NCBI RefSeq assembly: GCF_012912105.1
Contig: NZ_QMEA01000060.1
Location: 1-37,963 of the forward strand
DNA length: 37,963 nt
Direction: 5' to 3'
Source of the DNA: Brasilonema sp. UFV-L1
GTDB taxonomy: Bacteria; Cyanobacteriota; Cyanobacteriia; Cyanobacteriales; Nostocaceae
Part shown: positions 1 through 37,963 of the stretch, in pieces
Layout of the letters: each line of letters begins with the position of its first letter
How positions within the stretch are numbered: position 1 is the first letter of the stretch
Made by a program: the position numbers and the translations under genes
Notes under the pieces: generated by a model
The model's input: only the letters and a program-made list of their open reading frames with translations
What the model was told of the DNA's origin: nothing
The model's database searches: none

Positions 1-90
1 CGAGTAGACATTGTTAGTGGTTGTCCATTTTTGTCTATGAAAAATGAAGCGGCTGGCTGTCTGGTGGTACGTGTAAGACCCCCGTCCCTG

Positions 91-223
91 TTTTTGTTGA
101 TTAGTGGGCGTAGTCGGGTACTCGTTGTATGAGGGCTGGCTCAATTTCCGGGGACAATGCGTCGGCAGGCTTACTACAACGCGTACTCGTTTTGTCCCAC
201 GAATCAACAAAACAAAGCCTGCC
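91..223. repeat. Inverted-repeat region, possible mobile-element remnant
   Basis: No convincing gene is seen in 1-317. The stretch TTTTGTTGATTAGTGGG (from 92) is matched in reverse complement, with one mismatch, at 196-212. An inner pair, GGCAGGCTT (164-172) and AAGCCTGCC (215-223), is perfect. The 11-mer CAATGCGTCGG occurs twice, near 155 and 285. Base composition is more GC-rich than the flanking AT-rich DNA. This could be a folded RNA, the end of a transposable element or a group II intron remnant; the sequence does not decide. An open frame at 104-313 crosses it but shows no recognisable domain. Confidence 0.45.
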
Positions 224-311
224 CAATTTTTTCGGGGACGCCAGATAAGAGCGGCGGGAAACCCGTCCGCAGTACTGGCCAGGGCAATGCGTCGGATGAA
301 ACCCGACTCAT

Positions 312-325
312 AGGGCTTTAGCCCT
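312..325 (-). terminator. Short hairpin at the desaturase stop codon
   Basis: AGGGCT, TT, AGCCCT forms a perfect 6-bp hairpin that contains the desaturase stop codon (318-320). It could serve as a weak terminator for the minus-strand desaturase. There is no strong T-run, so the call is tentative. Confidence 0.3.
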
Positions 326-1175
326 TTGTTTCTTTTACTTTTGTCGTTGGAGGCATGACTACTTTCTTTGCTAACCCCAGAGTTTGTAATATCTTAATTG
401 CCCACCAAGTCATATCTATTTCCCACCAACGATACCCGGCTTTTGCCACATTTGGATGAGCATGGTGATTATTATGCCAGCCTTCTCCATAAGTTAAAAG
501 TGCTGCCCACCAAAGATTACGAGAGTTGTCCTTTAACTGGAAATGACGGTAACCGCGTAGGTGAGTTGCAGAGTTGATAAACCAAGTGGTATGCCAGAGC
601 AATACTGCCCTCACAAAGACACCATAGACAACAAAAGACCATCCACCCAAAACATACAATAGAACAGCAACAGGAATTTGAAGCAGTAAGAAGTAGCGAT
701 TCAACCAACGATAAAATGGATCACGGTATAGTTCCTGGGCAAATTTTTTGTAATGTTGTTCGTCAAAAAATTCTGGACGTGGGTAAAAAATCCAAAGCAT
801 ATGGCTCCACCAAAATCCACGCCGGGCTGAGTAGGGATCTTTATCTACGTCTTCTGTATGCGCATGATGCAGTCGATGTCCAGCTACCCAAAACATTGGT
901 CCTCCTTGCATAGCAAGTGCTCCCAAGGTGGCGATCGCATATTCTAACCACTTCGGTACAGATAAACTTCGGTGAGTTAAAAGTCGATGATACCCTAAAC
1001 AAATACCAATACTGCCAAACAACCAGTGCAGGAATATCATAACTCCCAAAGCAGACCAAGAGAAACACCAGGGAGCGAGCATTGCCAAGGCATGAAATGT
1101 ACCGAAAAATACCACGTTAGTCCAGCTCAGAGTAAGCGGCTGCTTACCAACAGCCGCAGCTGAGTTGATAGTCAT
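318..1175 (-). CDS. desC: Delta-9 acyl-lipid fatty acid desaturase (DesC type)
   Basis: Membrane di-iron desaturase of 285 aa, the usual size of cyanobacterial DesC proteins, which put the first double bond (delta-9) into acyl chains of membrane lipids. The three histidine boxes are visible in order: HRLLTH near residue 63, HRLHHAH near 100, and HNNHHAH near 234. The family phrases GFWWSHM, HTTWFINSATH and LLTYGEGWHNNHH are present, and the C-terminus has KAGYRWWEIDMTWW. Hydrophobic segments flank the boxes as expected. The ATG at 1175 is the natural start. The gene is divergent from the TetR-like gene at 1357, with palindromes between them, so control by that regulator is a reasonable inference. 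It may be a second desaturase of the genome, since most cyanobacteria also carry a housekeeping desC; that cannot be seen here. Confidence 0.93.
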   Translation of the reverse strand: MTINSAAAVGKQPLTLSWTNVVFFGTFHALAMLAPWCFSWSALGVMIFLHWLFGSIGICLGYHRLLTHRSLSVPKWLEYAIATLGALAMQGGPMFWVAGHRLHHAHTEDVDKDPYSARRGFWWSHMLWIFYPRPEFFDEQHYKKFAQELYRDPFYRWLNRYFLLLQIPVAVLLYVLGGWSFVVYGVFVRAVLLWHTTWFINSATHLRGYRHFQLKDNSRNLWWAALLTYGEGWHNNHHAHPNVAKAGYRWWEIDMTWWAIKILQTLGLAKKVVMPPTTKVKETKG

Positions 1176-1207
1176 AAATCTTTCCTTTGACGTGAATACC
1201 GTAAATA

Positions 1208-1231
1208 AACTAGTACACTCTTGTACTAGTT
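1208..1231. promoter_or_regulatory. Perfect palindrome upstream of desC, candidate operator
   Basis: AACTAGTACA (1208-1217) and TGTACTAGTT (1222-1231) are perfect inverted 10-mers separated by CTCT. The site lies 33 bp upstream of the desaturase ATG, where an operator overlapping the promoter or leader would sit. Two-fold symmetry suits a TetR dimer, but no binding is shown. Confidence 0.6.
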
Positions 1232-1283
1232 ACCACATCCTCTGTAAAAACTAGCGAAGACAGCTAAAGTAAGAAAAGAGGAT

Positions 1284-1345
1284 GCAAGTGCTACTTACAT
1301 CTGTTAGTCTAGCAAGGATAAAATTTTAATGCAAGTGCCACTTGC
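1284..1345. promoter_or_regulatory. Two GCAAGTG palindromes before the TetR-like gene
   Basis: GCAAGTG-C-CACTTGC at 1331-1345 is a perfect palindrome with a 1-bp centre. A relative, GCAAGTG-C-TACTTAC, is at 1284-1298. The copies are 47 bp apart and sit just upstream of the ATG at 1357, which suits autoregulation. The proximal palindrome covers the alternative TTG start at 1342 and argues against that start. Confidence 0.6.
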
Positions 1346-1356
1346 ACTTCCGACTT

Positions 1357-2571
1357 ATGTCTGGTGATATAATCTCAACGCGACAAAGGCTGATTAATGC
1401 AGCAATGGAGTTGTTTGCAGTTCAGGGAATTACTGAAACAACAACCAAGGCAGTCGCAGAATTAGCAAAAGTTAATGAAGTGACGCTATTCCGGCAATTT
1501 GGCAACAAACACGGATTAGTTCTGGCGGTTATTTCTGAATCACCAGTGTTTCAAGAACTGGGTGAATCGTTAAAAACGCAAGCAAGTCAAACGACCAGTG
1601 TTTCCCAAGCTCTCAAAGATTATTGCAAAGACCGCTTAGAGGCTTTAGAACAAGTTCCTGAATTGGTGCGTTCTATGGTAGGAGAGGCGGGAAAATATCC
1701 AGTAGAAAATCGTCAGGCACTCGGAAGAAGCTTAGCACAAGCCAACAACTATGTTGCTGAATATTTAGCAACAGTGATGGAACGCGAGCAGTTACACACG
1801 CAATTGTCACCTCAAAAGCTAGCAAGTTTACTCAATAGTATGTTGTTAGGTTATGCCGTAATTGAGTTTACTAGTGAATTTCATGAACTTTGGCATGACA
1901 GAGATGAGTTTTTAGAAACTTTGGTGGCGATGTTTTTAAAGGTCGCCACACAATCCTCAAATCAAGTCAATAATGAGTCTATCTCAACAGAAAAGATAGT
2001 AGATTTACCAGCAAATTTAGTTCATTTGATTTTGCAAAGAGCTAAAAAATCAGGATTACGAGATTATGCCCTTATGTACGTGTTGTTTGGCACAGGTTTA
2101 TCTCCAGAAGAAATTGTGAATTTAGAGCGTTCTCACCAAATCCAAGACGCCAACCAGTACTTATTACAAATCACTCAAGGCGCTACTCGACAAGTTCCTG
2201 TGAATCAGTGGATTATGGGTAAGCGGTATGGCTCTTATACTCGGAATCCCTTAACTCAGTGGCTCAAAAATCGTAAAGATGACCACTCTGCATTATTTCT
2301 TAACGATAATGGAATACCTATTTCAGAGGTAGAAATACAACAGCGCTGGCGAATATTAACTGAAGAATTATTAACACCAGAAGGGCAACAGCCAGCTATT
2401 GAGCAAGCTCAACAGACATGGTGTGTAGAAATGTTGATGAAGGGAATGAATTTAGAAGATATGAGTATCATTACAGGCTGGACTCGTACAAAATTACAAC
2501 ACTATGCTCGTAGAGCCAGAGAAAAATCAGCTCTAGAGCAAGCGATTCACCTGGATCATAAGCCTCAATAG
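1357..2571 (+). CDS. TetR-type regulator fused to a degenerate tyrosine-recombinase-like domain
   Basis: Protein of 404 aa, about twice a normal TetR regulator. The first 50 residues are a clear TetR helix-turn-helix domain (TRQRLINAAMELFAVQG, then TTTKAVAELAKVNEVTLFRQ and a FGNKHGLV turn), followed by a helical ligand/dimerisation-like region up to about residue 195. From about 215 to 390 the sequence resembles a phage-integrase catalytic fold: YVLFGTGLSPEEIVNLE matches the strand/helix that normally carries the first catalytic Arg, and MLMKGMNLEDMSIITGW followed by HYARRA matches the C-terminal box II. The Arg expected in the first box and the H-x-x-R motif are absent; only the terminal Tyr region is kept. 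DNA cleavage is therefore unlikely and a DNA-binding or oligomerisation role is inferred. ATG 1357 is preferred over TTG 1342, which lies in a palindrome. The divergent desC is the likely target. Confidence 0.8.
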   Translation: MSGDIISTRQRLINAAMELFAVQGITETTTKAVAELAKVNEVTLFRQFGNKHGLVLAVISESPVFQELGESLKTQASQTTSVSQALKDYCKDRLEALEQVPELVRSMVGEAGKYPVENRQALGRSLAQANNYVAEYLATVMEREQLHTQLSPQKLASLLNSMLLGYAVIEFTSEFHELWHDRDEFLETLVAMFLKVATQSSNQVNNESISTEKIVDLPANLVHLILQRAKKSGLRDYALMYVLFGTGLSPEEIVNLERSHQIQDANQYLLQITQGATRQVPVNQWIMGKRYGSYTRNPLTQWLKNRKDDHSALFLNDNGIPISEVEIQQRWRILTEELLTPEGQQPAIEQAQQTWCVEMLMKGMNLEDMSIITGWTRTKLQHYARRAREKSALEQAIHLDHKPQ

Positions 2572-2604
2572 TAATTTTTGAGCAAAACAAGAACTGTGCA
2601 ACAT

Positions 2605-2646
2605 AGTTGTCACCAACTCACTCAGAACACAGTTGTCACCAACTCA
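2605..2646 (+). repeat. Two tandem hairpin repeats downstream of the TetR-like gene
   Basis: The 16-mer AGTTGTCACCAACTCA occurs at 2605-2620 and 2631-2646 (26-bp period). Each copy folds on itself through AGTTG and CAACT. The pair sits 34 bp after the stop codon and may act as a terminator or be a small dispersed repeat. The rest of 2572-2860 holds no gene; a loose ATCCCC/GGGGAT pairing is seen near 2652-2680. Confidence 0.45.
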
Positions 2647-2860
2647 GAATGAAATCCCCCGAATTTCATCCGTGGGGATATTCTGCGTTCTGCCTTGGTG
2701 CGTTCTGTGTTCTTCTTAATCAAAAGATTTTGTCTAAATGAGTACAATTACCAATTTTTGAATACTTTACAGAATATGATTTAAGATTTTAAGGTTTAAC
2801 TAAAACTTCACCCATCAATAGCATCTAAAATCTAAATCTAAAACCCACAATCAATAAAGC

Positions 2861-4252
2861 ATGGCAAACCTGACTCCTAATTCTAGTTTTAGCTTGACAC
2901 TCCGCTTGGAAATTCCTAACCGCGTCGGAATGTTAGCCAACGTAACCAAGGCTATAGCTACCAGTGGTGGTAATTTTGGTCAAATTGATTTAATCGAACA
3001 AACAAGGGCTATTTCCATTCGCGAGATCACCGTTGATGCAGCCAGCAGTGACCATGCTGAGACAATTGTACAAGCGGTGAAAGCTGTGCCAGATATTAAA
3101 GTGCTTAATGTCTATGACCGCACTTTTAATTTACATCGTGGCGGAAAAATCAGTATTACCAGCAGAATTCCCCTAAGAAGTGTGTCTGACTTAGCAATGG
3201 CTTACACGCCAGGTGTAGGAAGAATCTGTACTGCGATCGCCCAAAATCCAGAAGAAGTTTACAATCTAACCATTAAACGAAACACTGTTGCTATTGTGAC
3301 CGATGGCAGCGCCGTTTTGGGATTGGGAAATCTCGGTCCAGCAGCCGCCTTACCAGTTATGGAAGGTAAAGCTATGCTGTTTAAGGAATTCGCTGGGATT
3401 GATGCTTTTCCCATTTGCCTTGATACCCAAGAGACTGACAAAATTATCGAAGCTGTCAAAAATATTGCTCCGGTATTTGGGGGTGTAAATTTAGAGGATA
3501 TCGCTGCTCCCCGCTGTTTTGAAATTGAAGCGAAACTACGGCAAGAATTAGATATCCCCGTTTTTCACGATGACCAACATGGTACGGCAATTGTGACTTT
3601 AGCAGCGTTGTTTAACGCTCTCAAGTTAGTACAAAAGTCAATGGGAGATATCCGCATTGTGATTAACGGTGCTGGGGCTGCTGGCGTAGCTGTCGCCCGG
3701 TTACTCAGAAAAGCAGGAGCAGAAAAAATTTGGATGTGCGACTCAAAAGGTATTCTTTCTACCAGTCGCACTGACTTAACAGAAGAAAAGCAAGAATTTG
3801 CAGTCAAGGCTCAAGGAACCTTAGCAGGTGCATTGCAAGGTGCAGATGTCTTTATTGGTTTGAGCGCACCGGGAGTTTTAACACCAGAAATGGTGCGTTC
3901 TATGACAAAAGATCCAATCGTGTTTGCGATGGCAAATCCTATTCCTGAAATTCAGCCAGAGTTGATCAAAGATGATGTTGCAGTTATGGCAACAGGTCGT
4001 AGTGATTACCCGAATCAAATCAACAATGTTCTGGCTTTTCCAGGTGTATTTCGTGGTGCTTTAGATTGTCGGGCTGCAACAATTACTACCACAATGTATC
4101 TAGAAGCAGCCAGTGCGATCGCATCTTTAATTAAACCCTCAGACCTTGACAAACAATACATTGTTCCTTCTGTCTTTGATGAGCGAGTCGTGACTGCTGT
4201 TGCTGGTGCTGTGCAACGTGCTGCGCGTCAAGAAGGTATTGCTCGTGGTTAG
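2861..4252 (+). CDS. Malic enzyme (malate dehydrogenase, oxaloacetate-decarboxylating) with N-terminal ACT domain
   Basis: Converts malate to pyruvate and CO2 with reduction of NAD(P); cytoplasmic. Residues 10-85 form an ACT domain (LTLRLEIPNRVGMLANVTKAI), a small-molecule-sensing regulatory module. The malic N-terminal domain follows from about 95, with MAYTPGVGRIC, TVAIVTDGSAVLGLGNLG and FHDDQHGTAIV. The Rossmann part has the dinucleotide loop INGAGAAGVAVAR, and PIVFAMANPIPEI is typical of the bacterial short type. Length of 463 aa suits the short bacterial enzyme plus ACT. ATG 2861 starts right at the ACT domain. It has no operon partner here. Cofactor preference cannot be read by eye. Confidence 0.92.
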   Translation: MANLTPNSSFSLTLRLEIPNRVGMLANVTKAIATSGGNFGQIDLIEQTRAISIREITVDAASSDHAETIVQAVKAVPDIKVLNVYDRTFNLHRGGKISITSRIPLRSVSDLAMAYTPGVGRICTAIAQNPEEVYNLTIKRNTVAIVTDGSAVLGLGNLGPAAALPVMEGKAMLFKEFAGIDAFPICLDTQETDKIIEAVKNIAPVFGGVNLEDIAAPRCFEIEAKLRQELDIPVFHDDQHGTAIVTLAALFNALKLVQKSMGDIRIVINGAGAAGVAVARLLRKAGAEKIWMCDSKGILSTSRTDLTEEKQEFAVKAQGTLAGALQGADVFIGLSAPGVLTPEMVRSMTKDPIVFAMANPIPEIQPELIKDDVAVMATGRSDYPNQINNVLAFPGVFRGALDCRAATITTTMYLEAASAIASLIKPSDLDKQYIVPSVFDERVVTAVAGAVQRAARQEGIARG

Positions 4253-4263
4253 TTAAAAAAACA

Positions 4264-4406
4264 AGATCCCCGACTTCTTTAAGAAAAGAACTTACGCAGA
4301 AACCGGGTTTCTTTACGAAAAATCGTCATTTTAGCCGTAAGTCTGTGGTCTGTGAAACCCGATTTCTTTCGTGTCTGTGCGTAAGTCCTGAAGAAGTCGG
4401 GGATCT
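4264..4406. repeat. MITE-like palindromic element between convergent genes
   Basis: Perfect 16-bp terminal inverted repeats, AGATCCCCGACTTCTT (4264-4279) and its complement (4391-4406), enclose about 110 bp. A second inner pair, ACTTACGCA (4290-4298) and TGCGTAAGT (4378-4386), is also perfect, and AAACCGGGTTTC-like blocks pair inside. It fills the space between the convergent malic enzyme and creatininase genes and could double as a bidirectional terminator. The ACTTACGCA core recurs in the element at 19826-20150. Confidence 0.7.
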
Positions 4407-4423
4407 GTATCCGTTGCGAAGCT

Positions 4424-5170
4424 TCAATCTGCACTCAAAAACTCCAGATACCCATTGCTAAGTTCTTTTACCGCCAACTCATAAAACTGTTTCCCATGTT
4501 CAGGTGTCGCCAAAGCCGGATTTGAACCCATTCTGCCATCTGGATATTTCTGGCGGAAGTCAGCAGCACCATAAATCCTGTGTCCAGTACCGACTTCTTG
4601 AGAAAGAGGTGCTTGCTTTATCGCTTCTGGATAGACAAACTGAGTCACAGCAACTTCACTCGGTGTTGCATGGGAACCTTCTTGATCACCGTATAATTCT
4701 TTTACCAACTTGTAAACTGAACTGCACATAAACCAGTTTGCAACTTGACATTGCACTTGTTTGGCGTTGGGAATTTGTATATCTTCTAAGTGGGCGTAGG
4801 TTTCAGAAAAAGCCGCTTTCAGGGTGGCGATGTTACCGCCGTGTCCGTTGATAAAATAGAACTTGGTAAAACCAGCTTTAGCTAAACAAGTGATGTAGTC
4901 TCGCACCACTTGAATCATAGTGCTAGGACGCAGACTTATACTCCCAGGAAAAGCGGTGTGATGTAATGCCATGCCCACATTGATTGTAGGACCAACCATT
5001 GCTTGAGTGGCTTCACCTACACCACGGGCGATCGCCTCTGCACAAATCGCATCTGTACCAATTAATCCTGTAGGCCCATGTTGTTCTGTGGAACCAATAG
5101 GGAGAATAATACCCTTAGACTGCTGGAGATAAGTCTCGACTTCCTGCCAGGTGCTTAAATGCAATAACAT
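4424..5170 (-). CDS. Creatininase-family amidohydrolase
   Basis: Metal-dependent amidohydrolase of the creatininase fold, 248 aa, a normal family length. Visible family motifs are IILPIGSTEQHGPTG (metal-binding Glu and His), LIGTDAICAEAIA (metal-binding Asp), ALHHTAFPGSISLRP and FINGHGGNIATL. Members act on creatinine, on formamidopyrimidine-type intermediates or on peptide precursors in cofactor maturation; the substrate here is unknown. ATG 5170 gives the standard N-terminus. A broken copy of the first third of this gene and its upstream DNA lies at 9009-9185. The next minus-strand gene upstream (PstS-like) begins 156 bp away, so co-transcription is possible but not evident. Confidence 0.85.
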   Translation of the reverse strand: MLLHLSTWQEVETYLQQSKGIILPIGSTEQHGPTGLIGTDAICAEAIARGVGEATQAMVGPTINVGMALHHTAFPGSISLRPSTMIQVVRDYITCLAKAGFTKFYFINGHGGNIATLKAAFSETYAHLEDIQIPNAKQVQCQVANWFMCSSVYKLVKELYGDQEGSHATPSEVAVTQFVYPEAIKQAPLSQEVGTGHRIYGAADFRQKYPDGRMGSNPALATPEHGKQFYELAVKELSNGYLEFLSAD

Positions 5171-5325
5171 TTTTTATCAGCGTCCTCATCAAAATTGCGG
5201 AGAAAGAGAACTTTGTCTGCTTGGATAGCATCTTCTGTAACTCACCTCCACTAACACGATTATGAACTCTGTTTGTGCAAGGTGGAGGCAAGAACGGCGA
5301 ATTTCATGAAGCTGATAACTGTCAC

Positions 5326-6357
5326 CTAGAATAAAGTTGCTCGTTTACGTAAGACTTCGCTAAGAGTCAGGTTTAACACAGCTTCCCCATTAAATACTGT
5401 TCCAACTTCACCTTGATGGAATTGAACAAGATCCAAGTGATAAACTTCCCCTGATAGAGGGATGTAGCCAACCTGACCAACCAACTTGGCAGCCTTTTCC
5501 AGATAGAAATCTACAAATTCCTTCACTTCAGGTTTGTTTTGGGCAGACTCAGAGTTGATGTAGATAAACAGTGGGCGAGATAGGGGTTGATATTGAGTTT
5601 TCTCCACCGTCTGACGTGAAGGCAGCACAGGACCTTTGCCGTTGTCAACTCCTAAAACTTTGACTTGACTTGTGTTGGCTTCGTAGTACGCAATGCCAAA
5701 GTAACCCAAGGCATTTGGGTCTTGGCTGACTCCCCTGACCAACACGTTGTCATCTTCGCTACTTGTGTAATCAGTGCGTGACGCTTTGCGTTTACCTACT
5801 GTTGCTTGTGTGAAGTAGTCAAAAGTACCAGAATCCTTGTCTGCACCATAGAGGTTGAGGGGTTTATCGGGCCAGGTGCTACGAATCTGATTCCATTTAG
5901 TAATTTTCCCTTGGGCGGCTGGTTCCCAAATTTTCTGCAACTCGGCAATCGTGATGTCTTTTGCCCAATCATTTTTAGGATTGACTACTACAGTGAGGGC
6001 ATCAAAGGCAATAGGGAGTTCTATATAACCGACCTTGTTTCGGTTACAGATTGCCATTTCTTCTTTAAGGATAGGGCGCGAGGCGTCGCTGATATCGGTT
6101 TTCCCTTCGCAGAACTTTCTAAACCCACCAGTGGTACCGGAGATGCCAACCTTAATTTGCACCGGGTTTTCTCGGCTACCATTAAACTCTGCTGCAATCA
6201 ACTTTGTGATGGGATAAACTGTGCTAGAACCATCAATGTTAATTGTCTGCTTTCGCGTCTGGGCGCTAGTGAATGGCTCTTTGATGATTGCCGTAATCAT
6301 AGTCATAAAAACAAGAATTCCAAGCGGAATCGTCCACCTCTTTACTATTGTGTTCAT
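5326..6357 (-). CDS. pstS: Phosphate ABC transporter substrate-binding protein (PstS/SphX type)
   Basis: Periplasmic binding protein for phosphate import, 343 aa. Residues 8-30 form a hydrophobic signal or anchor segment ([16 protein letters not shown]). The mature part begins [20 protein letters not shown], the phosphate-binding GSST element, followed by [26 protein letters not shown], the second ligand loop, and [16 protein letters not shown], the third. These are the landmarks of PBP_like_2/SphX proteins. No pstC, pstA or pstB gene is next to it, so it is an orphan binding protein, as cyanobacterial sphX copies often are. An upstream Pho box could not be identified with confidence. Confidence 0.88.
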
Positions 6358-6547
6358 TACCTCAATCCCATGCTGTGAAATAAATTAGGTATCTTGCTTT
6401 GTACAAATGTCCCGCTTGTTCTACGCTTAATCTTGTTATCAATTCAGGCTCGTATTTAAGAGATACTGTACCTAATGAGAAGTTTACTCTGTTGAACTAA
6501 AAATGTGTAGCTTAAGGAATTTGCAAAGTATTACCCTAGATGTCAGC

Positions 6548-7642
6548 CTACCTCACTGACTGACAGCAAGGGTAAAGATCGTCAATATTGCGAAGCATTG
6601 TCTTACAAATGGCATCTAAAGGTAAATCATTTGGATCCTCACCGAAAGGCTCTTCAATTTCCGCCCCGATTTCATCAATACTAAGCAAGATACAGCTCAA
6701 GAAAGCTAATATTGGTCCAGTCCACCAAGTTAAACCACTGACTAATTCCCAAGGAAGTAGCAGGAAATAAATTGTCAACAGCATCTTGAGGGTAATAGTA
6801 TACACCAAAGGCACTGGTGTTTTCAAAATGCGCTCACAACCACCCAACAGATTCACCATTTCATCTAGCAATTGATGTAGAGCATTTAACTCCAAAATAT
6901 CGACACATTGACGCTCATGCTGATGCTGGAAATAATCTCCAATCCAGTAAGCAATTTTTAGCGGGGGATGATTTACGTCTTGGAGTGTGTAATACTTAGA
7001 TGATGACATTAAGGAAGCTAATTCAGAATTGACAGGTTGCCTTCGCAGATGCAGCTTCATGGCGACAGCAAACGCAACGACTAGTCGTAATATTGCTTCT
7101 TTTTCTGTTCTATCTTCTGGCTCGCGTTCTTTAATGACGATGCAGATTCTCCTCGCCAGGTTGCGAACAGTGTTAATCATTCCTCCCCACAATTTTCGAG
7201 CTTCCCAAAAGCGATCGTGCGCTGTATTTGTTCGGAAAATTAATAGTAATGATAAGACAATGTTGAGACAAATGACAATATTGGGAATTGCTTTAATGTC
7301 AGTATTAACTTTCGATATACTCCCATAGTAGTTGAGCAGTGAAATAAGAAAACCATATCCTCCCCACAAGATAACCCAGGGAAGAATTGCCTGAATCACA
7401 GTCTGTGTAAGGTGGAAGGTTACTTTAAACCCAGGAAGTTGTTCACCAGTGTACAGCCCAAATCTTTCGCTGAATGATCTCTTCGCAACATGTTTCTCTC
7501 CCGAGATAAATCTTTTTTGAGATTCTCCCAATAAAAATTTTCTTTGAGAAGTCGAACTCGAAGACTTTTCGCTAGATTCTCTAAAGTTATTATTGTTATG
7601 TTCTGGGGGAGAAGCAGTCTTTTTATTATTCGGTCCTTCCAT
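6548..7642 (-). CDS. Bestrophin-like (RFP-TM/UPF0187) membrane channel
   Basis: Membrane protein of 364 aa related to bestrophins, pentameric anion channels; some algal members are proposed thylakoid bicarbonate channels. The family signature NTAHDRFWEARKLWGGMIN is present near residue 140, with hydrophobic segments before it (VIQAILPWVILWGGYGFLISLL, NIVICLNIVLSLLLIF) and after it (YTITLKMLLTIYFLLLPWEL, ILAFLSCILLSIDEIGAEI), ending in the typical IEEPFGEDPNDLPLD motif. About 60 hydrophilic, Ser/Asn/Lys-rich residues precede the conserved core. A GGAGG Shine-Dalgarno 7 bases before ATG 7642 supports this start, so the extension is probably real. Only 32 bp separate it from the upstream carbonic anhydrase, indicating one operon. 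A joint role in bicarbonate handling is inference; chloride transport is the alternative. Confidence 0.88.
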   Translation of the reverse strand: MEGPNNKKTASPPEHNNNNFRESSEKSSSSTSQRKFLLGESQKRFISGEKHVAKRSFSERFGLYTGEQLPGFKVTFHLTQTVIQAILPWVILWGGYGFLISLLNYYGSISKVNTDIKAIPNIVICLNIVLSLLLIFRTNTAHDRFWEARKLWGGMINTVRNLARRICIVIKEREPEDRTEKEAILRLVVAFAVAMKLHLRRQPVNSELASLMSSSKYYTLQDVNHPPLKIAYWIGDYFQHQHERQCVDILELNALHQLLDEMVNLLGGCERILKTPVPLVYTITLKMLLTIYFLLLPWELVSGLTWWTGPILAFLSCILLSIDEIGAEIEEPFGEDPNDLPLDAICKTMLRNIDDLYPCCQSVR

Positions 7643-7674
7643 CTGTCAACCTCCGATAAATGCCTTAGCTTTCC

Positions 7675-8310
7675 TCAAAATGCAGCGAGAGATAATGAGC
7701 GCAATTGCCATTTTTTGGTTGAGACTTGTAAGTCTTTGATCAACCCGGTGCGTATATCCACCACCCAGCCATGAACCTCAGGCGCTTGTTGCTGTTGGAG
7801 TGCTTGACGCATAACAGAAGTTTGGTATAGATTTTTGACTTGCATCTGCACATTCAGTTCTGCTAAACGGTTCCAGCGTTCTTCTTGTGTTGGCAAAGCA
7901 TCAATTTCATCTTGTTTTTGTAAATAGATTTCTCGAATTGGATTCACCCAATTATCAACAAGTCCGATTGCTTTCCCTTCTAACGCCGCCTTAATTCCAC
8001 CGCAACCGTAGTGACCGCCAACAATAATGTGTTTGACTTCAAGATGAACAACTGCGTATTCTAAAATGGCTAAAAAGTTAATATCCGTGAGAGAAACTTG
8101 ATTGGCAATATTGCGATGAACAAATAACTCTCCGGGTTCTGTACCAGTAAATCTTGTTAAGGCTAGACGACTGTCTGAACATCCAATATAGAGATAAGGT
8201 GGTTTTTGTCCAGTTGCCAATTCTTGAAAATAAGTGTGGTCTTCGGCTACTTTTTTTGCAGCCCAAGCCTGATTATTTTTGAGGATTTGTTCAATGCTGT
8301 TGTATTTCAT
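7675..8310 (-). CDS. Beta-class carbonic anhydrase (Can type)
   Basis: Zinc enzyme interconverting CO2 and bicarbonate, 211 aa. The zinc and catalytic residues are visible: YIGCSDSRL (Cys, Asp/Arg dyad) near residue 44 and GGHYGCGG (His, Cys) near residue 100. GELFVHRNIANQV and VHGWVVDIRTGLIKDL are hallmarks of the E. coli Can/plant-type branch. There is no signal peptide, so it should be cytoplasmic. It is the first gene of a two-gene operon with the bestrophin-like channel. Upstream lie a 14-bp tandem repeat and repeated ATCTAAG boxes, possible control sites. It differs in subclass from the second carbonic anhydrase at 13614. Confidence 0.94.
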   Translation of the reverse strand: MKYNSIEQILKNNQAWAAKKVAEDHTYFQELATGQKPPYLYIGCSDSRLALTRFTGTEPGELFVHRNIANQVSLTDINFLAILEYAVVHLEVKHIIVGGHYGCGGIKAALEGKAIGLVDNWVNPIREIYLQKQDEIDALPTQEERWNRLAELNVQMQVKNLYQTSVMRQALQQQQAPEVHGWVVDIRTGLIKDLQVSTKKWQLRSLSLAAF

Positions 8311-8329
8311 AGTTTAACCTCGAATGTAT

Positions 8330-8424
8330 TTTGTTGATGTTTTTTTGTTGACGACAGTTTGTTGACGACAGGTGTTATCTAAGATCAAACTTGATAGTAC
8401 TAGCACTCTTAGATAAGCTTAGAT
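8330..8424 (-). promoter_or_regulatory. Tandem 14-bp repeats and ATCTAAG boxes upstream of the carbonic anhydrase
   Basis: TTTGTTGACGACAG is repeated perfectly head to tail at 8344-8357 and 8358-8371, with a degenerate third unit at 8330-8343. Further upstream of the gene, CTTAGAT occurs at 8408-8414 and 8418-8424 (10-bp spacing), with an inverted copy, ATCTAAG, at 8377-8383. Direct repeats about one helical turn apart suit an OmpR-type regulator, such as the one encoded 1.4 kb away, but that link is speculative. Confidence 0.45.
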
Positions 8425-9008
8425 TTCTATTTATCTAATACTTCATCCATCAACCTTAGCTTTGCAAATGGTTAGCGTTGAGATGACCAAGGACGAAAAC
8501 GATTGCTTTTACCTATAGCAATCTCAGCTTGGTAATATTCAAGTTTTTATCTAATTTTGCTTGCAGATAAGAGTTGACATAAGCAATCTTTGCTGTTTTT
8601 TGCTGGAGTTATAAATCAATTATAAATTTACCACATTTTTAGTTTTTAAAAATATTTAATTATTTAATGAATAATAATCCAATTAAAGTCAGCATTCGAC
8701 CATTTTAGAATATCCAAGCTATCTCTCTCAAGTGAGATATTAATCTGATACATATACAACTGAAAGTGGATACATTGGTTGTTTTCATTTGTTTTTCTAA
8801 ATCGAAAGTGTTCTTGGAGTCGTGCCAGAAATAAACAAAATGGTATGAAGATAACTATTTATTAAAAAGAGATTAAATTAAATTTAAACTACTTTAAATA
8901 AACTTTTTAAATAACCCAATCAACGCTAAATAGCGAGCATGAACTGCAAACCAAGTACTGGGAGGCGGACTTATAGTATCAAGTCGCTGTGCTTTGGGCA
9001 GTAAAATG

Positions 9009-9185
9009 CTTGTGCGATAGACTTTGCAGAAATCCCATCTGTACCAACAAATTTTGTAGATCCGTGTTGTTGTGTAGAACCAATACGCAAAAGAATACTT
9101 TGATACTGCTGGAGAACAGCCTCGATTTCTTAGCAGGTGCTAAAATGCAGTAACATTTTTGATTCAGCATCCTGATCACGATTGC
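9009..9185 (-). pseudogene. Broken 5' copy of the creatininase-family gene
   Basis: Reading the minus strand from ATG 9156 gives MLLHFSTC, stop, EIEAVLQQYQ and then RIGSTQQHGSTKFVGTDG, clearly matching the first 50 or so residues of the intact gene at 4424-5170 (MLLHLSTWQEVETYLQQ, PIGSTEQHGPTGLIGTD). An in-frame TAA replaces Gln9, and the metal-ligand motif STEQHGP is altered to STQQHGS. The similarity continues about 30 bp upstream of the ATG (TCAGCATCCTGATCACGATTGC against TCAGCGTCCTCATCAAAATTGC in the intact copy), so promoter-proximal DNA was copied too. It ends abruptly near 9009. The rest of 8425-9008 holds no gene and is very AT-rich. Confidence 0.8.
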
Positions 9186-9195
9186 ACTTTTTTAG

Positions 9196-9242
9196 GATAA
9201 ATTATGAAAGCTGAATAATGAATTATCGTTCCATAATTTATC
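9196..9242 (-). terminator. Inverted repeat downstream of the cupin gene
   Basis: GATAAATTATG (9196-9206) and CATAATTTATC (9232-9242) are perfect 11-bp inverted repeats 10 bp beyond the cupin stop codon, with a 25-bp loop. They are AT-rich, so a weak terminator or a small repeat is equally possible. Confidence 0.4.
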
Positions 9243-9251
9243 ATTTATTAA

Positions 9252-9524
9252 TTAATCAAAACGATAGTGTTTATTCACATCACTTGTAATTTCCCAAATG
9301 CAGGACATCCCAGCAGGAAAAGTGACTAAATCTCCTTTACCCATTTGCACTGCTTCGCCACCGTCAGGCGTAACAATGACATCACCTTCTAAAAAATAGC
9401 AAGTTTCTTGAGTGTCATAAGTCCAAGGAAACTTTGAGACTTCCTTTGTCCAAATAGCCCATTGGGATACACCCAGTTCATTGAGGTGCTCTTTGCTTGG
9501 TTGACGTTTTACCTTAATTTTCAT
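9252..9524 (-). CDS. Small cupin-domain protein (cupin_3/DUF861 type)
   Basis: Single-domain cupin of 90 aa. It has FPWTYDTQETCYFLEGDVIVTPDG (the first cupin motif) and then MGKGDLVTFPAGMSCIWEITSDVNKHYRF, as in (S)-ureidoglycine aminohydrolase-like cupin_3 proteins. Such one-domain cupins bind small molecules or metals; the ligand here is unknown. A strong Shine-Dalgarno GGAAGGAGA precedes ATG 9524 by 6-8 bases, which decides this start over a longer reading that would run into the promoter of the neighbouring response regulator. It is divergent from the two-component genes. Confidence 0.8.
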   Translation of the reverse strand: MKIKVKRQPSKEHLNELGVSQWAIWTKEVSKFPWTYDTQETCYFLEGDVIVTPDGGEAVQMGKGDLVTFPAGMSCIWEITSDVNKHYRFD

Positions 9525-9752
9525 TGTTTGTCTCCTTCCATAAGAGTGATATGAAAAAGAAGCAATTACGCGTATCTTAAAATCAAAGTTAGTAAAAATA
9601 TGACTTATGTACGCCACATTCACCAAAAAATCTCAGAGAAATCTAATCATCTAAACCTTGGAATGTTCTTGTGTGCTTTTACTGAAAAAAATGTTATTTA
9701 TTATACTAAAAAAAGGAATGTCAAGATAAAATGCACTGAAAAAAGAAAAAAT

Positions 9753-10433
9753 ATGCGGGTATTGCTAGTGGAAGATGAGTCAGGGATTGCTCAATTTATC
9801 AGTCAAGGTCTCAGGGAGACAGGCTACGCTGTTGATGTCGCTCAGGATGGCGAAGAAGGTAGGGAATACATTTCCTGTGTTGAGTACGACATTATTATTC
9901 TAGACATCATGCTACCAAATATTGATGGGTTAAGCTTACTGGGAGAATTCCGCAGCCAAAAAATTCAGACTCCGGTGTTGCTGCTGACAGCACGGGATAC
10001 TATAGAAGATCGGGTTAGAGGGTTGGATCAAGGAGCTGATGACTACTTAGTAAAGCCGTTTGCGTTTTCAGAACTGCTCGCACGTTTGCGAGCTTTACAA
10101 CGTCGTCCTCCATTACAATTCAACAATATTTTGCACTTAGGTGATTTAACTATGAATCTCGTGAAAAGAGAAGTTCACAGATCAGGACGTTTGATTGAAC
10201 TCAGCCCATTAGAGTTTAAACTTTTAGAATATTTGTTGCGTAATTCCGATTGTGTACTCACCCGAACTCAGATTGGTGAGCATATCTGGGACTTTGATTT
10301 TTATCACAATTCCAATGTAGTCGATGTGTATGTCGGTTATCTCAGACGGAAAATAGACCGAGGTTTTGATCAACCATTACTCCATACAGTTAGAGGAGTA
10401 GGATATTGCCTAAAGTCTTGTTCCGTTAGTTAA
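9753..10433 (+). CDS. OmpR/PhoB-family response regulator
   Basis: Two-domain DNA-binding regulator of 226 aa. The receiver domain starts at MRVLLVEDESGIA (acidic pocket), the phospho-acceptor Asp is in IIILDIMLPNIDG, and the conserved Lys is in ADDYLVKPFAFSE. The winged-helix output domain (about 125-225) has LSPLEFKLLEYLLRNSDCVLTR and VDVYVGYLRRKID, ending with HTVRGVGYCLK. ATG 9753 matches the family N-terminus exactly; an upstream open stretch from 9600 adds residues unlike any receiver. The partner kinase begins 5 bp after the stop codon. The pair lies directly upstream of sbtA, so control of carbon-uptake genes is a plausible inference. Confidence 0.93.
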   Translation: MRVLLVEDESGIAQFISQGLRETGYAVDVAQDGEEGREYISCVEYDIIILDIMLPNIDGLSLLGEFRSQKIQTPVLLLTARDTIEDRVRGLDQGADDYLVKPFAFSELLARLRALQRRPPLQFNNILHLGDLTMNLVKREVHRSGRLIELSPLEFKLLEYLLRNSDCVLTRTQIGEHIWDFDFYHNSNVVDVYVGYLRRKIDRGFDQPLLHTVRGVGYCLKSCSVS

Positions 10434-10438
10434 TATCT

Positions 10439-11851
10439 ATGCTGTTCCGATTTAGTAAAAGTACCATTAGAGCACGCCTGACTGGTTGGTACATCATACT
10501 TTTAGGCTGTACTTTGATACTGTTTGCGACTTACTTATATAGTCAATTAGAAACTAGCTTACTTGGTCAATTAGACACAGCTTTGAAAATCACTGCTTCT
10601 GAAATCTCCACTACGTTGGTTGAGCAGAATGGTCATCCTGCCTTTAAAATAACAAAGGACTCAGAAGCGATGACCCATCAGTTAGCAAATGCTGGCTTTG
10701 CTGTACGGTTATTGGCTCCTAATGGCCAAATTTGGGATGCCATTGGTCATTACCAAGAAGTACCATTGAGCATACCAAGAAAACCAGGTTATATTAACCT
10801 AACCAAATATAATAAAATTTGGCGCGTCTACAGTCAACCACTACCAAAATCTCCAAAAACAGGTTGGTTACAAATCGCTCAATCCCTTGAACCAATTTCT
10901 GAAGCGTTAGAACATCTGCTGACTCTGATGCTTTTCAGTTGTCCTCTCATTTTATTAATTGCAGCCTTTGGAGGATTATTCCTAGCGGAACGAGCGTTAC
11001 GTCCCATTGATCGCATTATCCGTACTGCACAGGCGATTGGTCCCAATGATTTTACGCAACGCATTGCCTATCGAGGTCCATTTGACGAAGTGGGACGCCT
11101 AGCTTTTACTATAGACCGGATGTTGGATCGTCTGCAAGCAGCATTTGAGCATGAACGACGATTTATGGCTGATGCATCTCATGAGTTACGCACTCCTCTA
11201 ACTGTTATTAAAGGAAGAATTGGCGTCACCCTGAGTCGATCTCGTACACTCGAAGAATACGAAAATACCCTCACAGACTTACAACGAGAGGTTGATCGAT
11301 TAATTCGTCTTTCTAATGGATTACTTTTCTTGACTCGCCTAGAGCAAAGTGAACTCGGCTATGATGCAAGCTTGACAAATGTTGATCTGAGTCACTTATT
11401 GGAAGTTCTTATAGAGCAAATTCAGCTTTTAGCGGAAGTTGAAAATATCACAATAGTTACCAATATTGACTCCTGTATTTGGATTGTGGGAAACTGTGAT
11501 CACCTAACCAGTATATTTTTAAATTTACTGGATAACGCTATTAAGTACACCCCAAACGGGGGTCAAGTCACAGTAAAAGCACAACAGGACAGATTACAAG
11601 CTCGAATTGCTGTGACTAATACGGGAAAAGGGATTGAACCAGAGCATTTACCCCATCTATTTAAGCGATTCTATCGCGTAGAGAGCGCCCGTTCTCGCAG
11701 TACAGGAGGAGCAGGATTAGGGCTGGCGATCGCCTATGAAATTGTTCGTTTGCATCACGGCACAATTTCCGTCACCAGTCAACCTCATCAACTGACAACT
11801 TTTACCGTGTGTTTACCGCTTGAACGCTTGAATTTGACGCTTGAAGCTTAA
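10439..11851 (+). CDS. Membrane sensor histidine kinase
   Basis: Partner of the response regulator just upstream; 470 aa. Membrane helix 1 is at about 15-36 and helix 2 at about 161-184, enclosing an extracytoplasmic sensor region of about 120 aa with no recognised domain. A HAMP linker follows (ALRPIDRIIRTAQAI). The HisKA box FMADASHELRTPLTVIKG places the phospho-acceptor at His248. The ATPase domain has LNLLDNAIKYTPNGGQV (N box), a GIEPEHLPHLFKRFYR stretch (F box) and STGGAGLGLAIAYEIVRLH (G box). This is the RppB/PhoR-like architecture. The signal sensed is not evident. Confidence 0.93.
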   Translation: MLFRFSKSTIRARLTGWYIILLGCTLILFATYLYSQLETSLLGQLDTALKITASEISTTLVEQNGHPAFKITKDSEAMTHQLANAGFAVRLLAPNGQIWDAIGHYQEVPLSIPRKPGYINLTKYNKIWRVYSQPLPKSPKTGWLQIAQSLEPISEALEHLLTLMLFSCPLILLIAAFGGLFLAERALRPIDRIIRTAQAIGPNDFTQRIAYRGPFDEVGRLAFTIDRMLDRLQAAFEHERRFMADASHELRTPLTVIKGRIGVTLSRSRTLEEYENTLTDLQREVDRLIRLSNGLLFLTRLEQSELGYDASLTNVDLSHLLEVLIEQIQLLAEVENITIVTNIDSCIWIVGNCDHLTSIFLNLLDNAIKYTPNGGQVTVKAQQDRLQARIAVTNTGKGIEPEHLPHLFKRFYRVESARSRSTGGAGLGLAIAYEIVRLHHGTISVTSQPHQLTTFTVCLPLERLNLTLEA

Positions 11852-11862
11852 TTCTAAGAAAA

Positions 11863-11939
11863 TTCTTAATCTTCTCTCATCATTTTCTTAAGATTGGTGA
11901 ACTAACTTATATAAAGTTCATCTACGTTTGCAATTCTTA
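11863..11939 (+). promoter_or_regulatory. Candidate sbtA promoter with TTCTTA direct repeats
   Basis: In the 96-bp gap before sbtA, TTCTTA occurs at 11863-11868 and 11885-11890, exactly 22 bp apart (two helical turns), and again at 11934-11939. A possible -10 element, TATATAAAG, is at about 11908-11916, and AGGAAAAAAG at 11939-11948 offers a weak Shine-Dalgarno. Direct repeats with this spacing resemble OmpR-class sites, so regulation by the adjacent response regulator can be tested. Confidence 0.4.
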
Positions 11940-11947
11940 GGAAAAAA

Positions 11948-12922
11948 GTGATGGATGGAAGCTTAATTCTATTTAATATTCTGAATCCGCCAGTTTTATT
12001 CTTTTTTGTGGGAATGCTGGCGGTTTTTTTAAAATCTGATTTGGAAATACCCCAACCCTTACCTAAGTTGTTTTCCCTTTATTTGCTTTTGGCTATTGGG
12101 TTTAAAGGAGGATATGAACTAGCAGAAAGTGGGATGAATTTGCAAGTTGCAATGACTCTGGTAGCTGCAATTGTCATGGCTTCAATTGTTCCAGTATATA
12201 CCTTTTTTATTCTCAGACTCAAACTTGACCATTATAATGCAGCAGCAATTGCAGCCACCTATGGTTCTATTAGTGCTGTTACCTTCATCACGGCTGGCTC
12301 TTTTCTTGAAAAATTGCATATTCCTTACGGGGGACATATGGTTGCTGCATTAGCTCTCATGGAATCTCCTGCTATTATTATCGGCTTAATTCTAGTCAGA
12401 ATCTTTGCTCCTAAAAATGGTAATGAAGAATTTTCTTGGGGTGAAGTGTTGCGAGAAGCTTTTTTAAATGGTTCTGTATTTTTGTTAGTTTGTAGTGTGA
12501 TTGTCGGAATTCTAACAGGAGAAAAAGGATGGGAAAAATTACAGCCATTCACTCAAGGAATCTTTTACGGTGCTCTTACTTTCTTCTTACTCGATATGGG
12601 ACTAGTTGCTGCTAGAAGAATTAGGGATTTAAGCAAAACAGGTTCTTTCTTAATTGGATTTTCTATCATTATTCCTATTGCAAATGCTATCTTAGGAATT
12701 TTGGTGTCAAAAATCTTAGGATTCGGTCAAGGAAATGGTCTTTTATTTGCAGTTTTGTGTGCTAGTGCTTCATACATTGCTGTGCCAGCAGCAATGAGAT
12801 TAACAGTTCCCGAAGCTAATCCTAGTCTCTATGTCTCTATGGCTTTAGCTTTAACTTTTCCTTTCAATATTATTGTCGGAATCCCTCTTTATTTGGAGAT
12901 AATTAAGATCCTTGGTTTATAA
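11948..12922 (+). CDS. sbtA: SbtA-type sodium-dependent bicarbonate transporter
   Basis: Integral membrane protein of 324 aa, very hydrophobic, with about ten segments. The start NPPVLFFFVGMLAVFLKSDLEIPQPLPK and the next stretch LFSLYLLLAIGFKGGYELA are characteristic of SbtA (DUF897), the high-affinity Na+/HCO3- symporter of the plasma membrane. YGSISAVTFITAGSFLE and the C-terminal half, LLFAVLCASASYIAVPAAMR, match the inverted repeat of the fold. It is about 50 residues shorter than Synechocystis SbtA, mainly in the central hydrophilic loop. The stop codon is 3 bp before the PII-like gene, so the two are translationally linked, as in sbtA-sbtB pairs. Other SbtA-fold members could carry a different anion, but the context favours bicarbonate. 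Confidence 0.9.
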   Translation: MMDGSLILFNILNPPVLFFFVGMLAVFLKSDLEIPQPLPKLFSLYLLLAIGFKGGYELAESGMNLQVAMTLVAAIVMASIVPVYTFFILRLKLDHYNAAAIAATYGSISAVTFITAGSFLEKLHIPYGGHMVAALALMESPAIIIGLILVRIFAPKNGNEEFSWGEVLREAFLNGSVFLLVCSVIVGILTGEKGWEKLQPFTQGIFYGALTFFLLDMGLVAARRIRDLSKTGSFLIGFSIIIPIANAILGILVSKILGFGQGNGLLFAVLCASASYIAVPAAMRLTVPEANPSLYVSMALALTFPFNIIVGIPLYLEIIKILGL

Positions 12923-12925
12923 GTT

Positions 12926-13549
12926 ATGCAACTGGTAAACAGAGTCGAAATTATTATCAGCACCCTGGAACTTAATGAAGTCAAAGACATCTTAGAATCT
13001 GTAAGAGTTTTTGGAACTACAGTGATAGAAAGTACTTTAGGTAAAGGTAAACGGGGTGTTTTTTACAACGATTTAGGTCGTGAATTGAGTCACAGTTATA
13101 TTTCCACTCTTTGCACTCACCACAAACAAATTAATTATCTCATAAGTGATATTATACCTATTCTCAAAAAAGTTGGTGGTATCTGTTTAGTCACTGAATC
13201 TCATTCGGTTTCATCAGAGAAACTTTCCAGCGATGTAGATTTAGAAATCAGCGTTATGCAAGAGGTAAAAAAAGTAGAGATTGTTGTTAACACTTTTTAC
13301 ATTGAAGACACACTAAAAATTTTAGAAACTGTGATGGTATCTGGATACACAATTATAAAAGATACTTCTGGTAAAGATGAAAGGGGGTTATCATACTCAG
13401 ATATTGACTGCCGATTTAGTAGCAGTTATATCATGACAGTTTGTACCAACACTCAACAAGTGAATAACTTGGTTGAAAAAATGACACCTTTACTTAAGAA
13501 AGTAGGAGGTGTTTGTCTAGTGACTGATGCGAAATGGGTTAGTCACTAA
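12926..13549 (+). CDS. Double PII-like (SbtB-like) regulatory protein
   Basis: Protein of 207 aa made of two copies of one PII-like domain. Copy 1 (about 5-97) runs from VNRVEIIISTLELNEVKDILE to VGGICLVTESHSVS; copy 2 (about 113-207) runs from VKKVEIVVNTFYIEDTLKILE to VGGVCLVTDAKWVS. Each has the beta-alpha-beta pattern and a T-loop region (LGKGKRGVFYNDLG and SGKDERGLSYSDID). Position directly behind sbtA matches SbtB, the trimeric PII-like protein that binds adenylates and gates SbtA. A single-domain trimer is the known form; two fused domains are unusual. The C-terminal CGPEGC-type cysteine loop of some SbtB proteins is absent. Function as an SbtA regulator is inferred from position and fold. 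Confidence 0.75.
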   Translation: MQLVNRVEIIISTLELNEVKDILESVRVFGTTVIESTLGKGKRGVFYNDLGRELSHSYISTLCTHHKQINYLISDIIPILKKVGGICLVTESHSVSSEKLSSDVDLEISVMQEVKKVEIVVNTFYIEDTLKILETVMVSGYTIIKDTSGKDERGLSYSDIDCRFSSSYIMTVCTNTQQVNNLVEKMTPLLKKVGGVCLVTDAKWVSH

Positions 13550-13613
13550 ATTTTGGTTAAAATCAAAAACGGTGCAACTACCATGTAAAAAAACAAAAGC
13601 AAATGTCAATTAT

Positions 13614-14300
13614 ATGAACTCAACAATGCCAATCAAGCGAATTATCAAAGGACTCAACGAATTTCAAACGAACTATTTCACTATCCATCAGGAAATGTTT
13701 CGTCAATTGTCTCAAGGACAAACTCCTGAAATTCTCTTCATCACTTGTTCTGATTCCCGAATCGATCCAAATTTGTTAACTCAAACTAAGCCAGGAGAAC
13801 TTTTTATTATTCGTAATATTGGCAATATCATTCCAACACATGGCAATTGTAATAGTAGTGAAGGTGCAGGAATTGAATATGCGGTTTCAGCCTTAAATAT
13901 CAAGCATATTATTGTTTGTGGTCATTCTCACTGCGGTAGTATGAAGGCACTCTTGCAATTAAACAGTTTAAATGAAGAAATGCCTTTAGTTCATGACTGG
14001 TTAAAGCATCATGCAGAATCTACTCGTCGTCTGTTGCGAGAAAACTATAGGGGCTACGATGGAGAGACACTGCTCAAAATAGCTGTTGAAGAAAATGTTC
14101 TCACTCAGATTGAACATCTAGAGACTTATCCAGTTATTCGCTCAAAATTGCATGGTGGAAAATTATCTCTCCATGCTTGGGTTTATGAAATCGAAACAGG
14201 ACAAATATTTGCCTACGATGCAAATAATAGTAAATTTGTTCCTCTAAGTTCTGATCCTTTTCCAGTTCCGGATCCTTTAGCTAGTTTACAAGCGGGATAA
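13614..14300 (+). CDS. Beta-carbonic anhydrase, CcaA/IcfA-like catalytic domain
   Basis: Zinc enzyme of about 228 aa. Catalytic motifs are LFITCSDSRIDPNL (Cys, Asp, Arg) and VCGHSHCGSMKALL (His, Cys). IKGLNEFQTNYF, GELFIIRNIGNIIP, LVHDWLKH and LSLHAWVYEIETGQI follow the cyanobacterial carboxysomal CcaA/IcfA sequence closely, a different branch from the Can-type enzyme at 7675. It ends soon after the catalytic domain and lacks the roughly 50-60-residue tail that CcaA uses in carboxysome assembly, so it may not be carboxysomal. The open frame extends back to 13527, overlapping the PII-like gene; ATG 13614 or 13626 fits the family N-terminus. It is 64 bp behind the PII-like gene, so it is probably the third gene of an sbtA operon. 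Confidence 0.9.
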   Translation: MNSTMPIKRIIKGLNEFQTNYFTIHQEMFRQLSQGQTPEILFITCSDSRIDPNLLTQTKPGELFIIRNIGNIIPTHGNCNSSEGAGIEYAVSALNIKHIIVCGHSHCGSMKALLQLNSLNEEMPLVHDWLKHHAESTRRLLRENYRGYDGETLLKIAVEENVLTQIEHLETYPVIRSKLHGGKLSLHAWVYEIETGQIFAYDANNSKFVPLSSDPFPVPDPLASLQAG

Positions 14301-14327
14301 TCTTATAGAAATTTATAATTAACTTTT

Positions 14328-14425
14328 TAAGTAGGTAGAACAAGAGAGTAAAGATTAACACATAACATGTTTTCTAACTCTACTTTTATAGTTGTATCTT
14401 CAGATGAATTGATTCTACCTACTTA
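14328..14425 (+). repeat. Inverted repeat after the carbonic anhydrase
   Basis: TAAGTAGGTAGAA (14328-14340) and TTCTACCTACTTA (14413-14425) are perfect 13-bp inverted repeats with 72 bp between, followed by TTTTTT. This could be a long-loop terminator for the sbtA operon or a small MITE. Confidence 0.5.
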
Positions 14426-14469
14426 TTTTTTAACATGACAGCACATTGCAAGTCAATGAAGTACAACGA

Positions 14470-14851
14470 AGTAGTTATGTTTTTGCAGATTTACTAGACT
14501 TAATTGCTTTTGCAGGTGTTATTCTTACTAATTAAGAAAGGTCTGATAGCACTTCAAACTTTTATCAATAAAATGATTTACAGTTTGAGTGATAGCGCTC
14601 AGGCATTCATTATCCTTCTATATCTTTACTATTCAAAGATATTTTTGTAGGATTCCATTCACAACACGGGTGGGAGGCGATTCTAGAAAGTTTGGCAACC
14701 CATCTAGGTATTCCAGCAGATAGAAATGTTATTTTTTCTCTTCATTGCTACATTTTCACTCATTCGGAACACCATATTTAAGTACTGCATTTTCTCCTAT
14801 CTGAACCAAATATCGCCTTCAGCAGTAGCAACGCTCAAATATATGAATGAG
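14470..14851 (+). pseudogene. pxcA: Remnant of pxcA/cotA (CemA family, proton extrusion), C-terminal part
   Basis: No intact frame, but successive frames spell the C-terminus of the PxcA/CemA family. SYVFADLLDLIAFAGVILTN lies at 14470-14532, [20 protein letters not shown] in the next frame from about 14543, [20 protein letters not shown] back in the first frame from 14632, and [20 protein letters not shown] shifted again before the terminal KYMNE. At least three frameshifts are needed. Family members have the HGWE motif and an FKYWIFRYLN-x-SPS ending. PxcA/CotA is a membrane protein for light-driven Na+-dependent proton extrusion, needed for efficient CO2 uptake. The N-terminal two thirds are missing. 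Its place right after a bicarbonate-uptake operon is notable. Confidence 0.75.
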
Positions 14852-14997
14852 TCAGAAACTTTATACACTATCTATCTTGTAAAAGGTATCCCAATTCAAT
14901 GGATGTAAAGCATTATTGCGTGGATTGTGTCCCGCTTTCCAAAACTTACTAGGTAGCCAAGTCACTCACTAGAACATCAAAGGATTTGATGAACACC

Positions 14998-15366
14998 CTA
15001 GCAGTAAGATTGAATATCCTCGCCGCAGACATCCGCTAAATAACACAAAGCACGGAAACGTAACCCTACTAATTCGTCGTACAATGGATTTAACTTGCAC
15101 ATAGGAGGAATGTGGGCAATTTTGCGACCAAACAGAAGAATATCTCGCTCAAATGGACATTGAGCGGGGATCATTTTTGCAATCAATCTCGCTAATTTCC
15201 GATTTTGAATTTCTAAAGAATCCAGCTTACAACGTAATGGTTGCAGTAAATCAATTTTCGGCTGAGCAACTTGATTTTGATTGACTTTTTGCTGAGTTCC
15301 TAATTCAGAGGGAACAAAAGCAGAGAAGACAATACGCTGATTATTACTGGATTTGAGCATGGTCAT
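14998..15366 (-). CDS. Mo-dependent nitrogenase C-terminal domain protein
   Basis: Small soluble protein of 122 aa. The last 70 residues (IAKMIPAQCPFERDILLFGR, HIPPMCKLNPLYDELVGLRF, RALCYLADVCGED) are the domain named Mo-dependent nitrogenase C-terminal (PF06967), common as short stand-alone proteins in cyanobacteria. The first 40 residues are poorly conserved and rich in Gln and Asn. Despite the name, a role in nitrogen fixation is not established for these short proteins. The start may be M1 (15366) or M3 (15360). It is transcribed alone. Confidence 0.8.
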   Translation of the reverse strand: MTMLKSSNNQRIVFSAFVPSELGTQQKVNQNQVAQPKIDLLQPLRCKLDSLEIQNRKLARLIAKMIPAQCPFERDILLFGRKIAHIPPMCKLNPLYDELVGLRFRALCYLADVCGEDIQSYC

Positions 15367-15910
15367 AACTTAAGTTCATCCTTACATTTTGATTTGTCTG
15401 GTTGCAGATTTTGGTTGGTCATACAATCTATTTCTATAGCTTATGAAATAGAATCATGGCAACACCAAATATATGTATACACGCAATATTTACTTTTGTA
15501 AACACCGTATATCATTTTTATTTAAACTGACCGTAGTGTGAAAAACTGTTCAACCTAATACAATATTATAAAAAAAGTCTAAAGAAGCCTTTTATACTTA
15601 TTGAAATCTGATATTTGTCATATCCATTTCATATCTCGAATGTAAACGACCCTAGCTAAAACCACACAGTACCTTGAGGTGTAGTTTTTTTGATGAGAAG
15701 AGTCGTTTCGCTCATACTTAAGCTATAGGTTGTACTGATGTTATTTATAATAATATCTTATTTTAACTATTGCCTCACTAGTGTAGTGTGAGATATGTCA
15801 CAAAATACTAAGATATAAATTACCCAAATAGCAGTCTGCACAGACTTCGGTAAGCATGTGCAAATATAGTTGACAAAGCTAGTTGATAAAGCTCTTGACA
15901 TAACGCCTCT
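15367..15910. other. AT-rich intergenic stretch without a gene
   Basis: No reading frame with coding character is seen. One possible plus-strand terminator is present: AAAACCACAC (15658-15667) pairs imperfectly with GTGTAGTTTT (from 15679) and runs into a T-tract. Otherwise nothing is recognised. Confidence 0.4.
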
Positions 15911-16110
15911 TTATAGTTGGTCGGGGAACAGCAGCTTTTCTGCTGTATCCTTTCGATAAAACTCAATCAGCCTTTGCTCAATTTGCAAGCGCATCTGTAA
16001 CGGTTCGCTACGGTTATCTTGGATAGGTTCATAAGTTTCTCCCCGCAAGCGATCGCCCCGCAACTGTTCTTCAACACTATTTTAGTATTCTGTCAAGCGT
16101 TGCTCCGGTG
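15911..16110 (-). pseudogene. Decayed ORF downstream of the STAND gene
   Basis: On the minus strand one frame reads QAPEQRLTEY, stop, NSVEEQLRGDRLRGETYEPI and then EPLQMRLQIEQRLIEFYRKD, ending at a stop at 15911-15913. A second in-frame stop lies just before QAPEQ. Codon use looks genuine, so this is probably the tail of a dead gene. The text recalls the C-terminal tails of Uma2-type proteins, but this is uncertain. Confidence 0.4.
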
Positions 16111-16124
16111 CTTGTCAGCCTTCA

Positions 16125-19100
16125 TCAGGAAAGCAGAAGAATTTGCTCTAACTCCACCGCTCCCAACGCTTTTAGCGTCGCCTTTTGTGCTATACTTAGA
16201 CCTGTCGCGCCAGTGATATTCATACCTTCGTAAAGTCTTTTAGGTCTAAGAGTTTTTAAACACTCACCTGTGTTCACATCCCAAAGCTTAACTGTTTCAT
16301 CTGTGCTACTACTAGCGAAAGTACTACCATGCGGACTGAAAGCTACAGACCATACTTGACTTGTGTGCCCCTGCATAGTTTTCAAGCATTCTCCTGTGGT
16401 GACATCCCACAACTTCACCGTTTGGTCAGGACTACCACTAACCAGAATTTGCCCATCTGGACTGAATGCGAGCGATCGCACCCAATTGGTATGCCCCTGC
16501 AAAGTTCTGACGCACTTACCTGAGTGGACATCCCATAACTTTACCGTCTGGTCACTACTGCTACTAGCTAAGATTCGCCCGTCTGGACTGAAAGTAACTG
16601 TATGTATGTGACTAATATGTGCCTGCAAAGTTTTTAGGCAGCTTCCTGTACAGACATCCCACAACAACAGCTTCTCATCACCACCACCGCTGGCAAGTAT
16701 ATGACCTTGTGGACTGAAGGCGACTGACCAGATCCAGTCGGTATGCCCCTGCAAAGTTTGGAAGCACTCGCCTGTAGCGACATTCCACAACCTGACTTTT
16801 TGGTCTTCTCCACCACTGGCAAGTATATGACCTTGTGGACTGAAAGCAACTGACCAGATCCAGTTGGCATGTTCCTGCAAAGTCCTTATGCATTGCCCTG
16901 TAAGGACATTCCACAATCTGACTGTACCGTCTTCACCACCACTAGCCAGTATATTGCCTTGTGGATTGAAGGCAACTGACCATACCTGATTGGTATGTCC
17001 TTTGAAAGTACTGACGCAGCGACCTGTGCTAATATCCCACAACCGAACCATTTGATTGTTACTGCCACTAGCTAAGGTTTTACCATCAGGACTGAAGGCA
17101 ACAGACCATACTTTATCGATTTGTCCTTGTAGCGTTTTCAGGCACTTACCGTCACGAATATCCCATAACCTCACTGTATTGTCTTCACTGCCACTCGCTA
17201 AAGTCGTACCATCAGGACTGAAGGCAACAGACCAGAGTTGATTGGTGTGTCCTTGCAGAACTTTGCGACATTGCCCTGTACGGCTATCCCACAACCTAAC
17301 TGTTTGGTCACTACTACCACTAGCTAGTATGTGACCATCAAGACTGAAGGCAACTGACCACACTTGATTGGTATGTCCTTTTAAGGTACTTACGCAATCA
17401 CCTGTGTAAGTATCCCACAACTTCACAGAGGTGTCACCACCACTAGCCAAAGTCTTACCATCAGGACTGAAAGCAATAGACCATACTCGGTTAGTGTGTC
17501 CCTGCAAAATTTTGTGGCATTCCCCAGTGTCGGTATTCCACAGCCTCACCGAACAGTCGAGACTACCACTCGCCAGAATTTTGCCATCTGGAGTGAAGGT
17601 AACAGAATGGATAGAATTAGTATGACCCTGCAAAGTTCTTATGCAGCGTCCTGTTGCAATATCCCACAACTTTACGCTCATGTCTTCACTACCGCTGGCT
17701 AGGGTCTTACCATCAGGAGTGAAGGCAACTGACCATACCTGACTGGTGTGACCTTTTAAAGTAGTTATACACTGACCTGTGCGAGTATCCCACAACCGAA
17801 TAATTTCGTCACCACTACCACTAACCAGAACTTTACCATCAGGACTGAAGTTGACAGACCATACCCAATTAGTCTGTGCTTTGCAAGTCAAAAGCTGTCT
17901 ACCAGTCGCAACTTGCCATAAGCGAATTTCACCATCCACATCACTCGTAGTCACGAACTTTCCACACGGGGAAAATGCTACCGATAAAACAATGCCTAAA
18001 GTCTCGGTAAAAACAGATTTGGCTAAGTCAGCATTTTGGCAATTGACATGATGCAAATTCACTTGACGCAAGCCCGCTTGCCAAATAGTCAAATTAGAAA
18101 GATCATAATTCTCTAAATTAATTTGCAGTATATTTAATAAATTAATAATATTTCCGCCACCGTATCCGGGTGCTGCCGAAAATTTTTCTCGAAGCTTTAA
18201 AAGAATTTGCTTTAATTTATTTTCAACTTCTCTGTTATTTCTAAAATTGGTACGCAGCTTTTCGGCAAGCGGCTCTAAAATGACGCGAACCTGAGTTTCT
18301 CTGATATAGTCTTTGGCAGTAGCTTTCATCAGTGCATGACTCATCAATAATCTCATTTTTTCAGAAGCTATCTCCTCCCACACCTGCTCAATGAATCGTT
18401 CTGTCATGTACTCTATGACGACAGGTTGTTGCGTGAAACCATTGTCAGTTTTCTCGATGAGCGATCGCCTAGCCAGAGATACCACAGCCTGCAGTAATTC
18501 ACACTGACTTTTATTGCCTACAATATCTTCTTGTAATTCCTGAAACGAAACTGGCTCTCGATTAATAGCCAGCCAGTACATCACCTCTTGTTCTAAATCT
18601 GACAAGCGATTAAACTGACGTTCTAAAAGGTCACGAATATCATCAAAAACCAGCGTGCCAGTCGTCAAAATTTCGACACATTTACCAAGACTACCCTCAA
18701 AAAAATCTAGAATTGCTGCCGCTACTATTTTTAATGCTAAAGGATTTCCGGCATAGTGTGAAATCACCAACTCCCATTCAGATTCTGACCCAGTGAAGCA
18801 ACCTTTGAGTTGAAAAATTTTACAGCTTTCTGCTTGTGGTAAACCCACAAGTTGTAAGCAGCGAATGGGTAATGTTTCGCCTTCAATAGCTGCCAATCCT
18901 TTGGGTTTTTCACGAGAAGTTAGTACCAAGCAGCTAGTATGGGGCGTTTCTCCTATACATTGAAACAACTGCTCATACCCTTTATAATCTTCTCGGTAAG
19001 CTCCAGTACGCGAACCGGGCTGCAATATCGATTCCACATTATCCAGTACTAGCAGACAACGGTGCTTACGCAAATACTCCATCAATCGCAAGATTCCACC

Positions 19101-19658
19101 GTCTACAGTTTCTGGTAAATTTGTTTCCTGCTCGTTAGAAAAGAACTGTATCAGCTCTATTAGGATATCTTTAATCGGTGGAGCATTCTTCAGACTTCGC
19201 CAGATAACATATTCAAACTGTTCCTGAACAAATTGTGCCAACTTGACAGATAAAGCGCTTTTACCAATGCCTCCCATGCCTAATATTGTCACCAAACGGC
19301 AGCCAGCGCCCACAATCCATTTCCCTAAAGTGGCTAGTTCTTCCTCTCGTCCGAAGAAAATTGATACATCGCGAGCCTCACCCCAGTCTCTACGTGTGTT
19401 GGTCATCATTTGCACAGGCTCGGCGGGTGATACGTTCGAGTCTACCTCAGCAACTTCTCGCCAGTCAAAAGCCAATTTTTGGCATAGTTCGACAAAATTT
19501 GTATAATCTACAGCTTTTCCGGTAAGAAATTTACTGACAGTGGCTAAAGCCAGCCCTGTATCCAGAGCGAGACTTTTTTGGTTGGGAAAACCATTGCGTT
19601 TTACGGCTAATTTGACTTTTTCAAGGTAGTTGCGGCTAATTTTGAGTGAGCGAGACAT
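16125..19658 (-). CDS. HTH-NB-ARC-WD40 STAND protein with 14 WD repeats
   Basis: Signal-transduction ATPase of 1177 aa. Residues 1-75 hold an XRE-like helix-turn-helix (NQKSLALDTGLALATVSKFL, then NFVELCQKLAFDW). The NB-ARC NTPase follows: FFGREEELATL, Walker A GMGGIGKS at 127-134, and Walker B CLLVLDNVE at 201-209. A helical winged region continues to about 480. From about 549 to 1136 come 14 WD40 repeats of about 42 aa, enough for two seven-bladed propellers; repeat 5 is shorter (LASGGDTSVKLWD). The tail ITGATGLSIAQKATLKALGA is typical of cyanobacterial WD40 proteins. STAND proteins act as ligand-triggered switches; the ligand and output here are unknown. Upstream is an array of NTCAGT boxes that the HTH could recognise (inference). 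Its 5' end is duplicated at 21415-21600. Confidence 0.92.
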   Translation of the reverse strand: MSRSLKISRNYLEKVKLAVKRNGFPNQKSLALDTGLALATVSKFLTGKAVDYTNFVELCQKLAFDWREVAEVDSNVSPAEPVQMMTNTRRDWGEARDVSIFFGREEELATLGKWIVGAGCRLVTILGMGGIGKSALSVKLAQFVQEQFEYVIWRSLKNAPPIKDILIELIQFFSNEQETNLPETVDGGILRLMEYLRKHRCLLVLDNVESILQPGSRTGAYREDYKGYEQLFQCIGETPHTSCLVLTSREKPKGLAAIEGETLPIRCLQLVGLPQAESCKIFQLKGCFTGSESEWELVISHYAGNPLALKIVAAAILDFFEGSLGKCVEILTTGTLVFDDIRDLLERQFNRLSDLEQEVMYWLAINREPVSFQELQEDIVGNKSQCELLQAVVSLARRSLIEKTDNGFTQQPVVIEYMTERFIEQVWEEIASEKMRLLMSHALMKATAKDYIRETQVRVILEPLAEKLRTNFRNNREVENKLKQILLKLREKFSAAPGYGGGNIINLLNILQINLENYDLSNLTIWQAGLRQVNLHHVNCQNADLAKSVFTETLGIVLSVAFSPCGKFVTTSDVDGEIRLWQVATGRQLLTCKAQTNWVWSVNFSPDGKVLVSGSGDEIIRLWDTRTGQCITTLKGHTSQVWSVAFTPDGKTLASGSEDMSVKLWDIATGRCIRTLQGHTNSIHSVTFTPDGKILASGSLDCSVRLWNTDTGECHKILQGHTNRVWSIAFSPDGKTLASGGDTSVKLWDTYTGDCVSTLKGHTNQVWSVAFSLDGHILASGSSDQTVRLWDSRTGQCRKVLQGHTNQLWSVAFSPDGTTLASGSEDNTVRLWDIRDGKCLKTLQGQIDKVWSVAFSPDGKTLASGSNNQMVRLWDISTGRCVSTFKGHTNQVWSVAFNPQGNILASGGEDGTVRLWNVLTGQCIRTLQEHANWIWSVAFSPQGHILASGGEDQKVRLWNVATGECFQTLQGHTDWIWSVAFSPQGHILASGGGDEKLLLWDVCTGSCLKTLQAHISHIHTVTFSPDGRILASSSSDQTVKLWDVHSGKCVRTLQGHTNWVRSLAFSPDGQILVSGSPDQTVKLWDVTTGECLKTMQGHTSQVWSVAFSPHGSTFASSSTDETVKLWDVNTGECLKTLRPKRLYEGMNITGATGLSIAQKATLKALGAVELEQILLLS
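16251..18014 (-). repeat. WD40-coding tandem repeats, about 126 bp each, 14 copies
   Basis: Each unit encodes a blade of the form VWSVAFSPDGK-LASGS-D--VRLWD--TG-C--TLQGH. Units around 16700-16900 (blades 9 to 11) share long nearly identical stretches, suggesting recent duplication or gene conversion. Boundaries are approximate. Confidence 0.85.
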
Positions 19659-19697
19659 GACCTGACAAGGGGAAAACTACGGAAATGATAACAACAA

Positions 19698-19748
19698 GTC
19701 AGTTAGAAGTCAGTAACAAGTCAGTATATTCTCAGTCCTGAACTCAGT
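19698..19748 (-). promoter_or_regulatory. Five helically phased NTCAGT boxes upstream of the STAND gene
   Basis: Plus-strand boxes GTCAGT at 19698, 19709 and 19720, and CTCAGT at 19731 and 19743, begin 11, 11, 11 and 12 bp apart, so all face one side of the helix. They lie 40-90 bp upstream of the ATG at 19658. The same array with the same spacing is found at 21535-21585 in front of a broken copy of the gene. This looks like a cooperative operator or binding array; the protein that binds is unknown. Confidence 0.65.
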
Positions 19749-19825
19749 AATCAGCAAGCTTAAATTAAGTTGTAAGCAGGTGATGTGTCGTTGGATGCCC
19801 AACTGCAAAACCAAAAACAAGGTTC

Positions 19826-20150
19826 TAGGACTTACGCATTGACGTAAAGCTCGCCGAGGGAAGCTTCCCCCGGCAGACTTTACAAAAATCTGATTATGTG
19901 AATCAGACTCATTTGCTGTCCTTCCTTCTTTAATTAAGTGCAAGCAAAATCAACTTATGCACTAGACCTCTCCAAAAATGATTTTTAGTGCAAGCGCGGG
20001 GTATTGGTTTCATAGCCATTTTTGGAGAGGTCTACTAGTGAGATAGAAATGGGAAATTCTTGCGAAATCAGACTATTGCAGAACCGCACGGAAGTTGGCA
20101 CTCTTTGCATTAGCCACACAATAGTTGATTTGTAAAGTGCGTAAGTCCTA
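19826..20150. repeat. MITE-like element with TAGGACTTACGCA ends
   Basis: TAGGACTTACGCA (19826-19838) and its exact complement (20138-20150) bound about 325 bp with no transposase. A second palindromic element (19963-20034) is nested inside. The ACTTACGCA core also occurs in the element at 4264-4406. The gap from 19749 to 20282 otherwise holds no supported gene. Confidence 0.6.
19963..20034. repeat. Nested 72-bp palindromic element
   Basis: TAGACCTCTCCAAAAATG (19963-19980) and its complement (20017-20034) are perfect 18-bp inverted repeats around a 36-bp loop. CTA occurs directly on both outer sides and may be a target duplication. This is a typical very short MITE. Confidence 0.65.
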
Positions 20151-20300
20151 ATACCTTCTGGCAACATACAGACACAGGAACTGCAGCAGGAGTCAGTGAT
20201 AATGTAGACAGAAATAGGTTCAAAGGTTCTTTCGAGCAACTTGTTGCGTTAGTTGGTGATTTAGTAGTTGCGTAGCATACGCATGAGGATAAGTATAAAA

Positions 20301-21239
20301 ATGGCTACTATAATGCCTCCACATCGAGTCGGGATGTTAGTTAGCAGATACATACGAAAGCTTGGATCTATTATACTAGGGGCGATATTGATCGTCTCTA
20401 TGAGTTCCCTAGTGTGGTCTGGTTCCGCGCACGCAGATGCTTTCGGCTGTTATCAAGGAACAGGCAATCCACCGATCTGTCCCGACTCTTCCCAGCCTCC
20501 GCTTATAGGTTCAATGTTAGGTTCAAAGTGTGTTAAGGGAGATAGTGGGGACTGGCATACCACTGAGACTGTTACGGGAAGCGATGTTACTGTTCTGTCT
20601 TTCCACGGAGGAAACATCGAGACCAAAACAAGTCAGATTAGCGCGGATTTACAAACCCTTTACAATTGGAACCGTTATGACTTTAGTGGACATGTAACAA
20701 ATCAGGATTGTAAGAATTTAAAGTCGTCTCTAAATCCTAGATGCACGGTCGGAGACAATTATTGCATTCTTCACATCACATCCACACACTTTAATGACGC
20801 GACAGCTTTAAATCTTGTAAAAGCGCATCCAAGAGCTGTATCTATTCATGGCTGTGGTTCCTCCGCTTGCTCTGCCAGCACCATTTGTGTTGGTGGTAGG
20901 AATATTGCGACTACGCAAATTGCTGACTTCAGGAACTACGTAGACAAATACAAAGGGTTGGTTTCTGGCACATTGCTTACGTTTGATGTCCCGTCGAACA
21001 AAGGCGATTCCGGCGCGTTTTGTGCCTCAAACCTCGCTGGGGACGACACTAACAACATTGTTAATAAGACTTTGAGTGGGGAAGGTTTACAGCTGGAAAT
21101 TAGCTCTGATATCAGAAATCGCCTAGCCAGCGATCTCGTGCAAGACGATGTGCTGCGAGGAGTTGTTTATGGCGGAGTTGCTCGTGCGATGGGCGAACTT
21201 CCAGTTCCTTTAGCTATTTTCAAAGGTAGTACATCATAA
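20301..21239 (+). CDS. Exported poly-gamma-glutamate hydrolase-like protein
   Basis: About 312 aa. A signal peptide is plain: SRYIRKLGSIILGAILIV, then a small-residue region ending near SAHADA. The mature part has the zinc-peptidase landmarks of the PghP/YoqZ family (PF05908): VTVLSFHGGNIE, HITSTHFNDATALNL, AVSIHGCGS, and near the end GLQLEISSDIRNRL. These enzymes, known from phages and soil bacteria, cut poly-gamma-glutamate capsules. Six or more Cys residues suggest disulfides in the periplasm or outside the cell. GAGGA about 11 bases upstream supports ATG 20301; ATG 20283 or TTG 20268 would add a few residues. The gene lies between the two copies of the STAND 5' region, which suggests insertion or rearrangement there. 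A cyanobacterial substrate is not known. Confidence 0.72.
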   Translation: MATIMPPHRVGMLVSRYIRKLGSIILGAILIVSMSSLVWSGSAHADAFGCYQGTGNPPICPDSSQPPLIGSMLGSKCVKGDSGDWHTTETVTGSDVTVLSFHGGNIETKTSQISADLQTLYNWNRYDFSGHVTNQDCKNLKSSLNPRCTVGDNYCILHITSTHFNDATALNLVKAHPRAVSIHGCGSSACSASTICVGGRNIATTQIADFRNYVDKYKGLVSGTLLTFDVPSNKGDSGAFCASNLAGDDTNNIVNKTLSGEGLQLEISSDIRNRLASDLVQDDVLRGVVYGGVARAMGELPVPLAIFKGSTS

Positions 21240-21365
21240 TACAGTCGGAGGCAAAGCATTCAAGAGATACAACCTTAGTCCTCCCGGATCTGTGTATGTT
21301 TCTAACGGTTGAGTGTTGAGCGAAATTCCAGGAAATAGTTAACTGTTAACTCTGAATACTCATAG

Positions 21366-21396
21366 GCGATCGCTCCTACAAACGAGGAGCGATCGC
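21366..21396. terminator. HIP1-containing hairpin, likely terminator
   Basis: GCGATCGCTCCT (21366-21377) and AGGAGCGATCGC (21385-21396) form a perfect 12-bp stem with a 7-base loop, followed by ATTTTGTT. It lies 127 bp after the hydrolase stop codon. Both arms contain the HIP1 octamer GCGATCGC. Confidence 0.65.
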
Positions 21397-21414
21397 ATTT
21401 TGTTCTCAATATCT

Positions 21415-21600
21415 TTTGCCTTTCACGGCTAATTTGATTTATTCAAGATAAGAGCGACGAACTTCTTGCTGTGCGAGACATCGCCTTATCTCCGGTAAAC
21501 TACGCAGGTAATAATACGCATGACTTTATTGTAAGTCAGTAATAAATCAGTAACAAGTCAGTATATTCTCAGTCCTGAACTCAGTAATCAGCAAGTTTAA
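21415..21600 (-). pseudogene. Duplicated 5' end and control region of the STAND gene
   Basis: On the minus strand from ATG 21481, the text MSR and, after a small indel, YLE-stop-IKLAVKGK matches the start of the intact STAND protein (MSRSLKISRNYLEKVKLAVKRNG). Only about 22 codons remain and they contain a stop. The upstream DNA is better preserved than the coding part: 21551-21597 is almost identical to 19712-19758, including the phased NTCAGT boxes (21535, 21546, 21557, 21568, 21580). Stronger conservation of the control region than of the coding part is unexpected for simple decay. Confidence 0.75.
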
Positions 21601-21789
21601 ATGAAATGGAGGTTCAAAATCCCACCCCGTCAGGGTTATTTGTTTCTATGTGGGGTTGGAATCCGCATGAAAAAACTCAAGTACGGGTGCAACGCCTTGC
21701 GCCTCTTCTATACCTGTTTCCTCTTTCTTCTTCCTTTGTTCAACAGATCTCCCTGAGTGCGATTCAACTTAAAATCAGAGGTAAACTAT

Positions 21790-24405
21790 ATGACTCAGAC
21801 CAGGACGTTAACAATTACAGATTTTTCACCAATGACTGGCTTCCCAGGCACAATGCTAGAAATTACTGGGAGTAACTTTTCGACAGTTCGCTGGGAAAAC
21901 GAAGTGAATGTTGGTGGTGAGAAAGCGGTAGTAGTCGAAGCTGAATCTAATCGATTGATGGTCATCACAGGTCCGCAAACTCAACCAGGAACTGTCGTTG
22001 TCACAGTTGGAAATTTGACTGCGAAAAGTACTATCCCATTCAAGATTCTACCCTATCCAGAAGCAGATTTAAAACAAGATGGTCCGCCTATTAGCTTTGC
22101 GGGATCCGGGTTTCCTTCCCAGGGCGATCAACCCTCAACTGGAACTCTCCGGGTTTTGGTCGCGCTAGTCACTCCCACCGACCTCACACCTACTGCAACA
22201 GCACGACAAGCTGTTATTGATAGTTGGAATAACGTTAGAACTTTTTATCAACAGGCAAGTTATAACCGTCTCAATTTACAGGTTGATGTTACAGCAAATT
22301 GGAATCCGCTGATTGGCGACACAGCAACTTACATTGACACAAGCATTGATAATATTGCTAAGGATAAACTCGGTCGTCTTGCTGCAGAAGCTGCTCAGGG
22401 CGCAGTCAATGAGGGATTTAACCTCAATAACTACGGTGTCATGTGTACAATTATCTATCTCAATGGTGGGTTTATTCGCGCATGGGGTGGTGGTACGTCG
22501 CAAAACTTCCGGTTTGATGATGATGCAACGAACACCCACATCAATATCACAACCACCAATGAAGTCAACTTGATTTGGATTCAAGAATCGGCAAATTGGG
22601 GACGCTTTGCACATGAAACCGGACACAACTTGGTACGCTCGCCAAACTTCACTGCAACAGGAAACGCAGCTGCAAGTCTCGGAGAAGATGTTTATGACTC
22701 CGATCTGGTCGATCCTGCTGCAGCCAGTGCCCAAAATTTTGAGATGATGGGCAATCATGATGCTCATCCTTGTTTCTCAGCATACCACTTAGACAAATTA
22801 GGCTGGTACAACAATGTAAACATTAAGGATTTGCAATGGGATCGCAATCCATTTAGTCAAGAATTTGAATTAGTAGCTCATGGTACGAGTGAAAACACAG
22901 CAGGTGCACGCTATCATATGCTTCGCATCCGCGTTACCAATGGACTCTACTACTATGTAGAAGTGCGTCAACAACCTGGAACCACCAGTCAAATCTTCGA
23001 TCCAAACATTCCTGTCGGTTCTGCAGTACCAAATCAAGGTGGTGTTGTCGTGTACAAAATCATTTCAGACACGATCAACAATAATCAGCAGATGCGGTTT
23101 ATCAGCTTACTACAGGACTCAGAAGAAGTGTTGACACAAGGGGGAGTTGCAACAGACCCTGCTCGTGACTTTAAGATTGAGGTTGTGAATAATAATGTTC
23201 AAGCCCGTCCGTTAGTTTGCCGAGTCCGAGTGCAGTGGGCACAAGATTTGAGTCCCGACCCCAATGGTAAATTTGATTTACGGGTTGATCCGTGGGATGC
23301 CAACTATCAAACACCAGACTTGTGGATAGATCGGTTACCCTTTGGCTCGTTTGATCAAGCATTAGATAGCCAAGGGCGTCCTCAAGGAAATGGCGATCGT
23401 CCTCAGGTTGGTGCGTTGAATAAACTGATTGGCAGAATTCATAATGACGGTAGCGATGATGCTAAAAATGTACGAGTGACGTTCTACACGGTGACACCTC
23501 CAGGTGTGGGGGACAACGGAAATTGGGCGCCTTTGCAAACGAAAGTGGTTCCCACCATTGCTAGTGGAAGTTTTGCTGATGTGACTGTCAATTGGGTACC
23601 TGTTTTAGGTGAACACACTTGCTTAAAGCTCTTTGCAGAAGAGCAACTGGGCGAAATTTCATATGGAAATAACATCGCGCAGGAAAACGTGTTTGACTTC
23701 CAAGCAGCATCAAGCAGTCCAGTCGATCCAGTCATCTTCCTTGTGTCGGTTCGCAATCCTCACAAAGAAGAGCGGTTCATCCGGCTGAGAGTTCGTAATG
23801 TTCCACAAGGATTTTTGGTGCATTTCCCGCATGAATGGGTGATTTTAGGAGGTTTAGAAGAGAGAAAGTTGCAAATGACAATCGTTCCGACTGAAGATTA
23901 TGATTATTACGAGGGTATCAATCGCGACAGACCTAAACCTCATGCTCAGATTGGAGTGGTTGGCAGCATCCCACGGCAGTACAGTGACTTGTTAACAAAC
24001 AACGAACCTGCTGGATCGACCTTCCTCCCAATTGGCGGTATTTCTGCTCGTGTCACTGTGATGAAACGAGTGAAAATAACTCTGGAACCTGTTGGTAGAT
24101 CATCGCAACAGAGAATTGCTCTGACAGGAAAACTCAGTCCTAGTTTGGGTAACCAACGCATTCGCGTCGATCTTTGGAATGCGCTGAACCAACGCTGGGT
24201 AAAAGAAGTCTTTACGAATTCACAAGGTGTCTTTAATGTCCAGTTCAGCTTGCTAGATAAGCCTAGCATCGATCCGGACACAGAAGGTAAGCAAAGCCAA
24301 ATACTGGGAGAAAGTGCCTTACAATCTTTGATGGCGCAAGCATTTACAATAGCTGCTGAAGTTGCTGCGGATGCGGCTTCCAACATTCTCACAATTCAGC
24401 TTTAA
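21790..24405 (+). CDS. TIG-domain, M6-like metalloprotease with CARDB-type domain
   Basis: Protein of 871 aa. Residues 5-90 form an IPT/TIG immunoglobulin-like domain (FSPMTGFPGTMLEITGSNFS). The centre is a zinc peptidase related to M6 (immune inhibitor A type): TLRVLVALVTPTDLTPT, then WGRFAHETGHNLV with the HExxH motif at about residue 275, then MMGNHDAHPCFSAYHLDKLG, which is typical of M6. The third zinc ligand is not obvious. About 520-660 resembles a CARDB adhesion domain (GRIHNDGSDDAKNVRVTFYT). No signal peptide is visible, which is odd for this class; an unconventional secretion route or a different start are possibilities. AGAGGT about 8 bases upstream supports ATG 21790. An overlapping frame at 21606-21875 is a shadow. 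Confidence 0.8.
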   Translation: MTQTRTLTITDFSPMTGFPGTMLEITGSNFSTVRWENEVNVGGEKAVVVEAESNRLMVITGPQTQPGTVVVTVGNLTAKSTIPFKILPYPEADLKQDGPPISFAGSGFPSQGDQPSTGTLRVLVALVTPTDLTPTATARQAVIDSWNNVRTFYQQASYNRLNLQVDVTANWNPLIGDTATYIDTSIDNIAKDKLGRLAAEAAQGAVNEGFNLNNYGVMCTIIYLNGGFIRAWGGGTSQNFRFDDDATNTHINITTTNEVNLIWIQESANWGRFAHETGHNLVRSPNFTATGNAAASLGEDVYDSDLVDPAAASAQNFEMMGNHDAHPCFSAYHLDKLGWYNNVNIKDLQWDRNPFSQEFELVAHGTSENTAGARYHMLRIRVTNGLYYYVEVRQQPGTTSQIFDPNIPVGSAVPNQGGVVVYKIISDTINNNQQMRFISLLQDSEEVLTQGGVATDPARDFKIEVVNNNVQARPLVCRVRVQWAQDLSPDPNGKFDLRVDPWDANYQTPDLWIDRLPFGSFDQALDSQGRPQGNGDRPQVGALNKLIGRIHNDGSDDAKNVRVTFYTVTPPGVGDNGNWAPLQTKVVPTIASGSFADVTVNWVPVLGEHTCLKLFAEEQLGEISYGNNIAQENVFDFQAASSSPVDPVIFLVSVRNPHKEERFIRLRVRNVPQGFLVHFPHEWVILGGLEERKLQMTIVPTEDYDYYEGINRDRPKPHAQIGVVGSIPRQYSDLLTNNEPAGSTFLPIGGISARVTVMKRVKITLEPVGRSSQQRIALTGKLSPSLGNQRIRVDLWNALNQRWVKEVFTNSQGVFNVQFSLLDKPSIDPDTEGKQSQILGESALQSLMAQAFTIAAEVAADAASNILTIQL

Positions 24406-24430
24406 GTTCTCTAGCTAGGACACAAAGGAA

Positions 24431-24462
24431 ATCGCTCCCGCTATATGAATATCGGGGGCGAT
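24431..24462 (+). terminator. Hairpin after the metalloprotease
   Basis: ATCGCTCCCG (24431-24440) pairs with CGGGGGCGAT (24453-24462) with one G-T pair, 26 bp past the stop codon, followed by ACGTTTTG. A probable intrinsic terminator. Confidence 0.6.
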
Positions 24463-24515
24463 ACGTTTTGAAGAATAAAAAGATTACCATTTTCTCATGG
24501 TATTAATATAGGAAT

Positions 24516-24884
24516 TCAACTTGATTTTTGCGCTCGTATACTGACACTCAATCGTTTGCCAGACAGAACTTGCGATGAGTGCGTTTGTTCAAAAATCAAA
24601 GAGTATAAATGGGACAATGATTGGAATCTCGGAGAAAAGGAAGGGTGGAGTTGGACTTTCCTCCACTTCATAACAAAGGAACGCGAGTTGTAAGGTTCTT
24701 GTTTTTGTGCCATTTCAATCGTTTTTTCAATTAACCGTCGGTCAAACGACTTTGACATTAAAAGCGCACGAAATCTCACCAGTGTTCCTTTCCCAAAAGG
24801 TGGCTGTTCGCAATCCAGGCAATCTAAAACTAGCTGCCGTCGTCTATCCATTTCAATCGCTTCCATTGCCTCCTCGGTAGACAA
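24516..24884 (-). pseudogene. Transposase N-terminal fragment (IS1182/IS5-like)
   Basis: An open frame of 122 codons, starting with TTG, contains DRRRQLVLDCLDCEQPPFGK and RFRALLMSKSFDRRLIEKTI, which resemble the N-terminal DUF772-type region of IS1182/IS5-like transposases. After about residue 65 the resemblance stops, and no DDE catalytic domain follows. It is therefore taken as a truncated insertion-sequence gene. No inverted repeats of an IS could be assigned. A genuine small protein is less likely. Confidence 0.5.
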
Positions 24885-24953
24885 AGGGCGATCGCCCTAA
24901 CGAGTACGCTTCCTTGAGCAGGTGAGTATCGATGTTCACTTACGCCCACCTGC

Positions 24954-25553
24954 TTAATCACAAATAGTATTCAAGAAAATACCTAAAATTTTCTGAATAT
25001 TACTAACAGGATAATTAGTTAAATCAATAGATGCAATTTTACCTTCTAACTTCAAAAACTTCCAAAGTTCGCCCGTTGTGACGACACCATATATTGTTTT
25101 AATATCATTTCCTTCCCTTTCATTAAACATTTGTGCGGCAATCATTTCTGCAACACACTGCCCTAAGCCTGCTTTCATATTCTCATTCTTCGCTTCTACT
25201 AGAGTAATTACTGGAGCGCTGACAAAAAGCTGTTCTGGAGAAAGACTTATGATATAATCACAAATTCCATTTAAACCTTTTTCAGTGTCTACGTTAAAAT
25301 CTGTACCAGAAAATAAACTGATTTGATAATTTAATCGTCTTCTTATCTCCAGTAGTATTGGGGTAATAATCATTTCAGAACGTGCTTTTTCTGTACCAAT
25401 AGCCACAGCTAACGGTATATTTTCTTTGAGGTTAAAAGCCAAATTTTCGCTGCATTCAACAGCTTCTATATTTGTAAACAAGTCAGTAGTTTCTATAAGA
25501 GTTAAACCAAATATCTTGATGATTTCATTTAATTTAAAGTCACTGTAAGCCAT
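24954..25553 (-). CDS. PD-(D/E)XK nuclease-like protein of unknown function
   Basis: Protein of 199 aa of a type common in cyanobacteria. Conserved-looking core: [16 protein letters not shown] (Glu on helix 1), [14 protein letters not shown] (Asp) and [20 protein letters not shown] (E-x-K), in the order and spacing of a PD-(D/E)XK restriction-endonuclease fold. The rest is alpha/beta without other motifs. No methyltransferase or toxin partner is adjacent. A role in DNA cleavage is inference; many such proteins are uncharacterised. Start ATG 25553. Confidence 0.6.
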
Positions 25554-25577
25554 TTCATTTGTGATTTTTCATTTTGT

Positions 25578-25603
25578 AAAGACGCGAGGAACATCGCGTC
25601 TTT
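25578..25603 (-). terminator. Terminator hairpin after mfd
   Basis: AAAGACGCGA (25578-25587) and TCGCGTCTTT (25594-25603) form a perfect 10-bp stem with a 6-base loop, 10 bp past the mfd stop codon. The minus-strand 3' arm ends CTTTACAAAAT. It resembles the GACGCG hairpins widespread in Nostocales. Confidence 0.7.
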
Positions 25604-25612
25604 ATCATCATT

Positions 25613-28600
25613 TTAAACAACCGCCTCCTCCACAACAGCACCTTGCATCTTACCCAAAGCATCAATCAACGTTTGCAATTGTTGATCTGCCTTAAGAACT
25701 GCTAAACCTCGCACCGTCACTTTACCAGGAGAGTAAACAAAGCGTGATCTGAGGCTTTCCGACAAATTTTGAGCCAGCAAATTCCAACCAGGTTCTTCCA
25801 TCTGCGTTTCTAAAACGATGTGCTGTTTGTTTTCTGGTTTAATTCGGCTAAATCCTAGTTTCTTCGCCAGCTGTTTGAGTTCCATCACTCGCAACAGTTG
25901 AGTTGCTGGTTTGGGAATTGCACCGTATCGATCATTCCATTCAGCAGTAATCTGTGATAATTCTTCTTTAGATTTTGCAGCAGCAACCGCACGGTAAGCA
26001 CTCATCTTTTGATCCAAGTCGGTGATGTAATCGGCTGGGAGAAACGCTGTCAGGTTGAGGTCAATTTGTGTATCATCAACTTTAGGAATTTCTTGTCCTC
26101 TGATTTCACGGATAGCTTCTTCTAGCATTTCCATATATAAGTCAAAACCGATCGCTTCCATTTGTCCTGACTGTTCTGCACCTAGCAAGTTACCCACACC
26201 TCTAATTTCCATGTCACGCATTGCTAGCTGATATCCAGAACCGAGTTGCGTAAATTCCTGGATGGCTCGTAACCGCTGGCGTGCTGCATCAGATAAAGTC
26301 CGTTGCTTGGGATAAAATAACCATGCATGAGCTTGAATTCCTGCACGACCAACACGACCGCGTAGTTGATACAGTTGAGCTAATCCAAAGCGGTGAGCAT
26401 CTTCAATTAAAATAGTGTTGACTCGCGGAATGTCCAAACCAGATTCAATAATCGTGGTACATACAAGGATGTCCGCTTCACCATTGCTGAAAGTCAGCAT
26501 CGTTGATTCTAACTCGCTTTCATCCATTTGACCGTGGGCGATCGCAACTCTCGCACTCGGTATCATCTCCCGCAACTGTCCTGCTATTTCCTCAATTCCC
26601 TCAACTCGCGGAACGACGTAAAACACTTGTCCGCCTCTATCGAGTTCTTGACGAATTGCACTGCGTATGCTTTCTGGATTCATTGGTGACAAATGAGTTT
26701 GAATCGGTCGTCTGGATGGGGGTGGTGTTGCAATCAAACTCATTTCCCGAATTCCCGATAAGGACATATATAAGGTACGGGGAATCGGAGTTGCAGAAAG
26801 AGTTAGCACATCAACCTGGGTTTTCAGGCTTTTGATTTTCTCTTTTTGATTTACACCAAACCGCTGTTCTTCGTCAACTACCAAAAGTCCTAAATCGCGG
26901 AAGGTTACGCTTTTACCCAAAAGTTGGTGTGTTCCAACAACGATATCTAACTCACCTGTCGCCAGTCGTTTCAGAATATCGCGGCGTTCTTCAGCAGTCC
27001 GGAAGCGGTTGAGTAACCCTACGTTAATGGGGTAAGGAGCAAAGCGTTCTTTGAGAGTGTGGTAATGTTGCTGAGTCAGGATGGTAGTTGGTGCAAGCAG
27101 TGCTACTTGTTTTCCACCAGAGGTGACAGCTTTGAAAATAGCGCGAATAGCGACTTCTGTTTTTCCAAAACCGACATCTCCGCAAACTAGGCGATCCATT
27201 GGGCGATCGCTTTCCATATCTCGTTTGACATCCTGAGTCGCTTTAAGTTGATCAGTTGTTGCTTGGTAGGGAAACGAGTCTTCTAATTCTTGCTGCCAAG
27301 GTGTATCCTGTGGATAGGCAGTGCCTTTTTGTTGCGCTCGCGATGCATACAGCTTGAGTAAGTCCACCGCTAATTTTTTAATCGCTTTACGGACTCTATT
27401 TTTGGTATTTTCCCAAGCCTTACCCGTCATTTTGTTGAGTTCTGGCGGTTTATCGCTTGTCGTACGCAACCGCGACAAAACACCAACTTGGTCAGCTGCG
27501 ACACGCAATAAACCGTCCGCATACTGCACCACCAAATACTCACGGGTTTCATTGTTAAGTGTGAGACTTTCTAGCTTGATGAATTTACCTACACCGTGAT
27601 TCTTATGAACGACAAAATCCCCTGGACGCAGCTTATTCGGATCAACTTGTTTAGAAGCAGCTTTTCTCCGCTTACGAATGTAACTGGGAGTCGCTAGGGA
27701 ATGCTGACCGTAAAATTCACGATCAGTAATCACAACCAGCCGGAATGTAGGTAGAATGAAACCTTCGAGTTCCGCAAGACCAGAATATTTGAGGGCGACT
27801 GGTGTGTGATTGATTTGTAGCTTTTCAATCGCTTGGTAGTCGCGGGGGTTAGGAATAAATTGGGCAGGACAGTCGTGTTCTTGTAGTAGGGACACAGAAC
27901 GCGAAGGTTGGGCAGACATCAGCCAAATTGAGAACTTGCGATCGCGCTCTTGTCGCAGTGTTTCTGCAATTTTAGCAAATTGGTGCGGCATGACTGGTAC
28001 CCTGCGACTAGCAAGATTAATGCCGGTATTCTCTTCAACCAATTCTGATAAATTTAATTTGAGAAATCTTGCCGTATCAGCCAGACACTCATCAAAAGAG
28101 CGATGGATTCTTGGTAGCAAAGTAGAAATTTCTTTTGCTTCCCCTACTGCCCCTAATCCCCACTCCCTGGGGGCCCCGAGTTCCCCTGCTTCCTCTGCTT
28201 CCCTGCTTCCCAAAAGTTGCCACTGTTCTTCTGCATTTTCTACCCAGCGATCGCTGTGCGCGTGACACTGTTCTGGTTCATCAATAGTAATTAAGGTATT
28301 TTCAGGTAAATAATCTAACAGGGAAGCTGGTTTATCAAAAGCTAACCCCAAAAAGCGACGGCTACCTTCCACCAGTGCTGACTCCTGAGTCGTGAGTTCT
28401 GAGTCCTCATTTAACTTGGCGCTCAACAGTTGAAACTCAGCACTATCTTTGAGTACTGTCATCACAATCGGAGCAAAGCTTGTGGGAGTTAGAATCAGTT
28501 GATCTATTTTATCAAGCGCGGCAGAACGTTGGGTTGCTGGGTCAAATTCCCGTATCTGCTCAATTTCATCGCCAAACCAATCTAGTCGTACGGGTAACTC

Positions 28601-29260
28601 TGAGGACACTGGGAACACGTCAACAATATCACCACGACGACTCCACTGCCCTTCGGTTTCTACCAATGGAACTCTTTCATATCCCAGTTTAGTGATTTGT
28701 TCACTAAAGGTATTTAAGTCAAATTCAATACCACGCTTCAGAGTCACACAGAAAGGTTTAAAAGCTGCTGGTGGTGGTAGGTGAGGTTGTAGCGCAGCAA
28801 CAGTAGCGACAATCGCCATCTTTGCTGAGATGGGGTGATGGGGTGATAGGGTGATGGGGGGAATATTGTTCTGCGTGTCGTTATCTCCCAAGTTCTCCGT
28901 CTCGCCATCTGCCTGTTTTCCCAGTTGTACCAAATCCGCGAGGACTTGCATTTGTCCCCAAGTCATCTCGGTTTCAGGATCAAAGGGTTCGTATGGAGAT
29001 GCTTCCGAAGTTGGGTAGAAATGTACCGTTTGCCACCCCATCGCTTCTAGTTGTGTTGTCCAGCGTCCGGCTTCCTCCAGAGTCGCACAAACCACGAACA
29101 AATTCTTGCTCTGGGTTTGAGCCAACGCCGAAGCGACCAAACCTTTGGGCAAGCGAGGAATGCCACTTAATAGCAACTCTTGTTGCCGACTGAGCTTAGA
29201 GAGGAGTTCAGTGGTGAGCCCAGACCGGCCCAAAGCACGCACAATGGAAGAGAATGACAT
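25613..29260 (-). CDS. mfd: Transcription-repair coupling factor Mfd
   Basis: DNA translocase of 1215 aa that removes RNA polymerase stalled at lesions and recruits UvrA. The N-terminal UvrB-like module starts near residue 30 ([17 protein letters not shown]). The RNA-polymerase-interacting domain has [18 protein letters not shown] at about 545. The helicase motor shows Walker [14 protein letters not shown], the DEEQ box [27 protein letters not shown], and motif [12 protein letters not shown]. The TRCF C-terminal domain ends the protein. Two low-complexity stretches sit in loops: about 117-150 (LSPHHPIS) and about 350-375 ([20 protein letters not shown]), both made from short DNA repeats. ATG 29260 is the natural start. 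Confidence 0.97.
28136..28213. repeat. Low-complexity CCCCT/CTTCC repeat insertion inside mfd
   Basis: C- and T-rich degenerate repeats (CCCCTACTGCCCCTAATCCCC, then CTGCTTCCTCTGCTTCCCTGC) encode a Glu/Gly/Ala-rich loop in Mfd. The length keeps the frame. The composition is like the repeat at the right edge of the window. Confidence 0.6.
28829..28862. repeat. Short tandem repeat (GGGGTGAT units) inside mfd
   Basis: Units of about 8 bp, GGGGTGAT, GGGGTGAT, AGGGTGAT, GGGGGG, run head to tail and encode a Ser/Pro/His loop. Heptamer and octamer repeats of this kind are common between genes in Nostocales but are here within an essential repair gene. Confidence 0.65.
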
Positions 29261-29372
29261 ATCACAAAATTATAAAGAAATCCTGCTCACGGGCAAGCAT
29301 AATAGTAACGCTTACTTCAACTATTTTAAAAGTCTAGACAGAGGAAGAGTTCTCGCTATATAGTCTTAATAC

Positions 29373-29504
29373 TTAGAGCGCTGGTACATTAGTCACGCAT
29401 TGGGGTAAAAAACCGAGTTTTGGTGTGAGTTGAGCGCAAGCGTTAACTCAGTCTTTCCAGCAAATTGAAACCGGATTTTTGGGATTATTGTACCGGTGCT
29501 TTAG
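29373..29504. repeat. Degenerate MITE-like element upstream of the CNNM/CorC gene
   Basis: TTAGAGCGCTGGTACA (29373-29388) faces an imperfect complement, TGTACCGGTGCTTTAG (29489-29504), about 12 of 16 matching. Inside, an ACCGAGTTTTGG block and an AAACCGGATTTTTGGG block are present. From 29524 to 29556 there is a run of TTCTGT/ATTCTGT short repeats. The 29261-29652 gap shows no other gene. Confidence 0.45.
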
Positions 29505-29652
29505 TACAATAACTATAGTTGGTCATTCTGTATTCTGTGTTCTGTATGCTGTATTCATTTTTGTGTATTCAGAGTATTTCGTAATCACACCTTGGATACT
29601 AGATACTAAGAGGTTAAGCACAGTTTGCCGATGGCATCGGCAATTTTTACAG

Positions 29653-30966
29653 ATGTCTCCAACAATCGAAATTCTAATTATTATTCTTCTTGTCTTCGCC
29701 AATGGTCTGTTTGTCATGTCAGAATTGGCAATTGTCTCAGCACGAAAGGTACGTTTACAACAACTTGCCGAACGAGGTGATGCCAAAGCCCGCGTGGCTT
29801 TGGATCTAGCATCTTCGCCAAATCAGTTTTTAGGAACTGTTCAAATCGGGATTACACTCCTGACTATCCTGTCGGGTGCCTATGGTGAAGAAACTTTTGC
29901 CAAAAGACTAACGCCTATTTTAAGTTCTATCCCTTTTCTGGAAAATTATAGGCAACAGTTAGCAAATGGATTAGCAATTTTAATTATCACTTATTTGACG
30001 TTGATTCTTGGTGAACTGGTGCCAAAGCGATTGGCTTTAAACCACCCAGAATCTATTGCCTCGGTGATCGCCTTACCGATGCAGATGTTGGCTAAAATAA
30101 CATCTCCCATAGTTTCTTTATTGAGTCTGTCTACAGAAACAGTATTGCGGTTGTTGGGTATTAAACCTTCCACAGAACCGCTTGTGACAGAAGAAGAGAT
30201 TAGAGTCTTGATTGAGCAAGGAACAGAGGAGGGAACTTTTGAAGAAGCAGAACAAGATATGGTGGCGCGAGTGTTTCGTTTGGGCGATCGCCCCGTCAAT
30301 TCATTCATGACACCTCGACCAGATATTGTCTGGCTAGACTTAGAGGACTCCACTGAAGAAAACCGTCGGAAGATTATTGATGGAGGTTATTCCCGGTATC
30401 CAGTGTGTCAGGGGGGATTTGACAATGTGCTGGGTATCATCCCAGTCACTGATTTATTAGCCAGGAGTTTCTCTGGTGAGAAGTTGGATTTAACGGTAGG
30501 ATTACGACAGCCCGTATACGTACCAGAAAGCACACGAGGCTTGAAAGTTTTGGAGTTATTCAAGCAAACCGTCACTCACATGGCGCTAGTCGTCGATGAA
30601 TATGGTGTAATTCAGGGATTAGTCACTCTCAATGACGTCATGATAGAAATTGTTGGTGATGTTCCTTCTATTGATGGGCAGGAAGATCCTCAGATTGTGC
30701 AACGAGAGGATGGCTCCTGGTTGTTGGATGGTATGCTGGCTGTCGATGAGTTTTTTGAACTCTTCGATTTTGAGGAGTTGTCACACGAAAACCGAGGAAG
30801 TTATCAAACCTTAGGTGGTTTTGTTATGGCGCATCTGGGGCGCATACCCTCTGCAGCCGATCATTTTGAATGGCAAGGTATGCGGTTGGAAGTCATGGAT
30901 ATGGATGGTAACCGTGTGGATAAAGTTCTTGTCGTGCCTAAGCAGGTTGAATCTGCTAATGAGTAA
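29653..30966 (+). CDS. CNNM/CorC (hemolysin C-like) membrane protein with CBS domains
   Basis: Protein of 437 aa. The DUF21/CNNM membrane domain comes first (IEILIIILLVFANGLFVMSE, LGTVQIGITLLTILSGAYGE, LAILIITYLTLILGELVPKR), then two CBS domains (FMTPRPDIVWLDL and VVDEYGVIQGLVTLNDVM), then the CorC/HlyC C-terminal domain (WLLDGMLAVDEFFELFDF). Such proteins act in magnesium or cobalt export/homeostasis. ATG 29653 matches the family start (MSPTIEILI); the frame is open back to 29479, but that part is repeat-derived. It is transcribed alone, divergent from mfd. Confidence 0.9.
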   Translation: MSPTIEILIIILLVFANGLFVMSELAIVSARKVRLQQLAERGDAKARVALDLASSPNQFLGTVQIGITLLTILSGAYGEETFAKRLTPILSSIPFLENYRQQLANGLAILIITYLTLILGELVPKRLALNHPESIASVIALPMQMLAKITSPIVSLLSLSTETVLRLLGIKPSTEPLVTEEEIRVLIEQGTEEGTFEEAEQDMVARVFRLGDRPVNSFMTPRPDIVWLDLEDSTEENRRKIIDGGYSRYPVCQGGFDNVLGIIPVTDLLARSFSGEKLDLTVGLRQPVYVPESTRGLKVLELFKQTVTHMALVVDEYGVIQGLVTLNDVMIEIVGDVPSIDGQEDPQIVQREDGSWLLDGMLAVDEFFELFDFEELSHENRGSYQTLGGFVMAHLGRIPSAADHFEWQGMRLEVMDMDGNRVDKVLVVPKQVESANE

Positions 30967-31030
30967 GAAAATACGGTTGCTGATCAGATAATTTGCAACA
31001 ACAGTAAGCTTTATCTTGACGTTGCTCAAC

Positions 31031-31062
31031 AGGAGGGCCAGTCCCCTACGGGATACCCTCCT
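31031..31062. terminator. Hairpin between convergent genes
   Basis: AGGAGGG (31031-31037) pairs with CCCTCCT (31056-31062), with CCCTACGGG inside making an extra inner stem. It lies between the convergent CNNM/CorC gene and the PIN-like toxin gene and may end either transcript. Confidence 0.5.
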
Positions 31063-31090
31063 ACCACAACTGATAACTGTTCAAAAAACT

Positions 31091-31483
31091 TCATGGAATG
31101 AAAAGCCGACTCACACCCAAATAGTTTTCAATGTACAGCACAATGTCAGCAAGACGGGCGCTGCATTGCTCCCGATACTCCCGTTCAATGAGTCGAGCAA
31201 AACTTCCAATCGTAATAACGGGTAGCGATGTAGACGTGATTTCCTCGCGGATTGTTTGTTCCAACGAATCTTCTCCTTTTGCGTTTCGATTCGCAGTCAA
31301 AAGAAGCATTTGATTGGATTGCGCAAACTGCCAGATGATCCGGTCATTGCTGTCAACAGCTAAACCAGCCTCTTTCAACGTCACAAAACTAATTGATAGA
31401 AGATCAAGCCAACCTTCAGAGGCTAGAGTTCCTTGCAGAAAAACGACATAACCTTCCAGATTATGATCAACCAGAACAATCAT
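31091..31483 (-). CDS. PIN-like toxin (DUF5615 type)
   Basis: Protein of 130 aa that starts IVLVDHNLEGYV and continues to NDRIIWQFAQSNQMLLLTAN, the Asp-containing strands of PIN-like/DUF5615 putative RNases, with NAKGEDSLEQTI after. Its start overlaps the stop of the upstream DUF433 gene by 4 bp (ATGA), the usual arrangement of a type II toxin-antitoxin pair. Toxin activity is inferred from family and partner. Confidence 0.7.
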   Translation of the reverse strand: MIVLVDHNLEGYVVFLQGTLASEGWLDLLSISFVTLKEAGLAVDSNDRIIWQFAQSNQMLLLTANRNAKGEDSLEQTIREEITSTSLPVITIGSFARLIEREYREQCSARLADIVLYIENYLGVSRLFIP

Positions 31484-31860
31484 GGAGTGAGTCCAAGCTT
31501 AGCTTTCCAGGCTTGGAGTTTGGCATGAATCTCTTCCTGCTCTGGCTTTGGAGACAACTTTGCAATTTGTGTCAATCGCTCACGATTTTTGTCTTCCCAG
31601 TATTCTCGTATCTCCTGAGTTTCCTGTAAAACAGTTTGATATTCTGCTTCTACCTCAGTACGGTTGACATCAATAAAGGAAAGTGCTGCATTGAGTTGTT
31701 CTTCTGTCAAAGGAAGCCAGTGGCGAATCAACTTGGGTGTCCATCCCGCTTTAAGATGATCCATCACATCATAAATCGTAATGCGTGTTCCTGCGATCGT
31801 AAGTCCACGTTCTGTACGGGTGATAGCTGGCTGCTCGTTGGATACTGAAGTCATACCCAT
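31480..31860 (-). CDS. DUF433 antitoxin-like protein
   Basis: Protein of 126 aa. RGLTIAGTRITIYDVMDHLKAGWTPKLIRHWLPLT is a DUF433 winged helix-turn-helix domain, typical of antitoxins paired with DUF5615 PIN-like toxins; LTEEQLNAALSFIDVN ends the domain. A charged tail of about 50 residues (KNRERLTQIAKLSPK) probably wraps the toxin. The first gene of the pair, it overlaps the toxin gene by 4 bp. The start may be M1 (31860) or M3. Autoregulation is typical of the class but no operator is seen here. Confidence 0.78.
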   Translation of the reverse strand: MGMTSVSNEQPAITRTERGLTIAGTRITIYDVMDHLKAGWTPKLIRHWLPLTEEQLNAALSFIDVNRTEVEAEYQTVLQETQEIREYWEDKNRERLTQIAKLSPKPEQEEIHAKLQAWKAKLGLTP

Positions 31861-31930
31861 AGTCCCCTGGAATTTGTATCTATCGTACCTTACAGAAAAA
31901 GCAAGGTGAGCTCTTCAAGCCAGAGCTACT

Positions 31931-32500
31931 TTACTCAAAAACAATGCCGCGATAAATTTCCGCTATCGGTAATTCGATCCCAACTGACTCTAGGGAAATA
32001 GAACCTTCCAAGCTGTTAAAATCACTGAGTAACCAACCTTGGGCTTGCTTGCTATAGCGTTCAATAAAAGGTTCATCCTGCTCAACTAATAAATATTCGC
32101 TAAAACTCTTAATTGATCGATACATCCGAAATTTACTTTGTCGGTCGTAATCTGCGGTGGAAGGAGATAATACTTCAACAATCACGATGGGATTCAAGAC
32201 TTCATCTAGGCGATCGCCATTCAGTTGTGGTTCGCCCTCAAAAATCATCATGTCTGGATAGACTCCGCGTCGATATTCGGGAATCCACAGCCGTAAATCG
32301 CTGTTAATTGGCTCGAATTGAGTATCGCGCAGTAGAAACTTCACAAATGCAAAAATATTACCACCGATGCGGCTGTGTTTGAGCGTTCCTCCAGGCATAG
32401 GTACGATTTCTCCATCTCGATATTCGCTGCGTCCTTCCGCTTTTTCTTCAATAGCGCGATATTCATTCAAACTGTAGCGGCGCTCAGTGGTAGAAATCAT
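31931..32500 (-). CDS. Uma2-family (DUF820) putative endonuclease
   Basis: Protein of 189 aa. Family text: RRYSLNEYRAIEEKAEGRSE, YRDGEIVPMPGGTLKHSRIG, PDMMIFEGEP and NPIVIVEVLSPSTADYDRQSK, in which the Glu and Asp of the PD-(D/E)XK-like site and the IVEVLSPST motif are visible. Uma2 proteins are highly expanded in cyanobacteria and their role is unproven. ATG 32500 gives the family N-terminus; a longer frame to 32608 adds unrelated residues. It is transcribed alone. Confidence 0.87.
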   Translation of the reverse strand: MISTTERRYSLNEYRAIEEKAEGRSEYRDGEIVPMPGGTLKHSRIGGNIFAFVKFLLRDTQFEPINSDLRLWIPEYRRGVYPDMMIFEGEPQLNGDRLDEVLNPIVIVEVLSPSTADYDRQSKFRMYRSIKSFSEYLLVEQDEPFIERYSKQAQGWLLSDFNSLEGSISLESVGIELPIAEIYRGIVFE

Positions 32501-32651
32501 AGGTGATTGTAGATCGCATTGACTGTAGAACAGTAAGACTATTTTGTCACAGATTTGGTTGTGAGGTGATTTGAAGAAGAACTCACCAACGGAGAACGCA
32601 GAACACAAGATGCAATTAGCTGCAAATAATAATTGCTTTCTCCTCCACCTT

Positions 32652-32704
32652 TGACATTGCTGCTAACTCCAATGTCATGGCTTCTTGGTTTCAACAAGAA
32701 GCCA
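32652..32704. repeat. Two adjoining hairpins
   Basis: TGACATTG (32652-32659) pairs with CAATGTCA (32670-32677). Immediately next, TGGCTTCTTG (32678-32687) pairs with CAAGAAGCCA (32695-32704) around a 7-base loop. Both stems are perfect. They lie about 140 bp upstream of the small exported protein in a 340-bp gene-free stretch (32501-32839); a structured leader, a small RNA or an insertion scar are possible. Confidence 0.55.
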
Positions 32705-32839
32705 GGTTTGATCAAGTTTTCCTTGTTCTAATCCATCACAGATGTTATGTACCCTGTTCATAACTTATTTAGGGTTGCTACAATAATATGAAAAATTTAA
32801 AATCGCACTTACTAACGTCACAAACACGGAGTACTAAAT

Positions 32840-33088
32840 ATGAATACAAAATTTTGCTTCCTTGCCTCACTAGCTTTAGCAGGCTCAGTATCAATAACAG
32901 CATTAAATCCCGAACATGCTGATGCTTCTCCAGCAAAAAATATATATCAAGTAGCCAAAAATGCAGATAAAATTGGACGTATTTTTATCCTCGTCGGTGC
33001 TGTTCAGCAAAATGCGGTTCTTATTGGGGGGAGCGCTGTAGTAGCTGGAGTTGGAGGATACGGAGTGTTAATGATGACAAAGAAGTAA
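32840..33088 (+). CDS. Small exported protein with a C-terminal hydrophobic segment
   Basis: Protein of 82 aa, not recognised. It has an N-terminal signal peptide (KFCFLASLALAGSVSITA, cleavage likely near ADA-SP), a short polar stretch (KNIYQVAKNADKIGR), and then a Gly/Val-rich membrane segment (VLIGGSAVVAGVGGYGVLMM) ending in KK. GGAG lies about 9 bases before the ATG. It could be a small inner-membrane or thylakoid protein. No partner gene is evident. Confidence 0.65.
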   Translation: MNTKFCFLASLALAGSVSITALNPEHADASPAKNIYQVAKNADKIGRIFILVGAVQQNAVLIGGSAVVAGVGGYGVLMMTKK

Positions 33089-33371
33089 GCTAAATCGTCA
33101 TATGATAGTTCTAAATCATTTGTAAAAAATCAGGGCGCATCTCAAATATTGTCGAGATGCAAGTAAAGAATCACAATGATGCTGAAGAGAATAAGGATAA
33201 TTTTAAATTAGATACCAGTCTTTAGTAGTACTTCAGTCTAGAACTAAATCTTTAGACTTTAGCCTATTGTAGTTTAATGTACGTAACGTCATTGCAGGTA
33301 ACGAAAAATCAAGTATTTCCAGCCCTTATTTCCGTTCTCGTCCTGTATATCGGCTTAACCTATATATAAGT

Positions 33372-33509
33372 TTGTAAGTAAGTCGGCGTAAAAAATTAAA
33401 GGTATGTCCGCAGCGAGTGGAACGAAGTGAAACGAAGCAATCGCAAGGTTTTTATCCTTCTTTACATTCTGTTACATAGTTCGGTTTATTTGTGCCGACT
33501 TACTTACAA
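33372..33509. repeat. MITE-like element with TTGTAAGTAAGTCGGC ends
   Basis: Perfect 16-bp terminal inverted repeats (33372-33387 and 33494-33509) enclose a 138-bp element without a gene. The internal stretch GAGTGGAACGAAGTGAAACG is a common cyanobacterial repeat text. It lies 49 bp before the CHAT-GUN4 gene and may carry its promoter. The remaining part of 33089-33558 shows nothing else. Confidence 0.7.
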
Positions 33510-33558
33510 TTGTCATTTTGTGCAAGTATATTGATAAAGGTTATTTTCTCTAGCACTT

Positions 33559-34662
33559 ATGCATCTCAATATTGCTAATGCAAAGATTTTAATTTTGGCA
33601 GCAATCCCCCACAGCCTGCGTTTGGATAAAGAGATTCGGGAAATTGAGTCAGCTATAAGAGGAGCCAGCAATCGGGGTTCATTTGAAATTAAGATTAGAA
33701 CCGCTGTACGTCCTCAAGATATTCGCCAAGCAATTGCAGAAGAACAGCCTCTAATCGTTCATTTTTGTGGACACGGCTTAGAAGATGGCAGCTTGTTGTT
33801 AGAAGATAATGACGGAAACAACAAACCTGTATCACCAAAAGCGTTGGCATCACTGTTGAAATTGCACGCTGATGGTGTTAAATGTGTAGTGCTTAACGCT
33901 TGTTATTCAGAAAAAACAGCGGTGGCAATTAGCCAATACATTAGTTATGTGATTGGCATGAATAACCCAATCAAAGACAGTGCAGCAATTGAATTTTCTA
34001 CGGGATTTTATGATGGACTGGGTTATAAAATTTCCAATAATCAAGATTTATTTAAAAGAGCCTTTGAAGAAGGCGTGGTTGCTATTGAAATGGAAAATTT
34101 TTCACAAGGATCAATACCAGTTTTAAAACAAAGATTTGAGAAAAATATCAATATAATAGTTGAAAATATAAGATATGAAAAATTAGAAGAATTACTGAAA
34201 AAAAGAAAATGGAAAGAAGCAGATAAAGAGACTTTGGAGATGATGCTGAAGTTAGTGATGCGGAGAAATCAGCAGTTTTTATATGAAGAAGATATCAAGA
34301 GTTTAAGTGATAATTTCAGTGATGAATCTGTGGAGCAAAAGCTAATAGACATTGATGGTCTATGGTCTAAATACAGTAATGAACTATTTGGCTTCAATAT
34401 CCAAAAGCGAATATATTTAGATACAGAAAAAGATTTTAATGTGTTTTCTGAAAGAGTTGGGTGGAGAAAGAAACGAGGAATTTTTGGAGCATTCTTTAAC
34501 TGGAAATCTTATGAGGAGTTAGATTTTGAATTAACTGCTCCTAAAGGTCATCTACCTTTCTTAGTACATACAGATACTGTTGTCTCTCCAATAGGTAGTA
34601 AATTGGGTACATCATCTGACAAACTTCTTTTACTATGTCTAAAAAATATCAAGTTTAATTAA
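33559..34662 (+). CDS. CHAT-protease-like domain fused to a GUN4 domain
   Basis: Protein of 367 aa. Residues 8-175 are a CHAT (caspase-HetF-associated) domain: ILILAAIPHSLRLDKEIREI, catalytic His72 in IVHFCGHG, catalytic Cys115 in VVLNACYSEKT, and VIGMNNPIKDSAAIEF. Residues 207-335 are a GUN4 domain: LEELLKKRKWKEADKETLEM, LWSKYSNELFGFNIQKRIYL, FSERVGWRKK and ELTAPKGHLP. GUN4 binds tetrapyrroles and stimulates Mg-chelatase; fused GUN4 domains occur with kinases and proteases in cyanobacteria and may be ligand sensors. A caspase-like protease gated by a tetrapyrrole sensor is an inference. No TPR repeats and no signal peptide are seen. Confidence 0.85.
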   Translation: MHLNIANAKILILAAIPHSLRLDKEIREIESAIRGASNRGSFEIKIRTAVRPQDIRQAIAEEQPLIVHFCGHGLEDGSLLLEDNDGNNKPVSPKALASLLKLHADGVKCVVLNACYSEKTAVAISQYISYVIGMNNPIKDSAAIEFSTGFYDGLGYKISNNQDLFKRAFEEGVVAIEMENFSQGSIPVLKQRFEKNINIIVENIRYEKLEELLKKRKWKEADKETLEMMLKLVMRRNQQFLYEEDIKSLSDNFSDESVEQKLIDIDGLWSKYSNELFGFNIQKRIYLDTEKDFNVFSERVGWRKKRGIFGAFFNWKSYEELDFELTAPKGHLPFLVHTDTVVSPIGSKLGTSSDKLLLLCLKNIKFN

Positions 34663-34793
34663 AAAAGGTGAAGAGATATTTGGTGGTTCTACTTAAAACG
34701 AGCCCGAGTAAATCTACTGTGAGATGCCTTTTTCGTCCGTTGAAACAAGAATCTTGGTAAATTGGCATGCATTGGAATGCTCTGACTTTACCA

Positions 34794-34914
34794 GAGCGAT
34801 CGCCCAAAGGGCAGACGCCAAAGGCGTATCGCTCCAATTATGGGAGGAAAATTAGGCGATAGCTAGCCCCTTAGGGGGCCTGCGCTAACGCTGCTGCCTT
34901 CGGCAGATCGCTCC
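34794..34914. repeat. Cluster of short palindromes (REP-like)
   Basis: GAGCGAT (34794-34800) and ATCGCTC (34828-34834) enclose GCCC-AAA-GGGC and ACGCC-AAA-GGCGT hairpins. A second group, about 34853-34914, has GCCCC-TTA-GGGGG, GCGCTAACGC and CTGCCTTCGGCAG. No gene lies in 34663-35074. TCAAATAGTATT is also repeated directly at 34948-34959 and 35049-35060. Possibly terminators for the convergent neighbours. Confidence 0.6.
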
Positions 34915-35074
34915 ATCTGATGCAAAAATATTAGTGTGTTTCAAAAATCAAATAGTATTTCTATGTAGCAATCCTAAATAATTCATGAAATTCTCTGTTT
35001 CTTTTCTTGGCGTTCTTGGCGTCTTGGCGGTTCGATAATTTTTACAACTCAAATAGTATTCCTATATATTTTTC

Positions 35075-37963
35075 CTAATTCGCCTGCACTTGGGCATTCA
35101 AGACTTTGTTAATGCGATCGCGTGTTTCTAACAAATGTGCCTTGGTGTACTCGTCACTTGAACTCAGTCCATCCAACTTCTCATTCAATTGCTTTAATTT
35201 ATACCAAGCTAATGTCCGAGCATCTTCTGGAACAGGTTCTTTCCTCAATACCATCATGGTCAATTTGTCAACATATTTTCTTTGCAAGCCTCTACGCAAG
35301 CTGGAAATGACGATTGGCTTGTCATTTGGTTTCAGCACTTCAGTCCAAATGCCGTTTTGTAATGTATCAAATAGCTCTGGTATAGAAAGGGTTTGATTAC
35401 CTTGATTTTTGAGTTCGATATCTTTGAGGCGGGAGAGGCGATCGCCTGACAGCAAATCCCACAACACTGAACTTTGCATGTACAAAACCCAATCATGAAT
35501 GGGAAAGTCCAAACGACCAGTTCGGGGAGAACTCCCCCAATGTCGCCAACGAGAAGGTGCTAATTTATTCAGTAATTCTGGCGGAAAACTCAGAGCATCC
35601 TCCGCGAATACATACTTTTGTACAAGCTCTAACGCCTGGCGTTGTTGTTCTACAGGCACAGGCTGAAATGGTAATCTTCCTTGAGTATTTCCCGGTTGAA
35701 CCCTGTAAAAAGACTGACCACCAATATATTTTGTAATATAGTAAATATTTTGAAAATAGTGACTAAATACTGTACCGAACTCTTCCTTCACATTGCTGAA
35801 ACTCTCACTAGACAAAAGGTCAACACTGTTGAGTTGTTGCCACATAACCAATGCATTATCCAACTGCCAATGAGAATAAAGCAACACATTATTGCTGTTA
35901 TCCCATGCATTAGCAGTTGGGTCAAGGTCAAACACATCTTCATCTGTGGAATAACTTAACTCAGGTTTGTTAGATTGCTCAGTAATTTTATCCAAAAATG
36001 GTTTTTCTGCTGCGGGAGTTGCGACTGGAATTGGTGTATATCCATATTGAATTGCCCACTCATCATAAGGTCCGATCATCTTAGGGAAATAATCTCCCTG
36101 CTTAGTTCCTCTGGGGGCAACATTTGGTGGAATATAGTCCATCACTGACGAAATGAGACCTTTGTTGCGAGTGACATCCTTATTATTCATTTCTTCTGGA
36201 GTCAGCAAAGTACTACCACGGAAATTATGCCTCAATCCCAGAGTGTGTCCTACTTCATGAGCAATAATTAACCGTAAATATTGATGAACAAAGTCTTTCA
36301 TTTGCTGATTATTTGGCGGGGTATCTCGCAAAAGCTTCATCGCCAGTGAACCGTAAGCAAATTGGTTAGCAGCTTCCATACCATAGCAAAGGTCGTACTG
36401 ACCTGCTAGTTTTGATAAACGACTCGCTAACCCGTCCATTTCCGTACTCTCAACGGAAGTGTCGCTACTTTCTGTCTCTAATCTATTTGTGCAAAGCAGG
36501 CTATTGTGCATCAATGCCGACAGGGACGTCTGATTTTTTGTTTGGTTGAGTTGTACAACTTTAGGATAATCATTCTTGAGTGCCCGGATAAAGCTACCGT
36601 CTACCAGAATATCTGCAGCTAAAATTTCTCCTGTCAAGGGGTTAACGCGGGATGGTCCCATAGCGAAATACCCATCTACTGTATTAATCCAGCGAATTGT
36701 ATTGTAGCGTATGTCTGCTGGGTCCCATGTCGCGTTATCCGGCATTTGCTGCACTTGAATCGCATTTTTAAATCCTGCTTTTTCAAAGGCTTGATTCCAC
36801 ATGAGGACACCTTCTTTGATAGCATCGCGATATTCTAGGGGTACTGCGTTATCAATCCAGAAAACGATGGGTTTTTTCGGTGGAGAAACAGCTGCGCTAG
36901 GATTTAGTTTTTCTAAATGCCAACGGTTGATGTAGCGGACAAATGAGTCTCTACGTTCGTCGTTAGAGATATCTTGGTAGGCAGTGATAAAATAGCCAAC
37001 ACGCTCATCGGCTAGACGCGATCGGTAATTCTTCTCTGGAAGTTGCGACAGACTGTAGTGAACGCGCAAAGTGAAACCTCGAAGATCTGGTAGTGTACCA
37101 CCAAAACGGAATTTTCCACTATTGACACGAGTGTTAGTAAAGTTCAATACCGACTCGATTTCCATATTTAAAGGAAAGGCTTTAGCAGTCCCAAAATATG
37201 ATTTGTCTGCCGCTGGCGCAACTCCCAAACTAGAAGATAATCCTGCTAAATCTGTCAGCAGCAAATCTCCCATATCGATGAGAAGTGTTTTGCGTACTGG
37301 ATGAATGCTTTTGATAGATACTGAGTAGAGAACTGAGTCACTAAAAGATCGGGCAAGCGATCGCTCTTGTGGATCTCCTTCGCGGGTACGAAAGTTGACA
37401 TTACGAACCACAAAATGCACTTTGTTATTCACCCGCTGAAAATAAAACAAAAAATCCTGCAATGGCATTCCACTGTAGATTCCAGCTTCACCGATACCAG
37501 ATTCTAGAGTTGCTGTCGCTAAATAATTATTATTAAGTTGTTCCGGTTTAATTTCTAGATAAATTTTATTCTTTTCTTTATCTCGGTACAGAGTAAACAG
37601 GCCTGGTAATGTTTCAGTATCTTTGACAACTTTATCAAACGGCTCTAATTCTTCCTTTTTTGATGGTTTCGGGGTGACATCAGTTTTTTCCTCTGGCTTC
37701 GTAGGCTTTTCTACAATATTCTGTACTTGCAAAAATGGTTGCTGTTCAGCTTTTTTAGTATCTTCAACAACCCAAATAAAAGATTTGCGCTGTACCTGTT
37801 GCTTCCCATCAATCACCCATACCTGCTCTTTTGGTAACCCCTGTTTCTCAAAGAAAGTAGCATTCTTTGATTTCGATGGACGTAACTGTGATGACGAAGA
37901 GGAAATCAACAGAGAACTTCTCCCCTGCTTAAGAACTTCCCCTACTTCCCCTACTTCCCCTAC
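35075..37963 (-). CDS. Large zinc-dependent metalloprotease (DUF5117/DUF4953 type), 5' end outside the window
   Basis: At least 944 aa, a metzincin-type peptidase. The zinc motif is IIAHEVGHTLGLRHNFRG (HExxHxxGxxH) near residue 550, with a downstream Met-turn candidate SVMDYIPPNVAPRG. The N-terminal half carries the DUF5117-like region (IGEAGIYSGMPLQDFLFYFQ, VVRNVNFRTREGDPQERSLA), and after the zinc site comes a long helical DUF4953-like region. Such proteins are large, exported and of unknown substrate. The frame stays open to the window edge with no ATG; upstream of 37909 it reads VLKQGRSS and repeated VGE. The first in-frame start is only a TTG at 37909, so the true start probably lies outside. 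It is followed by the palindrome cluster. Confidence 0.87.
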   Translation of the reverse strand, partial: VGEVGEVGEVLKQGRSSLLISSSSSQLRPSKSKNATFFEKQGLPKEQVWVIDGKQQVQRKSFIWVVEDTKKAEQQPFLQVQNIVEKPTKPEEKTDVTPKPSKKEELEPFDKVVKDTETLPGLFTLYRDKEKNKIYLEIKPEQLNNNYLATATLESGIGEAGIYSGMPLQDFLFYFQRVNNKVHFVVRNVNFRTREGDPQERSLARSFSDSVLYSVSIKSIHPVRKTLLIDMGDLLLTDLAGLSSSLGVAPAADKSYFGTAKAFPLNMEIESVLNFTNTRVNSGKFRFGGTLPDLRGFTLRVHYSLSQLPEKNYRSRLADERVGYFITAYQDISNDERRDSFVRYINRWHLEKLNPSAAVSPPKKPIVFWIDNAVPLEYRDAIKEGVLMWNQAFEKAGFKNAIQVQQMPDNATWDPADIRYNTIRWINTVDGYFAMGPSRVNPLTGEILAADILVDGSFIRALKNDYPKVVQLNQTKNQTSLSALMHNSLLCTNRLETESSDTSVESTEMDGLASRLSKLAGQYDLCYGMEAANQFAYGSLAMKLLRDTPPNNQQMKDFVHQYLRLIIAHEVGHTLGLRHNFRGSTLLTPEEMNNKDVTRNKGLISSVMDYIPPNVAPRGTKQGDYFPKMIGPYDEWAIQYGYTPIPVATPAAEKPFLDKITEQSNKPELSYSTDEDVFDLDPTANAWDNSNNVLLYSHWQLDNALVMWQQLNSVDLLSSESFSNVKEEFGTVFSHYFQNIYYITKYIGGQSFYRVQPGNTQGRLPFQPVPVEQQRQALELVQKYVFAEDALSFPPELLNKLAPSRWRHWGSSPRTGRLDFPIHDWVLYMQSSVLWDLLSGDRLSRLKDIELKNQGNQTLSIPELFDTLQNGIWTEVLKPNDKPIVISSLRRGLQRKYVDKLTMMVLRKEPVPEDARTLAWYKLKQLNEKLDGLSSSDEYTKAHLLETRDRINKVLNAQVQAN
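37936..37963. repeat. 9-bp tandem repeat CTTCCCCTA at the window edge
   Basis: CTTCCCCTA is repeated three times head to tail from 37936 and continues past the edge. Because its period is a multiple of three, it would encode VGE tripeptides in frame with the metalloprotease. It could equally be a non-coding repeat upstream of that gene. Confidence 0.65.

Follow-up and report, generated by a model that had tools for sequence, protein, structure and literature searches.

A close described counterpart of the locus analyzed here is sbtA-sbtB (Slr1512/SbtB), in which the bicarbonate transporter gene is followed by a PII-like gene and trimeric SbtB caps trimeric SbtA (PMC8352866). A second SbtA family (SbtA2) pairs with another PII-like protein, SbtB2, according to the available parts of two accounts (PMC13249358, PMC9477826), and the SbtA family is described as Na+ dependent in the available part of one of them (PMC13249358). 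The sbtA regulators named in the accessible portions of reviews are LysR-type, AbrB-type, and cAMP-receptor proteins (PMC13249358, PMC13421787), and the main text of one of these reviews does not contain the word "two-component" (PMC13249358).

Overall features of the locus

The window (the whole 37,963-nucleotide stretch of Brasilonema DNA that was analyzed) contains two separable inorganic-carbon modules, each of which recurs without the other in relatives. Their features and flanking repeats are as follows.

5028..5198, no strand: direct repeat copy 1 (creatininase 5' end), beside module 2 (sequence repeat)
5326..6357, minus: PstS-family phosphate-binding protein, module 2 (TIGR02136, 308 bits, cut-off 206.6; order kept in relatives)
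6548..7642, minus: bestrophin-family channel, module 2 (PF25539, E 4.9e-83)
7675..8310, minus: Can-type beta-carbonic anhydrase, module 2 (PF00484)
8430..8602, minus: pxcA paralogue fragment, module 2, lying upstream of the Can-type carbonic anhydrase (83% DNA identity with genome G087)
9014..9184, no strand: direct repeat copy 2, at the opposite flank of module 2 (sequence repeat)
9753..10433, plus: OmpR/PhoB-type response regulator, module 1 (Pfam Response_reg and Trans_reg_C)
10439..11851, plus: histidine kinase with an extracytoplasmic sensor domain, module 1 (HATPase_c, HisKA, and HAMP)
11855..11890, plus: putative regulator box, TAAGAA-N2-TTCTTA-N5-(T/C)TCTCA-N5-TTCTTA (conserved across relatives)
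11903..11908, plus: -10-like hexamer TAACTT, 12 bp downstream of the box (positions 1, 2, and 6 identical in 15/15 loci)
11948..12922, plus: sbtA of the second SbtA family, starting at GTG 11948 or ATG 11951 (PF05982, E 2e-125)
12926..13549, plus: double PII-like protein, domains at about residues 1-96 and 111-207 (two domains, one frame)
13614..14300, plus: CcaA-like beta-carbonic anhydrase without C-terminal extension, module 1 (PF00484; 5swc, E 3e-82)
14464..14851, plus: decayed C-terminal part of pxcA, the last gene of module 1 (PF03040)

Module 1 (9753-14851, plus strand) thus runs from the response regulator (RR) and histidine kinase (HK) genes through sbtA, the double PII gene, and the carbonic anhydrase gene to a decayed pxcA, and module 2 (5326-8602, minus strand) comprises a decayed pxcA, the Can-type carbonic anhydrase, bestrophin, and pstS. 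The original prediction had described a single carbon-acquisition island. Its genes and relics are all present, by Pfam domain matches and pxcA fragments, and its spacings of 3 and 64 bp between sbtA, the PII gene, and carbonic anhydrase and of 32 bp between carbonic anhydrase and bestrophin are correct. The sbtA-PII-carbonic anhydrase-pxcA run indeed recurs elsewhere, but the bestrophin/Can/pstS block recurs alone, and among the fetched loci the two modules adjoin only in the Brasilonema window. The second pxcA fragment, pstS in the bestrophin block, the box at 11855-11890, and the direct repeats were overlooked in that prediction.

The complete module 1 order is found in genomes G094, G060, and G105, and an equivalent run, containing either one or two PII genes, in G402, G373, G342, G261, and G248; RR-HK lies downstream of the run and convergent to it in G248, and the carbonic anhydrase is split within the run in G261. 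Loci L230 and L194 have no PII match within the operon. At most loci the RR/HK pair adjoins the sbtA operon, and the named pair-bearing loci include Sphaerospermopsis kisseleviana, Dolichospermum circinale, and a Planktothrix, whose genera are known for blooms. Searches of genome contigs gave 80 of 299 confirmed loci with SbtA and found no relative with the tandem PII alignment. The pxcA remnant of module 1 is real, with two PF03040 matches (14464-14742 and 14495-14851), both bearing stops, and the gene is intact in G094 and G023. An Rfam search of 4400-16000 gave zero matches at the gathering score, and an RNA element was rejected; consensus promoters numbered 30, versus 25.4 (standard deviation, 4.2) in shuffles, an uninformative difference. 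No title in the literature search, which covered papers outside subscription, describes the RR-HK-sbtA-double PII-carbonic anhydrase-pxcA arrangement.

Two-component pair and putative operator

The two-component pair is confirmed by its Pfam domains, the regulator having a receiver and a winged-helix output domain and the kinase HAMP, HisKA, and HATPase domains. RR relatives beside sbtA matched it at 70-88%, and it falls short of the cut-off for each of 25 NCBIfam models shown. The kinase sensor domain was modeled with a pLDDT of 83.4.

OmpR/PhoB sites typically consist of direct repeats with an 11-bp pitch, which at PhoB/PmrA-type activator promoters end just before the -10 element. The 36-bp box before sbtA has three direct TTCTTA/TTCTCA half sites at an 11-bp pitch and one inverted half site. 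The hexamer that follows upstream of sbtA (TAnnnT) is invariant in 15/15 loci and in many of them matches TATAAT poorly. The 24-base box pattern with at most 3 mismatches occurs once in this genome, before sbtA.

Box and kinase were compared across 117 distinct sbtA loci, kept from 158 after leaving out loci without an sbtA start (match beginning after residue 6) or with at most 100 bp upstream and loci sharing the last 100 bp with an earlier locus. All 13 loci with RR/HK in the stretch showed 0 to 3 of 24 box mismatches, and 102/102 loci without RR/HK, meaning absent from the fetched stretch, showed at least 4, these loci being related and hence not independent trials. Two loci were set aside, one with 0 mismatches and the pair about 27 kb away and one with 3 mismatches at a contig end. 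A genome-wide search matched the kinase at 1e-75 in 15 of 61 chosen genomes. Across 24 chosen genomes, the box occurred once in each of the 14 operon genomes, every time before sbtA, and the reversed control pattern gave 1 match; one 3-mismatch match in G031 lies elsewhere, not at sbtA. In 386 evenly sampled genomes, the pattern (at most 3 mismatches) was found in 11, versus 16 reversed-control matches; a position before sbtA was seen only for the four matches with 0 to 1 mismatches and for one of the seven with 3.

The same association is seen within genera. In genus g107, G373 and G342 carry kinase and box, and G240, G192, and G405 have no kinase at 1e-75 and 4, 5, and 6 of 18 box mismatches. 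In genus g48, both are present in G261, G314, and G248 and neither in G341. The box was not scored in G356 (g48; partial sbtA) and G299 (g107; no sbtA match in the stretch), neither of which has a kinase match. Planktothrix genomes without the kinase have kept sbtA with a decayed box. In Microcystis locus L134, whose stretch contains no RR/HK, the short form of the box has 3 of 18 mismatches; the kinase search gave no match in the genome of this locus (G326). Since the box is kept with RR/HK and is lost or decayed without it, a dedicated and testable carbon-uptake switch is indicated, and the response regulator probably controls the sbtA operon.

Transporter, PII-like protein, and carbonic anhydrases

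SbtA (Sbt_1, TC 2.A.83) scores 418.6 bits against PF05982 (cut-off, 27) and matches the Slr1512 structure (7cye; E 5e-24) in two aligned stretches, both inverted repeats being homologous. By pairwise alignment, 2/4 bicarbonate-contacting residues of Slr1512 are kept (S114 and S324), Y140 being replaced by L and S327 by A, so the contact residues are not those of the Slr1512 type (SbtA1). SbtA sequences form two clear identity groups.

The double PII-like gene is confirmed, with two ferredoxin-like domains that resemble PII-like structures in a single frame, and thus differs from single-domain SbtB. It lacks the C-terminal CGPxGC R-loop, which is absent from some SbtB proteins as well, according to the available part of one paper (PMC10991534). 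The double protein arose when two older, neighboring paralogues fused. A recent single duplication was ruled out by a tree of 87 domains (about 100 columns) and by adjacent-gene cases, which place an older duplication before fusion; weak points of the tree are the grouping of the fused second halves (75; inner node, 49) and the position of the second-type clade inside the first type (50).

Cys-x-Asp-x-Arg and His-x2-Cys are beta-carbonic anhydrase motifs. They are present here, as predicted, along with PF00484; the two enzymes had been called unrelated, but both belong to PF00484 and share 32% identity (E 5e-27). The tail FP[VI]P[DN]PL occurs in 23/26 of the operon carbonic anhydrases listed. 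Unlike the other CcaA-like enzyme of this genome (C276), the module 1 enzyme has no C-terminal extension (228 versus 277 residues, same start). Because this extension, which in C276 we take to bind CcmM, is missing, the module 1 enzyme probably works outside the carboxysome.

Alternative explanations

The whole 8.3 kb could form one carbon island under one regulon of the linked regulator, as originally proposed. Each module contains a carbonic anhydrase and originally had a pxcA gene as well, and in G087, G123, G026, G098, and G138 the same creatininase and cupin genes are found close to module 2. However, in G023 and G094 creatininase and cupin have no such block between them, and in G112 the block lies away from creatininase. 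In the window, where its bestrophin exceeds the family cut-off (PF25539, 279.4 versus 27 bits), module 2 lies between two imperfect direct repeats, each about 170 bp long, of the creatininase 5' end and looks inserted. A box shared with module 2 was rejected: none was found at 4401-9700 (best three-half-site match, 5 of 18 mismatches) or in six related module 2 loci (best 7-9 of 24 mismatches). The proposed link to the regulator therefore holds, probably, for the sbtA operon and is not supported for module 2, and the one-unit island, which we regard as extremely improbable, was dropped.

Two further explanations concern the pair itself. It could be a CzcRS/CopRS-like ion, metal, or pH sensor, the operon answering such stress with bicarbonate uptake as a means or by-product. 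The best NCBIfam models are heavy-metal RR/HK, with both cut-offs missed (247 versus 279.2 and 259.8 versus 292.55 bits), CzcS is among the weak fold matches, a related pair in G001 and G004 adjoins a cation P-type ATPase, and the Na+ dependence of the SbtA family noted above would fit. Against this, no His or Cys is invariant in 15 aligned sensors, and in this genome no operon other than that of sbtA carries the box; we consider this explanation rather unlikely. Alternatively, the box may belong to another regulator, RR/HK traveling with the operon by linkage only, which would by itself yield much co-occurrence, as the pair is mostly adjacent. Yet G242 has a perfect box though its pair is about 27 kb away, the kinase-less Planktothrix and g48 genomes lost the box and retain sbtA, the 11-bp pitch is that of OmpR/PhoB sites, and the related pair beside the P-type ATPase has four half-site-pair copies nearby, versus 0.03 expected. 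This makes linkage alone improbable.

Proposed function and comparison with known systems

We favor, with somewhat better than even confidence, the reading that two independent inorganic-carbon modules adjoin and that module 1 is a bicarbonate-uptake operon with its own two-component switch. The kinase would read an external signal, the likeliest being carbon shortage or the accompanying alkaline pH/Na+ state, and the phosphorylated regulator would bind the 36-bp box, which may stand in for a -35 element, and activate sbtA together with the PII and carbonic anhydrase genes. Judging from its family, SbtA would import bicarbonate with Na+, and, by analogy with SbtA-SbtB, the T-loops of the double PII may cap it from the cytoplasm in an adenylate-dependent manner; speculatively, three fused chains could give two stacked rings. 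The extension-less carbonic anhydrase would probably act outside the carboxysome. The fuller claim, that an undescribed two-component system is dedicated through a 36-bp operator to a second-family sbtA-PII-carbonic anhydrase-pxcA operon, with a fused alpha/beta PII reading two signals on a threefold transporter, seems to us evenly balanced. If true, it would be a surface-sensing carbon-uptake route apart from internal metabolite sensing by LysR-type regulators. Outside sensing of carbon, pH, or Na+ becomes directly testable with a kinase whose presence tracks a single operator in front of a single bicarbonate-pump operon. The fused PII also raises the question of how a protein with two PII domains is accommodated on a trimeric transporter; for the extension-less CcaA-like enzyme, the question is how a carbonic anhydrase beside a bicarbonate pump avoids short-circuiting it.

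Among known proteins, carboxysomal CcaA (5swc) is the closest solved structure to the module 1 carbonic anhydrase (E 3e-82). CPII of Thiomonas is the best PDB match to the double PII by sequence (E 2e-4) and the second by fold (Foldseek, E 4.7e-6), after an unrelated ferredoxin-like fold, but is single domain. The sbtA promoter resembles PhoB/PmrA-type promoters in its 11-bp-pitch direct repeats close upstream of a -10-like hexamer and differs in that an inverted half site accompanies three direct ones and that the genome has a single match (at most 3 mismatches). Compared by description, the locus resembles SbtA2/SbtB2 in its second-family SbtA with a distinct PII-like partner, and its identity group fits the wide spread of SbtA2; the available parts of the SbtA2/SbtB2 accounts do not mention a two-component pair, pxcA, or a fused PII (PMC13249358, PMC9477826). 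As in sbtA-sbtB (Slr1512/SbtB), the PII-like gene directly follows the bicarbonate transporter gene, but here the SbtA belongs to the other family, the PII is double and has no CGPxGC loop, and the locus also carries genes for a two-component pair and a carbonic anhydrase as well as pxcA.

Gene content and two separate blocks

The window is an entire contig (37,963 bp) of an 8.3-Mb cyanobacterial genome. Checks of ORFs, families, and spacings confirmed that all genes named in the original prediction are present in it. The two modules described below comprise these genes and relics:

5326-6357, - strand, pstS
6548-7642, - strand, bestrophin
7675-8310, - strand, Can-type carbonic anhydrase
8430-8602, - strand, pxcA fragment
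9753-10433, + strand, response regulator (RR)
10439-11851, + strand, histidine kinase (HK)
11948-12922, + strand, sbtA
12926-13549, + strand, double PII gene
13614-14300, + strand, CcaA-like carbonic anhydrase
14464-14851, + strand, pxcA remnant

The prediction joined the genes it named into one carbon island; however, tblastn searches of the window proteins against fetched genome stretches revealed two gene orders, each of which recurs independently of the other. Module 2 is a block separate from module 1. Its genes share one strand, in the order pxcA (a paralogue)-Can-type carbonic anhydrase-bestrophin-pstS, and a search over 118 genomes found it in at least six: complete in G087, G123, G026, and G112 and partial in G098 and G138. 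The module 2 of the window is flanked on either side by a copy of the creatininase 5' end (5028-5198 and 9014-9184), and its pxcA has shrunk to the fragment preceding the Can-type carbonic anhydrase. Creatininase adjoins the cupin gene in G023, G094, G001, G004, G117, G079, and G011. Bestrophins are tied to bicarbonate in algae and animals in the passages of PMC10096703 that concern them, and the tie of the window bestrophin to carbon consists of its gene neighbors only.

The genome encodes two SbtA-family proteins, eight PF00484 matches, and three bestrophin matches. The pxcA copies of both modules have been lost, leaving two intact paralogues elsewhere in the genome besides the module 1 remnant. 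The other sbtA operon, on contig C299 (L003, 7238-9251), has the order sbtA-single PII-carbonic anhydrase; its SbtA shares 74% identity with the window SbtA, and its carbonic anhydrase has a start that appears twin-arginine-like by eye. Elsewhere in the window, 33559-34662 encodes a protein with CHAT and GUN4-like domains.

Module 1 across genomes

Module 1 has the order RR-HK-sbtA-PII-carbonic anhydrase-pxcA. All six genes lie between the cupin and Mo-nitrogenase C-terminus genes in G094, at the same site as in the window, and G060 and G105 carry all six at other sites. In G023, from the genus of G094, the carbonic anhydrase is missing and pxcA is open over 430 codons; in the window the carbonic anhydrase is present, and what remains of pxcA is a C-terminal part interrupted by stops. 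The gene at 14998-15366 encodes a stand-alone Mo-dependent nitrogenase C-terminus protein (PF06967), and it adjoins module 1 in the window, G023, and G094. Between the cupin and response regulator genes of G023 (L042, 3490-5269) lie a 589-amino-acid ORF and an overlapping 200-amino-acid ORF, which by eye look like an IS607/OrfB-type element.

Module 1 is absent from this site in G087, G117, and G079, which still carry a homologous C-terminal pxcA piece there; module 1 was therefore probably once present and then lost, although transfer may be an alternative to loss in these genomes. G087 has an sbtA-PII-carbonic anhydrase-pxcA run without the regulator pair elsewhere (L205). At L230 and L194, the genes after sbtA are a carbonic anhydrase, which is partial in L194, and pxcA, and no PII match was found between them.

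A conserved box upstream of sbtA

The DNA upstream of sbtA contains a 36-bp putative regulator site, TAAGAA-N2-TTCTTA-N5-TTCTCA-N5-TTCTTA, which occurs in the window at 11855-11890 with one mismatch and gave zero matches in shuffled versions of the window. Among 117 distinct sbtA loci compared (out of 158), all 13 with RR/HK in the stretch had 0 to 3 of 24 mismatches, and all 102 without RR/HK had at least 4 (83 of them 9 to 11); because of the relatedness of these loci, the nominal Fisher value is not to be read literally. Two loci were set aside, L116 (0 mismatches, pair about 27 kb off) and L194 (3 mismatches, contig end).

Three contrasts weigh more than the raw locus counts. In G242, the pair lies about 27 kb from sbtA and the box is perfect. 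In genus g107 (assigned to Planktothrix from record names), G373 and G342 have both kinase and box, whereas a kinase search at 1e-75 found no match in G240, G192, and G405, whose short forms of the box show 4, 5, and 6 of 18 mismatches, respectively. In genus g48, kinase and box occur together in G261, G314, and G248 and are both missing from G341. The SbtA proteins of Microcystis (82 to 85% identity) and Planktothrix are equally close to the window SbtA; no kinase match was found in the seven Microcystis genomes searched, and no Microcystis locus came within 3 of 24 mismatches, with the short form at L134 showing 3 of 18.

In genome-wide searches, a single box, located before sbtA in every case, was found in 14 of the 24 chosen genomes, precisely the ones that carry both sbtA and the pair (G178, in which a contig end truncates the kinase, is counted here); G031 had one 3-mismatch match, not before sbtA, and the reversed control gave one match. 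In an even phylum sample of 386 genomes, 11 matched at up to 3 mismatches versus 16 matches of the reversed control. All four matches at 0 to 1 mismatches were before sbtA, in genomes already known, compared with one of seven at 3 mismatches. The pattern is therefore specific at 0 to 1 mismatches and, at 3, meaningful only before sbtA.

A TAnnnT element lies 12 bases downstream of the box, with bases 1, 2, and 6 invariant in 15 of 15 loci and flanking columns mostly low in information. No conserved -35 hexamer was found among the compared upstream regions, and the box therefore probably takes its place. In PhoB-type activated promoters, the regulator site replaces the -35 element. A related pair (RR, 69 to 70% identity; HK, 53%) occurs in G001 (L261, 3907-9918) and G004 (L262, 6657-13336), of the same genus, beside a 927-residue ORF assigned by Pfam to cation P-type ATPases in G001. 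In the G004 stretch, TCTCATNNTTTTCTTA occurs four times at no more than one mismatch, whereas 0.03 occurrences are expected, and three of the copies lie between the kinase and ATPase genes, which supports the half-site pair as the likely target of this regulator subfamily.

Protein families

Both halves of the double PII are PII-like by profile and by model. Full-length fused PII proteins were found in 6 of 217 family genomes and 4 of 56 genera. At eight loci, from seven genomes, two PII frames lie side by side, usually sharing a reading frame but separated by stops (L109 to L113, L116, L123, and L163; the first frame is truncated in L123 and L163). The first halves of the fused proteins form one clade (support, 100), sister to the first gene of the L116 pair (96), and the second halves group (98) with second genes and single genes from other genera. 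The adjacent frames and the tree together indicate that duplication came first and fusion later. C-x4-C in the T-loop is frequent in second-type domains, with the first cysteine lost in the window; the C-terminal W-x-x-H seen in single forms is missing from the first halves.

The kinase sensor region was modeled with a pLDDT of 83.4 and a pTM of 0.71. Its only fold match below E 0.001 was a WalK model, with PDC/Cache, PhoQ, and CzcS sensors weaker, and no invariant His or Cys was found across 15 aligned sensors.

The module 1 carbonic anhydrase is closest among solved structures to 5swc, named CcaA in the relevant passage of PMC10536570. Among the 26 operon carbonic anhydrases listed, not all of them independent, 23 end in FP[VI]P[DN]PL and three in close variants, and the long extension carried by the enzyme on contig C276 of this genome is absent from all 26.

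The window SbtA was matched at 1e-20 in 100 of 386 genomes of the phylum sample. Full-length matches comprised one group with at least 53% identity from many families and five at 27 to 28%; the former is probably the SbtA2 described in PMC13249358 and PMC9477826. Two of the four bicarbonate-contacting residues of Slr1512 (PMC8352866) are kept in the window SbtA.

Proposed mechanism

The observed gene order, the box, its co-occurrence with the regulator pair, and the history of the PII domains are the ground for the following scheme, in which the direction of regulation and the signal are inferred. Most likely, the kinase would respond to an external cue that accompanies carbon shortage, upon which the regulator would bind the putative box and turn on sbtA, PII, and carbonic anhydrase. 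SbtA would bring in bicarbonate, and the module 1 carbonic anhydrase would probably act outside the carboxysome. The double PII would plug or free SbtA depending on adenylates, a role that has been proposed for SbtB (PMC8352866; PMC10991534).
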